54,764 nt of DNA, taken from contig JAGXSD010000043.1 of NCBI GenBank assembly GCA_018333955.1, positions 1-54,764 on the forward strand. The letters are read 5' to 3'. The position numbers and the translations under genes were made by a program. How positions within the stretch are numbered: position 1 is the first letter of the stretch; each line of letters starts with the position of its first letter. This document shows, in pieces, positions 1 to 54,764 of the stretch. The stretch is from Erysipelotrichia bacterium (GTDB lineage: Bacteria; Bacillota_I; Bacilli_A; Erysipelotrichales; Erysipelotrichaceae). The notes below the pieces were generated by a model, which saw only the letters and a program-made list of their open reading frames with translations, was not told the DNA's origin and did not search any database.

Positions 1-1
1 A

Positions 2-22
2 ACATACAACACATACAACACA
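2..22. repeat. Short tandem repeat, period 9
   Basis: Two full copies of ACATACAAC and the start of a third lie at the window edge. They read as repeating Thr-Tyr-Asn codons in the frame that continues into the RadC-like segment. The repeat may be part of the damage to radC. Confidence 0.7.
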
Positions 23-278
23 ATTATTTTAGTGCTTGACACAAAAAAAGCAGCATTCACGCTACTCATTAGATTTTATCTTGTTTTCAACTGTCAAAGT
101 CCCGATTATGGTGGTTCATAATCATCCTTCAGGAACCCTGACGCCATCTTCTGCAGATATTCAAGTGACACAAAATCTTAAAGAAATTGGTGATCTAATG
201 GGAATACCACTTCTTGATCACTTAATCGTTTCCGCTTCAGGATATATCTCTTTAAGGCAAATGAACTTGTTTGATTGA
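2..278 (+). pseudogene. radC: radC remnant, internally deleted and frameshifted
   Basis: RadC is a widespread JAMM/MPN-fold protein once linked to DNA repair, of uncertain function. The end of this segment is clearly RadC: the metal-site motif HNHPSG followed by S-x2-D at about 115-160, then a typical ending with DHLIV and YISL. The family's earlier block, an L-D-T-K stretch, is readable at 32-58 but in a different frame. Only about 23 codons separate that block from the HNHPSG motif, where intact RadC proteins have about 43. The simplest reading is a deletion of some 60 bases with a frame change. A TTG at 36 could open the last 80 codons, but that product would lack most of the domain. In many Firmicutes radC is followed by mreBCD, and mreC does follow here. 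The upstream part of the gene lies outside the window. Confidence 0.7.
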
Positions 279-303
279 AGAAGAAACGTTTTTTCTTTAT
301 AAT
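275..303 (+). promoter_or_regulatory. Promoter of mreCD
   Basis: The -35 TTGAAG (275-280), a 17-base spacer and a perfect -10 TATAAT (298-303) form a strong sigma-A type promoter. The ATG of mreC begins only 9 bases after the -10 box, so the transcript should start at or just before the start codon. Confidence 0.75.
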
Positions 304-312
304 GTAATCATT

Positions 313-1167
313 ATGAGAAAACGCAAACCAACCACATTTATTTTATTCATGAGCTTTTTATCACTAAGTGTACTTTTTTACATCTTATTTATTGTGGTGT
401 CTGCCGATAGACTAGTCAATAATCTTCAACAACGAGGATATTCTATTCTTGGTTCAATATCATATACACTCTTCACATATCCCATTGAAACTGCAAACCA
501 ATTTGTAGATGATTTTCTTACTTTTTCGAAGTTGAAAGAAGAGCAGCGACTCACTCAAGCAGAGCTTGATCGTTTAGCTGCTTTTCGTGCTGAACTTGAA
601 GAATCATATCGCCAAATCCGTGAACTCAAGCAATTACTTAAACTTAAGGAAAGTATGATGGATTTTTCTACATTGCCTTTTAGAGTAACGTCTCGCTCTG
701 CAGACTCATTTAGTTCCATTTTTCTTATTAATGGAGGTTACTTAGATGGAGTCGAAGAAAATCAGGCAGTGATTACTTCTTTAGGTTTGGTTGGAAAGGT
801 TGAGACGGTATTTGAGCGCTCTTCAATTGTACGATTATTAACTTCACAGGATGTTGAAAATAAAGTCTCGGTGCGTATTCAACTTTCACCTACCAGTAGT
901 GCAGAAGCGGTTTTAGATGACTATAATCCAAATACGGGATTATTTCGATTAATCTTACTCGACACAAATACAACTGTGAACGTAGGAAGCACGGTTATCA
1001 CATCAGGACTCGGAGGAGTGTATCCTTCAGGACTTTTAGTCGGTTATGTGGAAGAGATTGAACAACTTCCAAACTCTGTTTCAGCACGTATTTGGGTCAG
1101 GCCCTCCGCATCCTTCATGACATTTGATTATGTATTAGTGATTAAAGTTGGATCAAATGATGAATAA
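313..1167 (+). CDS. mreC: Rod shape-determining protein MreC
   Basis: MreC is a bitopic membrane protein that forms a scaffold outside the membrane and activates the elongasome (PBP2/RodA) for side-wall peptidoglycan synthesis. The 284-residue product has a short basic N-terminus, one membrane segment at about residues 12-32, a coiled coil at about 70-110 rich in Glu, Leu and Arg, and then the beta-rich MreC domain with the family's GYLDGV, GLVGKV and SGLGGVYPSGLLVG segments. The reading frame is open back to 271, but the ATG at 313 gives the normal MRKRK start and fits the promoter. No Shine-Dalgarno sequence precedes it, so translation is probably leaderless. It overlaps mreD by about 11 bases. 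mreB, the usual neighbour, is absent here. Confidence 0.92.
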   Translation: MRKRKPTTFILFMSFLSLSVLFYILFIVVSADRLVNNLQQRGYSILGSISYTLFTYPIETANQFVDDFLTFSKLKEEQRLTQAELDRLAAFRAELEESYRQIRELKQLLKLKESMMDFSTLPFRVTSRSADSFSSIFLINGGYLDGVEENQAVITSLGLVGKVETVFERSSIVRLLTSQDVENKVSVRIQLSPTSSAEAVLDDYNPNTGLFRLILLDTNTTVNVGSTVITSGLGGVYPSGLLVGYVEEIEQLPNSVSARIWVRPSASFMTFDYVLVIKVGSNDE

Positions 1168-1705
1168 ATACATTGTCTATTGTGGTGCGATTATCTTAGA
1201 TTTGTTAATCATGAGTCTGACTCAGGTATTTCCAATTCTAGCCATTTCACAAAGTATTCCAGTCAATACTTTCTTTTTCATTGTGCTTTTGCATACGCAT
1301 CATCACAGCATCAATTTGAAAGAGATTATGGTTTTGTTTTTCTTAGGTCTTGGTTTAGATGTATTTTATGCAACCCCACTTTTTGTGAACTCATTGAGTT
1401 TGATCATTGTGATAATCATAGCGCATCAATTAAAAACATACTTTAATGATAATGGATTTGAGAGAGTTGTCTTTTTGTTAGTGTTACTCTTTATGCGTGA
1501 ATTATTCAATTATTCAATTCTGTTTGTAACTTTAAAAACGACCTTATTACCACTAACTTGGTTCACTCAAAGAGTATTTTTCGTTATGATATTGAACATT
1601 CCATGGATGTTGTTAAGTGTTTTCATATTTTCAAAGTATCAACACATTGAGAAAATTAACCAAAAGCGACGACGTCAAAAGGAAACCTACATCAACTACC
1701 GCTAA
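1157..1705 (+). CDS. mreD: Rod shape-determining protein MreD
   Basis: MreD is a polytopic membrane partner of MreC in the elongasome. This product of about 182 residues is very hydrophobic, with roughly five membrane segments, a loop containing histidines (HTHHHS) near residue 50, and a basic C-terminus (KRRRQKE). It has the usual length and position, directly after mreC. Two ATGs (1157 and 1160) are possible starts, both inside the end of mreC, so the two genes are translationally coupled. The sequence is poorly conserved in this family, so the call rests on position, size and topology as much as on residues. Confidence 0.85.
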   Translation: MMNKYIVYCGAIILDLLIMSLTQVFPILAISQSIPVNTFFFIVLLHTHHHSINLKEIMVLFFLGLGLDVFYATPLFVNSLSLIIVIIIAHQLKTYFNDNGFERVVFLLVLLFMRELFNYSILFVTLKTTLLPLTWFTQRVFFVMILNIPWMLLSVFIFSKYQHIEKINQKRRRQKETYINYR

Positions 1706-1712
1706 TTCACTA

Positions 1713-1721
1713 TGGTATAAT
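1713..1721 (+). promoter_or_regulatory. Extended -10 promoter of the lipoprotein gene
   Basis: TGG followed by TATAAT (1716-1721) is an extended -10 element with no good -35. Initiation about 7 bases on would fall in or next to the Shine-Dalgarno AAGGAG (1723-1728), giving a very short leader before the ATG at 1733. Confidence 0.5.
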
Positions 1722-1732
1722 TAAGGAGATAT

Positions 1733-2683
1733 ATGAAAAAAAGTATAATTGGACTCGTTTTATTGATGCTACTTAGCGCTTGTGCTCCACAGCGTCCTTT
1801 AATATGTGTCAGTGTGTATCCTATGGAATATTTAGTGAAGCGTCTTGGAGGCAGTTTTATCGATGTATGTCAACTTAGTGATGGAGATTATATGCTGACG
1901 TCACAATTTAACACATCATCTTTAGAATCTCTTAAAGAAGCTGATTTAATCATGTATTTTGGTCAACTTGAACCATATTTTGATATTTATCGTGATGACA
2001 TTTTTGTCTCAGAAGCAAAACGGATGGATATTCTTTCAATAACTCCTGCGTATCCATTCAAGCGATTTGAAAGTGTCAATGTCGGAGGGGTGAAATTATG
2101 GGTGGAAAATCGATATTATGAAAGTGTTCTTTTTGATATGGTGGATATGTATCAACAAGATCCTTATGTTTGGCTTGATCCAATTAATATGCTATCCATT
2201 GCGAAAAGTTTAAGAGATTTCTTAATCGAAAATTATCCAGAAAATGAAGCCCTCATTAACACGAACTTCACATCACTTCAGAATGATTTAGTATTACTTG
2301 ATGCACAATATCAGTTACTAAAGAATGAAACGTCAAATATCAAAATTGTTTCGATTTCTCCTTCGTTTGGGCATTGGCAAAAAGCGTATAATATCCAAGT
2401 TTTTCCAGTGGTTATGTCACGATATGGAGTCATTCCAAATTCTGCTCAACTCAACATCATTAAAGAAACCATACTTCAAAATGAAGTGCGCTATATTGCC
2501 TATGAAGCGAACTTAAGTGATGAACATCGTGAGTTGTTTAATCAGCTTGTTGAAGAGCTAGAACTTACAGTCATAAATCTAAGCAATCTCACTGCACTTA
2601 GTGAAAGTGATAAAGAGAATAATAAAGATTATTTAAGCATAATGTTAGAGAATCTAAGATTACTAGAATCGATTGGAAAATAG
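1733..2683 (+). CDS. ZnuA/AdcA-like lipoprotein lacking the usual metal ligands
   Basis: The 316-residue product has a lipoprotein signal peptide ending in the lipobox L-S-A-C (Cys16), so it should be anchored to the outer face of the membrane. The body resembles cluster A-I substrate-binding proteins for Zn/Mn: SVYPMEYLVKRLGG, LKEADLIMYFGQLEP, DPYVWLDPINM and FGHWQKAYNIQVFPV all align in order with ZnuA/PsaA-type proteins. The metal-binding histidines are replaced: the usual H-x-Y-E-P-S becomes SQFNTS, DPHVWL becomes DPYVWL, and S-H-x-A-F becomes SPSFG. There is no His-rich loop. No permease or ATPase gene is adjacent. It may bind another ligand or have a structural role; zinc uptake should not be assumed. 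Confidence 0.75.
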   Translation: MKKSIIGLVLLMLLSACAPQRPLICVSVYPMEYLVKRLGGSFIDVCQLSDGDYMLTSQFNTSSLESLKEADLIMYFGQLEPYFDIYRDDIFVSEAKRMDILSITPAYPFKRFESVNVGGVKLWVENRYYESVLFDMVDMYQQDPYVWLDPINMLSIAKSLRDFLIENYPENEALINTNFTSLQNDLVLLDAQYQLLKNETSNIKIVSISPSFGHWQKAYNIQVFPVVMSRYGVIPNSAQLNIIKETILQNEVRYIAYEANLSDEHRELFNQLVEELELTVINLSNLTALSESDKENNKDYLSIMLENLRLLESIGK

Positions 2684-2704
2684 CCTCATTTGAGGCTTAT
2701 TTTG
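2682..2704 (+). terminator. Weak terminator after the lipoprotein gene
   Basis: The stem AGCCTC (2682-2687)/GAGGCT (2692-2697), with a 4-base loop, is followed by TATTTTG. The stem overlaps the stop codon. It is short, so read-through into polA is likely. Confidence 0.45.
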
Positions 2705-2718
2705 AAAGGTGATAAACT

Positions 2719-5211
2719 ATGTCTAAATTATTACTAATTGATGCAAACTCGCTCATCTTTAGAGCTTATTATGCCACTGCTTATGGAAATATGATGGTTT
2801 CAAAATCAGGGCAACCTACTAATGCTCTTTTTGGGTTCACAAATATGATTATCAAGGCTTTAGCTATGATTCAACCGACCCATGTGCTTTTTGCATTTGA
2901 TGCGAAAGCTAAGACCTTTAGACATGAACAATATCAAGACTATAAAGGAACACGGAAAGAACTTCCACAAGAACTTATTGATCAGTTCCAACTCATTCGT
3001 GATTTTTTAGATGCTTGTGCGTTCCCACGTTATGAAATTGAAGGTTTTGAAGCCGATGATATTATCGGCTCATCAACACGTCGCTTTGATGAACAATCGA
3101 TTGTTATTTTGTCATCGGATAAAGACTTATTACAACTTATCAATGAACAAACCAGTGTTGTGCTCATGAAGAAGGGACTAACTGAAACACTAACATTAGA
3201 CCTAGATTCATTATTTGAAACTGAAGGACTTAAGCCTTATCAAGTCATTGAAATGAAAGCTTTAATGGGGGATAGTGCCGATAACATTCCAGGTGTTCCT
3301 AATGTTGGGGAGAAAACGGCTAAGAAACTTATTGAAACATATCAAAACATAGATGTTTTATATGAGCACATTGATGAAATTAAAGGAAAACTCAAAGAGA
3401 ATTTAGTGAATTATAAAGATCAGGCCTATCTTTCAAAGCATTTAGCAACAATTATCCATGACATTCCATTACCGTTTTCATTACAAGAACTTGAATACAC
3501 CCCAAATTATGAAGAAGGTGCACGTTTTTTAAGACTATATGATATGAATACCTTATCACAATCTTTAGCATCTCTTTCTTTAGAAAAAGTTTCATCATCT
3601 AAAACACTCCAAAGTGTTTCTCAACTTGCATCGCATAAATGTCCGATTGTGATGTTTAATCAAGAGGTATGGTTAGTGGGTAATGATGAAGAAATGGTTG
3701 TGATTCAAACACTCAACGAAGAACTTTCAACATTTCTAGGATCATCTCAAGATAAAATATTCATTGATATCAAACGTGCGATGCATGAAGCATCACTATT
3801 TAATGTAGAGATTAAGACTGGAGATGATGCTCTCATCATCGCCAATCTCATCGATTCTTCTTTAACGTCACTTGATAAACTTAAAGATTATTTCCAAATT
3901 CCTATGGATAAGAAAAATATGATTCAATCAGATATGCAATGCATGTTTGAAGTTGCGAAAGCCATTGATGGATGGAAAGCAAAACTAAAAGAAAATGAGT
4001 TAGAAGATGTCTACCTTGACATTGAAAAGCCACTTACACGAGTACTCTTCAGTATGGAGCAATTAGGCATTAAAGTGGATGAAAATGCACTTAAAGATAT
4101 TGCGCAATCAACGGCTGAAAGAATTGAAAAGTTAGAACAAGACATTCAATCAATCACCAATCTACCGAATTTAAATCTGAACTCTCCAAAGCAACTTGCG
4201 AACTACTTGTTTGACGATTTAAAATTGCCAGCCAATAAGCAACGCTCAACTAACATCGACGTCTTAGAGTCACTGATGGATAAACATCCAATTATTCCAC
4301 TCATTATTGATTATCGAAAATTTCAAAAGTTTTATTCTACATATGCTTTAGGGCTACAAAAATATGTAAGCCAAAGCTCACGGATTCATACTGAATACTC
4401 CCAAGTCAGTACGACAACAGGTCGACTCTCCTCAAACAATCCAAACTTACAAAATATCTCGGTCCGTAATGAAGATACAATTATCATTCGACGTGTATTT
4501 GTTCCAGATGATGATCAACATGTTCTTTTAGCTGCGGACTACTCGCAAATTGAACTACGTCTACTTGCACACTTATCTAATGAAACGAAGATGATTGAGG
4601 CTTTTCAAGAAGGCATTGATATTCATACCAAAACCGCCATGGACATTTATCATGTCGACATCAATGAAGTGACATCTGCCATGCGCCGTGCAGCGAAAGC
4701 TGTAAACTTTGGAATTGTGTATGGTATTTCTGATTTTGGACTTAGTGAACAACTAAAGATTGATCGTAAAGAAGCGGCTCAATTCATCCAAAAATACCAT
4801 CAAAGTTTTCCGAGAATAACAGCCTTTATGGATGATGTAATCATGAGTGCCCAAGTGCAAGGTTATGTCAGTACATTATTTAAACGACGCCGTATGATTC
4901 ATGAATTATCTTCACCAGTCTATAGTGTCCGCGAGTTTGGTAAACGTGCGGCGATGAATGCACCGATTCAAGGAAGTGCAGCCGATCTTATTAAGATAGC
5001 AATGATTCGTCTACATCAAGCTCTAGAATCCAGACAAGCAAAATCTAAACTTATTCTTCAAGTCCATGATGAACTTGTTGTGCATGCCGCAAAAGATGAA
5101 TTAGAATGGTTAAAACCACTTATGAAAGACATCATGGAACATGTGATTGAGCTATCTGTACCCCTTGAAGTGTCGATGAGTGAAGGTGAAAGTTGGATGG
5201 AGGCGAAGTAA
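2719..5211 (+). CDS. polA: DNA polymerase I
   Basis: DNA polymerase I fills gaps during repair and removes RNA primers. The 830-residue product has an N-terminal 5'-3' flap nuclease (about residues 1-290, with EADD and the GDSADNIPGVPNVGEKTA helix-hairpin-helix), a shrunken middle domain (about 290-440), and the polymerase domain. Motif A DYSQIELRLLAH lies near residue 606, motif B RRAAKAVNFGIVYG near 655 and motif C QVHDELVVH near 780. The D-T-E-T proofreading motif is absent from the middle domain, so 3'-5' exonuclease activity is not expected, as in many Gram-positive Pol I enzymes. A Shine-Dalgarno AAGGTGAT precedes the ATG. The stop overlaps the mutM start by one base (TAATG). Confidence 0.97.
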   Translation: MSKLLLIDANSLIFRAYYATAYGNMMVSKSGQPTNALFGFTNMIIKALAMIQPTHVLFAFDAKAKTFRHEQYQDYKGTRKELPQELIDQFQLIRDFLDACAFPRYEIEGFEADDIIGSSTRRFDEQSIVILSSDKDLLQLINEQTSVVLMKKGLTETLTLDLDSLFETEGLKPYQVIEMKALMGDSADNIPGVPNVGEKTAKKLIETYQNIDVLYEHIDEIKGKLKENLVNYKDQAYLSKHLATIIHDIPLPFSLQELEYTPNYEEGARFLRLYDMNTLSQSLASLSLEKVSSSKTLQSVSQLASHKCPIVMFNQEVWLVGNDEEMVVIQTLNEELSTFLGSSQDKIFIDIKRAMHEASLFNVEIKTGDDALIIANLIDSSLTSLDKLKDYFQIPMDKKNMIQSDMQCMFEVAKAIDGWKAKLKENELEDVYLDIEKPLTRVLFSMEQLGIKVDENALKDIAQSTAERIEKLEQDIQSITNLPNLNLNSPKQLANYLFDDLKLPANKQRSTNIDVLESLMDKHPIIPLIIDYRKFQKFYSTYALGLQKYVSQSSRIHTEYSQVSTTTGRLSSNNPNLQNISVRNEDTIIIRRVFVPDDDQHVLLAADYSQIELRLLAHLSNETKMIEAFQEGIDIHTKTAMDIYHVDINEVTSAMRRAAKAVNFGIVYGISDFGLSEQLKIDRKEAAQFIQKYHQSFPRITAFMDDVIMSAQVQGYVSTLFKRRRMIHELSSPVYSVREFGKRAAMNAPIQGSAADLIKIAMIRLHQALESRQAKSKLILQVHDELVVHAAKDELEWLKPLMKDIMEHVIELSVPLEVSMSEGESWMEAK

Positions 5212-6023
5212 TGCCTGAACTTCCTGAAGTTGAAACAGTCGTAAGAACATTGGAAACGCTCATTCTTCAACGAAAAATTGAAGATGTATTGGTTCATACG
5301 CCTTCAATTGTATATTTTAATGATGGTTTTAAAGAACAACTCATCAATCAAACGATTCAATCATTTTCACGTCGAGGGAAGTATATTATCATTCATCTAA
5401 GCGATTGTTTCTTAATTATTCATTTACGTATGGAAGGCCGCTTCTTTATTAATACAAGTTTTGAAAGAGCGAATAAACATGTTCATGTCAGTTTTCAACT
5501 GGATGATCATAGGGTCTTGCATTATCAAGATACTCGAAAATTCGGTCGCATGTTGATAACGGATGATGTGAATGAATCATTATCACATATTGGAATTGAG
5601 TTTAATGATCCTGCATTTACACCAAAGCTACTCTTTGATGCGATGAGAAAGTCAAAACGCTCATTAAAAGCATTCTTACTATCACAAGAAGTGATTACAG
5701 GACTTGGAAACATTTATGTCGATGAGGTTTGTTTTAGATCTCGCATCCATCCTGAAACGATTGTTAATCGTCTGAAGTTAAAGCACATTAAAATCATTCA
5801 TCATGAAATCAAAGCAGTACTCAATGAAGCGATAGCTTTAGGAGGAAGTTCTATTCGAACATACACTAATGCCATGGGCATTGATGGATTATTTCAATTA
5901 CAACTTCAAGTGCATATGCGAGCACAACAACCATGCATCGTCTGTAAAAAACCAATCATCAAAATCATCGTAGCTAATCGAGGAACCTATGTATGCACAC
6001 ATTGTCAAAAGGAATTAAAATAG
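5211..6023 (+). CDS. mutM: Formamidopyrimidine-DNA glycosylase
   Basis: MutM (Fpg) excises 8-oxoguanine and FaPy lesions and nicks the abasic site. The 270-residue product begins PELPEVE after the initiator Met, which must be removed to free the catalytic N-terminal proline; this fixes the start at 5211 rather than the ATG at 5193. Visible features are catalytic Glu3 (after Met), the RRGKYIIIHL segment with its lysine, HLRMEGRF, DTRKFGRM, GLGNIYVDEVCF in the helix-two-turn-helix, and the C-terminal zinc finger C-x2-C...C-x2-C (CIVCKK ... CTHCQ). It is coupled to polA by TAATG and overlaps coaE, a conserved Firmicutes arrangement. Confidence 0.97.
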   Translation: MPELPEVETVVRTLETLILQRKIEDVLVHTPSIVYFNDGFKEQLINQTIQSFSRRGKYIIIHLSDCFLIIHLRMEGRFFINTSFERANKHVHVSFQLDDHRVLHYQDTRKFGRMLITDDVNESLSHIGIEFNDPAFTPKLLFDAMRKSKRSLKAFLLSQEVITGLGNIYVDEVCFRSRIHPETIVNRLKLKHIKIIHHEIKAVLNEAIALGGSSIRTYTNAMGIDGLFQLQLQVHMRAQQPCIVCKKPIIKIIVANRGTYVCTHCQKELK

Positions 6024-6580
6024 GTTTAACTGGTTCAATCGCAAGTGGTAAATCAACTGCATTGAATGTTTTTAAAGCCTATGGATTTCAAGTGTTTTCA
6101 GCCGATAGTGCAGTGAGTGAACTCTATCATGATCATGAATTTGTGACCAAGGTTTACAGAATGTTTCCTCATCTTGTGATAGAACATGTCATCGATAAAT
6201 CAAAACTTATTATCTCATTGAATGATCCAACATTTTATAAACAGTACATTCAATTAATTCATGATCATGTCTTGATTAAAATGATGGCTTTTTTATCAGA
6301 GCATTCACAAGATCATTGTGTCTGTGAAGTTCCACTTTTATTTGAAGCATCTTGGCAAGATTACTTTGATGAAGTATGGTGTATTGTCGTCAGTGAAACG
6401 ACTTCACATTCTCGAGCTATTTCACGGGGAATGTCGGAATCAACGTATCAATTTCTTAAAGAAAAGCAGTGGTCTATTGAAGAAAAATGTGCACAAGCAG
6501 ATGTTTTAGTGCATAATGAATTCACATTAGAAGAATTCATTACGTCACTGACATATTTGATTAAGGAGCGCATATCATGA
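5993..6580 (+). CDS. coaE: Dephospho-CoA kinase
   Basis: CoaE phosphorylates the 3'-hydroxyl of dephospho-CoA, the last step of coenzyme A synthesis. The product of about 195 residues has the P-loop GLTGSIASGKST near the N-terminus, then the DSAV segment and the CEVPLLFEA motif at about residue 110. The start is either ATG 5993 or TTG 6002; both lie inside the 3' end of mutM. The overlap and the 4-base ATGA overlap with dnaB indicate one operon. Confidence 0.93.
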   Translation: MHTLSKGIKIGLTGSIASGKSTALNVFKAYGFQVFSADSAVSELYHDHEFVTKVYRMFPHLVIEHVIDKSKLIISLNDPTFYKQYIQLIHDHVLIKMMAFLSEHSQDHCVCEVPLLFEASWQDYFDEVWCIVVSETTSHSRAISRGMSESTYQFLKEKQWSIEEKCAQADVLVHNEFTLEEFITSLTYLIKERIS

Positions 6581-7686
6581 AGAAATGGATTATTCATCAT
6601 CCCATCACCTTATCAACACAAGATTTGAATGCACTGCAACTTGCATATTCATTAATTGTGACACCTCAAACTGTGTCTATGTACATGCTTTGTTGTGCAT
6701 TTTCAACGATTCGTGAAGGATCATTTACAAGTCATGATTTAGCAATTCATCTCAATGTATTTGATCATGAAGTTGAACCACTTCTTCAATCATGTGTTTC
6801 AGTAGGTTTATGTGAATGGTATGAGCAAAATAATGTCATTACTTTAGTATTAAAAGCACCACTTTCAATCACACAACTTACTGATCATCCACTCTTTGGA
6901 AGACTTTTATCGACTCAAGAGAGTTTGTATTTAAAAGCACTGATGATGAAGTATCCACCACTATCACAAAATCTTACACCAACATCTTTTAAATACAACC
7001 AACGTCAACTATCATGGGATGAATCTCAAGAACAAAATTTTCAAAAACAAACGATTCAATCTTCAACTCAAGACTCTTTTTTCAAACCAAATCTATTTTT
7101 AAATCTATGTACAGATATTATCTTTCCAATGGTTTTTAGAACTCCAGAAATTATGCAAACGATTGAAAATATAGCGAATACATACTTAGTTGATGAAGCA
7201 AGTATGCGCAAATATGTGAGTAAAGTCATTAATTACGATAAGCAAACCATTAACCTTGATAAACTTCTTCAAAATGTTAAAACGATGCATCAAGTTTCTG
7301 GATATACAAACTTATCTTATCAACAACACCACCTTAGTTTCTTTACAGCACTCAATGAAGGTCGACCTATCATTCAAAAGGATCAACAACTCATTGAATA
7401 TTTAAAAGAAAAATACACTTTTGATCAAGAAACGTTTAATTTCCTATTAGAAACCATCTTAAAATCCTCTCAAGGGCGATTTACCCGTAAGTATGCTGAG
7501 CAAATCGGGGAATCATGGGTGAGAGCAAAGGTTAAAAATATCGAAGATGCGAAGCGTTATGTAACATCACAAACAAGTGTTACATCAAGTAAGGTGGTTC
7601 AACTTCCTGATTATTATGATCAAGTCGATGATTCACATGATAAAGAAAACTTACTTAAACAATTAAAGGAGATGGATGATGAATGA
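6577..7686 (+). CDS. dnaB: Replication initiation/membrane attachment protein DnaB (Bacillus type)
   Basis: This is not the helicase but the Firmicutes primosome protein DnaB, which with DnaD and DnaI loads the replicative helicase at oriC and at stalled forks. The 369-residue product has the typical winged-helix N-terminal part (IIHHPITLSTQDLNALQLAYSLIV) and a C-terminal DnaB_2/DnaD-like domain (about residues 210-340, with LPDYYDQ near the end). It overlaps coaE by 4 bases (ATGA) and dnaI by about 11. Sequence is weakly conserved between genera, but gene order (mutM-coaE-dnaB-dnaI) makes the assignment secure. Confidence 0.88.
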   Translation: MKKWIIHHPITLSTQDLNALQLAYSLIVTPQTVSMYMLCCAFSTIREGSFTSHDLAIHLNVFDHEVEPLLQSCVSVGLCEWYEQNNVITLVLKAPLSITQLTDHPLFGRLLSTQESLYLKALMMKYPPLSQNLTPTSFKYNQRQLSWDESQEQNFQKQTIQSSTQDSFFKPNLFLNLCTDIIFPMVFRTPEIMQTIENIANTYLVDEASMRKYVSKVINYDKQTINLDKLLQNVKTMHQVSGYTNLSYQQHHLSFFTALNEGRPIIQKDQQLIEYLKEKYTFDQETFNFLLETILKSSQGRFTRKYAEQIGESWVRAKVKNIEDAKRYVTSQTSVTSSKVVQLPDYYDQVDDSHDKENLLKQLKEMDDE

Positions 7687-8587
7687 AATAAAGGTAGCAT
7701 CATATCCTTTTGATGAAGCAATATTTAATCAAAATCATGAGAAGTTACTTCAAGATGAACTCATTAAGACATGGATCAATCAAGGCTTAATTACAATTGA
7801 TCAAATAAAGCGACATCAAAGTAAATTTCTCAGTGTGATTGCAGAGCAATCCCTTTGTCGTGGATGTCTAGGTTTAAGTGTGTGTCGACAAGCCAAAGTG
7901 GGTTATCGCAAAACCATTCAAGTGGATGGTGTGATTCTTGATATTGCGATTGAAGCATGTGACTATATGAAAGAGCATTTACAAGCTAAAGCCCATCAGA
8001 AAAACTTTAGAATTAATCATGTTCCTGCATTTGCACAAAACATGACTCTGAGTGATTTGACGATGGATGAACATCAATCAGCTTCAACCATTCAGGCCTT
8101 TATGAAAATCAAAGAATGGTTAAAACATGGTGGTAAAGGACTATACTTATATGGTGCTCCAGGAGTGGGGAAAACAACCATGTTAGCAACCTTGGCTAAC
8201 ACGTTAGCCAAAGAAGGTAAAAAAGTATCCTTTGTGCATGTTCCAACTTGGATTTCGTCCGCAAAACTAAGTTTTGATGATCCAGAACAACTTAAAACCA
8301 TTCTCAATGATGTGGCTTTAGTGGATGTTTTATTCATGGATGACATTGGTGCAGAAAGTGTCTCGGCCTTTGTACGCGATGAATTATTGCTTGTAGCATT
8401 AAATCAGCGTCTTGAACAACAAAAACCTACGTTTTTCACATCAAATATTGCGATTGATGCTTTAAAAGAACACTATGCTTTAAGTCGAAATGATGCATCG
8501 TATGTCAAGGCTGATCGCATGATTGAACGTATTTTAGGTTTATCCCAACCGTTTTTAATTCGCGATGTCAATAAAAGAAAACCATAA
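7676..8587 (+). CDS. dnaI: Primosomal helicase loader DnaI
   Basis: DnaI is the AAA+ ATPase that loads the replicative helicase. The N-terminal part has cysteines spaced C-x2-C-x6-C with a further Cys about 40 residues on (SLCRGC...VCRQ...EACDY), matching the zinc-binding N-domain that contacts the helicase. The ATPase domain shows Walker A GAPGVGKTT near residue 160, Walker B VLFMDDIGAE near 220 and the sensor-1 segment PTFFTSN. Starts at 7676 or 7679 follow an AAAGGAG site; both overlap dnaB. Last gene of the polA operon. Confidence 0.93.
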   Translation: MMNEIKVASYPFDEAIFNQNHEKLLQDELIKTWINQGLITIDQIKRHQSKFLSVIAEQSLCRGCLGLSVCRQAKVGYRKTIQVDGVILDIAIEACDYMKEHLQAKAHQKNFRINHVPAFAQNMTLSDLTMDEHQSASTIQAFMKIKEWLKHGGKGLYLYGAPGVGKTTMLATLANTLAKEGKKVSFVHVPTWISSAKLSFDDPEQLKTILNDVALVDVLFMDDIGAESVSAFVRDELLLVALNQRLEQQKPTFFTSNIAIDALKEHYALSRNDASYVKADRMIERILGLSQPFLIRDVNKRKP

Positions 8588-8660
8588 GACATAAATGTGA
8601 AACAAGACACAATAGTCATGAATAGTCGAAAGGTTTTCCTTTAATCATGCACAATTGTTA

Positions 8661-8669
8661 TGGTAAAAT
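8661..8669 (+). promoter_or_regulatory. Extended -10 promoter of pfkA
   Basis: TGG followed by TAAAAT (8664-8669) is an extended -10 box; no clear -35 was seen. Initiation near 8676 would leave a leader of about 13 bases that begins at the Shine-Dalgarno GAGGAGA. Confidence 0.5.
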
Positions 8670-8688
8670 AGGGGGCGAGGAGAAACAC

Positions 8689-9651
8689 ATGATTAAGAAA
8701 ATTGGAGTATTAACATCAGGGGGAGATTCCCCTGGAATGAATGCGGCCATCCGGGCTATCACACGTAGTGCAACCACTCAAGGTGTGGAAGTCATTGGAA
8801 TCTACAACGGTTATAAAGGATTATTAGAAGAAAATTTTGTCCCTTTGTCACGATCAAGTGTCAGTGATATTATGGTCAAAGGTGGGACCATGTTAGGGTC
8901 TGCACGGTTACCAGAATTCAAAGACAATGAAGTCGTAAAACAAGCCGCAGCAATTCTTAGAAAACATGACATTGAAGCGCTCGTGACTATTGGAGGTGAT
9001 GGCACCTACAAAGGAGCACTAGCTTTAACGTCTCATGGAATTAATTGTGTGGGCCTTCCAGGAACCATTGATAACGATATTGCCTCTACAGACTTCACCA
9101 TTGGTTTTGACACCGCCTTAAATACAGTCATTCAAGCCATTGATAAGTTGAGGGATACTTCATCAAGTCATCATCGCTGTTCAGTTGTCGAGGTGATGGG
9201 GAATCGTTGTGGTGACCTTGCGATATATGCAGGATTATCATGTGGGGCCGAAGTCATTATTACTCCTGAAAATGGATATGATGAAGTTGAAGTTCTCAAT
9301 CTCATAAAATACTATGAAGAAGTTAAGAATAAAAAGCATGCGATTGTCATTATTTCAGAGAAAATCACAGATGCGGAAATGCTCGCAAACAAAATTAGTA
9401 AAACATCAGGTTTCTCTGGACGTGCAACAGTCTTAGGCCATGTTCAACGTGGGGGTTCGCCAACCGCATTTGATCGGGTACTGGCGACACGCATGGGTGA
9501 TAAAGCCGTTGAAGTCTTACTTCAAGGATTAGGAGGTCAATGTATTGGGATTATGGACAATCAAATTGTCTCCATAGATATTGAAACTGCTTTAAGTATG
9601 CCTAAGAAATCTAGAAAGCATTTATTCAAACTTCACGAAAGGCTCGTATAA
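8689..9651 (+). CDS. pfkA: ATP-dependent 6-phosphofructokinase
   Basis: PfkA phosphorylates fructose 6-phosphate in the committed step of glycolysis. The 320-residue product has the standard bacterial length. The ATP-binding GVLTSGGDSPGMNAA, the GGDGTYKGA loop, the catalytic GTIDNDIASTDFTIGFDTA (Asp base) and the VEVMGNRCGDLA and GHVQRGGSPTAFDR motifs are all present. The frame is open to 8647, but ATG 8689 follows the strong GGCGAGGAGA site and gives the normal MIKKIGVLTSGG start. pyk follows after 4 bases, so the two glycolytic genes share a transcript. Confidence 0.97.
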   Translation: MIKKIGVLTSGGDSPGMNAAIRAITRSATTQGVEVIGIYNGYKGLLEENFVPLSRSSVSDIMVKGGTMLGSARLPEFKDNEVVKQAAAILRKHDIEALVTIGGDGTYKGALALTSHGINCVGLPGTIDNDIASTDFTIGFDTALNTVIQAIDKLRDTSSSHHRCSVVEVMGNRCGDLAIYAGLSCGAEVIITPENGYDEVEVLNLIKYYEEVKNKKHAIVIISEKITDAEMLANKISKTSGFSGRATVLGHVQRGGSPTAFDRVLATRMGDKAVEVLLQGLGGQCIGIMDNQIVSIDIETALSMPKKSRKHLFKLHERLV

Positions 9652-9655
9652 AGTT

Positions 9656-11083
9656 ATGACACGAAAAATTAGAAAAACTAAAATTATCTGCACAATTGGT
9701 CCAGCATCTAAAACTCCAGACATGATTGAAGCACTTGCGAAAGCAGGAATGAATATTTGTCGTTTAAACTTTTCTCATGAAGAACACAGTGAACACTTAG
9801 AACGTATCAATATGATTCGTCAAGTCGCTGATACAAGTGGGTTCAATTTAGGAATTCTTCTTGACACTAAAGGTCCTGAGATCCGTGTAGATCAAATTGA
9901 GAATGGGTCAATGGAAGTGAGTGCCAATCAAATAATTAAGATTGTGAAAGAAACAGTGGTTGGAAATAGTGAGCGTTTCTCGATTAATCCAGCTCAAGTG
10001 TTTGATGATGTCAGTGTTGGAAATCGTGTGCTGATTGATGATGGTAAAATCGCAATGAATATTATTGCGAAAGATCACGATTCAATCACATGTCAAATTG
10101 AAAATCCAGGAGTCATTAAAACTCGAAAAGGTGTGAATGTTCCTAACGTGAAACTTTCAATGCCGTTTATTTCTGCGAAAGATGATGCGGATATTCGCTT
10201 TGGATGCAAGCATAATGTAGACTACATTGCGGCAAGTTTTACTCGTCGTGCGCAAGACATTCAAGAAATTCGACAAATTCTTATTGAAGAAGGTCAACCT
10301 CGTATTCAAATTATTGCGAAGATTGAAAACCAAGAAGGTTATGATAATATCCGTGAGATTTTAGAAGTGGCGGATGGAGTGATGGTGGCACGTGGAGATC
10401 TAGGTGTTGAAGTCTCTATGGCTCATGTACCAATTTATCAAAAGAAAATCATTGCGGCTGCGAATGAATTTGGAAAACCTGTGATTACCGCAACGCATAT
10501 GCTTGAATCAATGATGAGTAATCCTCGTCCAACTCGTGCTGAAGCGAATGACGTTGCGAACGCCGTGCTTGATGGGACTGATGCAATTATGTTATCAGGA
10601 GAATCTGCGGTAGGTGCCTATCCTATAGAGGCGGTCACCACCATGGATACAATTGCTCGTTCGATGGAAGAGATTATTCCATATCGTGAACGCCTTGATC
10701 ATGCGATTAAAACATCAAAGCGTACGGTTCAAGATTCAATTGGAATTTCTGTGGCGGATTCTGCGCTAAACCTAGATGAAGTTGAGGCCATTATTGCCTT
10801 TACTCAAGGGGGTTCCACAGCTCGTCGTATCTCAAAATTCCGTCCTCCAGTGCCGATATTTGCGGTTACCTTCACAAAAGAGAATGCCCGTCGCTTATTA
10901 TGTAACTGGGGAGTGATTCCTGTGTATTCAGATATTCAAAATGAAATGACCAATGATGATGCACTGGCAAGCACTGTTGCGAAAACATATGGTATTCCTG
11001 TTGGCAAACAAGTCATTATTACAGCTGGATATCCAACTGGGGAAGGCACTGCCAACATGATGAAAATAGTTGAGGTGAAGTAA
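9656..11083 (+). CDS. pyk: Pyruvate kinase
   Basis: Pyk makes pyruvate and ATP from phosphoenolpyruvate. The 475-residue product starts RKTKIICTIGPAS and has LNFSHE, LLDTKGPEIR, the catalytic IAKIENQEGYDNI with its lysine, the metal-binding VARGDLGVE, and ATHMLESM...PTRAEANDVANAVLDGTDA. It ends at the normal C-domain and lacks the extra PEP-utiliser-like domain carried by Bacillus pyruvate kinase (about 585 residues). It follows pfkA and its stop overlaps the next start (TAATG), giving a coupled glycolytic unit. Confidence 0.97.
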   Translation: MTRKIRKTKIICTIGPASKTPDMIEALAKAGMNICRLNFSHEEHSEHLERINMIRQVADTSGFNLGILLDTKGPEIRVDQIENGSMEVSANQIIKIVKETVVGNSERFSINPAQVFDDVSVGNRVLIDDGKIAMNIIAKDHDSITCQIENPGVIKTRKGVNVPNVKLSMPFISAKDDADIRFGCKHNVDYIAASFTRRAQDIQEIRQILIEEGQPRIQIIAKIENQEGYDNIREILEVADGVMVARGDLGVEVSMAHVPIYQKKIIAAANEFGKPVITATHMLESMMSNPRPTRAEANDVANAVLDGTDAIMLSGESAVGAYPIEAVTTMDTIARSMEEIIPYRERLDHAIKTSKRTVQDSIGISVADSALNLDEVEAIIAFTQGGSTARRISKFRPPVPIFAVTFTKENARRLLCNWGVIPVYSDIQNEMTNDDALASTVAKTYGIPVGKQVIITAGYPTGEGTANMMKIVEVK

Positions 11084-11979
11084 TGAATACTTATATTGGG
11101 ATTGATTTAGGTGGTACCAATATACGTGCAGCCATCGTCGATGAACGTGGACATGTCCATGAGGTTGTTAAAAGAGATTCAAAAGCCTTGGAAGATGCTG
11201 AAACGATTATTAATAACTTAGTTGAATGTATCCAAGAATTGCCAAATTATGAAAAGGCATTGGGCATTGGACTTGGAGTTCCAGGACCTGTCGATGTTAA
11301 GGAAGGGTGCATGCTTATGGCCACCAATATTCCAGCACTGACCAAATATCCCCTTAAAAAAGTACTTGAAGCAAAACTTTCGCTTCCAGTCTTCTTAGAT
11401 AACGATGCGAACGTTGCTGGGCTTGCTGAGGCTTTAGTTGGTGCTGGTAAAGGTAAAGATGTCGTTTACTATGTAACTCAATCTACGGGCATTGGTGGAG
11501 CTCTTATTGTTCATGGAAAGATTGTGAGTGGTCGAGTAGGGCATGCAGGTGAAATCGGTAATCTCATTATTGATTTGCATCGTGATCATATTAATCATCT
11601 CAATGTAGGGGCTATTGAGAATGAAGCAAGTGGTCGTGCTTTAATACGCAAAGGTCAATCACTCATTGATCCAAACATTGAATCTGCTTATGAGGTGTTT
11701 AAACTCAAGGATACTCATCCTCAAGCGCGTCAAATTATCGAAACAATGGCATTTGATATGGGAACCATGTTTTCCTATATTGCCCATATTGTGGATCCAG
11801 ATGCGTTTATCTTAGGAGGTGGTGTGACTAAATCCAGTGATTTATACTTTGAAACGATGATTAATTCATATGCTTCAAAAGTCCATCCACCACTCGCCAA
11901 TACACCATTTATTAAAGCCCAGCTGGATGAACCAGGGCTAATTGGAGCTGCAATGCTTCCTAAATCACAAGGAGTATAA
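11083..11979 (+). CDS. ROK-family sugar kinase, probable glucokinase, without zinc motif
   Basis: ROK kinases phosphorylate glucose or related hexoses. The 298-residue product has the phosphate-binding YIGIDLGGTNIRAAIVD at the N-terminus, GLGVPGPVD, catalytic FLDNDANVAGLAEAL and STGIGGALIVHGKI, then GHAGEIGNLIID. In most bacterial ROK glucokinases the region after GEIGH holds a C-x-C-G-x4-C zinc site; here the stretch runs HRDHINHLNVGAIENEASG and contains no cysteines. The overlap with pyk supports a glycolytic role such as glucokinase, but the substrate cannot be read from sequence. Confidence 0.85.
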   Translation: MNTYIGIDLGGTNIRAAIVDERGHVHEVVKRDSKALEDAETIINNLVECIQELPNYEKALGIGLGVPGPVDVKEGCMLMATNIPALTKYPLKKVLEAKLSLPVFLDNDANVAGLAEALVGAGKGKDVVYYVTQSTGIGGALIVHGKIVSGRVGHAGEIGNLIIDLHRDHINHLNVGAIENEASGRALIRKGQSLIDPNIESAYEVFKLKDTHPQARQIIETMAFDMGTMFSYIAHIVDPDAFILGGGVTKSSDLYFETMINSYASKVHPPLANTPFIKAQLDEPGLIGAAMLPKSQGV

Positions 11980-11980
11980 T

Positions 11981-13219
11981 ATGAGTTTTGAAAGTAAATT
12001 AAGAAAATATGCTAAACTTGCGGTACTTAATGGTACAGGGCTGAAAGAAGGACAAACTTTAGTCATTACAGCACCTGTCAATGCCCAAGAATTTGTTCGC
12101 TTATGTGTAGAAAGTGCTTATGAAGATGCGAAAGCAGGCTATGTTTTTGTCCGATGGACAGATGATTTAACATCTCGTCTTACTTATAAAAATGCTAACA
12201 TTGATCGTATCGCAAATGTTGATGATTGGGTTGTGGCTCAATATCGTCGTTTTGTGGATGAAGGCGCAGCTGCACTAAGCATTTATGCCCCTGCACCTGG
12301 TTTAATGGATGATGTGGATGCTAGTGTGATTGCGAAAGTATCTTCCGCTACACAAAAAGCCATTGCTTTTTATCGCCAACATATGATGGCTAATCAATCC
12401 CAATGGTCACTTGTTTCGATTCCTAATACCTTCTGGGCTAAAAAAATATTCCCGGATTTAAATGAAAACGATGCTGTGAATGCGTTATGGGAAGCTATTT
12501 TTAAGGCTGTTCGTGTCAGTGATGATAATGATCCAATGCTTGATTGGGACGTTCATAACACAACACTTCATGCCAACAATGACAAGCTTAACCAACACCA
12601 ATTCTCGTCACTTAAATTCAAAAATAGTATCGGGACTGATGTTGAGGTTGGTCTAGTGAAAAATCATCGTTGGGCTGGTGGCGCAGAAGTGGCTGCGAAT
12701 GGTCAAATCTTTAATCCAAATATTCCAACGGAAGAAACCTTCACTATGCCTCACAAAGATCGTGTGAATGGAAAAGTGGTGGCCACAAAACCTTTATCGT
12801 ATCAAGGACGTCTCATTGATGAATTCTACTTCGTCTTTAAAGATGGAAAAGTCGTTGAGTATGATGCGAAAGTGGGTAAGGAAACATTAGATTATCTCAT
12901 GAATAGTGATGAAGGAGTCCGTTCTATTGGTGAAATTGCACTCATCTCACACGATTCACCCATTTCAAATATGAATATTCTATTCTATAATACGCTCTAT
13001 GATGAAAATGCTTCATGCCATATGGCGTTAGGAAGAGCATATCCTATGAATGTCCTTAATGGGACCACCATGAGTGATGAAGAACTTAAAGCTGTAGGGA
13101 TGAACTTTTCAAATGAACACGTCGATTTCATGTTTGGAAGTGAAGATATGTCAATTCTTGGGGTTAAAGAAGATGGAAGTGAAGTTGTCGTATTTAAAGA
13201 TGGAAACTTTGCATTCTAA
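11981..13219 (+). CDS. M29-family (thermophilic-type) metallo-aminopeptidase
   Basis: This family of cytoplasmic dimetal aminopeptidases (PepS, AmpS, aminopeptidase T) removes N-terminal residues from peptides. The 412-residue product begins MSFESKLRKYAKLAVLNG and shows the family motifs: EVAANGQIFNPNIPTEE (metal Glu), then ENASCHMALGRAYP (Asn-Ala-Ser-Cys-His block with a metal His), NEHVDFMFGS near the C-terminus and a final Glu/Asp-rich segment. The frame is open to 11942, but ATG 11981 follows a good AAGGAG site and gives the normal length. It lies 1 base after the ROK kinase stop and is the last gene of the glycolytic operon. Confidence 0.92.
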   Translation: MSFESKLRKYAKLAVLNGTGLKEGQTLVITAPVNAQEFVRLCVESAYEDAKAGYVFVRWTDDLTSRLTYKNANIDRIANVDDWVVAQYRRFVDEGAAALSIYAPAPGLMDDVDASVIAKVSSATQKAIAFYRQHMMANQSQWSLVSIPNTFWAKKIFPDLNENDAVNALWEAIFKAVRVSDDNDPMLDWDVHNTTLHANNDKLNQHQFSSLKFKNSIGTDVEVGLVKNHRWAGGAEVAANGQIFNPNIPTEETFTMPHKDRVNGKVVATKPLSYQGRLIDEFYFVFKDGKVVEYDAKVGKETLDYLMNSDEGVRSIGEIALISHDSPISNMNILFYNTLYDENASCHMALGRAYPMNVLNGTTMSDEELKAVGMNFSNEHVDFMFGSEDMSILGVKEDGSEVVVFKDGNFAF

Positions 13220-13220
13220 C

Positions 13221-13248
13221 TTGACTTTTATTTGAAAATAACTATGAT
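13221..13248 (+). promoter_or_regulatory. Promoter of the thrS T-box leader
   Basis: TTGACT (13221-13226), a 16-base spacer and TATGAT (13243-13248) begin right after the aminopeptidase stop. The predicted start is near 13255. Confidence 0.6.
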
Positions 13249-13254
13249 TATTTT

Positions 13255-13463
13255 ATAGTGTTATCACAAAGACACGAGTAATCCAGTACAGAACAAGAGA
13301 CATGTTGGTTGGTGTGAAACATGCGAGTACAGATTGACTTACCACTTTGTGGCTGAACTTAGAAAAGTTCCGTATCTCTGCGTTAAAGATTTGAGAGCAT
13401 GTCTTTGACATGAATTAAGGTGGTACCGCGAGATCTTTCGTCCTTAGATGAAAGATCTTTTTT
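13255..13463 (+). promoter_or_regulatory. T-box riboswitch, threonine type
   Basis: The leader of thrS senses uncharged tRNA-Thr and permits read-through of a terminator. Stem I closes with CACAAAG (13265-13271) and CTTTGTG (13345-13351). An AGTA bulge motif lies on its 5' side (about 13277), and the likely specifier codon ACC (Thr) is at 13341-13343, followed by A. The conserved T-box AAGGTGGTACCGCG is at 13417-13430 and the terminator follows. The specifier assignment is by eye but agrees with the downstream gene. Confidence 0.92.
13431..13463 (+). terminator. T-box-controlled terminator before thrS
   Basis: AGATCTTTC (13431-13439) pairs with GAAAGATCT (13450-13458) and is followed by a run of T. 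It competes with the antiterminator formed by the T-box. Confidence 0.88.
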
Positions 13464-13483
13464 ATTTGAAAAGGAGAAATTTT

Positions 13484-15220
13484 ATGATTAATATTAAAGA
13501 AAACCCAGAACTCAATATTCTGAACCATTCCACAGCTCATTTAATGGCTGAAGCCATTTCAAGACTGTATCCACACGCTCAGTTTTGGGTAGGACCTGTT
13601 ATCTCAGAAGGGTTTTACTATGACATTGACTTAGGTGGTGATGTCATTAAAGAAGAAGATCTTGAGAAAATCGAAAAAGAGATGAAGAAAATCTCTAAAG
13701 ATGGTAAACGAATTATTCGTGAAGAAGTGTCAAAAGCAAAAGCTTTAGAACTTTTCGCGAAGGATAAATATAAACTTGATCTTTTAAGCAACATGAATGA
13801 TGATGAAACAGTCATTTCAATCTATCGTCAGGGCGATTGGATGGATCTTTGTCGTGGACCTCACGTTGAAAGCACAAAACTTATAAAAAACTACAAACTT
13901 CTTAAAGTAAGTGGAGCTTATTGGAAAGGAGATGCACAAAATGCGATGTTACAACGTGTTTATGGTATTTCATTTTATGAGGCTCAGGATTTAGAAAATC
14001 ACCTTCATTGGCTTGAAGAAGCAAAGAAGCGTGACCACAAGAAACTTGGAAGAGAATTAGGATTATTCATGCTTTCAGAATTTGGGCCAGGCTTTCCATT
14101 CTGGATGCCTGATGGTATGACTTTAAGAAAAACACTTGAAAACTTCTGGTGGCGTGAACACGTCAAAGAAGGATATGAGTTTATTCAAACTCCAACCATG
14201 CTTTCTCAACAACTTTGGGAAGTGAGTGGACACTGGGCTAACTATCGTGAAAACATGTATACTTCAGAATTTGATGACCGTGAATTTGCGATTAAACCGA
14301 TGAACTGCCCTGGGTGTATGCTTGTCTATAATCAAACATTACATTCATACAAACAGCTTCCACTTCGTTTGGCTGAACTCGGTACTGTTCATCGTCATGA
14401 AGCATCTGGAGCTCTCAATGGCTTATTTAGAGTCCGTGCCTTTACTCAAGATGATGCCCACTTATTCATGACACCAGATCAAGTTGAAGGGGAAGTGGTT
14501 CGTTTAATCAATTTCATTGATCGTGTCTATGCAATGTTTGGTTTAACTTACACTATTGAACTCTCCACTCGTCCTGAGAAGTTTATTGGTGATATTGAAG
14601 TGTGGGATCGTTCTGAAAAAGCACTTGAAGATGCTTGTATTGCCTCAGGTAAAGGATTCAAGATTAATCCTGGGGATGGAGCATTCTATGGTCCAAAACT
14701 TGATTTCCATATTAAAGACTCCCTCAACCGTGTATGGCAATGTGGAACTATTCAGCTTGATATGAATTTACCTCATCGATTTGAGTGTACATATATTGAC
14801 CATCAAGGACAAAAACAAGAACCAATCATGTTGCATCGTGTAATCTTTGGTTCAGTTGAACGCTTCATTGGAATTCTTATTGAACACTATGGTGGGGCAT
14901 TCCCATTATGGCTTGCACCAAATCAAATTTCTATTTTACCAGTGAATAATGAATATCATCTAGATTATGTAAATGAACTCAAACAAAAACTTACTGATGC
15001 GGGATTTAGAGTTTCAGTGGATGATCGAAATGAAAAACTTGGATATCGTTTAAGAGAAAATCAAATTAAGAAAGTGCCATTAACTTTAGTGATTGGGGAT
15101 GAAGAAGTTGCGAATCATAGTGTTAATGTCCGCAAGTATGGATCTAAAGATGCACAAAGCTTGGGATATGATGAATTTGTAGCTTCAATCAAAGACGAAG
15201 TGGCTCCATTTATTGCATAG
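13484..15220 (+). CDS. thrS: Threonyl-tRNA synthetase lacking the N-terminal TGS domain
   Basis: ThrRS charges tRNA-Thr. The 578-residue product starts almost directly at the editing domain (HSTAHLMAEAI, the H-x3-H site, near residue 16) and continues with the editing-site DLCRGPHV. The class II catalytic core has TVHRHEASGALNGLFRVRAF (motif 2) and GSVERFIGILIEHYGGAFPLWL (motif 3 and its continuation), and an anticodon-binding domain ends the chain. Typical bacterial ThrRS is about 640 residues, with a TGS domain of roughly 60 residues in front; that is missing here. The ATG at 13484 has an AAGGAG site, and the region upstream is the T-box terminator, so a hidden TGS domain is excluded. Confidence 0.96.
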   Translation: MINIKENPELNILNHSTAHLMAEAISRLYPHAQFWVGPVISEGFYYDIDLGGDVIKEEDLEKIEKEMKKISKDGKRIIREEVSKAKALELFAKDKYKLDLLSNMNDDETVISIYRQGDWMDLCRGPHVESTKLIKNYKLLKVSGAYWKGDAQNAMLQRVYGISFYEAQDLENHLHWLEEAKKRDHKKLGRELGLFMLSEFGPGFPFWMPDGMTLRKTLENFWWREHVKEGYEFIQTPTMLSQQLWEVSGHWANYRENMYTSEFDDREFAIKPMNCPGCMLVYNQTLHSYKQLPLRLAELGTVHRHEASGALNGLFRVRAFTQDDAHLFMTPDQVEGEVVRLINFIDRVYAMFGLTYTIELSTRPEKFIGDIEVWDRSEKALEDACIASGKGFKINPGDGAFYGPKLDFHIKDSLNRVWQCGTIQLDMNLPHRFECTYIDHQGQKQEPIMLHRVIFGSVERFIGILIEHYGGAFPLWLAPNQISILPVNNEYHLDYVNELKQKLTDAGFRVSVDDRNEKLGYRLRENQIKKVPLTLVIGDEEVANHSVNVRKYGSKDAQSLGYDEFVASIKDEVAPFIA

Positions 15221-15232
15221 AGAAAGAAGTAA

Positions 15233-15264
15233 AAAAGCACCTTATTTCGAAATAAGGTGCTTTT
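15233..15264. terminator. Bidirectional terminator between thrS and the beta-propeller gene
   Basis: AGCACCTTATTT (15236-15247) pairs with AAATAAGGTGCT (15250-15261), flanked by A-run and T-run. It ends transcripts from thrS (plus) and from the convergent gene on the minus strand. Confidence 0.92.
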
Positions 15265-15287
15265 AATATGAACATGTTTTGTTTATT

Positions 15288-17207
15288 TTATGGATAAACT
15301 CGTGTCACAACTTTACCATTTGGAAGTAATAAATGGAGCGCATCATTTACCATGACAGCTTTAAGTTGGTATGTTTCTTCAACATTAATCTCATCATAAA
15401 TCTTAATCGCTTCATTCGCAGTCGAGATGAGGTAGTATGTTGCGACACTCTTATATTCTTCACGACCTTCTGTGAATGAAATGACACCAGAAGTCACAAA
15501 GAAACCTAGAAGTTGTTTGCTTGGATTAACCATAAGCGCTTTGTGATCATAACTAATATCACCCCATGCATATTCATTTCCAACAAGTATATTTTGTTTT
15601 TCAGTTGGTGTAGAGGACTGACTAACATCAAAGAGTGAAAGCTTCATAGCCCCATTAGTAAGTCTTCCATCACTTTCAACTTTGACATCACGTCCAAATC
15701 CTAAGACTAAAGAATCAGAAAGTGGGTGTAGATAAGTTGAATAACCTGGAATTTTGAGTTCGCCTAAGACTTTAATATTTGAAGGATTAGACATGTCAAT
15801 CACAAAGAAAGGATCAATTTGTTCAAAAGTCACAACATAAGCACGATCACCAACAAATCGAACTGAATAGATGGATTCGGTTGGTGCAAGACCGTTAATT
15901 GAATCGAGTACTTTTAAGTTCGCATCGAGTGTGATTATGGAGTTAGTCGTTTTTTCACTCCATTGGGTTAATGCGACACGAACGACACCTTTGTATTCAT
16001 CCATCGCGAATTGGTTGAGTAATGAGCCATCAAGAGTTGCACTCGCTTTAAGTTCTAATTCGTCTTTATAACTTAAAGAGTGAATATGAGTCTTAGTAAT
16101 TCCCCAAGCTGAGCGCGTGGTATATTCCCAACTTGTGCTAGCAAGTAGAATAGTATCATGATTCATATATAAAGTATGAGCATCAAGAAGTAAATGTTTA
16201 AATTCAGAAGATAAATCACTTAAATCAAATTTTGTAATGGTTAAGACATTAAGTGTATCCGGTTGATTAATGAATTGAATATCACTGACTGCGAACTCAT
16301 ATGGTTTGTCATCAAGAGTAATTACAGGAAGTACATCTTTGGATTCTAGATCATTAATAGCATTATTTTCGACCCAGTTATATTTAGTTGTGATGAAGAT
16401 AAGTTGTGTTCCATTTAAGCGAGAACCAACTAAACCACCTTCAATCTTGAGGACATGTTGGGTATTAAGATTGGCTTTATTCAAAACAACAATGTGCTGA
16501 GTTAATGGAGTACCATTTCCTGGCCAGAATCGATCCATTTCAACATCACCTTCGATTGGAGCAATCTCAACAGGTTTCTTATCACTCACTGGTTCATCAC
16601 CATCTACTGGTTTATCTAAATCATTGGTGTTTGGTTGATCGGGTTCATCAATAGGTTCACCAGGATATCCAGGTTCACTTGATCCTGGATCAGGTTTGAC
16701 TTCATCATCAGTCGGTTCTGGTTCATATTTTTCATAAGGTCTAAACCACCATCCACCAGATGATCCCATAACAATAAGTTGATCATTGACGATGAACATG
16801 GATTGCGCATAGAATTTTTCATGATCGAATTCAACGCTCTTCACTAGACGAAGTTTATTGTCTTCAATCTTATACATTCTAAGAACATTGTCGAAGAGGG
16901 TATACACATGTTCGCCATCACTCTTTAAAGTGTCAGCTTCATCAATTCCTTGGATTTGAGTATTGGTTTGCGTTACATTATTGGTTTTAGAATCAAGACT
17001 AGGGGCTAAGCTTTCAGCCACATTTCCATCACGGAAGAAAGGATAATATGAGTTTTGATTTTTTTGGGCTAAAGCAAGTGCAATACGTCGAAGTTGTTCC
17101 TCAGATTCGAGGGATGCTAAACCAACTGCTTTAGGTAAGTTTGCAGGTTGAAGGGCTAAAACAAGAATCGTAGTAATGGCTAATATGAATGCGATAAGTT
17201 TTTTCAT
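15288..17207 (-). CDS. Secreted beta-propeller domain protein
   Basis: The 639-residue product has an N-terminal hydrophobic segment (KKLIAFILAITTILVLAL) that acts as a signal peptide or anchor, then a large domain of the PF09826 type (secreted C-terminal beta-propeller distantly related to WD40). Recognisable segments are GIDEADTLKSDGEHVYTL, LIVMGSSGGWW, RFVGDRAYVVTFEQIDPFFVIDM, ELKIPGYSTYLHPLSDSLVLGFG and SYDHKALMVNP. A long linker rich in Pro, Asp and Glu interrupts it at about residues 155-222. The ATG at 17207 follows GAGGTG on the minus strand; the frame is open 19 codons further but without a site. Function is unknown. It stands alone between two terminators. Confidence 0.85.
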   Translation of the reverse strand: MKKLIAFILAITTILVLALQPANLPKAVGLASLESEEQLRRIALALAQKNQNSYYPFFRDGNVAESLAPSLDSKTNNVTQTNTQIQGIDEADTLKSDGEHVYTLFDNVLRMYKIEDNKLRLVKSVEFDHEKFYAQSMFIVNDQLIVMGSSGGWWFRPYEKYEPEPTDDEVKPDPGSSEPGYPGEPIDEPDQPNTNDLDKPVDGDEPVSDKKPVEIAPIEGDVEMDRFWPGNGTPLTQHIVVLNKANLNTQHVLKIEGGLVGSRLNGTQLIFITTKYNWVENNAINDLESKDVLPVITLDDKPYEFAVSDIQFINQPDTLNVLTITKFDLSDLSSEFKHLLLDAHTLYMNHDTILLASTSWEYTTRSAWGITKTHIHSLSYKDELELKASATLDGSLLNQFAMDEYKGVVRVALTQWSEKTTNSIITLDANLKVLDSINGLAPTESIYSVRFVGDRAYVVTFEQIDPFFVIDMSNPSNIKVLGELKIPGYSTYLHPLSDSLVLGFGRDVKVESDGRLTNGAMKLSLFDVSQSSTPTEKQNILVGNEYAWGDISYDHKALMVNPSKQLLGFFVTSGVISFTEGREEYKSVATYYLISTANEAIKIYDEINVEETYQLKAVMVNDALHLLLPNGKVVTRVYP

Positions 17208-17225
17208 ACTGTTCACCTCAATGAC

Positions 17226-17231
17226 ATTATA
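17226..17231 (-). promoter_or_regulatory. -10 box of the beta-propeller gene
   Basis: TATAAT on the minus strand, 18 bases upstream of the ATG. No well-spaced -35 was found. Confidence 0.45.
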
Positions 17232-17291
17232 ATCTAAGAAAGTCAAGGTTACACCAACATTCATTAACGTACATGGTTTTATTGATAAGTT

Positions 17292-17320
17292 GCAAAAAAA
17301 GAGTGTTATTCACACTCTTT
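17292..17320 (-). terminator. Terminator of proS-guaC
   Basis: On the minus strand AAAGAGTGT (17320-17312) pairs with ACACTCTTT (17306-17298) and is followed by seven T. The stem begins inside the guaC stop codon. Confidence 0.9.
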
Positions 17321-18290
17321 AGTCAATTAATACGGCGTTTTTTACAATGACATAATCCACAGTTTTTAATGCATTGAGGGTGTTTCCTCCGGCATATGAA
17401 ATGGAGGATTGTAAGTCTTCTTGCATTTCTTTTAATGTATCAAAGATTGAACCTTTGCTTTGAAGATGAATTTTCTTACCTTCAACATTCTTGCGTTCTC
17501 CCTTTTGATATTCTGATGCACTTCCAAAATATTCTTTATGATCAACACCATTGATATTAATGCGTTGTCCAGGAGATTCTTCATGAGCCGCAAACATGCT
17601 ACCCATCATCACCATACTGGCCCCAAAGCGAAGTGACTTCGCAATATCGCCATTGGTTCTTAAACCACCATCCGCAATGATTGGTTTTGTGGCAGCCTTA
17701 GCACACCAACGTAGTGCAGCAAGTTGCCATCCTGCAGTACCAAAACCCGTTTTAAGTTTAGTAATACATACTTTACCAGTTCCAATGCCTACTTTGATTG
17801 CATCGGCACCAGCTTGTTCTAATTCGATCACAGCTTGTGGGGTTCCTACATTGCCCGCAATCACAAAGCTTTTAGGGAGTACTTTTTTAATATGCTTAAT
17901 CATATTCACTACACTTGGCGCATGCCCATGGGCAATATCAATTGTGATAAAATCAGGAATTAAATCTTGTTTTGCGCATTGTTCAATAAAATCAAATTCT
18001 TCAAGTTTGACTCCCACCGAGATTGAAGCAATACAACCTTGAGCATGCATATCTTCGATGAACGTTAAGCGTGTTTCAGGATTGAAACGATGCATGATAT
18101 AGAAGTATCCTGACTTTGCGAGTTTAAGTGCTAGTGATTCATCAATAATGGTTTGCATATTCGCAGGCACGACGGGAAGTTTAAACTTATGTCCTCCGAG
18201 GGTCATCGAAGTATCACACTCACTTCGTGAGTTCACGATGCAACGATTAGGAATCAATTGCACATCTTCATAATCAAATATTTTATCCAT
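17319..18290 (-). CDS. guaC: GMP reductase
   Basis: GuaC converts GMP to IMP with NADPH, releasing ammonia, in purine salvage. The 323-residue TIM-barrel product of the IMPDH/GMPR family begins [16 protein letters not shown] and has no CBS domains. Key segments are [15 protein letters not shown] with [21 protein letters not shown], the catalytic-loop [17 protein letters not shown] with Cys175, IADGGLR and [12 protein letters not shown]. This is the single-chain type common in Firmicutes. Its start overlaps the proS stop by 8 bases, so it is co-transcribed with and coupled to proS. Confidence 0.95.
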
Positions 18291-19995
18291 GAATGTTCTC
18301 TTTCTGTTGTTTAATAAGTTGAGTTAAGGTGTTTGTTAAATCATTCAAGTCTACAAGTGTAGTACTTTGATCATACATATTTTTAAGTTCAACTTGATTA
18401 TGAGTGAGGGCTTTTCCAAAGACAACTTGGAAAGGTATACCAATGAGCTCAGCGTCATTAAATTTAACACCGACACGCTCATCTCGATCATCTAAAACAA
18501 CATCCACTTTGTTAGCTTGAAGGGATTCATACACTTCATTAGCCTTTAACATGGCATATTCATCCTTAGTTGAAACCACAAGAAGTCCCACTTCATAAGG
18601 GGCTACATGAATTGGCCATACAATCCCTTTTTCACGATGATGTTGTTCCACAATCGCGGCCATACAACGACCTAAACCAATGCCATAACTGCCCATAATC
18701 ACAGGTTTAAGTGAATTCGTTTCATCACTATAGTATAAGTTCATCGCTTTAGAATATTTATCGCCAAGTTTAAAGGTATTACCAACTTCAATGCCTTTTT
18801 GAATGTCTAAAGGGGCATGACATACAGGACACCCATCATGTTTATGAACCATACTCACATCAGCGATGTCATGTTGGCTAAAGTCAAGAAGTGATACATT
18901 CACAAAATGCATATCAACTTCATTTGCGCCAGTCATCATCGATGTTAAAGAAAGTACTTCTTCATCCACAAGTAGTGGAATCGGGCAATCCACTGGACCA
19001 ATATACCCCATTTGAATGTTAGCCTCCACAAGTTGAGCAGGTGTCGCGAGTTCTACAGAAGATGCATTAAAGTATTTCTGAAGCTTAACGCTACTCACTT
19101 CACGATGACCACACACACTCACAGCCACGAGTTTCTCATCAATCATATAGACTAATGTCTTCACAAGTGACTTGGGTTCAAGATTATAGGCATTACATAA
19201 TTGTTCTATGGTTTTTAAGTTTGGTGTATGTAGTTTTGAGTATTGTTTTGCAGGTGCAGGTGAAACAAACTCAGAAGGTTGACGTTTTGCGATTTCTAAG
19301 TTGGCAGAATAATCACATGATTGACAGAAGACAATGGTATCTTCACCAATATCTGTAATGGCTTGGAATTCCTCAGAAAGCAGTCCACCCATCACTCCGG
19401 TATCAGCCTTCACAATACGATAATGAAGTCCCATCTTATCAAATGACTGAATATAAGCTTTAACCATGGCATCATAGTTCTTTTGAAGTCCATCAAGATC
19501 TTTATCAAAAGTATAAGCATCTTTCATGATGAACTCTCTTACACGAATCACACCAAAGCGAGGACGTGGTTCATCTCTAAACTTCGTTTGAAACTGATAT
19601 AATGACAAAGGAAGATTCTTATAAGATTTAATATGTGCACTGGCTGCGACCGCAAAAAGCTCTTCATGAGTGGGTCCTAAGACAACACTGCGATCAAAGC
19701 GGTCTTTAAATGCAAACATACTTGATCCAAACAAGTGGCGTCGACCTGAAGCTATATACACATCCTCAGGGATTAATGATGGCATTAAAACTTCTTGTGA
19801 AGCAGCCGCGTTCATTTCATCACGAACAATGGCTTCAATTTTCTTCAAAACTTTAAAGCCTAGTGGTAAATACATATAGACCCCAGCTGAATTCTTTTTA
19901 ATGAATCCACCACGGACGAGTAAATTACCAGAAATTGCTTCTTCATCTTTGACATTTTCTTTATATGTCACAAAATAAGAATTTTTAAGTTTCAT
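18283..19995 (-). CDS. proS: Prolyl-tRNA synthetase, bacterial type
   Basis: ProRS charges tRNA-Pro. The 570-residue product has class II motif 1 ([25 protein letters not shown]), motif 2 ([26 protein letters not shown]), the bacterial editing insertion (about residues 225-385, with [12 protein letters not shown]), motif 3 ([17 protein letters not shown]) and an anticodon domain ending in [20 protein letters not shown]. The length is normal for the type with an editing insert. ATG 19995 follows GAGGT. No T-box precedes it; the short leader starts at an extended -10 promoter. Confidence 0.96.
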
Positions 19996-20019
19996 AAATG
20001 TACCTCAACATACTGTAAG

Positions 20020-20028
20020 ATTATACCA
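20020..20028 (-). promoter_or_regulatory. Extended -10 promoter of proS-guaC
   Basis: On the minus strand TGG precedes TATAAT, about 24 bases before the proS ATG. No good -35 is seen. Confidence 0.55.
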
Positions 20029-20041
20029 TATTGGAAACAAT

Positions 20042-20070
20042 TTGACTTTAATCTTTGATGATGTTAGAAT
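20042..20070 (+). promoter_or_regulatory. Promoter of infC-rpmI-rplT
   Basis: TTGACT (20042-20047), 17 bases, then TAGAAT (20065-20070) preceded by TGT (extended -10). Start predicted near 20077. The promoter diverges from that of proS. Confidence 0.7.
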
Positions 20071-20076
20071 ACTCAT

Positions 20077-20195
20077 GCAAACAAATCGTAGAAAGTAGAA
20101 CCCGATTCTCACCTGATTCCTTAAGGTTTAGGTTAAAGCTACATGAAATCACTCATTTTTCATGCGCTAACGGGATACTTCACCCGTTTTTGTTT
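20077..20195 (+). promoter_or_regulatory. infC operon leader, probable L20-responsive attenuator
   Basis: About 120 bases separate the promoter from the infC ribosome binding site. The leader carries several possible stems and ends in a terminator: ACGGG (20170-20174), an 8-base loop, CCCGT (20183-20187) and T-rich sequence. In Bacillus the matching leader binds ribosomal protein L20, which causes early termination. The position and terminator fit that model; the L20-binding structure itself was not proved by eye. Confidence 0.65.
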
Positions 20196-20209
20196 TGTTC
20201 GGAGGTGAA

Positions 20210-20737
20210 ATTATCACAAAAAAACCAATCAATGAAGATTTGGTCAATGAGGCAATTCGATTTAAAGAAGTGCTAGTTATTGGTCCAAATGGAGAACAAC
20301 TTGGAGTCATGTTTCGACGTGAAGCATTAGCTAAGGCCGAGGAATTTGAGCTTGACTTATTCTGTGTTGCTCCTAACGCCCAACCGCCTGTATGCAAGAT
20401 TCTAGACTATGGAAAACATCGTTTTGAATCACAAAAAAAGGCGAGAGAAGCCAAAAAGAATCAACATGTTACTGAAGTCAAACCACTTCGTTTATCACCA
20501 GTCATTGATACCCATGACTTTGAAACGAAACTCAAACATGCACGTAAGTGGTTAAGTGAAGGCATGAAAGTGAAAGTAGATATGCGCTTTCGTGGTCGAT
20601 TAATTACACGTGTTGAAGTTGGGAAAAAAGTCATGAATGAATTTATGGAAGCTGTCTCAGACATTGCGAATGTTGAGAAGACTCCAACCCTAGAAGGAAA
20701 CATGATGCATTGCATCGTCGCTCCGAAAAAGAAATAG
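20210..20737 (+). CDS. infC: Translation initiation factor IF-3 (non-AUG start)
   Basis: IF-3 binds the 30S subunit, keeps subunits apart and checks start codons. The product of about 175 residues has the N-domain ([27 protein letters not shown]), the linker (KKAREAKKN) and the C-domain ([19 protein letters not shown]...[11 protein letters not shown]). There is no ATG in frame at the right place. The GGAGGTG site (20201-20207) is followed by ATT (20210) and ATC (20213), both valid IF-3-sensitive start codons. ATT gives a start like that of other Firmicutes IF-3 proteins; ATC has slightly better spacing. Rare starts let IF-3 repress its own synthesis. A TTG at 20195 lies upstream of the binding site and is rejected. 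Confidence 0.95.
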
Positions 20738-20753
20738 AAGGACGGACATTACT

Positions 20754-20948
20754 ATGCCAAAAATGAAGACTAAAAAAGCATTGGCAAAGCGCGTAAAACG
20801 TACAGGAAGCGGGCAACTTAAACGCTCACATGCTTACGTATCACACTTTGCAGCAAACAAATCACAAAAACAAAAACGTAAACTCAGAAAAGGTACTTTA
20901 GTCTCTAAATCAGACTACAAACGTATCAAACTGATGTTACAAGGTTAA
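20754..20948 (+). CDS. rpmI: 50S ribosomal protein L35
   Basis: A 64-residue, very basic protein of the large subunit. It begins [23 protein letters not shown] and has the family's [20 protein letters not shown] core. It follows infC by 16 bases with an AAGGACGG site and precedes rplT, the universal bacterial order. Confidence 0.97.
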
Positions 20949-20961
20949 GGAGGATCAAAAC

Positions 20962-21321
20962 ATGCCACGCGTAAAAGGTTCAGTTGCTACAAGAGCAAGA
21001 CGTAAAAAAGTCTTAAAATTAGCCAAGGGGTATTTTGGTTCCAAACATACGTTATACCGTACAGCCCATGAACAAGTGATGAAGTCACTTTCATATGCTT
21101 ACAGAGATCGTAAAAACTTAAAACGTGAAATGAGAAAATTATGGATTGCTCGTATTAACGCAGCAGCTCGTATGCACGATATTTCATATTCAAAATTAAT
21201 GAACGGCCTTAAATTAGCAAATATTGAAGTTAACCGTAAAATGCTTTCAGAAATTGCCATTCACGATCCAAAAGGATTTGAAGGCATTGTTGATAAAGCC
21301 AAAAAGGCATTAGCTAAATAA
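20962..21321 (+). CDS. rplT: 50S ribosomal protein L20
   Basis: A 119-residue ribosomal protein needed for early 50S assembly, and in Firmicutes the likely repressor of this operon through the leader. The start [27 protein letters not shown], the [23 protein letters not shown] helix and the end ([10 protein letters not shown]) are typical. A strong AAGGAGG precedes the ATG. Its stop shares one base with the start of the next gene (TAATG), so a MarR-type regulator is translationally coupled to it. Confidence 0.97.
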
Positions 21322-21764
21322 TGCTAAAAGATCGTGTCAAAAAAACGTTAAATGAGCTACTTGTTGATATGTTCAACCATATTCTTGTGCTAGAAGAACG
21401 CAATTTGGTGGCACGAGGTGTTACTTTGTCCATGAGTGAAGTTCATACTTTAGAGAATATCTCGAAAAGTGAATCAAAAACCATGAGTGATGTTGCTCGT
21501 CGTGCGCTTGTCACGCAAGGAACTTTAACTGTAGCGATTAATCGCTTAGTTAAAAAAGGATATGTCGCAAGATACAAAGATGAAGTTGATAAACGAATTG
21601 TTCGCTTATCACTCACTCAACGTGCTCTAGATGTCCTTAAAGTTCATGATGCTTTCCACGAGAAAATGATTGACACTTTCATCCATGATTTAAAAGTGGA
21701 TGAAGACACCAACTTAATCCTTAGTCTTGAAAAGATTATGGATTATTTCAAACAAAACTATTAA
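21321..21764 (+). CDS. MarR-family transcriptional regulator
   Basis: The 147-residue product has the MarR winged-helix layout: N-terminal dimer helices, a recognition region (MSDVARRALVTQGTLTVAINRLVKKGYVAR), the wing with Asp-Lys-Arg (YKDEVDKRIVRLSLT) and a C-terminal dimer helix. It has no ribosome binding site of its own beyond the coupling to rplT, which is unusual for a regulator, and its level should follow ribosomal protein synthesis. Targets are unknown. A strong terminator follows. Confidence 0.85.
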   Translation: MLKDRVKKTLNELLVDMFNHILVLEERNLVARGVTLSMSEVHTLENISKSESKTMSDVARRALVTQGTLTVAINRLVKKGYVARYKDEVDKRIVRLSLTQRALDVLKVHDAFHEKMIDTFIHDLKVDEDTNLILSLEKIMDYFKQNY

Positions 21765-21770
21765 TCTTTA

Positions 21771-21827
21771 ACCTATCATCACAGAAGAACTAATCTAATC
21801 GTTAGTTTCACAGATGATAGGTTTTTT
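21771..21827 (+). terminator. Terminator of the infC-rpmI-rplT-marR operon
   Basis: ACCTATCATC (21771-21780) pairs with GATGATAGGT (21813-21822), followed by six T. A second inner stem AACTAA/TTAGTT lies in the long loop. Confidence 0.88.
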
Positions 21828-21887
21828 AGTTACTTTAATTGAAAGATGGACAATTCTTTGATAAAGTGAGACAAAGTGGAGGCACAT

Positions 21888-22499
21888 ATGAAATATATTT
21901 TTCTTAAAAGAAATGAGTCCGCTTTGACATATCTTCTACTTCATGGTACAGGTGGCAATGAGCGTGATCTTATTCCAATCCTTGATATGATTGATCCAAG
22001 TGCAAATGTTTTTGGTGTCTTAGGGGAAGTAAGTGAACATGGAATGGCAAGATATTTCAAACGTTTATCAGAAGGTGTATTCGATGAAGAGGATTTAGAC
22101 TTTAGAACTGATCGACTTCACGAATTTGTTTTATCGAAGTGTCAAGAATATGGGGTGGATTTAAGAAAGCTTGTTATACTTGGTTATTCAAATGGTGCAA
22201 ATATGGCTCAAAGCTTAATCTTAAGACATCCTCATTCATTCTATACCGTAGTCATGCTTCATCCTATGAACGTAAAGAAAAACGTTGCCTTTGAAGATTT
22301 AAGTCATATGAAAATATTTATTAGTGCTGGACAGTTTGATCCAATTTGTCCTATCGAAGAAACCGATGTTCTTGAACACCGTTTGAAAGCTGCTAAAGCA
22401 CAGTTGGAAGTGAGTGTACTGAATACAGATCATCGAATCACCTATGAAGAAGTGATGAACGTTAAAAAATGGATTGAAAACATGATGCCTCGTGCATGA
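21888..22499 (+). CDS. Alpha/beta-hydrolase, carboxylesterase/phospholipase family
   Basis: The 203-residue product has the core of the short-chain carboxylesterase family (YtpA/MhqD-like): oxyanion segment LLHGTGGNERDLIPI, nucleophile elbow GYSNGAN, catalytic Asp in GQFDPICP and His in TDHRITYEE. These enzymes hydrolyse small esters in the cytoplasm, and some relatives respond to quinones. The ATG at 21888 is chosen because a GTG at 21876 sits inside the GTGGAGG binding site. Monocistronic: a terminator stands on either side. The true substrate is not evident. Confidence 0.85.
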   Translation: MKYIFLKRNESALTYLLLHGTGGNERDLIPILDMIDPSANVFGVLGEVSEHGMARYFKRLSEGVFDEEDLDFRTDRLHEFVLSKCQEYGVDLRKLVILGYSNGANMAQSLILRHPHSFYTVVMLHPMNVKKNVAFEDLSHMKIFISAGQFDPICPIEETDVLEHRLKAAKAQLEVSVLNTDHRITYEEVMNVKKWIENMMPRA

Positions 22500-22509
22500 T
22501 GTTTTTTTT
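22479..22509 (+). terminator. Terminator overlapping the end of the esterase gene
   Basis: AACATGATGC (22479-22488) and GCATGATGTT (22494-22503) pair with one mismatch around a 5-base loop, followed by eight T. The stem is inside the last codons of the gene. Confidence 0.75.
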
Positions 22510-22513
22510 AAGT

Positions 22514-22519
22514 TATAAT
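22514..22519 (+). promoter_or_regulatory. -10 box of rdgB operon
   Basis: TATAAT 18 bases before the rdgB ATG, directly after the esterase terminator. The leader would be about 12 bases and begin near the GATGAGG site. Confidence 0.5.
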
Positions 22520-22537
22520 AAGGGATGAGGTATCCAT

Positions 22538-23128
22538 ATGAAGCATAAAGTCTTACTCGTCACATCAAATCAGCATAAGCTTTCTGAATTTAATGAAATG
22601 GTAGATAACTCACTTATTGAGTTATACTCCCTTCAAGATATTGGGTTTAGTGAAGACATTATTGAAGATCAAAAGACCTATCATGAACAAGCGATTAAAA
22701 AGGTCGAAGCACTTATTGACTATACTTCAGACTTCATCATTATTGCGGATGATAGTGGAATTGAGATTGAAGCCTTTGATTATTCACCTGGAGTTTATTC
22801 AGCTCGTTTCAAACCTGAAATGACTCAACATGAGCGTAATGAATGGATATGTCAGGAAGTACATAAGACTGATAAAACCCATGCAGCCTTTGTATGTGCC
22901 ATCGCATGTTATATTAAGGGGCAACCCATATTTGTCACAGAAAATCGTTGTTTTGGTCATATTGCATTAAAACCATCTCATGATTTTGGATTTGGTTATG
23001 ATCCCATCTTCATCCCTGAGGGGTATAATGATACATTTCAAACATTACCTAAAGCGCTTAAGAATCAAATCTCACATCGAGCATTAGCCATTCAAGCATT
23101 AATGCACTATTTAAAAGGAGTATTATGA
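22538..23128 (+). CDS. rdgB: Non-canonical purine NTP pyrophosphatase (RdgB/HAM1)
   Basis: RdgB hydrolyses ITP, dITP and XTP to monophosphates and keeps deaminated purines out of DNA and RNA. The 196-residue product has the start VLLVTSNQHKLSEF, the metal site IIADDSGIEIEAFDYSPGVYSARF, the HDFGFGYDPIFIPEGY motif and the final KNQISHRALAIQAL. The size is standard. It overlaps the next gene by 4 bases (ATGA) and leads a run of genes to 24851. Confidence 0.95.
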   Translation: MKHKVLLVTSNQHKLSEFNEMVDNSLIELYSLQDIGFSEDIIEDQKTYHEQAIKKVEALIDYTSDFIIIADDSGIEIEAFDYSPGVYSARFKPEMTQHERNEWICQEVHKTDKTHAAFVCAIACYIKGQPIFVTENRCFGHIALKPSHDFGFGYDPIFIPEGYNDTFQTLPKALKNQISHRALAIQALMHYLKGVL

Positions 23129-23778
23129 AAAAAATTCTGATTATACTAATTCATGTCAGTGTAATGATTTCACTATTTTTATTGAGTATTCGTCTTCTTG
23201 GACTTGAACCTTATTTCTTTCAATGGTTTTATACTCAAAACAACACAGCTGCATTACTTGGGATGTCTTATCCTGATTTAATGCGAGCCACTAATCAATT
23301 ACTGGCCTATATGCTTGATAAAAGTGATACCATTCAAAGTGTTGTGATGGTCAATAACACTTCAACACTGATGTTTAATCAGCGTGAGATTGATCATATG
23401 GTGGATGTGTTAGCATTAATTCGAGCAATGCGAGTATTTATGTTTTTCTCTTTATCCATTGCTTCAATTGCATGGTTTACCAACAGAAAAAAATCCTGGT
23501 TCAAAGATCTATTCAAGAAGACTTATAGCATAGCTTTAGGTTTACTTGGAGGGTTTATTGGTGGACTAAGTGTTTTTGCAATCCTCGATTTTCCTGCATT
23601 CTGGCATTTATTTCATCAAGTTTTATTTACCAATGATCTTTGGCTTTTAGATCCTAGAACTGATCGATTAGTCAACATGGTGCCACTTAATTTCTTTATG
23701 ACACTTGTATTTTCAATCCTATTTATGGGAACACTACTAAATGTAGGTTATGCATGGTTTGTCAAGAAAACTGGATAA
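23125..23778 (+). CDS. lit: DUF1461/TIGR01906 membrane protein, Lit-like lipoprotein transacylase
   Basis: The 217-residue product has four probable membrane segments (about 5-25, 100-118, 134-155, 188-212). It matches the DUF1461/TIGR01906 layout: a large outer loop with LGMSYPDLMRATNQLLAYML, then EIDHMVDV, then FHQVLF and LDPRTDRLVNMVPLNFF. The characterised members in Enterococcus and Bacillus are Lit, which moves an acyl chain from the diacylglyceryl cysteine to the N-terminus of lipoproteins, making lyso-form lipoproteins. Conserved histidines used by Lit have likely counterparts here in His91 and His161 or His164. The family match is firm; the enzymatic role is inferred from it. Confidence 0.75.
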   Translation: MKKILIILIHVSVMISLFLLSIRLLGLEPYFFQWFYTQNNTAALLGMSYPDLMRATNQLLAYMLDKSDTIQSVVMVNNTSTLMFNQREIDHMVDVLALIRAMRVFMFFSLSIASIAWFTNRKKSWFKDLFKKTYSIALGLLGGFIGGLSVFAILDFPAFWHLFHQVLFTNDLWLLDPRTDRLVNMVPLNFFMTLVFSILFMGTLLNVGYAWFVKKTG

Positions 23779-23793
23779 AAGGGAGGATATTTT

Positions 23794-24300
23794 ATGATTC
23801 ATATTGTTTTATATGAACCTGAAATCGCACAAAATGTTGGAAATATTTTGCGCTCATGTGCTGCACTCAATGCACAGTTACACGTGATTCATCCATTAGG
23901 TTTTTTACTTCATTCTAAAGAGTTTAAAAGGGCCATGATGGACTATGACCAACTTATGGAACTGCAGGAACATGATACTTTAGATGATTGTTTATCATCC
24001 ATTTCTGGTGAAGTATACTACATTACACGTTATGGGATGAAAACACCGAGTGAATTTGATTTTAAAGCCGTCAACAAAGATATTGTGGTGGTTTTTGGTA
24101 AAGAAAGTACGGGCATTCCTAAACCTATTTTAAGAGAAAATTTATCTCATTGTATCCGTATTCCAATGCATCCATTAGCCCGTTCAATGAATGTCTCAAA
24201 TACCGTTGCAATCATTTTATATGAGATTCAACGTCAACTAGATTATGAAGGATTATCAAGTGTTGAAGTGCTTAAAGGAGAGGATTGGTTGTTACGATGA
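23794..24300 (+). CDS. trmL: tRNA (cytidine/uridine-34-2'-O)-methyltransferase
   Basis: TrmL methylates the ribose of the wobble nucleotide of certain tRNA-Leu species. The 168-residue SPOUT protein is the minimal form without an RNA-binding extension: IVLYEPEIAQNVGNILRSCAA at the N-terminus, FGKESTGIP, and the knot-forming IRIPMHPLARSMNVSNTVAIILYE. A GGGAGG site precedes the ATG. Its stop overlaps the next start (ATGA). Confidence 0.93.
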   Translation: MIHIVLYEPEIAQNVGNILRSCAALNAQLHVIHPLGFLLHSKEFKRAMMDYDQLMELQEHDTLDDCLSSISGEVYYITRYGMKTPSEFDFKAVNKDIVVVFGKESTGIPKPILRENLSHCIRIPMHPLARSMNVSNTVAIILYEIQRQLDYEGLSSVEVLKGEDWLLR

Positions 24301-24851
24301 AGTTAAAACTTGTTGAGGGACAACTTGCGATTGTGTATATCTTAAGTGCATGCATTTTGATTGAGTGGTCGATTCAACTTATTGCACCTTTTAATGTGTT
24401 ACGTTTAGTTTCAGAACTTAACGGTTTAATGGTTTTGAGTGATCCTAGGCTGCAATCATCTCATTATATTTTTAAGAGTTTAGCACTGTTTGGCGATCAT
24501 GGATTTAATCTTTCAACTATCATCCAATTAATTCAACCATGGATAAATATGTCTTCATTTTTAATTATAGGACTCATCATGATTGCCATCTTTCATCCTA
24601 GTGAGTTATATCAACGAGTGCAAAGAAGTTTATTATGGTTGTATATGATTTATATCATGCTCATACTGCTTATTAGTGCTTCAATCGCATTTGCTTTCTT
24701 TGCCTCATCACCATCTCAAGTACTTCTTATGGTGAATCGAGCAGGAGCATTAGGTGTTTTTGGAGGAATTGGACTTTGTGGATTAACCCTAATCTTGATT
24801 AGTCGTGCGCTAGTGAGTGTTGTTAGACAAAACTTGTTCAAAAGTGTATAA
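24297..24851 (+). CDS. Unknown membrane protein, four membrane segments
   Basis: I do not recognise this 184-residue protein. It has about four hydrophobic segments (roughly residues 8-28, 84-103, 110-138 and 148-175) and no clear catalytic motif. The only soluble parts are a loop of about 45 residues after the first segment and short ends. The ATG at 24297 overlaps the trmL stop by 4 bases; an upstream in-frame TTG at 24285 is less likely. It is co-transcribed with rdgB, lit and trmL. Confidence 0.75.
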   Translation: MKLKLVEGQLAIVYILSACILIEWSIQLIAPFNVLRLVSELNGLMVLSDPRLQSSHYIFKSLALFGDHGFNLSTIIQLIQPWINMSSFLIIGLIMIAIFHPSELYQRVQRSLLWLYMIYIMLILLISASIAFAFFASSPSQVLLMVNRAGALGVFGGIGLCGLTLILISRALVSVVRQNLFKSV

Positions 24852-24852
24852 T
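24847..24852 (+). promoter_or_regulatory. -10 box before the 47-residue peptide gene
   Basis: TATAAT overlaps the stop codon of the preceding gene. Initiation near 24859 would place the transcript start at the AAGGTGAG ribosome binding site. No good -35 is seen. Confidence 0.4.
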
Positions 24853-24871
24853 ACGAGACAAGGTGAGAAAC

Positions 24872-25015
24872 ATGATAACAGGGATTAGAGATGTCTTATC
24901 AATGATTTTATTAATATCTATCATTGGTGTAGTATTTTTTACTTTGTTTCGCTCACTCAGTTTATCAAAGATTCAATCTCATATTGAAGAAGAAATCGAA
25001 TATTACAAGGAGTAA
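24872..25015 (+). CDS. Small membrane peptide, 47 residues
   Basis: A short open frame starting MITGIRDVLSM has a good AAGGTGAG binding site 4 bases upstream. It encodes one hydrophobic segment (about residues 9-25), a basic patch, and a C-terminal acidic helix with EEEIEYYKE. Its stop is 6 bases before the TTG start of the CNNM protein gene, and that gene's AAGGAG site overlaps its last codons, so the two are coupled. Function unknown. It resembles small accessory subunits of membrane proteins, but I cannot assign a family. Confidence 0.65.
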   Translation: MITGIRDVLSMILLISIIGVVFFTLFRSLSLSKIQSHIEEEIEYYKE

Positions 25016-25021
25016 CCCATT

Positions 25022-26293
25022 TTGGACAGTACGCAGAGTACCATGCTTGTTGGTCTTATCATTTTATTTTGTTTTTCCGCACTATTTTCAGCCTCGGAAA
25101 CAGCCTTTTCAAGTCTAAATCCAATTCGCTTAAAACAGTATGTTAAAAACGAAGTAAAACATGCCCAGCAAGCACTAGATTTAGTGAATGACTATACCCA
25201 TGTCATTACAACCATTCTAATTGGCAATAACATTGCGAATATTGCGATGACAACTTTCGCAACCTTGCTTTTTTCAAGCATTTTTAAAGGGAATTTAGCA
25301 TTAAGTATAAGCATGAGTGCTTTAACGATTATGATTCTTCTGTTTGCGGAAATCTTACCAAAAGTTTTAGCCAAACAACATCCTGAAAAGTTTGCGATTG
25401 CGACAACCCCTTTGATTATCTTGTTTAGGTTTTTGTTTTCACCTATCGCATCACTCATGAGTTTAGTTGAAACCAAAGTGATTAAACAGGGGAATGAAAA
25501 AGTTACGGCCACTGAAGATGAATTCATTGATATTGTACAAACCATTGAGATGGAAGGTGTACTTGATCAAGAAGAGCGAGAACTTATTGAAAGTGCTATT
25601 AGCTTTGATGATAAGACCGTACGTGAAATTATGAAACCTCGCGATCAAGTTGTCTTCTTATATGATAATGCAAGTTCAGAGCAAATTCTCAATGCGGTAT
25701 CAACCCATAAATATTCTCGTATCCCTGTCATATCGTATGAAGGTTTGTATGCGGTGGGAATCATTCGTGAGCGTGATGTCCTTGAATGTTTACTCAATAA
25801 GAAAGACATAGCGATGGCGAATTTACTTCGTCCTGTGAGTTATATTGCGCAGCGTCAACGACTTCAAAATGCTTTAGAGAAATTACAAAAATCACGAGAA
25901 CATATGGCCATCGTCGTTGAAACGATGAAAAATAAAAACTTTGTCGGGATTGTTACTCTAGAAGATATTCTTGAAGAAATTGTCGGTGAAATTTATGATG
26001 AATATGACGATTTACCAAAGTATGTTGTTGAAATAGGACATCATACCTTTGATATAGAAGGTATTGTCCCTGTTAAGAAATTTTTCGACGATTATCTAGA
26101 CGATGATGATGAGGTTCCAACCCAAGCTAAAACCTTTAGTGATTGGATTGATGAACTTGCTGAAGGTGCACGTCTAAGAAAAAATAAAGAATTCAAACAA
26201 GAGAACTACGCTTTAAAAATACTTCAAGTTAAAGAAGGAAGAGCAGTTCGTATTGAATTAAATGTATATTCAAAAACAAGTCAAGATGACTAA
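25022..26293 (+). CDS. CNNM/CorC (HlyC-type) membrane protein with CBS pair
   Basis: The 423-residue product has an N-terminal DUF21/CNNM domain with about four membrane segments (FSASETAFSSLNPIRLKQ; residues 1-150). A CBS pair follows (about 195-320, with PRDQVVFLYDNAS, YSRIPVI and GIVTLEDILEEIVGEIYDEYD) and then a C-terminal CorC_HlyC domain. Characterised relatives export or exchange Mg2+ (MpfA, YhdP, CorC). The start is TTG at 25022: AAGGAG lies 9 bases upstream, and the next ATG (25043) has no site. It is in a unit with the small peptide and ridA. Confidence 0.9.
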   Translation: MDSTQSTMLVGLIILFCFSALFSASETAFSSLNPIRLKQYVKNEVKHAQQALDLVNDYTHVITTILIGNNIANIAMTTFATLLFSSIFKGNLALSISMSALTIMILLFAEILPKVLAKQHPEKFAIATTPLIILFRFLFSPIASLMSLVETKVIKQGNEKVTATEDEFIDIVQTIEMEGVLDQEERELIESAISFDDKTVREIMKPRDQVVFLYDNASSEQILNAVSTHKYSRIPVISYEGLYAVGIIRERDVLECLLNKKDIAMANLLRPVSYIAQRQRLQNALEKLQKSREHMAIVVETMKNKNFVGIVTLEDILEEIVGEIYDEYDDLPKYVVEIGHHTFDIEGIVPVKKFFDDYLDDDDEVPTQAKTFSDWIDELAEGARLRKNKEFKQENYALKILQVKEGRAVRIELNVYSKTSQDD

Positions 26294-26305
26294 GGAGAAC
26301 GTATT

Positions 26306-26845
26306 ATGTATCAAGGAATTCATTCACCACATGCCCCAAAAGCCATTGGACCTTATTCTCCAGCGGTAAAATTAGGGGATTTCGTATATTTATCAGGGCA
26401 ACTTCCTATTGATCCATTAACAGGGGAACTTGTTAAAGGCGATATGTATGAACAAACGTATCAAGTTTTGCGTAACATGGAAGCTGTACTATCAGAAATG
26501 GGGTTGGAACTACGCCATGTTGTTAAAACGACCGTTTATGTAACTGACTTAGCATTCTTTAATCAGTTTAATGAAATTTATGCCACTGTGTTTCAAGACC
26601 CATATCCAGCACGTACAACCGTACAAGTGGCAGCCCTTCCAATGGGAGCGATGGTTGAAGTTGAAGCATTAGTAATTGATACATTAGCTTATGAAGCTCA
26701 CATGCATCATCATCACGATCATGACCATGAAGGTTGTGGATGTGGAGGACATCATCACCATGAAGGTGAAACATGCAATTGTGGTAAACCCATGGAAGAA
26801 TGTGAATGTGATGGCACCTGTGAAGGGGATTGTGGCTGTAAATAA
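26306..26845 (+). CDS. ridA: RidA-family deaminase with a His/Cys-rich C-terminal tail
   Basis: RidA hydrolyses reactive enamine/imine intermediates such as 2-aminoacrylate to ketoacids and ammonia. Residues 1-130 are a complete RidA domain: PKAIGPYSPAVKLGDFVYLSGQ, VKTTVYVTDL, the active-site Arg103 in PARTTVQVAALP and Glu120. Family members normally end near residue 125-130. Here a tail of 49 residues (131-179) follows, with 11 His and 9 Cys in clusters (HHHHDHDH, CGCGGHHHH, CNCG, CECDGTC, CGC), which looks like a soft-metal binding segment. The frame is continuous and ends just before a strong terminator. Downstream in this window sdaA makes 2-aminoacrylate, a RidA substrate. Confidence 0.93.
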   Translation: MYQGIHSPHAPKAIGPYSPAVKLGDFVYLSGQLPIDPLTGELVKGDMYEQTYQVLRNMEAVLSEMGLELRHVVKTTVYVTDLAFFNQFNEIYATVFQDPYPARTTVQVAALPMGAMVEVEALVIDTLAYEAHMHHHHDHDHEGCGCGGHHHHEGETCNCGKPMEECECDGTCEGDCGCK

Positions 26846-26848
26846 ATC

Positions 26849-26880
26849 AAAGATTCATGATTATTCATGAATCTTTTTTT
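26849..26880 (+). terminator. Terminator after ridA
   Basis: AAAGATTCATGA (26849-26860) pairs with TCATGAATCTTT (26865-26876) around TTAT, followed by a T-run. Confidence 0.93.
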
Positions 26881-26924
26881 AGGAAATAGGTTCTTGCATA
26901 GCGTACATTATTTTAGGAGAACTT

Positions 26925-27389
26925 ATGATTCCATTACTCATTATAAAAACAGACACTTTAATTCAACTTGTTTATCATGATCATATTGAAAATTTAACTC
27001 ATCAATCACTTTCAAGTTGGTTTCATCAACAATGCTTATCTCATGGAACGACACTCAAAGGAAGTATGGATGCCATGCGTTTTCATTTAAAAATCAGACA
27101 AAAGATTCCAGTTTGTCTAAGTGCCATTCAAGGATTGATGTATTTTCCATTAACATTACAAGATTGTGAAGTATGGATTTTATATCACGTCGAATATACT
27201 ATCAAACGGGATGGACTTTATTCAGTTCTAACCATTCATAAATTATCATTTAAATTTCCTCTTGATCCAAGAGTCATTCGACGCCAATTTATTCGCTGTC
27301 GTCAATATCTAGAATCATTTCAAAGAGTTCCATCAATGACAAACCTTAGCCATGTTTACGAGTCTTTAGTTTCTCAATATCTCATTTAA
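26925..27389 (+). CDS. ComK-like competence regulator (probable)
   Basis: The 154-residue product is not obvious at first but follows the ComK pattern. A Ser/Gly-containing segment (about residues 28-46) is followed by QKIPVCLSAIQGLMYFPLTLQDCEVWI (residues 59-85), like ComK's K-x-P-I/V block with the F-P-T/L-x-S-x4 stretch and a Trp-Ile. Then come beta-rich residues, a stretch (SFKFPLDPRVIRRQFIRCRQYL) resembling the conserved I-x2-S-x3-x-Q-x2-R helix region, and a short C-terminal helix. ComK activates late competence genes such as comEA and comEC, which are present in this window. SD AGGAG precedes the ATG. It lies between two transcription units and appears to be monocistronic. The match is by pattern, not by database. 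Confidence 0.6.
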   Translation: MIPLLIIKTDTLIQLVYHDHIENLTHQSLSSWFHQQCLSHGTTLKGSMDAMRFHLKIRQKIPVCLSAIQGLMYFPLTLQDCEVWILYHVEYTIKRDGLYSVLTIHKLSFKFPLDPRVIRRQFIRCRQYLESFQRVPSMTNLSHVYESLVSQYLI

Positions 27390-27416
27390 AGTGGTAGCAT
27401 TTTTTATTTTTTCAGT

Positions 27417-27422
27417 TATAAT
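27417..27422 (+). promoter_or_regulatory. -10 box of the yitT gene
   Basis: TATAAT ends 8 bases before the ATG at 27431, which would make the mRNA leaderless or nearly so. No clear -35 was found. Confidence 0.5.
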
Positions 27423-27430
27423 CTTAAGGT

Positions 27431-28306
27431 ATGACACATCCAAATAACATGAAATCAACACGTAACCACGTTAAATCTTTTTTACTTGTAGTATTATCAT
27501 CCATGCTCGGTGCTTTAGCGATCAAAATTTTCATCGAGAACGGAAATTTATTCCCAGGAGGCTTTGCGGGTATTTCTGTTTTGATCCAACGACTATCACT
27601 TCGCTATTATGATATTGTAATTCCATTTGGGGTTTTATATTTAGCCCTTAATATCTATCCAACCATTTTAGTGTACCATTTTGTAGGAAAATGGTTTACT
27701 CGTTATAGTATTCTTCAAATTGTATTAGTTTCCTTGTTTGTGGAAATCATTCCAGAAATTGTCATCACAAATGACATTCTACTCATTGCAGTCTTTGGGG
27801 GAATATTCTCAGGGTTAGCGGCATCACTTTCGTTAATGGCGAATGCGAGTGGGGGAGGAACAGATTTTATTGCTTTATACATTTCTCATAAGACGAATAC
27901 ACAGTCTTGGAACTATATCCTTGCAGGGAATGCTGTCATTTTAGGCATTGCAGGGTTGTTATTTGGATGGGAAATTGCACTCTACTCCATTATCTTCCAA
28001 TTCGTTTCCACAACCATCGTTTCGAACTTATATCAACGTTACAAACTCATGAGTATTCGTATGTTTACGGCTTATCCTGATGAACTCACTGCAGCGATTC
28101 TATCTCAAACTCGCCATGGCATTACAAAAATCTGGGGCGAAGGTGGATATAGCAAAAAAGAAGTTTGTATGCTTTACATGGTCGTAAATACGTATGAAGT
28201 CAATCAAGTCGTAAGTATTGCACAGTCAGTCGATGAAAAGGTATTTATTGATATTTCCAAAACTGAAAAAGTCATTGGAAATTATTATCGAAAACCGTTA
28301 GACTAA
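27431..28306 (+). CDS. YitT-family membrane protein
   Basis: The 291-residue product has about five or six membrane segments in its first 200 residues (GALAIKIFIENGNLFPGGFAGISVLIQRL; GGIFSGLAASLSLMANASGGGTDFIAL) and a cytoplasmic DUF2179 domain after residue 210 (GITKIWGEGGYSKKEVCMLYMVVNTYEVNQV). This is the YitT/DUF161 family, whose transport function is unknown. The start at 27431 has no usable Shine-Dalgarno (AAGGT directly abuts the ATG), consistent with a leaderless mRNA; a second ATG at 27449 is possible. A hairpin terminator follows. Confidence 0.88.
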   Translation: MTHPNNMKSTRNHVKSFLLVVLSSMLGALAIKIFIENGNLFPGGFAGISVLIQRLSLRYYDIVIPFGVLYLALNIYPTILVYHFVGKWFTRYSILQIVLVSLFVEIIPEIVITNDILLIAVFGGIFSGLAASLSLMANASGGGTDFIALYISHKTNTQSWNYILAGNAVILGIAGLLFGWEIALYSIIFQFVSTTIVSNLYQRYKLMSIRMFTAYPDELTAAILSQTRHGITKIWGEGGYSKKEVCMLYMVVNTYEVNQVVSIAQSVDEKVFIDISKTEKVIGNYYRKPLD

Positions 28307-28332
28307 TGCTTGAGGATTCAAGCATTTTATTT
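28305..28332 (+). terminator. Terminator after yitT
   Basis: AATGCTTGA (28305-28313) pairs with TCAAGCATT (28318-28326), loop GGAT, then TTATTTG. Confidence 0.85.
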
Positions 28333-28371
28333 GTTTTAGGGGTTAATGATTGATATATTTAAGATGCTTAA
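28331..28371 (+). promoter_or_regulatory. Promoter and candidate operator of the marR-export operon
   Basis: TTGTTT (28331-28336), 17 bases, TATATT (28354-28359). A perfect inverted repeat TTAAG-ATG-CTTAA (28359-28371) overlaps the end of the -10 box and the likely start site. It would be a good site for the MarR-type repressor encoded next. Confidence 0.55.
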
Positions 28372-28387
28372 CTAAGAAAGGAGGCTT

Positions 28388-28858
28388 ATGGAAAAACACG
28401 AAATTATACAAGCCTTACTTTTACAAATGCGCAAACTTCGCATGATGGAGTCAAAGATTGTTCGTATGATGTCTTCTCATGACGATAAAATTCCAATTCA
28501 TCATCTCATGATGCTTTTACATTTGACTGAAAGTGGGCCAATTCCAATTAGAAAGATTAAAGATGAATTTAGAGTGAGTGCTTCAGCTGCCACGCAACTC
28601 ATTGACTCTTTAGAGAAGGAACACTTTATTCATAAAACGCGAGATGAACATGATCGAAGAAGCATTAAGATACACCTGTCTGATTTGGGACGTGAAAAAA
28701 TTCATAACTATTATCGTGAACTTGAAAAGTATATGGAACAACTTGTGGATTATGTCGGACTCGACGATATGATGATGTCATTAAGAATTAATGAAAAAAT
28801 TAATGAATTCAATAACATGATGGAGGAAGACTATGGCAAAGACAAAACGAAGAAGTAA
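28388..28858 (+). CDS. MarR-family regulator of the adjacent export operon
   Basis: The 156-residue product has the MarR winged helix: GPIPIRKIKDEFRVSASAATQLIDSLEKEHFIHK for the DNA-binding helices and TRDEHDRRSIKIHLSDLG for the wing with its Asp-Arg-Arg. The N-terminal and C-terminal helices form the dimer interface. An AAAGGAGG site precedes the ATG. It overlaps the adaptor gene by 26 bases, so it heads a four-gene export operon, and it probably represses it from the palindrome just upstream. The inducing compound is unknown. Confidence 0.88.
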   Translation: MEKHEIIQALLLQMRKLRMMESKIVRMMSSHDDKIPIHHLMMLLHLTESGPIPIRKIKDEFRVSASAATQLIDSLEKEHFIHKTRDEHDRRSIKIHLSDLGREKIHNYYRELEKYMEQLVDYVGLDDMMMSLRINEKINEFNNMMEEDYGKDKTKK

Positions 28859-29702
28859 ATGGATTAAACGAGGGGTCATATTGGCCCTTATTGTTGGAGT
28901 AGGGGCCTTCTTCTTCATTCAACAACAAACCGCAGCTCGTCAAAGACTCATCGACAACACTAAAACAACCACGATTGAATTGGGTCAAATTGAGTTGTTT
29001 GCGCTAGCTTCAGGTAAACTAACATCATCCGAAGAAACAAGTGTCAATGTCAGTGGAACACTATCTCGCACATTAGTGAAGGTGGGCGATCGAGTGACAC
29101 GTAATCAACGCATTGGTGAGACTCGTGATGTGATGGGCAACACATTAGCAGTTCGTGCATCAAGAGATGGCATTATTACTTCACTGCCAAGTGCACTAAA
29201 TAATGCTTTTGTGATTTCAAATCCGAATAAATTCAAGCTTGTTGTGAATATCTCGGAGCGTGATGTCAGTCGCCTCTCAGTGGGACAATCGGCTGAAATT
29301 TTTATCCAATCACTTAATCTAACATTTCAAGGTGAAGTGTCAGATATAGGACTCATTGGTAACACATCACTTGATTTTACAACCTATCCAGTCACCGTTG
29401 TTTTTGATCATGGTGATGAACCTTTATTCTTAGGCATGAGCGCAAGTGCTCGCATTAGTGTTTCTGTCTTCGAAGATATTCTTATCATTCCTTTTGAAGC
29501 TCTCATCATTGATGGTACACAACGTTATGTCCTTTCTGCAGAATGGCTTAAAGAAACCAATCGTCCTCAAAGAGAATTTTATGTCGCGGTCACCACTGGA
29601 GTGGCTGATATCTATAACGTTCAAGTAAGTGGTGAAAATCTTGAAGGTCTAAGTATTATTGTTCCTGATCCATCCTCAAGCTTCCCATTCTTTAGACGAT
29701 GA
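28833..29702 (+). CDS. Membrane fusion (adaptor) protein, YknX/MacA-like
   Basis: The 289-residue product has one N-terminal membrane segment (about 14-31), a lipoyl-like half-motif pair (SGKLTSSEETSVNVSGTLSRTLVKVGDRVTRNQRIGE; RASRDGIITSLPSAL) and a beta-barrel domain. The long coiled-coil hairpin of typical MacA is absent, making it shorter than the usual 370-400 residues. With the ATPase and MacB-like permease that follow, it should form a peptide or drug export complex in a monoderm cell. GGAGGAAG precedes the ATG; its stop overlaps the ATPase start (ATGA). Confidence 0.88.
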   Translation: MAKTKRRSKWIKRGVILALIVGVGAFFFIQQQTAARQRLIDNTKTTTIELGQIELFALASGKLTSSEETSVNVSGTLSRTLVKVGDRVTRNQRIGETRDVMGNTLAVRASRDGIITSLPSALNNAFVISNPNKFKLVVNISERDVSRLSVGQSAEIFIQSLNLTFQGEVSDIGLIGNTSLDFTTYPVTVVFDHGDEPLFLGMSASARISVSVFEDILIIPFEALIIDGTQRYVLSAEWLKETNRPQREFYVAVTTGVADIYNVQVSGENLEGLSIIVPDPSSSFPFFRR

Positions 29703-30382
29703 TAAAACTTGAAGCAGTAACGAAAAAGTACGTCATGGGTGACTCCATTATTATGGCTTTAAATGGAGTCGACATTCAAATCCAAGAAGGAGAATTCGTA
29801 GCTATTGTTGGTCCATCGGGAAGTGGGAAATCAACGCTTATGAACATTATTGGATGTTTGGATGTTATTACAGATGGATACTATGAACTTAATGGTATTC
29901 CTATTAAAGATTATGACCAAGACGAACTTGCAGACATTCGTAACCAACAAATTGGATTTGTGTTTCAGCAGTTCAATCTTCTTACAAATTTAAGCGCTCT
30001 TGAAAATGTCATGATGCCTATGACCTATGCTAAAGTAGGCAAGAAGCAAAGAGAAGAGAAGGCATTAAAGCTTTTAGATTTAGTTGGATTATCCGATCGT
30101 ACCCATCATAAACCTACAGAACTCTCAGGAGGTCAACAACAACGTGTTTCAATCGCACGAGCATTAGCCAATGATCCAGCCATTATCCTTGCGGATGAGC
30201 CTACAGGAGCTTTAGATACAAAGACGGGTCAAGAAGTGCTTAATGCTCTAAAAGAACTCAATAAAAAAGGGAAAACCGTCTTAATCATTACCCATGATTT
30301 AGAAGTTGCTCGCAATACTAATCGAATTATCACTTTACGTGATGGTTTGGTATTAAGTGATAATAGTGAGGTGACACTATGA
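29699..30382 (+). CDS. ABC transporter ATPase, MacB/LolD-type (YknY-like)
   Basis: The 227-residue product has Walker [10 protein letters not shown] near residue 40, Q-loop FVFQQFNLL, signature [15 protein letters not shown], Walker [12 protein letters not shown] and the switch His in IITHDLEVA. The type VII family (MacB, LolCDE, FtsE, BceA) hallmark TGALDTKTG follows Walker B. It is coupled by 4-base overlaps to the adaptor and the permease. Confidence 0.95.
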
Positions 30383-31542
30383 TAAAAGAATATTTTGTTT
30401 TAGCCCTCAAATCAGTATGGGCACATAAGATTCGAGCCTTACTCACCACACTAGGTGTCATAATTGGGGTTTCATCGGTCATTCTCCTCATGAGTTTAGG
30501 AAATTCAGCGCGCACTGAAGCGGCGAATCAAATTCGATCAATTGGATCCAATCTAATCTTTGTGAGTGTCTTTGATCGTCAAGGAAACCTACCTAATGAT
30601 TGGATTAGTTTAATCAAAGAACAAGCCGATATTGATGCCTATTCGCCACTGATATCGTCATCCGCCACCTATCAAATTGAAGGTCAAAATATCGAAGTTT
30701 CGATTAGTGGAGTTAATGAGAAATTCGCATACATTAATTCTCTTGATATGAGTCTAGGACGCTTTCTAAATGAGTATGATGTTGCCTATAATACTCCAGT
30801 TGTGGTCCTTGGAAGTAAGATTCCAGACTTACTACTTCCTAATCAATCCATTATTGGTTCAACCATCATGATTAAAGGGATCCCTTTTGAAGTCATTGGA
30901 GTGGCGCAAGAGCGGGGCACAAACTTTTCCGGTGATAATGATATGATGGTCTATATTCCTATTGATTATGCCTCAACCATGAGTGGATTTAGTTCATTTA
31001 GTCGCACATTCTACATCGCGGCCAATTCAGAAGAAAACATTGATTTCACACTCAATCGTGTGCTCGTGTATTTATCAACAGTATTTCCATCAGACTCAAA
31101 TTATCGTGCCTTCTCACAAACACAAATCTTAGGAGTGCTAGAAACCATATTAGGATTACTCACAAGTTTACTTGCGGGGATCGCTTCAATTTCTTTAGTG
31201 GTTGGTGGAATTGGAATTATGAATATTATGCTTGTGACAGTACGAGAGCGAACCAAAGAAATCGGAATTCGTAAAGCTCTAGGCGCAAGACAATCTCAGA
31301 TTCTAGCCCAATTTCTTATTGAAGCCATTCTGATTACAACATTGGGTGGGATATTAGGATTAGGAGTAAGTTATATTGGGACACTCATCATTTCCTGGAT
31401 TACTGATTTTAATGTCATTCTAGGCTTTGATTCAGTTATCCTTAGTCTCACATTCTCAATCGTGATTGGTGTCATATTTGGCTTGTATCCTGCGTATAAC
31501 GCAAGTAAACTAGAACCAGTCGAAGCATTACGCTTTGAATAA
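30379..31542 (+). CDS. ABC transporter permease, MacB/FtsX-type (YknZ-like)
   Basis: The 387-residue product has one N-terminal membrane segment (RALLTTLGVIIGVSSVILLMSLG), a large extracellular MacB_PCD domain (about residues 45-250), and the FtsX C-terminal domain with three membrane segments (GIASISLVVGGIGIMNIMLVTVRERTKEIGIRKALGAR). The last residues (YPAYNASKLEPVEALRFE) are the classic MacB ending. It forms mechanotransmission-type exporters with the adaptor and ATPase. A two-way terminator follows. Confidence 0.95.
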   Translation: MIKEYFVLALKSVWAHKIRALLTTLGVIIGVSSVILLMSLGNSARTEAANQIRSIGSNLIFVSVFDRQGNLPNDWISLIKEQADIDAYSPLISSSATYQIEGQNIEVSISGVNEKFAYINSLDMSLGRFLNEYDVAYNTPVVVLGSKIPDLLLPNQSIIGSTIMIKGIPFEVIGVAQERGTNFSGDNDMMVYIPIDYASTMSGFSSFSRTFYIAANSEENIDFTLNRVLVYLSTVFPSDSNYRAFSQTQILGVLETILGLLTSLLAGIASISLVVGGIGIMNIMLVTVRERTKEIGIRKALGARQSQILAQFLIEAILITTLGGILGLGVSYIGTLIISWITDFNVILGFDSVILSLTFSIVIGVIFGLYPAYNASKLEPVEALRFE

Positions 31543-31544
31543 GA

Positions 31545-31568
31545 AAAGAGTGGATAATTCCACTCTTT
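31545..31568. terminator. Bidirectional terminator between convergent export operons
   Basis: AAAGAGTGG (31545-31553) pairs with CCACTCTTT (31560-31568) around a 6-base loop, with short T/A runs on each side. It lies between the plus-strand permease and the minus-strand ABC exporter. Confidence 0.85.
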
Positions 31569-33381
31569 AGTTTGTTGAGGATTCATATTGGGATTGATAA
31601 AGGTCATAGTAGAATCCTTTTGATGCCAGGAGTTCTTTATGTGAACCTTGTTCAACAATCGTTCCATGATTCATCACAAGGATTAAATCAGAATTGATGA
31701 TGGTTGAGAGACGATGCGCAATAATGAATGCTGTTTTTTTACTCATTAAGGCTTCCATCGCTTCTTGAATGAGGTATTCAGTTCGGGTATCAACAGAAGA
31801 GGTTGCTTCATCAAGAATTAAGATATTTCGATTTGATAGGAATGCTCTAGCAATAGTAATCAGTTGTTTTTGTCCTGAAGAGATATTGGAAGCATCCTCA
31901 TTAATCATGGTGTCATACCCTAAGGGTAAAGTTTGAATAAAGTGATCAACTTTTGCGGCATGGGTGGCTTTCATAAAGTCATTTTCACTGACTTCTTGAT
32001 TAAAGGTAATATTATCTCGTATTGTGCCTTTAAATAACCAAGAATCTTGTAGCACCATTGCGTAGGATGAACGAATCGATTCACGAGTGAATAAAGCAAC
32101 ATCTTGTTTGTCCATATAGATACTGCCGCTTAAAATATCGTAAAATCTCATGAGAAGATTAACAATCGTGGTTTTACCAGCTCCAGTAGGTCCAACAATC
32201 GCAACCTTCATACCTGGTTTGATATGCATGTTGAAGTTTTTAATGAAAACATGATCTGCACTATAACCAAAATCAACATTTCTAAACTCAATCTCACCTT
32301 GAATATTGGATGGGAGTTGAGCTTTATCTTCAAAAGGTTCTTCTTCATAATCTAAAAATTCAAATACACGCTCACTAGCGGCCACCGTGGATTGAATGAT
32401 GGTGGTAATGTTGGCCATCTGATTTAGAGGTTGATTAAAGTTTCTGATGTACATGATGAAGGCTTGAATCGCCCCTAACGATAATTGATTTGCGAGCATC
32501 AACATCGCTCCAATGAGCACCACCGCAATATATCCTAAGTTACCAATAAACCCAACCACAGGCAACATTAGTGATGATATAAATTCTGATTTTTGTGTCT
32601 GTTCTTGGAGCTCATCGTTAAGTTCATTAAACTTGCGGGTGGCAAAGTCTTGACCATGATACGCTGTGACGATTAAATGATTTGAGAACATCTCTTCAAT
32701 ATGACCATTGAGTAGACCTAAGGTTTTAGCTCGTTGAGTGAAGTATTTCTGACCATAGGAAACAACTTGTGAGACGGTGAAGAGTGAAATTGGCAATGAC
32801 ACTAAGGCTACAAGCGTAAGTATCCAAGAGATACTAAACATCATGAACAGTATCCCAACAATCGATAATATCGCGACAATGGAAGCAATGAGTGCTTGTT
32901 GGAGGGAGTTGTTGATGGTGTCTACATCATTCGTAATCCGTGATAAGACATCCCCAATAGGTTTCTCATCGATGGTCTTTAGATGAAGTAAATTCACTTT
33001 ATTGGCAATTTCACCACGTAATGTAAGAGTTATCTTTTGTGTCACTCGATTAATAATAATTGATGAAAAATACGATAATGATGCGGCTAAGCCATAAATG
33101 ATTAAAACTCTTAATAGGACATCATACACTGGTTGAGTGTTAAAGATGAAAGAAGGAGTTTGTAACTTGGATTGATACCCATCATAGAGAAGGTTCGTCG
33201 CTTGGGCTAAAACACTGGGTCCAATTACGTTCAGTAAGGTTGCACTGATTGAGAAAAATACTCCTGTAATGATAAAGATCATGTAAGGATGTAGATATCT
33301 TAATAAACGTTTTAATGTAAGTTTATAGTCTTTGACTGCATCTTTTTTTGCCTTCATGGCATAGTTCATATGAAAACTCAT
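31567..33381 (-). CDS. ABC exporter half-transporter, catalytic partner (BmrD/YheH-like)
   Basis: The 604-residue product has six membrane segments (ABC_membrane, about 35-320) followed by a nucleotide-binding domain with Walker A GPTGAGKTT, Q-loop MVLQDSWLF, signature SSGQKQLITIAR, Walker B LILDEATSSVD with its catalytic Glu, and switch His in IAHRLS. With the upstream gene it should form a heterodimeric exporter. Its N-terminus carries an extra basic stretch (KAKKDAVKDYKLTLKRLL). Its ATG overlaps the upstream stop by 4 bases. Substrate is unknown; relatives export drugs or lipids. Confidence 0.93.
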   Translation of the reverse strand: MSFHMNYAMKAKKDAVKDYKLTLKRLLRYLHPYMIFIITGVFFSISATLLNVIGPSVLAQATNLLYDGYQSKLQTPSFIFNTQPVYDVLLRVLIIYGLAASLSYFSSIIINRVTQKITLTLRGEIANKVNLLHLKTIDEKPIGDVLSRITNDVDTINNSLQQALIASIVAILSIVGILFMMFSISWILTLVALVSLPISLFTVSQVVSYGQKYFTQRAKTLGLLNGHIEEMFSNHLIVTAYHGQDFATRKFNELNDELQEQTQKSEFISSLMLPVVGFIGNLGYIAVVLIGAMLMLANQLSLGAIQAFIMYIRNFNQPLNQMANITTIIQSTVAASERVFEFLDYEEEPFEDKAQLPSNIQGEIEFRNVDFGYSADHVFIKNFNMHIKPGMKVAIVGPTGAGKTTIVNLLMRFYDILSGSIYMDKQDVALFTRESIRSSYAMVLQDSWLFKGTIRDNITFNQEVSENDFMKATHAAKVDHFIQTLPLGYDTMINEDASNISSGQKQLITIARAFLSNRNILILDEATSSVDTRTEYLIQEAMEALMSKKTAFIIAHRLSTIINSDLILVMNHGTIVEQGSHKELLASKGFYYDLYQSQYESSTN

Positions 33382-35102
33382 GATGCAACCTCCATGATAT
33401 TTTGTGAATAGGCAATTTCTTTGTAGACATGATTATCTCTTAATAATGATTCGTGGGTTCCAATACCTACGACCTGCCCATCATCGAGGACGACGATTTG
33501 ATCACAATCAATGATCGAAGATATTTTCTGTGAAACGATGATTTGGGTGGTATGCGTTAGTTCTTTCAGGGCTTCACGTACAAGGCGATCGGTTAAGGCA
33601 TCAAGCGCTGAGAAACTATCATCAAATATTAGAACTGAAGGATGCTTAGCGAGTGCTCTTGCGATCGCAAGACGTTGTTTTTGGCCTCCTGATAAGTTAG
33701 ATCCTTTTTGTGTTATAACTGACTCTATTCCGTCTTCTTTTTCTTCAATAATCGATGATGCTTGTGCCATTTCAATCGAGGACATAATATCTTCTTCACT
33801 CACAGTGGGATTATTAAGGGTAAGATTAAATCGAATTGATCCACTTAATAAACTAGCTTTCTGTGGCACGTAGCCAATGATTTGACGTAAATCATCAAGC
33901 TTCAGTGAAGCGATGTTATGTTGATTAAATAATATCTCTCCTTCAATAGGATCAAAAAAACGAGGTAGCAAGCGAACTAATGTAGATTTGCCTGATCCAG
34001 TGGAACCAATAATGGCTGTTTTAGTATTTGCAGGAATTGTAAATGAGACATGATTTAGAACTCTTTCTTTTGCATCTGCGTAACTAAAAGACACGTTTTT
34101 AAATGTAACTGTGACATCTTTTTCAAAAAATTCGACATGATTGATTGGATCTTGAACTTGAATTGTGGCATTAAGAACTTCACTTAAACGCTTTGCACTC
34201 ACCACCGCTCGTGGATAGAATACAAACACAAAGGAAAGCATAATAAACGCAAACATCACTTGCATGGTGTATTGAATAAAGGCCATCATACTTCCAACAG
34301 GAAAGGTAAGATTCGCAATTAAGGGTGTTGCGACAAACATAATCAATATGGTTGAACCATTTAGAATGATATTAAAGAATGGATTGATGAGTGACATCAC
34401 ATCATTTAGATGAATGTTTTCATTTTTTAATTTTTCGGCTTGCCCCATGAATTGTTGACTTTGTGAACTTTGAGCATTAAATGCACGAATCACTCGTACC
34501 CCACTTAATAATTGCCGTGCAACTTGGTTAAGTGAATCGACTAAATTTTGAATAATCTCAAATCTTGGTTTGGCATAGGTAAATATGCTAATAATGAATA
34601 GGACCACAATCGGGACCAAGATTAAGAATATCCAAGATAATGAACTTTCTTGCGTCAACATCAAAAAGAATCCTCCAGCAGCCATTAAAGGAGCTGAAAT
34701 AAGGATTCGTAACATCATGGTATACATCATCTGTATTTGATTAATGTCATTGGTTGATCGAGTAATCAATGATGAAGGGGTAAACTGATCAAGTTCTTGA
34801 GCTGAAAACTGTTGGATTTTATTAAACACATCGCTTCTAAGTTTTTTAACTGCTTGAGTTCCTAATCGTGTATTAAAATACGCCACAACAATCGCACTTG
34901 TGATCGCTAGGATTGCAACCAAAATCATATAGAGACTTTGTTGTTGAACATATCTCAAATCTTGATTGGCAATCCCAACATCCACGATTAAAGACATAAG
35001 TCGTGGTAAGAATAACTCAGAAAGAGATTGCACAATAATGAAGACAACCACAAGAAGGATAGTTTTCCAAAATGGGATTAAATAACTTAAGATTTTTTTC
35101 AT
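33378..35102 (-). CDS. ABC exporter half-transporter, degenerate partner (BmrC/YheI-like)
   Basis: The 574-residue product has a six-helix membrane domain and a nucleotide-binding domain with Walker A GSTGSGKST and signature LSGGQKQRLAIAR. The Walker B ends LIFDDSFSALD, with Asp in place of the catalytic Glu, and the switch region reads IVSQKIS, with Gln in place of His. These substitutions mark the degenerate site of heterodimeric exporters such as BmrCD and TM287/288, so it must work with the partner gene downstream. The start is 9 bases after the ABC-2 permease stop, with only a weak binding site. Confidence 0.93.
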   Translation of the reverse strand: MKKILSYLIPFWKTILLVVVFIIVQSLSELFLPRLMSLIVDVGIANQDLRYVQQQSLYMILVAILAITSAIVVAYFNTRLGTQAVKKLRSDVFNKIQQFSAQELDQFTPSSLITRSTNDINQIQMMYTMMLRILISAPLMAAGGFFLMLTQESSLSWIFLILVPIVVLFIISIFTYAKPRFEIIQNLVDSLNQVARQLLSGVRVIRAFNAQSSQSQQFMGQAEKLKNENIHLNDVMSLINPFFNIILNGSTILIMFVATPLIANLTFPVGSMMAFIQYTMQVMFAFIMLSFVFVFYPRAVVSAKRLSEVLNATIQVQDPINHVEFFEKDVTVTFKNVSFSYADAKERVLNHVSFTIPANTKTAIIGSTGSGKSTLVRLLPRFFDPIEGEILFNQHNIASLKLDDLRQIIGYVPQKASLLSGSIRFNLTLNNPTVSEEDIMSSIEMAQASSIIEEKEDGIESVITQKGSNLSGGQKQRLAIARALAKHPSVLIFDDSFSALDALTDRLVREALKELTHTTQIIVSQKISSIIDCDQIVVLDDGQVVGIGTHESLLRDNHVYKEIAYSQNIMEVAS

Positions 35103-35111
35103 ATCAACTTT

Positions 35112-36755
35112 CTAATGCTCGATAAGCAAGTCATGTGATTTTGTTACTATTATACGATGAAGTACACCAATTAAGATAACACATGCCCCATGAATTGCAA
35201 AAATACTCCAAGCCGCGATGTCGTGATAGTTGATAAGTAGATAAACCATCAGCCCAATCAGGCCACCAGAGGCCAAGAATGTAAATAAGAAGTTGATATT
35301 TTGTTTGACTGCAGCCTGTTCATTGTCCCAAACAAGCTTTGGATGAACAACATCCACAAGGATTCCAAATAAGTTAATAAACACCATGATAATCAACATA
35401 CTCAGCATACTATAACTGATAATAAGCCAAGATAGGTCAAAGAAAAGTGCGTTACTTACCACAATTAGTAGCATGGTTGGAGCAATCCCTATGAGTGAGA
35501 TGATAATGCCAGAGTAGAACTTAGCATATAATTGGGTGCTCATTTTGATTGGGAAAAGTAGCATGTGATACTTGCTACTTCCTTCTCGAGAGATTGAAGT
35601 AGGAGTTACAAGATTCATGGTTGAAAAGACTGCGCTTAGTCCAGCGGCAACGACAATAAGAAATAATGGATTTTGATTAAGTAGTATTTTCAATGCATCA
35701 AAATCGGAAAAGAATGCCCCAGAAGCTTGGGTAAAACTGACAAAAAAGATAATCGGCAAGATGAGGACCACTAACACATTATTAAAGAAATAGACAGGAG
35801 TTCTGAACAATAATTTCAGTTCTTTGATGGTTAATGACACCAAGACGGAACGGAATTGATGCGCACGTAGTGTTTTTAAAGTTGTTTTTTTGCTCGCTCC
35901 ACTACCAGAAAATGAAGCCATAATATTCACTAAAATGGATGCGAACGTTTTAATGATGAAAGCCATGAACAATAAACATCCAAAAACATAAACCATGAAC
36001 GTCCAACTGTTGAAGTTAACGAGGAGTTGAACACTCGCACTTAAATGAGGTAGGAAACTAGAAAATCCTTGACTTAAACTTTGTTGACCCGCAATCAAAG
36101 ATAATGCAATGGCCTCAGGATTCGCAAAATCAAGACCTCCAATAAATTGATTAATGTAGATTGCAAAACCTAGAGAAATGATGCTCAACACTAAAGTGAC
36201 ACGATCTTTGTTTTTAAACCATGGTGATACACTCATAAATCCGATGAGGACAAGTGAAGTCATCATCATTGTGACGAGTGCATTAAGCCATAAAGCTAAG
36301 ACAAACATTAATACAGCCCAAGAAAAACCAGCAGCAAATAGATAACCAACAAGTGGTGGTAGGATGAGTAAAGATAGAAATCCCATTTGATAAATATGAA
36401 TTTGAACAAGTTTTGCACTAAATAGCTGCATATGACTTAAAGGTAAGGGGAGTAGTTTCTCGACGTCCTTCGCATAAAATAGGTAAGAAGGAACCATAAA
36501 AACACTTGAGAATATAATGATCGTGACTCCAAGTTGTAATAACAAAGCTAGAATGACACTATCTTGTGATAATGGCACAAGAAATGAAGTAATGTCATAG
36601 GTTAGATAACCAAACATTAGAATATTCGGGGTGAGTAAAACAATTAAAAGAATAAAGAACAACCATTGTTTTGTTGTAGAAGCTTTTTTCTTATCATCAA
36701 TTAAGACAAACGATGTCTTAACTAGCTTAAATGCTAAAGTCAATACCTTACTCAT
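35112..36755 (-). CDS. ABC-2 type exporter permease (large, about 12 membrane segments)
   Basis: The 547-residue product is highly hydrophobic with roughly 12 membrane segments and a few basic loops (SASKKTTLKTLRAHQ). It has no catalytic motif. The organisation and the partner ATPase (4-base overlap) indicate a two-component ABC-2 exporter of the YhaP/EcsB/EcfA-unrelated type. Substrate cannot be inferred. Second gene of the four-gene minus-strand operon. Confidence 0.8.
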   Translation of the reverse strand: MSKVLTLAFKLVKTSFVLIDDKKKASTTKQWLFFILLIVLLTPNILMFGYLTYDITSFLVPLSQDSVILALLLQLGVTIIIFSSVFMVPSYLFYAKDVEKLLPLPLSHMQLFSAKLVQIHIYQMGFLSLLILPPLVGYLFAAGFSWAVLMFVLALWLNALVTMMMTSLVLIGFMSVSPWFKNKDRVTLVLSIISLGFAIYINQFIGGLDFANPEAIALSLIAGQQSLSQGFSSFLPHLSASVQLLVNFNSWTFMVYVFGCLLFMAFIIKTFASILVNIMASFSGSGASKKTTLKTLRAHQFRSVLVSLTIKELKLLFRTPVYFFNNVLVVLILPIIFFVSFTQASGAFFSDFDALKILLNQNPLFLIVVAAGLSAVFSTMNLVTPTSISREGSSKYHMLLFPIKMSTQLYAKFYSGIIISLIGIAPTMLLIVVSNALFFDLSWLIISYSMLSMLIIMVFINLFGILVDVVHPKLVWDNEQAAVKQNINFLFTFLASGGLIGLMVYLLINYHDIAAWSIFAIHGACVILIGVLHRIIVTKSHDLLIEH

Positions 36756-37468
36756 AGGGTTACCTTTAAGAAGATGTCTTCTAATGATGTATTTGGATAT
36801 TGTTCTTTAAGTGTTTCTAGAGTACCATCATACATGATTTTTCCTTTGTGGATAATGCAAATCTTGTCACATAGACGCTCTGCAACATCAAGGACATGGG
36901 TTGAAAACAAGACGGTTTTTCCCTGTCTAGAAAATTCTCGCATCATTTCTTTGAGTTCAAATGCAGATTGAGGATCAAGACCTGTGAGTGGTTCATCAAG
37001 GATAAGAATGCTTGGTTGATGAATCAAAGCCCCACAAATCATAATCTTTTGACGCATACCATGGGAATAAGACACAATCTTATCATTGAGAGCATCATAA
37101 ATGCCAAGACGTTGAGTCGTGCTCTCAATACGAGAAATTCGTTCATTGAAAGGAACATCATAAATATCACCCATCAGGTGAAGATATTCGATGCCTTTTA
37201 AACGAAGGAATGAATCTGGATCATCACTGACAAATCCAAATTGCTTTTTAGCATTGATGGAGTCGTTTTTCAAAGAGAAGTTGTTAATGGTCACGTCACC
37301 TTGATCAGGTCTTAATATGCCTGTCATCATTTTTAGAGTGGTGGTTTTACCAGCTCCATTGGGTCCAATAAATGCAGTAATACTTCCATCACTGATAATC
37401 AGTGATAAATCATCGACAGCCTTTTTTCCTTGAGTATACGATTTTGTTAAATGAGAAAGTTGAATCAT
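36752..37468 (-). CDS. ABC-2 type exporter ATPase
   Basis: The 238-residue product has Walker A GPNGAGKTTT near residue 36, Q-loop region GFVSDDPDSFLRLKG, signature YSHGMRQKIMICGALIHQP, Walker B ILDEPLTGLDPQ and the switch His in FSTHVLD. It belongs to the drug/lipid exporter group (NatA/YhaQ/EcsA-like). SD AAGGAGAT precedes the ATG. First gene of an operon that continues with its permease and a heterodimeric ABC exporter. Confidence 0.93.
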   Translation of the reverse strand: MIQLSHLTKSYTQGKKAVDDLSLIISDGSITAFIGPNGAGKTTTLKMMTGILRPDQGDVTINNFSLKNDSINAKKQFGFVSDDPDSFLRLKGIEYLHLMGDIYDVPFNERISRIESTTQRLGIYDALNDKIVSYSHGMRQKIMICGALIHQPSILILDEPLTGLDPQSAFELKEMMREFSRQGKTVLFSTHVLDVAERLCDKICIIHKGKIMYDGTLETLKEQYPNTSLEDIFLKVTL

Positions 37469-37473
37469 AAAAA

Positions 37474-37494
37474 ATCTCCTTTGGAGATATTATA
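37474..37494 (-). promoter_or_regulatory. Promoter -10 and palindrome of the export operon
   Basis: On the minus strand TATAAT (37494-37489) stands before the ATPase gene. The palindrome ATCTCC-AAA-GGAGAT (37488-37474) covers the predicted start and the Shine-Dalgarno AAGGAG. It could serve as an operator or fold to hide the binding site; it may also be chance. Confidence 0.5.
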
Positions 37495-37521
37495 GCACTA
37501 CTAAAAATACATGTATATGAT

Positions 37522-38319
37522 TTATAAGAAAAATAAGATAATTAAGGATAATATTAATGTGTAGAGCGCAAAGTAATGATATTTATCTTTCTTAATAATG
37601 ATGGATAACCATCTCATTGCATAAAAAGTCACCAAGAAACTAACGATAATGGCTACTCCATAGGCGATAAGAAGTTCTAAATTAGGTGAACTTGCAATTA
37701 AGTCAATACTGCCTGAAGCAATCACGATGATTGCAATTGGAATAAACATGAAAAATGAAAACTTCATACCTTCTTCAGGATTTATTCCTAGTGCCATTGA
37801 TGAAGCAATGGTGCTACCGCTTCGTGAAACACCTGGTAGTAATGCTAGAGCTTGTGCACAACCGATGAGAAATGTATTTTGAAATGACAATGGTTTTGCT
37901 GAAGGTTTTATTATTTTTGGCAAAATGAGTAATACGGTAGTGATAAGATAAAACCATCCCACCCATTTTACATTGTTGAGTGTCGCTGTAATTTCATCTT
38001 TGAATAAAAGACCAATGATTCCAGCTGGGATTGTTGCGAGGACAAGTTTTAATGCAAACTCAAAATCCTTATGAAACTTTTTATCACCTTTAAAAATAAA
38101 GGCAAGATTATTTAGAGTAAGCATTTTGATCTCATCGAAATAAAACATGATAATGGCTAATAATGATCCAGCATGAAGCATGATTTCTAGAACAGCATTA
38201 TCACTGACCAAATCAAAGAAATGCTTGAAAATCACTAAATGGCCTGAACTTGATACAGGTAGAGGTTCAGTAAGACCTTGAATGATGGCTAGAATAACAA
38301 ATATGATGACTGTATTCAT
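37522..38319 (-). CDS. uppP: Undecaprenyl-diphosphatase (BacA/UppP)
   Basis: UppP dephosphorylates undecaprenyl pyrophosphate outside the membrane, recycling the carrier lipid for peptidoglycan; extra copies give bacitracin resistance. The 265-residue product has about eight membrane segments and the signature blocks IIQGLTEPLPVSSSGHLVI near the start and LPGVSRSGSTI near residue 160. The usual E-x2-P-x-S-S-x-G-H block is complete. It overlaps trpS by 4 bases and follows it in one operon. Confidence 0.95.
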   Translation of the reverse strand: MNTVIIFVILAIIQGLTEPLPVSSSGHLVIFKHFFDLVSDNAVLEIMLHAGSLLAIIMFYFDEIKMLTLNNLAFIFKGDKKFHKDFEFALKLVLATIPAGIIGLLFKDEITATLNNVKWVGWFYLITTVLLILPKIIKPSAKPLSFQNTFLIGCAQALALLPGVSRSGSTIASSMALGINPEEGMKFSFFMFIPIAIIVIASGSIDLIASSPNLELLIAYGVAIIVSFLVTFYAMRWLSIIIKKDKYHYFALYTLILSLIILFFL

Positions 38320-39308
38320 TTCTTTTTAATCTCCAATCCAATCTTACGTTGAACCTTCTCAAGTTTGCGTCGTGCAATGTGTTGAGCTTTTTCTTTGCCT
38401 TTCATTAAGGTTTGTTCTAGTAGTTCGGAGTTAATAATCTCTTTATAACGTGCTTGAATTGGAGTTAATGTATCAATAATAATCGTAGCGACGGCATCTT
38501 TGAATGCACCATATTGATAATCCTTATAAGTTGCAACAACATCCTCAATACTTCTATCTTGGCATGCGGCCACAATTTGAATAAGATTTGAAATACCAGG
38601 TTGATTTTGAGGATCGAAATTGATGGCTGCACAGCTATCAGTGGTTGCAGAACGAACCTTCTTTCGGATAATGTTTGGTTCATCTAGTAGATAAATAACT
38701 CCTTTATCACTTACATCAGACTTACTCATTTTTTTAGTTGGTTCACTAAGAGACATGATTCGTGCACCTGTTTTCGCAATAAGTGGTTCTGGAATGTTAA
38801 AAGTAGGGGAGTAGCGATTATTAAAGCGCTCCGCAATATCGCGTGTTAATTCTACATGCTGTTTTTGATCATCTCCTACAGGAACAAAATCAGGATCATA
38901 CATGAGGATATCTGCGGCCATCAATGTGGGGTAGGTATAAAACCCTACACTGAGTGCCCCTTCACTAGAAGCCGCCTTATCTTTATATTGAGTCATTCGA
39001 TTTAGTTCACCTAAGTAAGTATTGCAACTTAGAATAAAACCTAACTGAGCATGTTCTGGTACATCAGTTTGTAAGAATATCGTGGAACGATCTGGGTCAA
39101 GTCCACACGCTAAATAGAGTGCGACTGCATTCTTTAAATAACTTTTTAATTGGGTTGGATCTTGATAGATTGTTATACAATGAAGATTCGCTATGAAGAC
39201 AAACATATCATATTCTTCTTGATAGGTTACAAAACGCTTTAAAGCGCCTAGATAATTTCCTAGGGTTAATTCTCCACTTGGTTTAATACCACTCAACATT
39301 CGTTTCAT
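38316..39308 (-). CDS. trpS: Tryptophanyl-tRNA synthetase
   Basis: TrpRS charges tRNA-Trp. The 330-residue class I product has GIKPSGELTLGNYLGALK (the HIGH-equivalent T-L-G-N), GDDQKQHVELTRDIAERFN, and KKMSKSD as the KMSKS loop near residue 200. SD GAGGTAA precedes the ATG. The leader is only about 15 bases, so, unlike thrS and alaS here, it has no T-box. A divergent promoter with spxA drives it. Confidence 0.96.
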   Translation of the reverse strand: MKRMLSGIKPSGELTLGNYLGALKRFVTYQEEYDMFVFIANLHCITIYQDPTQLKSYLKNAVALYLACGLDPDRSTIFLQTDVPEHAQLGFILSCNTYLGELNRMTQYKDKAASSEGALSVGFYTYPTLMAADILMYDPDFVPVGDDQKQHVELTRDIAERFNNRYSPTFNIPEPLIAKTGARIMSLSEPTKKMSKSDVSDKGVIYLLDEPNIIRKKVRSATTDSCAAINFDPQNQPGISNLIQIVAACQDRSIEDVVATYKDYQYGAFKDAVATIIIDTLTPIQARYKEIINSELLEQTLMKGKEKAQHIARRKLEKVQRKIGLEIKKK

Positions 39309-39329
39309 ATATTACCTCGTCTGCAAATA

Positions 39330-39358
39330 ATTAAAGCACTTTTATTGCATCATGACAA
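39330..39358 (-). promoter_or_regulatory. Promoter of trpS-uppP
   Basis: On the minus strand TTGTCA (39358-39353), 17 bases, TTTAAT (39335-39330). It overlaps the spxA promoter on the other strand. Confidence 0.65.
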
Positions 39359-39374
39359 TCTTTTAGAGTAGAAT
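39345..39374 (+). promoter_or_regulatory. Promoter of spxA
   Basis: TTGCAT (39345-39350), 18 bases, TAGAAT (39369-39374). Its -35 lies inside the trpS promoter, so polymerase can bind only one at a time. The spxA leader is about 72 bases, with an AAGTATA/TATACTT pair of uncertain meaning. Confidence 0.55.
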
Positions 39375-39452
39375 CTTAACAAAGTATATTAGTTAAGGTC
39401 CTTTATCTTTTAAAGAATCTGGAGTATACTTAAACTATACGGAGGGATTGTT

Positions 39453-39878
39453 ATGATCGTTGTCTATACTTCTCCTGGATGTGCATCGTGCCGCAAAGTT
39501 AAATCTTGGCTTAATCAACGCGGTTTAAAATATATCGAAAAAAATATTTTTACTTCGGTTTTAAATGAGAATGAAATTAAGCATTTACTCATGAGATCAG
39601 AAAATGGGACTGAAGATATTATTTCTAAGCGTAGTAAAATCATTCAAGAAACCAATCTTGATATTGAAGAACTTTCTTTAAAAGAGCTTGTTAGCTTTAT
39701 TCAAAAATACCCAAGTGTTTTAAAACGTCCGATCATTCTTAATGAACGAAACTTTTTAGTTGGGTATGATGAAGAAGAAATAGGAGCTTTCATTCCACCT
39801 GAACTAAGAAAGATTTCATTACGTTATAATGAGCCGCTTGAAGAGGATCGCGAATTACTCATAAGCAATGCTGCATAA
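39453..39878 (+). CDS. spxA: Spx-type redox regulator (SpxA)
   Basis: Spx is an ArsC-fold protein that binds the RNA polymerase alpha C-terminal domain and redirects transcription under disulfide stress. The 141-residue product has the redox switch Cys10-Ala-Ser-Cys13, the family's central region and the conserved Arg-Pro-Ile (KRPIILNERNFLVGYDEEEI) followed by ERELL-like residues. GGAGGG precedes the ATG. Monocistronic, between a divergent promoter and a terminator. Levels of Spx are usually set by ClpXP. Confidence 0.93.
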   Translation: MIVVYTSPGCASCRKVKSWLNQRGLKYIEKNIFTSVLNENEIKHLLMRSENGTEDIISKRSKIIQETNLDIEELSLKELVSFIQKYPSVLKRPIILNERNFLVGYDEEEIGAFIPPELRKISLRYNEPLEEDRELLISNAA

Positions 39879-39890
39879 CATCTAGACGTT

Positions 39891-39918
39891 AACTGAGTGT
39901 ACTCCACTCAGTTTTTTA
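39891..39918 (+). terminator. Terminator after spxA
   Basis: AACTGAGTG (39891-39899) pairs with CACTCAGTT (39905-39913), followed by TTTTT. Confidence 0.92.
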
Positions 39919-39920
39919 TA

Positions 39921-39929
39921 TGGTATAAT
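39921..39929 (+). promoter_or_regulatory. Extended -10 promoter of mnmA
   Basis: TGG plus TATAAT (39924-39929), 17 bases before the mnmA ATG. Initiation near 39936 falls at the GCGAGG ribosome binding site. Confidence 0.55.
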
Positions 39930-39946
39930 ACGAGCGAGGTTAGTGT

Positions 39947-41092
39947 ATGAAAAAAGTTTTTGTTGGTTTATCAGGTGGTGTTGATTCTGCAGTGGCAGCC
40001 CATTTACTCATTCAACAAGGTTATCATGTTGAATGTGGGTTTATGAGAAATTGGGATGCTAGTGTCAATTCTGATATTGCTGGAAATCCTACCATTAATG
40101 ATGATCTATGTCCACAAGAAGTGGATTATATGGATGCTTTAAATGTTGCAAAAAAACTAAATGTTCCACTCCATAGAGTTGACTTTGTGGCAGAATACTG
40201 GAACGATGTTTTTAGTGTGTTTGTGGAACAAACAAAAAAAGGATTAACTCCTAATCCTGACATATTATGTAATAAGCATATTAAATTCCATGCTTTTGTT
40301 GATTATGCTAAAAAACATGGATTTGATTATGTGGCTACAGGCCATTATGCCAGAATTGTGAATGTCAATGGTGAAGCTCATCTTGCAAAGGCAGTGGACC
40401 ATAATAAAGACCAAACATATTTTCTCGTCCAAATCCCAAAAGAGGTATTATCCATGACGTTGTTTCCTTTAGGGGAACTGGTTAAAGATGAAGTGCGACG
40501 AATTGCACTTGAACAAGACTTTGTGGTGGCTAAGAAAAAAGATTCGACAGGGATTTGTTTCATCGGTGAGCGTCATTTCAAAGAGTTTATGACAAATTAC
40601 ATCCCTAAAAAACCAGGGAAAATTGTCGATATTGAAACTAAAAAAGTGTTAGGTGAACATCATGGGGTTATGTTCTATACTTTAGGTCAACGTAAAGGTC
40701 TAAATATTGGCGGAGATCGTGGTCCATGGTTTGTGGTTTGGAAGCATTTGAAATCGAATATATTAATTGTTGCGCAAGAGCATCATCCATACCTAAAACC
40801 AACATCTGCTACCATTTCTAGAGTGAATATTCTTAGTGATTCATTGTCATTTCCTCTTGAGTGTCAGGCGAAGTTTAGATATCGCCAAGCAGATCAAAAT
40901 GTAGTGTTAGATGTTGTTGAAGGTCAACTTGTCGCAACCTTCAATCAAGGGATTAAAGCCGTCACACCTGGTCAAGAAGCAGTATTTTATTTAAATGATA
41001 TTTGTATTGGGGGAGGTCAAGTGGATGAAATTTTCTACCAAGATCTACCGTTAAGAAACTGGGTAGAAAAGGAAATTAAAGATGAAATTTAA
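39947..41092 (+). CDS. mnmA: tRNA-specific 2-thiouridylase
   Basis: MnmA adds sulfur to U34 of tRNA-Lys, tRNA-Glu and tRNA-Gln. The 381-residue product has the PP-loop VFVGLSGGVDSAVAAHLL, NPDILCNKHIKFH with the first catalytic Cys, ATGHYARI, DQTYFLVQIP and KKKDSTGICFIGERHFKEF with the second Cys. The C-terminal domain has LGQRKGLNIGG and CQAKFRYRQAD. Length is typical. It overlaps the CPBP protease gene by 11 bases. Confidence 0.96.
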   Translation: MKKVFVGLSGGVDSAVAAHLLIQQGYHVECGFMRNWDASVNSDIAGNPTINDDLCPQEVDYMDALNVAKKLNVPLHRVDFVAEYWNDVFSVFVEQTKKGLTPNPDILCNKHIKFHAFVDYAKKHGFDYVATGHYARIVNVNGEAHLAKAVDHNKDQTYFLVQIPKEVLSMTLFPLGELVKDEVRRIALEQDFVVAKKKDSTGICFIGERHFKEFMTNYIPKKPGKIVDIETKKVLGEHHGVMFYTLGQRKGLNIGGDRGPWFVVWKHLKSNILIVAQEHHPYLKPTSATISRVNILSDSLSFPLECQAKFRYRQADQNVVLDVVEGQLVATFNQGIKAVTPGQEAVFYLNDICIGGGQVDEIFYQDLPLRNWVEKEIKDEI

Positions 41093-41792
41093 CATCGAAT
41101 TTGAACAAACAAAACCATTTAATTGGGTTGCACCGATCTTAGCTTTATTAACTTATGTCTTTGGATATCTAGTGTTAATTCCTGAAATCACGGGAGCAGC
41201 TTTCTTATTAGGATTAGTCAATGAAGAGAGTATATTTCTTTTTAATGGAGTGCTTATTGGGGTGTTAATGGTGTCCATTATGATTTTGATGGCTTCACTT
41301 GCCCATGAAAACATCGTTAATTGGTCTTGGTCGAAACGTATTCAACAAGTGCTTCGCCATGTTCTTTATACCTATCTTACACTCATTGTTGTGAATTTCT
41401 TGCTTGGATTAGTGACCAATCTAGAAACGAGTGAAAATCAACAGATTATTATGGAGACATTTAAACAAGCTCCATACTATATTGTCTTTGTAGCAGTCAT
41501 ATTTGCTCCAATTGTCGAAGAAATCCTATTTAGGGGCATTATTTATCGTGCCATGCGTTTCTTTAAGTTTCGCTATCTTGCCGTTTTAACTTCTTCATTC
41601 TTATTTGGGCTCATTCATATTTATGAACCAATCTTGAATGGACGATTTGAGGATGCTTGGTTTATCTTTATCTACATGGCTATTGGTTTGTTTATGTGCA
41701 TTATTTATGAAAAAAGTGGCGACATATTAGCACCAATTCTTCTTCACATGGTTTATAATGCGATTGCGGTTTTAACTTTATTCATCGTATGA
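41082..41792 (+). CDS. CPBP-family intramembrane glutamic endopeptidase
   Basis: The 236-residue product has about seven or eight membrane segments and the three CAAX-protease-like motifs: E-E-x3-R (Glu146-Glu147 to Arg151, VEEILFRGI), F-x3-H (FGLIHIYE) and a C-terminal H-x3-N (LHMVYNAI). Such enzymes cut membrane peptides in Gram-positive bacteria, in prenylated-protein-like or bacteriocin-related roles. The start inside mnmA and the 4-base overlap with recD2 make a coupled three-gene operon. Confidence 0.88.
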   Translation: MKFNIEFEQTKPFNWVAPILALLTYVFGYLVLIPEITGAAFLLGLVNEESIFLFNGVLIGVLMVSIMILMASLAHENIVNWSWSKRIQQVLRHVLYTYLTLIVVNFLLGLVTNLETSENQQIIMETFKQAPYYIVFVAVIFAPIVEEILFRGIIYRAMRFFKFRYLAVLTSSFLFGLIHIYEPILNGRFEDAWFIFIYMAIGLFMCIIYEKSGDILAPILLHMVYNAIAVLTLFIV

Positions 41793-43939
41793 AAATTGAA
41801 GTTACTGTCAAGAAAATCATCTATCAAACACAACATGGCTATGTTGTATTTTCTGGTGAACTTGTCGGACAAACCCAAGAAATCATTTGCGTTGGTCAAA
41901 CTTCAAAACTTCAAAAAGATATGATAGTGAAGTGTGAGGGTGAATATATCGAACATCCTACATATGGTTTGCAATTTGCATTTCAAAGTCTCGAGTTAAG
42001 TGATCACATGAATCGAACTCAGATTAGTTATGCTTTAAGACACTTAAGTGAAAAGTCTTTAACCTATAAGGAAATTGACGAACTTATTGATCATTTTGGG
42101 ATCGAACTCCTTCATATCATCAAAGACCATCAAGATATGGATCATCCACTCTATGATCATTTAAGTAAGAAAGTGAAAAAAAAGATTGCTCATGTCATCG
42201 ACATGTTAAAAGCTCAAGAGGATGAGGAAACCATTACAGATATTCTTATTATGTGTGGGCTTTCTTCGACCATGATTGGGAACATTAATGCAACCTTTAA
42301 AGAGAATTTATCGTTCATCATTAAATCAGATCCTTATGAGTTACTACGTATTGATGGCATTGGATTTAAAAGTGCCGATAAAGTTGGTCAATGGTTTAAA
42401 ATCCCTAATGATGATATTCGTCGTGAAAGTGCTTTAATTTACGATATCGTCTCAAACATGACATTTCAAAGAGGGGATACCTATGTTCTTCTTGATGACA
42501 TTTTAAACGAATTTGATTCTTATCAAACCTTACATTCATTAGAAGACTGTTTAGAATTCGCAACTATGAAGCAATATATCGTGGTTGAACATCATCATGT
42601 GTATCCTGCGATTAATTACCATGCGGAAGTTTTTATCAGTGAGTTTTTGAAGTCGTCTCAACCTAAGCTTCTGCCATATCAACATATGGATCAACGATTA
42701 AAGGAAGTTGAAGCATTGATGGGAATTGAACTAGATTCATCTCAAATTGAAGCGATTACTTCATTTATCTCTTTAGGGCATATGGTTCTCACTGGAGGAC
42801 CAGGGACCGGGAAAACGACGATTGTAAAGGCCATCTTAAAACTTATTGAAATGAGTGAGAATCCAAGAGTGGTCCATTGTTGTGCACCGACAGGACGTGC
42901 TGCAAAACGCTTAAGTCAACTCACTTCCTTTCCTGCTTCTACTCTACATTCACTTCTACAATGGAACAAAGAATCAAATACCTTTTCAAGAAATGAAACA
43001 AATCCTTTGCTTGTAGATATATTAATTATTGATGAAATGTCGATGATTGATGTCGTCTTATTTGCTCATACCTTAAGAGCATGTCCACCTCATGTTAAGT
43101 TACTTCTCATTGGAGATCCTAACCAGTTACCACCAGTTTCACCAGGAAATGTGCTTCTTGATATTATGGAGTCCAATGTCATGAAATGTGTATCACTTGA
43201 ATACATCTATCGACAAAAAAGTGAGTCTGATATCTTGCGATTAGCGCATTCAATGTTGAAACATGTGTGGTTAGATGATTTAAGACTGGATGTTAAACAC
43301 ATTGAATCGAGTGCAAAACATGTGCGAGATCATGTCATTACACTCATAACAAAAGCTCTTGAAAAAGGATATCGCATTGAAGATATTCAAGTTTTATCAC
43401 CTATGTATAAAGGAGTGGCTGGAGTCGATGCACTGAATCATGTTTGCCAAAAAGTTTTTAATCCTCATAGTGAAGATAAACGAGAAGTATTAATTCATGG
43501 AAAGATATTTAGAGAATTTGATAAAGTATTACAACTCAAAAATCGACCTGATGATCATGTTTATAATGGGGATATTGGTATTATTGTGGATGTTATCCAT
43601 CCTTTTGAATCTGATAATCAACAACTTACACTTGTTGTTGATTATGATGGTCACTTTGTCGAATATCAAGGCGATTATCTTCATCAACTGACTCATGCCT
43701 ATGCACTTAGTGTGCATAAGTCACAAGGAAGTGAGTATCCCATCGTCATTCTTGTAGCGGTAAATGACTATAAAACAATGTTACAATCACGCTTATATTA
43801 CACAGGAATCACTCGAGCCGCTAATTCACTTATTTGTGTTGGAGAACGAAGTGCATTTGAAAAAGCAGCCCAACAAGAATCACAAATCAATCGTGTATCC
43901 ACATTAAAGCATCGATTGATGCTTGAGAAATCATCGTAG
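41789..43939 (+). CDS. recD2: ATP-dependent RecD2-type DNA helicase
   Basis: RecD2 is a stand-alone 5'-3' helicase for DNA repair in Gram-positive bacteria lacking RecB and RecC partners. The 716-residue product has an N-terminal OB-like and HhH region (INATFKENLSFIIKSDPYELLRIDGIGFKSADKVG), Walker A LTGGPGTGKTTIV near residue 336, GRAAKRL, Walker B ILIIDEMSMID, IGDPNQLPPV, and the C-terminal AYALSVHKSQGSEYP and YTGITRAAN motifs. All SF1B motifs are present. It starts in an ATGA overlap with the protease gene. Confidence 0.95.
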   Translation: MKIEVTVKKIIYQTQHGYVVFSGELVGQTQEIICVGQTSKLQKDMIVKCEGEYIEHPTYGLQFAFQSLELSDHMNRTQISYALRHLSEKSLTYKEIDELIDHFGIELLHIIKDHQDMDHPLYDHLSKKVKKKIAHVIDMLKAQEDEETITDILIMCGLSSTMIGNINATFKENLSFIIKSDPYELLRIDGIGFKSADKVGQWFKIPNDDIRRESALIYDIVSNMTFQRGDTYVLLDDILNEFDSYQTLHSLEDCLEFATMKQYIVVEHHHVYPAINYHAEVFISEFLKSSQPKLLPYQHMDQRLKEVEALMGIELDSSQIEAITSFISLGHMVLTGGPGTGKTTIVKAILKLIEMSENPRVVHCCAPTGRAAKRLSQLTSFPASTLHSLLQWNKESNTFSRNETNPLLVDILIIDEMSMIDVVLFAHTLRACPPHVKLLLIGDPNQLPPVSPGNVLLDIMESNVMKCVSLEYIYRQKSESDILRLAHSMLKHVWLDDLRLDVKHIESSAKHVRDHVITLITKALEKGYRIEDIQVLSPMYKGVAGVDALNHVCQKVFNPHSEDKREVLIHGKIFREFDKVLQLKNRPDDHVYNGDIGIIVDVIHPFESDNQQLTLVVDYDGHFVEYQGDYLHQLTHAYALSVHKSQGSEYPIVILVAVNDYKTMLQSRLYYTGITRAANSLICVGERSAFEKAAQQESQINRVSTLKHRLMLEKSS

Positions 43940-43951
43940 TTTGCGTATAAT
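43923..43951 (+). promoter_or_regulatory. Promoter of the alaS T-box leader
   Basis: TTGAGA (43923-43928) lies in the end of recD2; 17 bases on is TATAAT (43946-43951). Start predicted near 43958. Confidence 0.65.
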
Positions 43952-43957
43952 ATAGCA

Positions 43958-44166
43958 AACGAAGAAAAAGAATAGTAATTGCGTTTAATTTTCTAGAGAC
44001 AAGATGGTCGGTGAAAATCTTGATTTAAACCAATGAAGCTACTTTGAAGTGAGACTAATCATCTACGGCGGTCCCGTTATCGATCATATGAGGTGTGCTT
44101 AGAATCTTAAGCAAATCAGGATGGTACCGCGAAGATGTTTCGTTCCTGTAATCAGGAACTTTTTTT
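43958..44166 (+). promoter_or_regulatory. T-box riboswitch, alanine type
   Basis: The leader of alaS holds an AGTA bulge motif near the base of stem I (about 43974) and the likely specifier GCT (Ala) at 44038-44040, followed by A. The T-box core AGGATGGTACCGCG is at 44118-44131, with a terminator following. Uncharged tRNA-Ala should allow read-through. Confidence 0.9.
44142..44166 (+). terminator. T-box-controlled terminator before alaS
   Basis: GTTCCTG (44142-44148) pairs with CAGGAAC (44153-44159), followed by seven T. Confidence 0.88.
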
Positions 44167-44178
44167 ATGGAGGTCAAG

Positions 44179-46791
44179 ATGAAATCATCACAAATAAGAC
44201 AAAAATTTCTCGACTATTTTCAATCCAAAGGACATATGGTTGAACCAGGAGCATCATTAATTCCTCACAATGATCCAACATTATTATGGATTAACTCAGG
44301 TGTTGCGGCTCTTAAAAAGTATTTTGATGGATCAATTCGTCCAAACAATCCACGTATTGTGAATGTACAGAAGTCAATTCGAACTAATGACATTGAGAAT
44401 GTAGGTAAGACAGCTCGTCACCATACTTTTTTTGAAATGTTAGGAAATTTCTCGATTGGAGATTATTTTAAAGAGGAAGCACTTCATTATGCGTGGGAAT
44501 TCTTAACAAGCCCAGAGTGGATGGGTTTTGATCCTGACAAACTTTATGTGTCAGTTCATCCTCTTGATGAACAAGCTTATCGCATATGGGTGGATCAAAT
44601 TAAACTTCCTGCCCATCGTATTTTAAAATCAGAAGAAAACTACTGGCAAATAGGAGATGGACCGTGTGGACCAAACTCAGAAATCTACTATGATCGTGGA
44701 CCACAATATGATCCTCAAGGGTTAGGAGAGACATTATTTTTCAATGAAATGGAAAATGATCGCTACGTTGAAGTGTGGAATGTCGTGTTCTCGCAATACA
44801 ATGGTAAAGAAGGTGTCGATCGATCTTTATATGAAGAACTACCGCAAAAGAATATTGATACAGGGATGGGCTTTGAACGTTTATGTTGTGTGGCTCAACA
44901 AGTAGACACAAATTATGATACTGATTTATTTACTCCAGTGATTGATGAAGTTGCTAAGAAAGCAACTGTGACTTATCACGAGTTTCCTATGGGGTATCGA
45001 GTCATTGCGGATCACATTCGTACAGTTGTTTTTGCATTATCTGATGGCGCATTGTTTGCGAATGAAGGAAGAGGATATGTCTTGCGCCGAATTCTTCGTC
45101 GTGCAGTTCGATATGGTTTAAAACTTGGCATTCAAGGGTTATTCTTAAAAGATTTAGTGAAGATTGTGGTCGCAAACATGAGTGATTTCTATCCAAACTT
45201 AATTGAGAAGCAATCCTTAGTCGAAAAACTCGTTGAAGCTGAAGAAAAGCGGTTTAAGAATACTTTAAGTGATGGTGAAGCATTACTTAAGAATATGATT
45301 GCTCATTTAGAAGGTCATCAGCTTAGTGGAGAACAAGCCTTCACCTTATATGATACGTATGGATTTCCTTTGGAGTTAACTCAAGAAATCGCTGCGGAAG
45401 TTAAAGTTGATGTGGATTTAGATGGTTTCAAACAACACATGGCACTTCAACAACAACGTGCTCGTGATGCAAGAACAAACATTGAATCCATGAATACTCA
45501 ATCTGAAGCCATGCTTAACTTCACCACACAAAGTGAATTTGTTGGGTATGAAAAAACTGAAACTCATGCACGTATTATTGGACTGTTTAAAGATCAAAAT
45601 CGTGTTGAGTCACTTCAAGATGAAGGATTTGTCGTTTTAAGTGAAACTCCATTTTATGCTGAGAGTGGTGGACAAGTGAGTGATAAAGGAGTTCTTATCA
45701 TTGATGGAGTAGCTTGTGATGTCTTAGATATTATTAAAGGTCCTCATAAACAACATTTCCATAAAATCCATGTTCCTTTTGAAATCAATGAAGGTATGCT
45801 GGTAGTGGCGAAGATTGATGTCAACACCCGTACTGAGATTAAAAAGCATCATACCTTAGCTCATTTACTTCAAAGTGCACTTAAGCGTACTTTAGGACAA
45901 CATATTGCCCAAGCCGGATCCTATGTATGTGATGAATACACTCGTTTTGATTTCACTCATTTTGAAAAGGTAACTTCAAGTCAACTTCATGAGATTGAAA
46001 CATGGATTAATGAACAAATTGGATATGATTTAGCTGTAACTACAAATGTTATGGATGTTGAGGCAGCTAAAGCTGCTGGAGCAACCGCATTGTTCTCTGA
46101 GAAATATGATAAACAAGTGCGTGTGGTTTCGATTGGGGATGTCTCTATGGAACTTTGTGGGGGAACCCATGTTCAAAGAACATCTCAACTTGGATTTGCG
46201 AAAGTAATTTCTGAAGAATCAATTGGTTCAGGCATACGTCGTATACTCATTAAAACATCATTTGCGGCACTTAAAGAATATCAACACATTGAGTCAAATC
46301 TTCAAGCAATTGGACACCTCGTCAACGTTATAAATGTGAATCAAATTGAAGCAAAAATCAATCAAGTGTTAGCTCAACTTGCAGAAAAACAAGCGTTGAT
46401 TGCTGAGTATGAACATAAAATGATGAAGGATTATGCGTCACACCTTCATACTTCAGCATTAAAAATACATGATCATACTTTTGTGTTAGCTGCAGTTGAA
46501 GCACAGTTTGCGAACTCACTAAAAGGCTTATCCGAGAACTTGATTCATCAACACCATCAAGATATTGTAGTCCTTGTATCATCATTCGAAGGTAAACTCA
46601 GTTATGTTGTACATGTTGGAACCAAAGCCTTAGCCAGTGGATACGATGCGAATGTTCTTGTGAAGGAACTGAATAATTTCACACAAGGACGTGGTGGTGG
46701 AAAGAAAGACTTTGCGCAAGGGGGAACAACGAACCCAATTGAACCGCAATCCATCATTGAACACTTAAAACTTCATCTTAATCAACGTTAA
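44179..46791 (+). CDS. alaS: Alanyl-tRNA synthetase
   Basis: AlaRS charges tRNA-Ala. The 870-residue product has the class II aminoacylation domain (FQSKGHMVEPGASLIPHNDPTLLWINSGVAALKKYF; TARHHTFFEMLGNFSIGDYFK), the editing domain (HHTLAHLLQSAL zinc-site His pair and SMELCGGTHV) and the C-terminal domain (FTQGRGGGKKDFAQGGT). The ATG at 44167 is rejected because its GGAGG is the ribosome binding site of the ATG at 44179, 12 bases on. Controlled by the Ala T-box. Confidence 0.97.
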   Translation: MKSSQIRQKFLDYFQSKGHMVEPGASLIPHNDPTLLWINSGVAALKKYFDGSIRPNNPRIVNVQKSIRTNDIENVGKTARHHTFFEMLGNFSIGDYFKEEALHYAWEFLTSPEWMGFDPDKLYVSVHPLDEQAYRIWVDQIKLPAHRILKSEENYWQIGDGPCGPNSEIYYDRGPQYDPQGLGETLFFNEMENDRYVEVWNVVFSQYNGKEGVDRSLYEELPQKNIDTGMGFERLCCVAQQVDTNYDTDLFTPVIDEVAKKATVTYHEFPMGYRVIADHIRTVVFALSDGALFANEGRGYVLRRILRRAVRYGLKLGIQGLFLKDLVKIVVANMSDFYPNLIEKQSLVEKLVEAEEKRFKNTLSDGEALLKNMIAHLEGHQLSGEQAFTLYDTYGFPLELTQEIAAEVKVDVDLDGFKQHMALQQQRARDARTNIESMNTQSEAMLNFTTQSEFVGYEKTETHARIIGLFKDQNRVESLQDEGFVVLSETPFYAESGGQVSDKGVLIIDGVACDVLDIIKGPHKQHFHKIHVPFEINEGMLVVAKIDVNTRTEIKKHHTLAHLLQSALKRTLGQHIAQAGSYVCDEYTRFDFTHFEKVTSSQLHEIETWINEQIGYDLAVTTNVMDVEAAKAAGATALFSEKYDKQVRVVSIGDVSMELCGGTHVQRTSQLGFAKVISEESIGSGIRRILIKTSFAALKEYQHIESNLQAIGHLVNVINVNQIEAKINQVLAQLAEKQALIAEYEHKMMKDYASHLHTSALKIHDHTFVLAAVEAQFANSLKGLSENLIHQHHQDIVVLVSSFEGKLSYVVHVGTKALASGYDANVLVKELNNFTQGRGGGKKDFAQGGTTNPIEPQSIIEHLKLHLNQR

Positions 46792-46841
46792 TACCTTTAA
46801 AACTCATCGCTTTTAAAGTAAAATGAAACCAGGAGGCCGCT

Positions 46842-47093
46842 ATGAGTAAAGATACAACAATTGTCATGTCTGCTGAGAGTCTAAGAAAAGAACACATCCG
46901 TCATGTGTTGAGTACGGTGGCTGATCTATTAAAAGAGCGTGGATATAATTCTGTCAATCAATTAGCAGGATATCTTATTTCCAACGATCCAGCCTATATC
47001 TCATCGTATAAAGGAGCTCGTCAACTTATTCAAGAAGTTGAGCGAAATGAGTTAATTGAAGAATTATTGATGTTTTATCTGAATTCAAAATGA
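46842..47093 (+). CDS. ireB: IreB family regulatory protein (UPF0297)
   Basis: The 83-residue product is a full-length member of the IreB family (KDTTIVMSAESLRKEHIRHVLSTVADLLKERGYNSVNQLAGYLISNDPAYIS). In Enterococcus IreB is phosphorylated by the Ser/Thr kinase IreK and lowers cephalosporin resistance; Thr residues at the N-terminus (DTT) are the known targets. AGGAGG precedes the ATG. It overlaps ruvX by 4 bases. The alaS-ireB-ruvX-DUF1292-mltG order is common in Firmicutes. Confidence 0.93.
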   Translation: MSKDTTIVMSAESLRKEHIRHVLSTVADLLKERGYNSVNQLAGYLISNDPAYISSYKGARQLIQEVERNELIEELLMFYLNSK

Positions 47094-47506
47094 GATATAT
47101 TAGTTTAGACATTGGAAGTAAAACCATTGGCGTAGCCTCTTCATTGGGTCAATTAGCTTCATCATTAACAACCATACGGTTTGAACATGATAATCTTGCG
47201 AGTGGTTTGGAAAAGCTTTTAAAACAAGTCGATTTTTCGATGTGTGAAAAAATCATTGTTGGTTATCCAACTCACTTATCAGGACAACCTTCAGAGAGTT
47301 CAATGCGTGTGGATGTATTCATCGAGCATCTTAAAGAACACATCAATTGTCCAATCATCCTTGTGGATGAGCGATATAGTACTGTAGAAGCATCACACAT
47401 CTTAAGTGAGCTTCAAATGAATCAAAAGAAACAAAGAAAAATTATCGATCAAATGGCGGCTGTGATGATATTACAACGCTATCTAGATATGGAGGGAGAC
47501 ATATGA
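47090..47506 (+). CDS. ruvX: RuvX/YqgF-type resolvase fold protein
   Basis: A 138-residue RNase H-fold protein, implicated in 16S rRNA precursor processing and possibly Holliday junction resolution. It has YISLDIGSKTIGVASS with the first Asp, IIVGYPTHLSG with the following Ser/Arg segment (SSMRVDVF), VDERYSTVEA with the Glu, and DQMAAVMILQRYLD with the last Asp. It overlaps ireB and the DUF1292 gene by 4 bases each. Confidence 0.94.
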   Translation: MRYISLDIGSKTIGVASSLGQLASSLTTIRFEHDNLASGLEKLLKQVDFSMCEKIIVGYPTHLSGQPSESSMRVDVFIEHLKEHINCPIILVDERYSTVEASHILSELQMNQKKQRKIIDQMAAVMILQRYLDMEGDI

Positions 47507-47769
47507 CTTTAGAAGAAGGGAAATTCATCGTCATCGATGATGCAGATCAAGAAATTGAAATGACGATTATTTTCACCGTCCAATCAACTGTGACTCATCG
47601 AAATATTGTGTGTTACACCAATGAAAAAGATGAAGATGGACAAGCATTTGCTTCATACTATGATGAAGAAACTGGTGCATTAGAACCTGTTGTGCTCGAA
47701 GAAGAATGGGAATTTATACAGGAGGTGTTTGATGCCTTTAGTGAAGAAGAAGAAACAGTCGTTAGTTAA
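47503..47769 (+). CDS. DUF1292 family protein (YrzB-like)
   Basis: An acidic 88-residue protein of the DUF1292 family, with VIDDADQEIEMTIIFTVQS, YTNEKDEDGQAFASYYDEE and a C-terminal acidic helix (FDAFSEEEE). No function is established. It sits, as usual, between ruvX and mltG. Its last 38 bases overlap the mltG start region. Confidence 0.88.
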   Translation: MTLEEGKFIVIDDADQEIEMTIIFTVQSTVTHRNIVCYTNEKDEDGQAFASYYDEETGALEPVVLEEEWEFIQEVFDAFSEEEETVVS

Positions 47770-48814
47770 AAAGATTCTAGTTATACTAACGCTACTACTT
47801 ATAGTGGCTACTTATGTAGGATATGATACATATCAAACGTTAAGTTCACCGATAACAGATGAATCTGAACTTGTAAAATTTGATGTGGTTGCTGGAGACA
47901 CAATGACCTCTGTTTTAGCGCGCATGGAAAATGAAGGCATCATACGCAATCGCTATGTCGCTCGTTTTATGTTGCGTGATCAACAAGTTCTAGTGTATAA
48001 AGGGAGTTTCATGCTTGATCTTTCAACAAGTGTAAACGAGATGATGAGTATTCTCTCAAATCCAACCGCTGCGATTCAAGATACAGTAAGGATTACACTA
48101 CCTCCAGGTTTTTGGGCCAAAGATATGGCGAAAAGAATTTCAACCTTTACAAATGTAAGTGAAGAAGACTTGCTTAATGCTTGGAATGATGAAGAGTATG
48201 TTAAAAAACTTATCAGTGAATACCCAGTACTCACTCAAGATATTCTAAATCGAAAAGATGACGTGAGAGTTCTCCTTGAAGGATATTTATCACCAAATAC
48301 CTATGAATTTTTTGTAGAGACTAGTGTTGATGCGATCACAAGAGTGCTCCTTAACGAGACGCAACGTGTCTATGCTCGTCATAAAGAATTATTTGATAAA
48401 AGCCGACGAACAATTCATAACATTTTCATCATGGCTTCGATTGTTGAATATGAAGTTTCAAAAATGGAAGATATGAAAATGGTGGCCGGAGTATTCTACA
48501 ATCGATTGAATATCAACATGCGGTTGCAATCTTCAGTGACGGTGTGTTATGCATTATATGAATTTGAAAATTGGCGTGAGTGTGAAACTTTCGCGAATCA
48601 GCAAATCAGAAGTCCATACAACACCTATGTGGTTACAGGATTACCTGCAGGACCAATCTTAAATCCAAGTGAAAATGCACTTCTTGCGACACTTGAATAT
48701 ACCCCATCTCGCTATTTTTATTTCTTAGCGGATGTATTTGGGGATGGTACTGTGTATTATGCGGAAACCTTCGCTCAACATCAAGCGAATATCAATAAAT
48801 ACTTAAAACCATAG
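47732..48814 (+). CDS. mltG: Endolytic murein transglycosylase MltG
   Basis: MltG cuts nascent glycan strands in the membrane and may act as a terminase for peptidoglycan synthesis. The 360-residue product has a basic N-terminus, one membrane segment (about residues 10-30), a LysM-like region (VVAGDTMTSVLARMENEGIIRN) and the YceG domain with the catalytic Glu239 in MASIVEYEVSKMEDMKMVAGVFYNRL. Typical later blocks are QIRSPYNTYVVTGLPAGPI and NPSENALLATLEYTPSRYFYF. The ATG at 47732 has a strong GGAGGTG site and is preferred to the frame's earlier opening at 47690. Confidence 0.95.
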   Translation: MPLVKKKKQSLVKKILVILTLLLIVATYVGYDTYQTLSSPITDESELVKFDVVAGDTMTSVLARMENEGIIRNRYVARFMLRDQQVLVYKGSFMLDLSTSVNEMMSILSNPTAAIQDTVRITLPPGFWAKDMAKRISTFTNVSEEDLLNAWNDEEYVKKLISEYPVLTQDILNRKDDVRVLLEGYLSPNTYEFFVETSVDAITRVLLNETQRVYARHKELFDKSRRTIHNIFIMASIVEYEVSKMEDMKMVAGVFYNRLNINMRLQSSVTVCYALYEFENWRECETFANQQIRSPYNTYVVTGLPAGPILNPSENALLATLEYTPSRYFYFLADVFGDGTVYYAETFAQHQANINKYLKP

Positions 48815-48824
48815 GCGGACCATT

Positions 48825-49457
48825 ATGAATCGACCCATTATTATCGGCATTGCGGGTGGCAGTGCATCAGGAAAAACATTAATTTCAAAAAGACTTAAGA
48901 AGGCATTTGAGTCCGCAAACTCAGTCATCATTATTAAACAAGATGACTATTATTTAGACCAATCTCATATGGAAATGGATGAGCGCATTAAAACGAATTA
49001 TGATCATCCTTTTGCCTTTGACAATGATTTACTTGTGGCTCATCTAAAAAGACTTATTGGTCGGCAATCGATTGATAAACCAACTTATGACTTTGTGAAT
49101 CATACTCGTAGTCACATTATTGAACATGTTGATAGTGCAGATGTTGTGGTCATTGAAGGACTATTTGTGTTAGAAAACAGTCAAATTAGAGATCTTTGTG
49201 ACATCAAAGTTTTTGTAGAGACGGAAGCTGATGTTCGCTTTATTCGTCGCTTATCACGAGATGTTCACCAACGTGGTCGCTCACTTGACAGTGTCATTGA
49301 CCAATACATGAAAACAGTACGTGTGATGCATGAGCAGTTTATCCAACCTTCAAAGAAATTCGCGGATGTGATTATTCCTGAAGGGGGTAAGAATGATGTC
49401 GCGATTGACTTGCTTACAACCAAGATTAGTAGTATCATTACCCAGAACATGCTATAA
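48825..49457 (+). CDS. udk: Uridine kinase
   Basis: Udk phosphorylates uridine and cytidine for pyrimidine salvage. The 210-residue product has P-loop GIAGGSASGKT, DDYYLDQ, NYDHPFAFD and IEGLFVL, then FVETEADVRFIRRLSRDVHQRGRS with the lid arginines. Length is standard. It follows mltG after 10 bases with an AGGCGG site. greA begins 24 bases further, with its own -10 box. Confidence 0.94.
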   Translation: MNRPIIIGIAGGSASGKTLISKRLKKAFESANSVIIIKQDDYYLDQSHMEMDERIKTNYDHPFAFDNDLLVAHLKRLIGRQSIDKPTYDFVNHTRSHIIEHVDSADVVVIEGLFVLENSQIRDLCDIKVFVETEADVRFIRRLSRDVHQRGRSLDSVIDQYMKTVRVMHEQFIQPSKKFADVIIPEGGKNDVAIDLLTTKISSIITQNML

Positions 49458-49458
49458 T
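49453..49458 (+). promoter_or_regulatory. -10 box of greA
   Basis: TATAAT overlaps the udk stop codon, 23 bases before the greA ATG. The -35 is weak. Confidence 0.45.
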
Positions 49459-49481
49459 TTCAAAGCGTTAGGAGAATATTT

Positions 49482-49970
49482 ATGAACTTAGAAAAAGTAT
49501 ATGTCACCCAACAAGGGTATGAAGATTTACTTAAAGAGTATGAAACACTAGTCCACGTTACGCGTAAAGAAGTCATTGAAGAACTTCAAGCAGCTCGTGC
49601 TCAAGGGGACTTGAGTGAGAATGCTGATTATGATGCTGCGCGCGATCGTCAAGCACGCATTGAAGCACGTATTCGTGAAGTTGAATCCATGCTAAACAAT
49701 ATCGAAATCATTGATGATAAGAAATCATCAAAGGTTATTCGTATCGGATCAACATTTAGAATGTGTGAGATTACACGTGTAAAAGGAAAGGTAGTGGATG
49801 GAGAAGAAGAGAAGTTCACCATTGTGGGATCTGTTGAAGCCGATCCACTTAATGGAAAACTCTCCAATGTTAGTCCATTAGCCCAAGCTATTTTAGATCG
49901 CAAAGAAGGGGATATCGTCACTGTGAATGTGGATGATCCTTATGAAGTCAAAATTATTTCAATTGATTAG
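49482..49970 (+). CDS. greA: Transcription elongation factor GreA
   Basis: GreA rescues backtracked RNA polymerase by stimulating transcript cleavage. The 162-residue product has the N-terminal coiled coil with the acidic tip residues (ARAQGDLSENADYDAARDRQARIEARI) and the C-terminal FKBP-like domain (FTIVGSVEADPLNGKLSNVSPLAQAIL). The size is typical. AGGAG precedes the ATG. Normal neighbour of udk and mltG in Firmicutes. Confidence 0.96.
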   Translation: MNLEKVYVTQQGYEDLLKEYETLVHVTRKEVIEELQAARAQGDLSENADYDAARDRQARIEARIREVESMLNNIEIIDDKKSSKVIRIGSTFRMCEITRVKGKVVDGEEEKFTIVGSVEADPLNGKLSNVSPLAQAILDRKEGDIVTVNVDDPYEVKIISID

Positions 49971-49996
49971 GAATAAACGAGTTTAAATTCAATACT

Positions 49997-50034
49997 AAAA
50001 CAGGAGGAACTATGAAAATCTATCCTGTTTTTTT
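49997..50034 (+). terminator. Terminator-like hairpin covering the comEA start
   Basis: AAAACAGGA (49997-50005) pairs with TCCTGTTTT (50023-50031), followed by T to 50034. The 17-base loop holds the rest of the Shine-Dalgarno (AGGAGG, 50002-50007) and the comEA ATG (50012-50014). It can stop greA transcripts and, in an RNA that passes it, hide the comEA binding site. Confidence 0.7.
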
Positions 50035-50470
50035 ATTATTCATACTTATGGCGTGCCATCCATTTCAACCTCTTGAAATTAAGCCATCACTTATGATGAA
50101 TATTCATGTTAGTGGCGCAGTTAAACAAGAAATGTGGATTGAAGTCCCCAATTTATCAACCTTTGAAGAAATAAAAGATTTGATACACTTTAGAGAAGAT
50201 GCTGATTTATCAAACATTCATCCATCGCAAATACTTCGCCATCATGATCGATTAATTATTCCATCAATAAAAGCAACCCCATGTATCTCACTGAATACTG
50301 ATTCCCTTGAAGAACTTATGCTTTTAAATGGGATAGGCCAAGTCAGTGCTCAAAGAATTCTTGAATATCGTCAAGTTCATGGACTATTTCGAAGGGTTGA
50401 GGATGTCATGAATGTTAAAGGAATTAAGGAAAAAACATTCAATAAATTCAAAGATCAGTTATGTTTATAA
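50012..50470 (+). CDS. comEA: Competence DNA-binding protein ComEA, probable lipoprotein
   Basis: ComEA binds incoming DNA at the cell surface during transformation. The 152-residue product has an SLBB-like domain (about residues 28-90, NIHVSGAVKQEMWIEV) and a C-terminal pair of helix-hairpin-helix motifs (SLNTDSLEELMLLNGIGQVSAQRILEYRQVHGLFRRVEDVMNVKGI). Its N-terminus, a hydrophobic stretch ending L-M-A-C at Cys15, looks like a lipoprotein signal, while Bacillus ComEA has a plain membrane anchor. Translation start lies in the loop of a terminator-like hairpin. It overlaps comEC by 10 bases. Confidence 0.92.
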   Translation: MKIYPVFLLFILMACHPFQPLEIKPSLMMNIHVSGAVKQEMWIEVPNLSTFEEIKDLIHFREDADLSNIHPSQILRHHDRLIIPSIKATPCISLNTDSLEELMLLNGIGQVSAQRILEYRQVHGLFRRVEDVMNVKGIKEKTFNKFKDQLCL

Positions 50471-52290
50471 GTCCATCCTTCACTTTTGGCTTATTTATTG
50501 TGGTGAGTGCCTATAATGGCTTATCGTTGATTTACATCCTTATCCTTATCCTACTTTGGTTTATCCTCACAAAAGGGACAGAATTAAAGATGATCCTGCT
50601 TTGTGTTACTTTACTAGGATATCTTGGCATTGTGCACGCAATTAAACTACCCAATGAACTTACTACATGTGCTAAAGTGATAACTCATTATGATAGCGGT
50701 GGGGTGATGGAGATTAAGCAACAACGATTTAGAACTTTTGAACCCATCGATCGACATGTTTCATCACTTTGCGCAACGTTCACCATTAAAGACAATGACC
50801 ATTATTTACGCCGTTCTCTTGACCCCCTAACACGTACTCAACAAGCCTCACGTCAGATGGGAACCATAACATTTAAAAAGATCATTGAAACGAAAACCCA
50901 TGCAATTGAAGTCCTCAAGAAAGATATAAAAGATTTCATATTTCCTGATCGTGATGATGATATGTTTTGGATGATTCATCATAGTGGATTGTGGATATCT
51001 TCATTCATCTCAATTCTTTCATCAACACTAAATCTTTTTTTAAAAAAAGAAAAAGTTAATTTATTGATTCATGTCGTGTTAGTATGCTTTTCATGGTTAA
51101 TGTGGGATCAAAGAACGTGTCGACTGCTTTTACTATCCTGTGCTCGATTACTGAAGTTTCCTCATCAGAAAGCACAAGGATTATCATTCATAATCTTAAT
51201 TCTTATGTTTCCATATTCGATTATTTCATTATCTTTCCTTTTTCCATTTATCATTTTTATTCTCAAATCATGTCGCTTTAAATCTTTTGATCAATGGTTA
51301 ATCTTAATTGCTTTTCAACAAACCATGTTCGCATCATGGTCTATGATTCTTCTGTTTTCATATTCCTTCATCGGACAATTATTGTGGTTTAGTCACATGA
51401 TTCAAAGATTTTTTCCACAGTTTCAAATCCTTCATTTCATATCAAGAAACCTCAATGACATTCACAAACTCTTTCAAGTACCAGGTGGATTTAATTCAGG
51501 GACTTTCTTTGCATGTCTGGGTTGCCTTGCTTTGACACAAAGATTTAAGTTATTAAGACAAATGTCGGTACTATTCTTAATCCTTTGGATGATACAACCA
51601 TTACGGTGGTTACCTCAAGTTCACTTTATTAATGTGGGGCAAGGCCATGCGACACTAATTAAGTACAAGCATCATCAAGTTCTCATTGATACTGGAAAAC
51701 AACGTCATAGTTTTTATTTAAAACACTATCTACATTATTATCATGTGAAAACTTTAAATGCACTCCTCATTACTCATGATGATGAAGATCATTCTGGGGG
51801 TGTAAAAACACTTTTTGAAGAACATTTCATTTCAACTGTTTTTCCTCATAAAACATCGTGGAGTTCACCTTATTGGTCTATTTCATCCTTACTAGAACAA
51901 CGTTATGATGAAAGTAATGAAGATAGTGGTATTTATCTAATTCAACTCCCTAAACTCAAACTTCTCATCACTGGTGATGCTTATCATGAACAGGAAAAAC
52001 AACTCGTGAACATGTACCACGATTTGAAAGTGGATGTTTTATTAGCTGGTCATCATGGTTCGAAAACAAGCACTCATCCTGATTTTCTTTCTCATATTGA
52101 TCCAAAACTTGTCATTATTTCAGCTCAATCCTCCATCTATGGACATCCTCATCAAGAAACATTAAGAACACTCCACAAACAACAAGTTCTTTCATTTCAA
52201 TTGGAAAAAGAAGGGGATATAAGCCTCTATTGTTTTCCTTGGTTTAATCTAGTGTTATCAAGTGGTGGTGGATTTGCTATAATGAGATAG
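50461..52290 (+). CDS. comEC: Competence DNA channel ComEC/Rec2
   Basis: ComEC forms the membrane channel for single-stranded DNA uptake and has a C-terminal metallo-beta-lactamase-like nuclease domain. The 609-residue product has hydrophobic N-terminal segments, a beta-rich loop, a multi-helix Competence domain (about 190-370) and the C-terminal domain: INVGQGHATLI, IDTGKQ, the metal motif ITHDDEDHSGG, TGDAYHEQE and LAGHHGSKTSTHP. Bacillus ComEC has about 776 residues; the shortage is mainly in the N-terminal and Competence domains. All metal ligands of the nuclease-like domain are present. Confidence 0.92.
   Translation: MFISPSFTFGLFIVVSAYNGLSLIYILILILLWFILTKGTELKMILLCVTLLGYLGIVHAIKLPNELTTCAKVITHYDSGGVMEIKQQRFRTFEPIDRHVSSLCATFTIKDNDHYLRRSLDPLTRTQQASRQMGTITFKKIIETKTHAIEVLKKDIKDFIFPDRDDDMFWMIHHSGLWISSFISILSSTLNLFLKKEKVNLLIHVVLVCFSWLMWDQRTCRLLLLSCARLLKFPHQKAQGLSFIILILMFPYSIISLSFLFPFIIFILKSCRFKSFDQWLILIAFQQTMFASWSMILLFSYSFIGQLLWFSHMIQRFFPQFQILHFISRNLNDIHKLFQVPGGFNSGTFFACLGCLALTQRFKLLRQMSVLFLILWMIQPLRWLPQVHFINVGQGHATLIKYKHHQVLIDTGKQRHSFYLKHYLHYYHVKTLNALLITHDDEDHSGGVKTLFEEHFISTVFPHKTSWSSPYWSISSLLEQRYDESNEDSGIYLIQLPKLKLLITGDAYHEQEKQLVNMYHDLKVDVLLAGHHGSKTSTHPDFLSHIDPKLVIISAQSSIYGHPHQETLRTLHKQQVLSFQLEKEGDISLYCFPWFNLVLSSGGGFAIMR
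52255..52283 (+). promoter_or_regulatory. Promoter of holA-sdaA
   Basis: TTATCA (52255-52260), 17 bases, TATAAT (52278-52283) with TGC before it (extended -10). Only 8 bases separate the -10 box from the holA ATG. Confidence 0.6.
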
Positions 52291-52291
52291 T

Positions 52292-53224
52292 ATGAAAACA
52301 TTAATTATTGCGCCAAGTAAATCGGATATCATCGACAGCATTAAAAAAGATGTTTCGATTAAACATAAACCCACCGAAGTTGATTGGTTTTTTTATGATT
52401 TGAGTGAGAATGATGTGGATGTTTTAGATTTGATCCACCAATGCATCAGTCTTAGTATGTTTGATATGCCTCGCGTAATCACGATCTTATTTTCATCAGG
52501 TCATAAGTCGGCCGTGGACATTGGACAAGCCATCCAGTACATGGATGATTCTATCCTTTGCTATGTGGGGGTCGAAGGCAAGAAATTTGCGTCCACAGAC
52601 CCAATCATTACAGCGATCAAACAAGAAAATCGTATTAAAGAAGTCCAAGCCTTAACGTTAAAGTCAAAACAAGAAACCATTCAATCTTTAGCAGCACAAC
52701 ATAACGTGAAGCTATCATCGAAACACATTGAATATCTTACTCAAGTTCTATCTTTTGATCGTCATCAAATTGAATCAGAAATCATTAAATGTTCCACATA
52801 TCCTCATGATTTATCCCTTGAAATATTAAAAACATTAGTAAGACCTCAAATGAGTGATAGTGTCTTTGAACTAAGTAAAGCTATTATGCGTAAAGACTTA
52901 AATCAATCATTTAGTTTATATTATGACTTAATGCTTTTAAAGGTGGATCCATTAGCTATCATTCCTATTCTTGGATGGCAACTACGACTTATGCTTCAAA
53001 TTTTCGAACTTAAAGAACGTGGGATGTCTTATTCAACCATGAATCAAATCCTCAATGAAAATCCTTATGCCTTTGACAAAGCGGTGGAATATACACGCTT
53101 CGCATCACATCAGAGTGTTAAGCAACTTCTCATGATGCTTTCAGCGCTCGATGTGAGTATCAAACAAGGAAAACAAGATAAGAAAATTGGTTTTGAGCGA
53201 TTTTTGCTAGAAAGTGTGAGATAA
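52292..53224 (+). CDS. holA: DNA polymerase III subunit delta
   Basis: HolA is the clamp-loader subunit that opens the sliding clamp. The 310-residue product has the weak AAA+-like fold of the delta subunit: an N-terminal block (FDMPRVITILFSSG), DDSILCYVGVEGKK, a middle three-helix region and the C-terminal DNA_pol3_delta domain (DSVFELSKAIMRKDLNQSFSLYYDLML... GWQLRLMLQ; GFERFLLES). No Shine-Dalgarno precedes the ATG; a -10 box ends 8 bases upstream, suggesting a leaderless mRNA. holA next to comEC is the usual Firmicutes order. Confidence 0.92.
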   Translation: MKTLIIAPSKSDIIDSIKKDVSIKHKPTEVDWFFYDLSENDVDVLDLIHQCISLSMFDMPRVITILFSSGHKSAVDIGQAIQYMDDSILCYVGVEGKKFASTDPIITAIKQENRIKEVQALTLKSKQETIQSLAAQHNVKLSSKHIEYLTQVLSFDRHQIESEIIKCSTYPHDLSLEILKTLVRPQMSDSVFELSKAIMRKDLNQSFSLYYDLMLLKVDPLAIIPILGWQLRLMLQIFELKERGMSYSTMNQILNENPYAFDKAVEYTRFASHQSVKQLLMMLSALDVSIKQGKQDKKIGFERFLLESVR

Positions 53225-54439
53225 ATGGAATCATTAAAAGAACTCTATAAAGCAGGTCCAGGACCATCAAGTTCCCATACATTAGCCCCAATGCGTGCAT
53301 GTGAGTTATTTAAAGAGCATGTCAAGGATGTTACTCATTATGAGGTTGAATTATATGGTTCACTTTCGTTAACTGGAAAAGGTCATTTTACCGATGCGAT
53401 TATCGAAAAAACCTTAGCACCAACCCCAACCAAAGTTTTATTTAAAACCGATTGGGATTATGATTTTCCTTCAGGTTTAATATTAAAAGCTTTTAATCAT
53501 GATCGTTTAGAACTCACCTGGGTTGTCTATTCACTCGGAGGTGGTTCGATTAAAATCCTTAATAGTGAATACGATTTTCAAAAATCCATCTATCCTGAAA
53601 CGTCGTTATGTGAAGTCTATGAATTCTGTAAAAAACATAAACTAACATTACCTCAATATGTTTATCATTATGAGCCAGATATTAAACCATATTTAGAAGA
53701 GATGCTGATGGTGATGTTTGCGTCAGTTCGTGAAGGATTAAAGCAAGAGGGTCTACTTCCAGGGACATTAAAACTTAAACGTGTTGCGAAAGATTTACAT
53801 TTTAAAGCCTCTCACAGCACCTCAGAAGATAAAGGCAAACGATTAAAGTTAATGGCTTATTCGTACGCTGTCAGTGAGCAAAATGCGTCTAATCAAACCG
53901 TAGTGACCGCTCCTACGATGGGAGCATGTGGTATTCTGCCATCACTCCTGTATTATGCATATTATGATTTAGGTTTTGAAAAGCATCGTCTCATTGATGC
54001 TTTAGCTGTCGCAGGCATTTTTGGGAATCTGATCAAAACCAATGCTACAATTTCTGGAGCGATTGGAGGATGTCAGGCTGAAGTGGGGAGTGCATGTTCG
54101 ATGGCAGCCGCAGCTAAGGCATTCCTTGATGGTCATTCCATGCGCATCATTGAAAATGCAGCTGAAATTGCGATGGAACATCATTTAGGTCTTACCTGTG
54201 ATCCTATTGCCGGATATGTCATGATTCCTTGTATAGAGCGCAATGCGGCGGCAATTATGAGAGCATTTGATGCGGTATTTATGGCTTCCACACTCGGAGA
54301 TTTTAAAGATAATGTGGTAGGCTTTGATGAAGTTGTTTCTACGATGAATTATACAGGTCAGAAACTGGTGGTGGAACTGAAAGAAACATCACTGGGTGGA
54401 CTTGCTACGATTGTGAATGTCGATAAAAAAAGTGTTTAG
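53225..54439 (+). CDS. sdaA: L-serine dehydratase, iron-sulfur-dependent, single chain
   Basis: SdaA converts L-serine to pyruvate and ammonia by way of 2-aminoacrylate, using a [4Fe-4S] cluster. The 404-residue product fuses the beta domain (GPGPSSSHTLAPMRA, near residue 12) and the alpha domain (APTMGACGILPSLLYY, GGCQAEVGSACSMAAAAKAF, LTCDPIAGYVMIPCIERN) in one chain, as in the E. coli enzymes, whereas many Firmicutes have two separate genes. Cluster cysteines in the last two blocks are present. ATG begins right after the holA stop. The C-terminus is intact, and an IS element begins 11 bases later. Confidence 0.95.
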   Translation: MESLKELYKAGPGPSSSHTLAPMRACELFKEHVKDVTHYEVELYGSLSLTGKGHFTDAIIEKTLAPTPTKVLFKTDWDYDFPSGLILKAFNHDRLELTWVVYSLGGGSIKILNSEYDFQKSIYPETSLCEVYEFCKKHKLTLPQYVYHYEPDIKPYLEEMLMVMFASVREGLKQEGLLPGTLKLKRVAKDLHFKASHSTSEDKGKRLKLMAYSYAVSEQNASNQTVVTAPTMGACGILPSLLYYAYYDLGFEKHRLIDALAVAGIFGNLIKTNATISGAIGGCQAEVGSACSMAAAAKAFLDGHSMRIIENAAEIAMEHHLGLTCDPIAGYVMIPCIERNAAAIMRAFDAVFMASTLGDFKDNVVGFDEVVSTMNYTGQKLVVELKETSLGGLATIVNVDKKSV

Positions 54440-54462
54440 TCTATTTGAAGTGCACCCCATAG

Positions 54463-54494
54463 AGTAGACACTTAAAAAAAGTGTCTACTTTTTG
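54463..54494. terminator. Hairpin at the IS end
   Basis: AGTAGACACTT (54463-54473) pairs with AAGTGTCTACT (54479-54489), followed by TTTTG. It can end sdaA transcripts before they enter the element and may belong to the terminal inverted repeat. Confidence 0.75.
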
Positions 54495-54763
54495 TTTCGT
54501 CTTCTGCGTGTGTTATAAAAGATTAACCATGACTTCACTATTTTGATGTATTCGTCATGAGATTTGATATCATTATTGTATAGAGTTTCTTTCTTCAGTA
54601 ATGAATGAAAACTCTCTATGACTGCGTTATCAAGTGGGGTTCCTTTTCTGGACATCGAAATAAGTATTCCCCTTGATTCACACACAGTCTGGTATTCAGT
54701 TGAAATATACTGAAACCCTTGATCCGAGTGGAGGACGAGTCCACTTGGATCTTTTATTTTCTT
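54485..54763 (-). CDS. IS3-family transposase OrfB, C-terminal part (partial)
   Basis: The frame is open to the window edge. Its readable 92 residues are the end of a DDE integrase-fold transposase: VLHSDQGFQYIS with the second Asp, SMSRKGTPLDNAVIESFHSLLKKE with the catalytic Glu, and a C-terminal FYNTRRRRNKK. This matches the IS3/IS150 OrfB ending. The 5' part, and any -1 frameshift from orfA, are out of view. Confidence 0.9.
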   Translation of the reverse strand, partial: KKIKDPSGLVLHSDQGFQYISTEYQTVCESRGILISMSRKGTPLDNAVIESFHSLLKKETLYNNDIKSHDEYIKIVKSWLIFYNTRRRRNKK

Positions 54764-54764
54764 A

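Follow-up and report, generated by a model that had tools for sequence, protein, structure and literature searches.

The RidA protein encoded in the window (the whole 54,764-nucleotide stretch of Erysipelotrichia DNA analysed here) carries a Cys-rich C-terminal tail that is conserved in its relatives, is under selection and is retained even in copies that have lost the catalytic Arg. Judging from the composition of the tail, we put the chance at about one half (0.5) that it is a disordered segment chelating a soft or borderline metal on a RidA deaminase, where it would work as a buffer, sink or low-specificity donor. RidA, whose conservation across all domains of life ranks with the broadest of any protein, is not known to use a metal.

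The initial annotation placed a complete RidA domain in residues 1–130 of the window protein, and profile matches bear this out. Pfam Ribonuc_L-PSP (PF01042), the sole Pfam domain above cut-off, spans residues 9–123 with 138.3 bits against a cut-off of 27.3, and TIGR00004 spans residues 4–124 with 152.3 bits against a curated cut-off of 106.25. Relatives in the PDB match at E 1e-35, the best of them being 123–156 aa long and aligning over the core only, and the AlphaFold2 model has pLDDT >90 across the core. Arg103, in the motif PYPARTTV, is invariant across our alignment (A1) and is the equivalent of Arg105 of TdcF, an essential residue according to the 2015 Rid family survey (PMC4433059). 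With its active-site residues intact the window protein, the only RidA found in the source genome, would be an active-type enamine/imine deaminase in which deaminase activity is expected. The length of RidA proteins is typically ∼125–130 residues, a usual value with no strict bound, and the 179 aa of the window protein exceed it by a tail at residues 131–179, for which the counts of 11 His and 9 Cys in 49 residues given earlier are exact. Residues 1–130 contain no Cys.

Features of the window discussed in the text
Feature	Position	Strand	Evidence
Upstream syntenic block: rdgB/Ham1 (22538-23128), lit (23125-23778), SpoU-type methylase, trmL-like (23794-24300)	22538..24300	+	
50-aa ORF upstream of the CNNM gene	24863-25015		
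CNNM/CBS-domain membrane protein, 12 bp upstream of ridA	25022..26293	+	PF01595 1e-44
ridA gene with tail, 179 aa	26306..26845	+	PF01042 1.6e-40, TIGR00004 6.9e-45
RidA core, residues 1-124; Tyr17, Arg103, Glu118/Glu120 present, no Cys	26306..26677	+	Alignment, PDB relatives, AlphaFold2
Junction helix IDTLAYEAHM..., residues about 126-138	26681..26719	+	Relatives' alignment, AlphaFold2 (helix 127-137)
Tail rich in His (11) and Cys (9), residues 131-179, disorder predicted	26696..26842, stop at 26845	+	Composition, AlphaFold2
Hairpin and T-run between ridA and comK, probable terminator	26850..26880	+	Sequence, terminator scan
comK-like gene, conserved ridA neighbour	26925..27389	+	PF06338 4.9e-6
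YitT-family membrane protein, conserved syntenic neighbour	27431..28306	+	PF02588 1.1e-43
sdaA, 27 kb from ridA	53675-54406		PF03313

While the core is modelled as well folded, tail pLDDT values of about 49–66 predict disorder. The helix at the junction of core and tail bears a motif, (I/L/V)DTLxYE, that marks most members of the tailed RidA subfamily. To place the composition of the tail we counted Cys and His in the last 50 residues of 561 non-overlapping ORFs, taken from 40 contig starts plus the window (609 kb, about one-third of the source genome). The window RidA has the richest C-terminus of this sample, with 20 such residues against 11 in the next distinct ORF and a mean of 2.0 (sd 2.0). 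No second copy of the tail and no other protein resembling it was found elsewhere in the source genome. The NCBIfam SlyD model NF008008 aligns its own C-terminal tail to residues 132–179 at 13.5 bits against a cut-off of 174, which is a resemblance in composition and not homology.

The closest relatives of the window RidA in named records belong to the Erysipelotrichaceae (a contig search that yielded three loci only). A search for other RidA proteins with such a tail, as the initial annotation had proposed, was productive: reading the C-termini of Erysipelotrichaceae loci gave 88 RidA proteins from at least 38 genera with a tail of at least 18 residues and 2–22 Cys, in a set of loci selected for their resemblance to the window protein, a choice biased towards tailed forms, and from a family in which many genomes are incomplete. 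Most of these genes lie at one syntenic locus, and others at a second. Typical tails are GCGGCGGGCSSEEGGCCGGDCCGE (L049), CSGSCDGCSGCD (L015) and EDDEACEGCCCD (L098). The tails consist of 22% Cys, 21% Gly and 22% Asp+Glu with <3% Lys+Arg, compared with 1.3% Cys in the cores, and 83 of the 88 contain CC, CxC or CxxC. Tail length and sequence drift between relatives while the Cys stay, although their spacing is not constant. Minimal tails hold 2–4 Cys (for example CEGCCCD or YCEDCDE), and two congeners of the window organism (L003, L004) have in-frame repeated GCGCGG-HHHH units. The longest tail, in L007 of genome G025, extends 141 residues beyond the core; it includes 22 Cys, and GKGKHDGSGHGKHK segments recur in it.

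Just 15 of the 88 tails have at least three His, mainly those in the genus of the window organism and in genera g8 and g26, the other tails having Cys with little or no His. The tail therefore probably began as Cys-rich and gained His later. Of the His/Cys-rich character described for the window protein, the Cys part holds across the family and the His part does not extend beyond a few genera. Other RidAs of the family are untailed (L020, L034, L092, L094, L100, L104, L109–L113 and L115). They do not share the synteny of the tailed locus and look like separate copies. L014 was rejected as an untailed RidA because its contig ends there.

We compared codons of tailed genes within genera. Tail dN/dS was 0.01–0.25 in most scorable pairs and 0.42 and 0.53 in two others, some pairs being saturated at synonymous sites and giving no value; core dN/dS was 0.01–0.18. 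Differences in tail length are whole codons, the indels being in-frame, and Cys columns are largely retained as other tail residues change. The low tail dN/dS and whole-codon length changes mean that the tail is translated and constrained by purifying selection, chiefly at Cys. This answers the concern that relatives might reveal a random, poorly conserved extension; the tail is conserved and selected.

Five tailed copies (L105–L108 and L114) have Met or Cys in place of the catalytic Arg and a deletion of a core loop, and nevertheless keep the tail (CSHDCSSCGGGCH, YCEDCDE and others). These sit at the other conserved locus, between FtsK/SpoIIIE-like and plsY-like plus topoisomerase-like genes (named by inspection), with a convergent comK-like gene. 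One of them, L107, still matches PF01042 at 1.9e-15. L102, located elsewhere, is a sixth tailed RidA without the catalytic Arg. From their sequences all six are candidate pseudoenzymes and would not count as imine deaminases. Four genomes with Arg-less copies have a separate untailed RidA: G026, G034 and G008 (L111–L113) and G033, where the match ends at residue 124. Nothing points more strongly to a function of the tail's own than its survival in copies whose active site is gone, and its retention after loss of the catalytic Arg makes such a function probable. We advance more tentatively the idea that in the Erysipelotrichaceae RidA turned into a carrier of a Cys-rich tail acting on metal or redox state, and that in some genera, where the catalytic Arg is lost and a separate untailed RidA is present, deaminase chemistry was given up and the tail became the main function. 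The outcome would be a metal buffer or a redox sensor derived from RidA and linked to comK through gene order.

We sampled the order (294 genomes), the class (296) and the phylum (195) and found no RidA with a Cys-rich tail outside the Erysipelotrichaceae; the matches from other families end at about residue 123–135 of the query or extend further only past a stop codon. Among the sampled genomes, drawn from within order, class and phylum, the tail is thus restricted to the Erysipelotrichaceae, and most simply it was gained in the stem of that family. In a tree-based test of single origin the tail label needs 2 changes against a shuffled mean of 21, on a tree with few columns, and genus g60 sits near untailed rows on long branches of this RidA tree. 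Synteny is stronger evidence than the tree for a single origin.

The usual order at the main locus is rdgB, lit, SpoU-type methylase, in some cases CNNM, tailed ridA, comK-like and yitT. A comK-like gene lies no more than 1.2 kb downstream in 59 of the 88 tailed loci, some of the remaining loci being cut short, and CNNM adjoins ridA in a minority of relatives only. No metal transporter or metal regulator was found as a conserved neighbour of tailed ridA. In the window the CNNM gene and ridA are probably co-transcribed. A few bases past the ridA stop a hairpin, AAAGATTCATGA...TCATGAATCTTT, is followed by T; the terminator scan gives its score for the minus strand, but on the plus strand the hairpin likewise ends in T-rich sequence. 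The initial annotation pointed to the CNNM gene and a membrane peptide beside ridA, and to sdaA as the source of the RidA substrate. The neighbours are where it placed them, but this context does not support a metal or substrate link, as CNNM adjacency is confined to a minority of relatives and sdaA is too far away for linkage. The CNNM/CBS protein also gives a sub-threshold match to the model of the polyamine exporter PaeA (134.7 bits against a cut-off of 500).

In the sister family an untailed ridA directly precedes a ComK-like gene, as do many tailed ones; this call rests on an iterated profile built here, Pfam alone confirming ComK in Erysipelotrichaceae and not in the sister family. The pairing of ridA with comK therefore appears to predate the tail, and the two genes may be functionally linked. 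A comK-like gene stands beside ridA in many Erysipelotrichaceae (L021–L026 and L028, and convergently in L105–L108 and L114). Two contigs of genome G000 (C28 and C29, with L144 and L145), both 13005 bases, have identical ORFs in opposite orientation and probably represent a contig duplicated in the assembly.

Metal chelation as we picture it would have arisen when the Erysipelotrichaceae added a short acidic, Gly/Cys-rich disordered tail to a RidA deaminase. The tail Cys, joined by His in the genus of the window organism, could hold metals such as Zn(II), Cd(II), Ni(II) or Cu(I), and the three tails of a RidA trimer may form one multidentate cluster. We infer such binding, clustering and buffering from the composition of the tails, their CC, CxC and CxxC motifs, the retention of Cys, the low dN/dS, the predicted disorder and the persistence of the tail without the catalytic Arg. 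Because relatives retain clustered ligands but differ in tail length and ligand order, we prefer a buffer, sink or low-specificity donor, like the tails of SlyD and metallothioneins, over one defined metal site. The variable length, the range of 2–22 Cys and the repeated GCGCGGHHHH units suit such a capacity-type function, and the in-frame His repeats might give the genus of the window organism more capacity or broader specificity. Counting against storage, a single chain with a minimal tail of 2–4 Cys has not enough ligands for it, so that the trimer would have to combine them. The soft-metal or redox role first suggested for the tail survives as the best reading of its composition, stripped of its arguments from CNNM and sdaA.

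Neither HypA nor SlyD was found in the source genome, where the sole FKBP domain belongs to a frame of 432 aa, more probably trigger factor than SlyD. These results weaken a nickel-hydrogenase role. With no nickel client of the [NiFe]-hydrogenase kind evident, delivery to such an enzyme is unlikely, and SlyD/HypB-style nickel delivery is disfavoured, judging from a search confined to HypA and FKBP-domain proteins. A nickel-style reading also misfits the family as a whole, because across the family the tail is rich in Cys and contains little His.

The main rival to metal chelation is a redox switch, in which tail Cys, by reacting with oxidants or by forming disulfides, with or without release of Zn, would change the activity, the oligomer state or the chaperone function of RidA, on the pattern of the Zn-Cys domain of Hsp33. 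We rank it as such because E. coli RidA is a holdase activated by bleach, whose one Cys is a target of peroxynitrite; this activation, however, is independent of Cys, which counts against a thiol switch (PMC4284807). The CxC, CxxC and CC motifs are the most constant element of the tails, and tails of 2–4 Cys fit a switch better than a store. We also count in its favour that Erysipelotrichaceae are largely anaerobic. A switch would nevertheless leave the enrichment in His and acidic residues unexplained, and the Cys spacing is variable, unlike that of Hsp33, so that we regard it as possible but improbable. Our doubts are greater about a structural or interaction element, be it a small Zn knuckle or a partner-binding tail possibly tied to the product of the neighbouring comK gene. 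The shortest tails do resemble a single CxxC-type site, and the adjacency of ridA and comK is old, conserved and found at the other locus as well; but that adjacency predates the tail, and tail length and motif are too variable for one fold.

The RidA substrate is a reactive enamine, and tail thiols near the active site might trap 2-aminoacrylate or other electrophiles, many of these thiols being free. Such a scavenger would trap the compound only stoichiometrically, next to an active site that clears it anyway, it would not account for the His, and the tail persists in copies without the catalytic Arg, which together make it a very improbable explanation. Scarcely credible, finally, is a functionless low-complexity extension produced by read-through or slippage. 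Length variation and repeats are what it would predict, but spread over 38 genera, dN/dS far below 1 with Cys kept, and retention of the tail after loss of the active-site Arg largely refute it.

By keeping a Cys-rich tail on RidA even where the active-site Arg is lost, the Erysipelotrichaceae would tie the control of metabolite damage to the state of metals or thiols, and their natural pairs of tailed and untailed RidA are material with which to test that link. Within the RidA subfamily (Rid/YjgF/YER057c/UK114, including E. coli TdcF, Salmonella RidA and B. subtilis YabJ) the window protein shares the full core, the catalytic Arg, Tyr17 and the Glu equivalents, whereas its tail has no counterpart in the alignments of solved relatives, which cover the core only. 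The rearrangements described in the passages of the 2015 Rid survey covered here are tandem or fused RidA domains, the family is divided there by core residues, and those passages make no mention of Cys-rich tails (PMC4433059). A description of a Cys-rich RidA tail was not found in the open literature searched, most subscription papers being beyond the reach of that search.

Among other proteins, metallothioneins share with the RidA tails a high Cys fraction with CxC and CC motifs. They are stand-alone small proteins, however, whereas here the Cys-rich segment is a tail on RidA, and the RidA tails are set apart by being Gly- and acid-rich with hardly any Lys. Hsp33 has a defined Zn-Cys domain, and a C-terminal Cys cluster is common to both proteins, but the Cys spacing of RidA tails is not fixed and the Pfam scan detected no Hsp33 domain. 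Mycobacterial GroEL1 has a His-rich, Cu-binding tail that like the RidA tail is lineage-specific on a housekeeping protein, differing in the protein that carries it and in its His-richness (PMC10170517). The nearest functional parallel comes from SlyD of E. coli and H. pylori, a housekeeping enzyme with a disordered His/Cys/Asp/Glu-rich C-terminal tail that varies between species and through which each protein binds several Ni(II) or Zn(II) ions (PMC7055735). SlyD is an FKBP prolyl isomerase and the window protein, a RidA, lacks the FKBP-type PPIase domain; most Erysipelotrichaceae RidA tails are, unlike that of SlyD, Cys-rich with little or no His, while the tail of the window protein appears to match the SlyD type in composition and predicted disorder.
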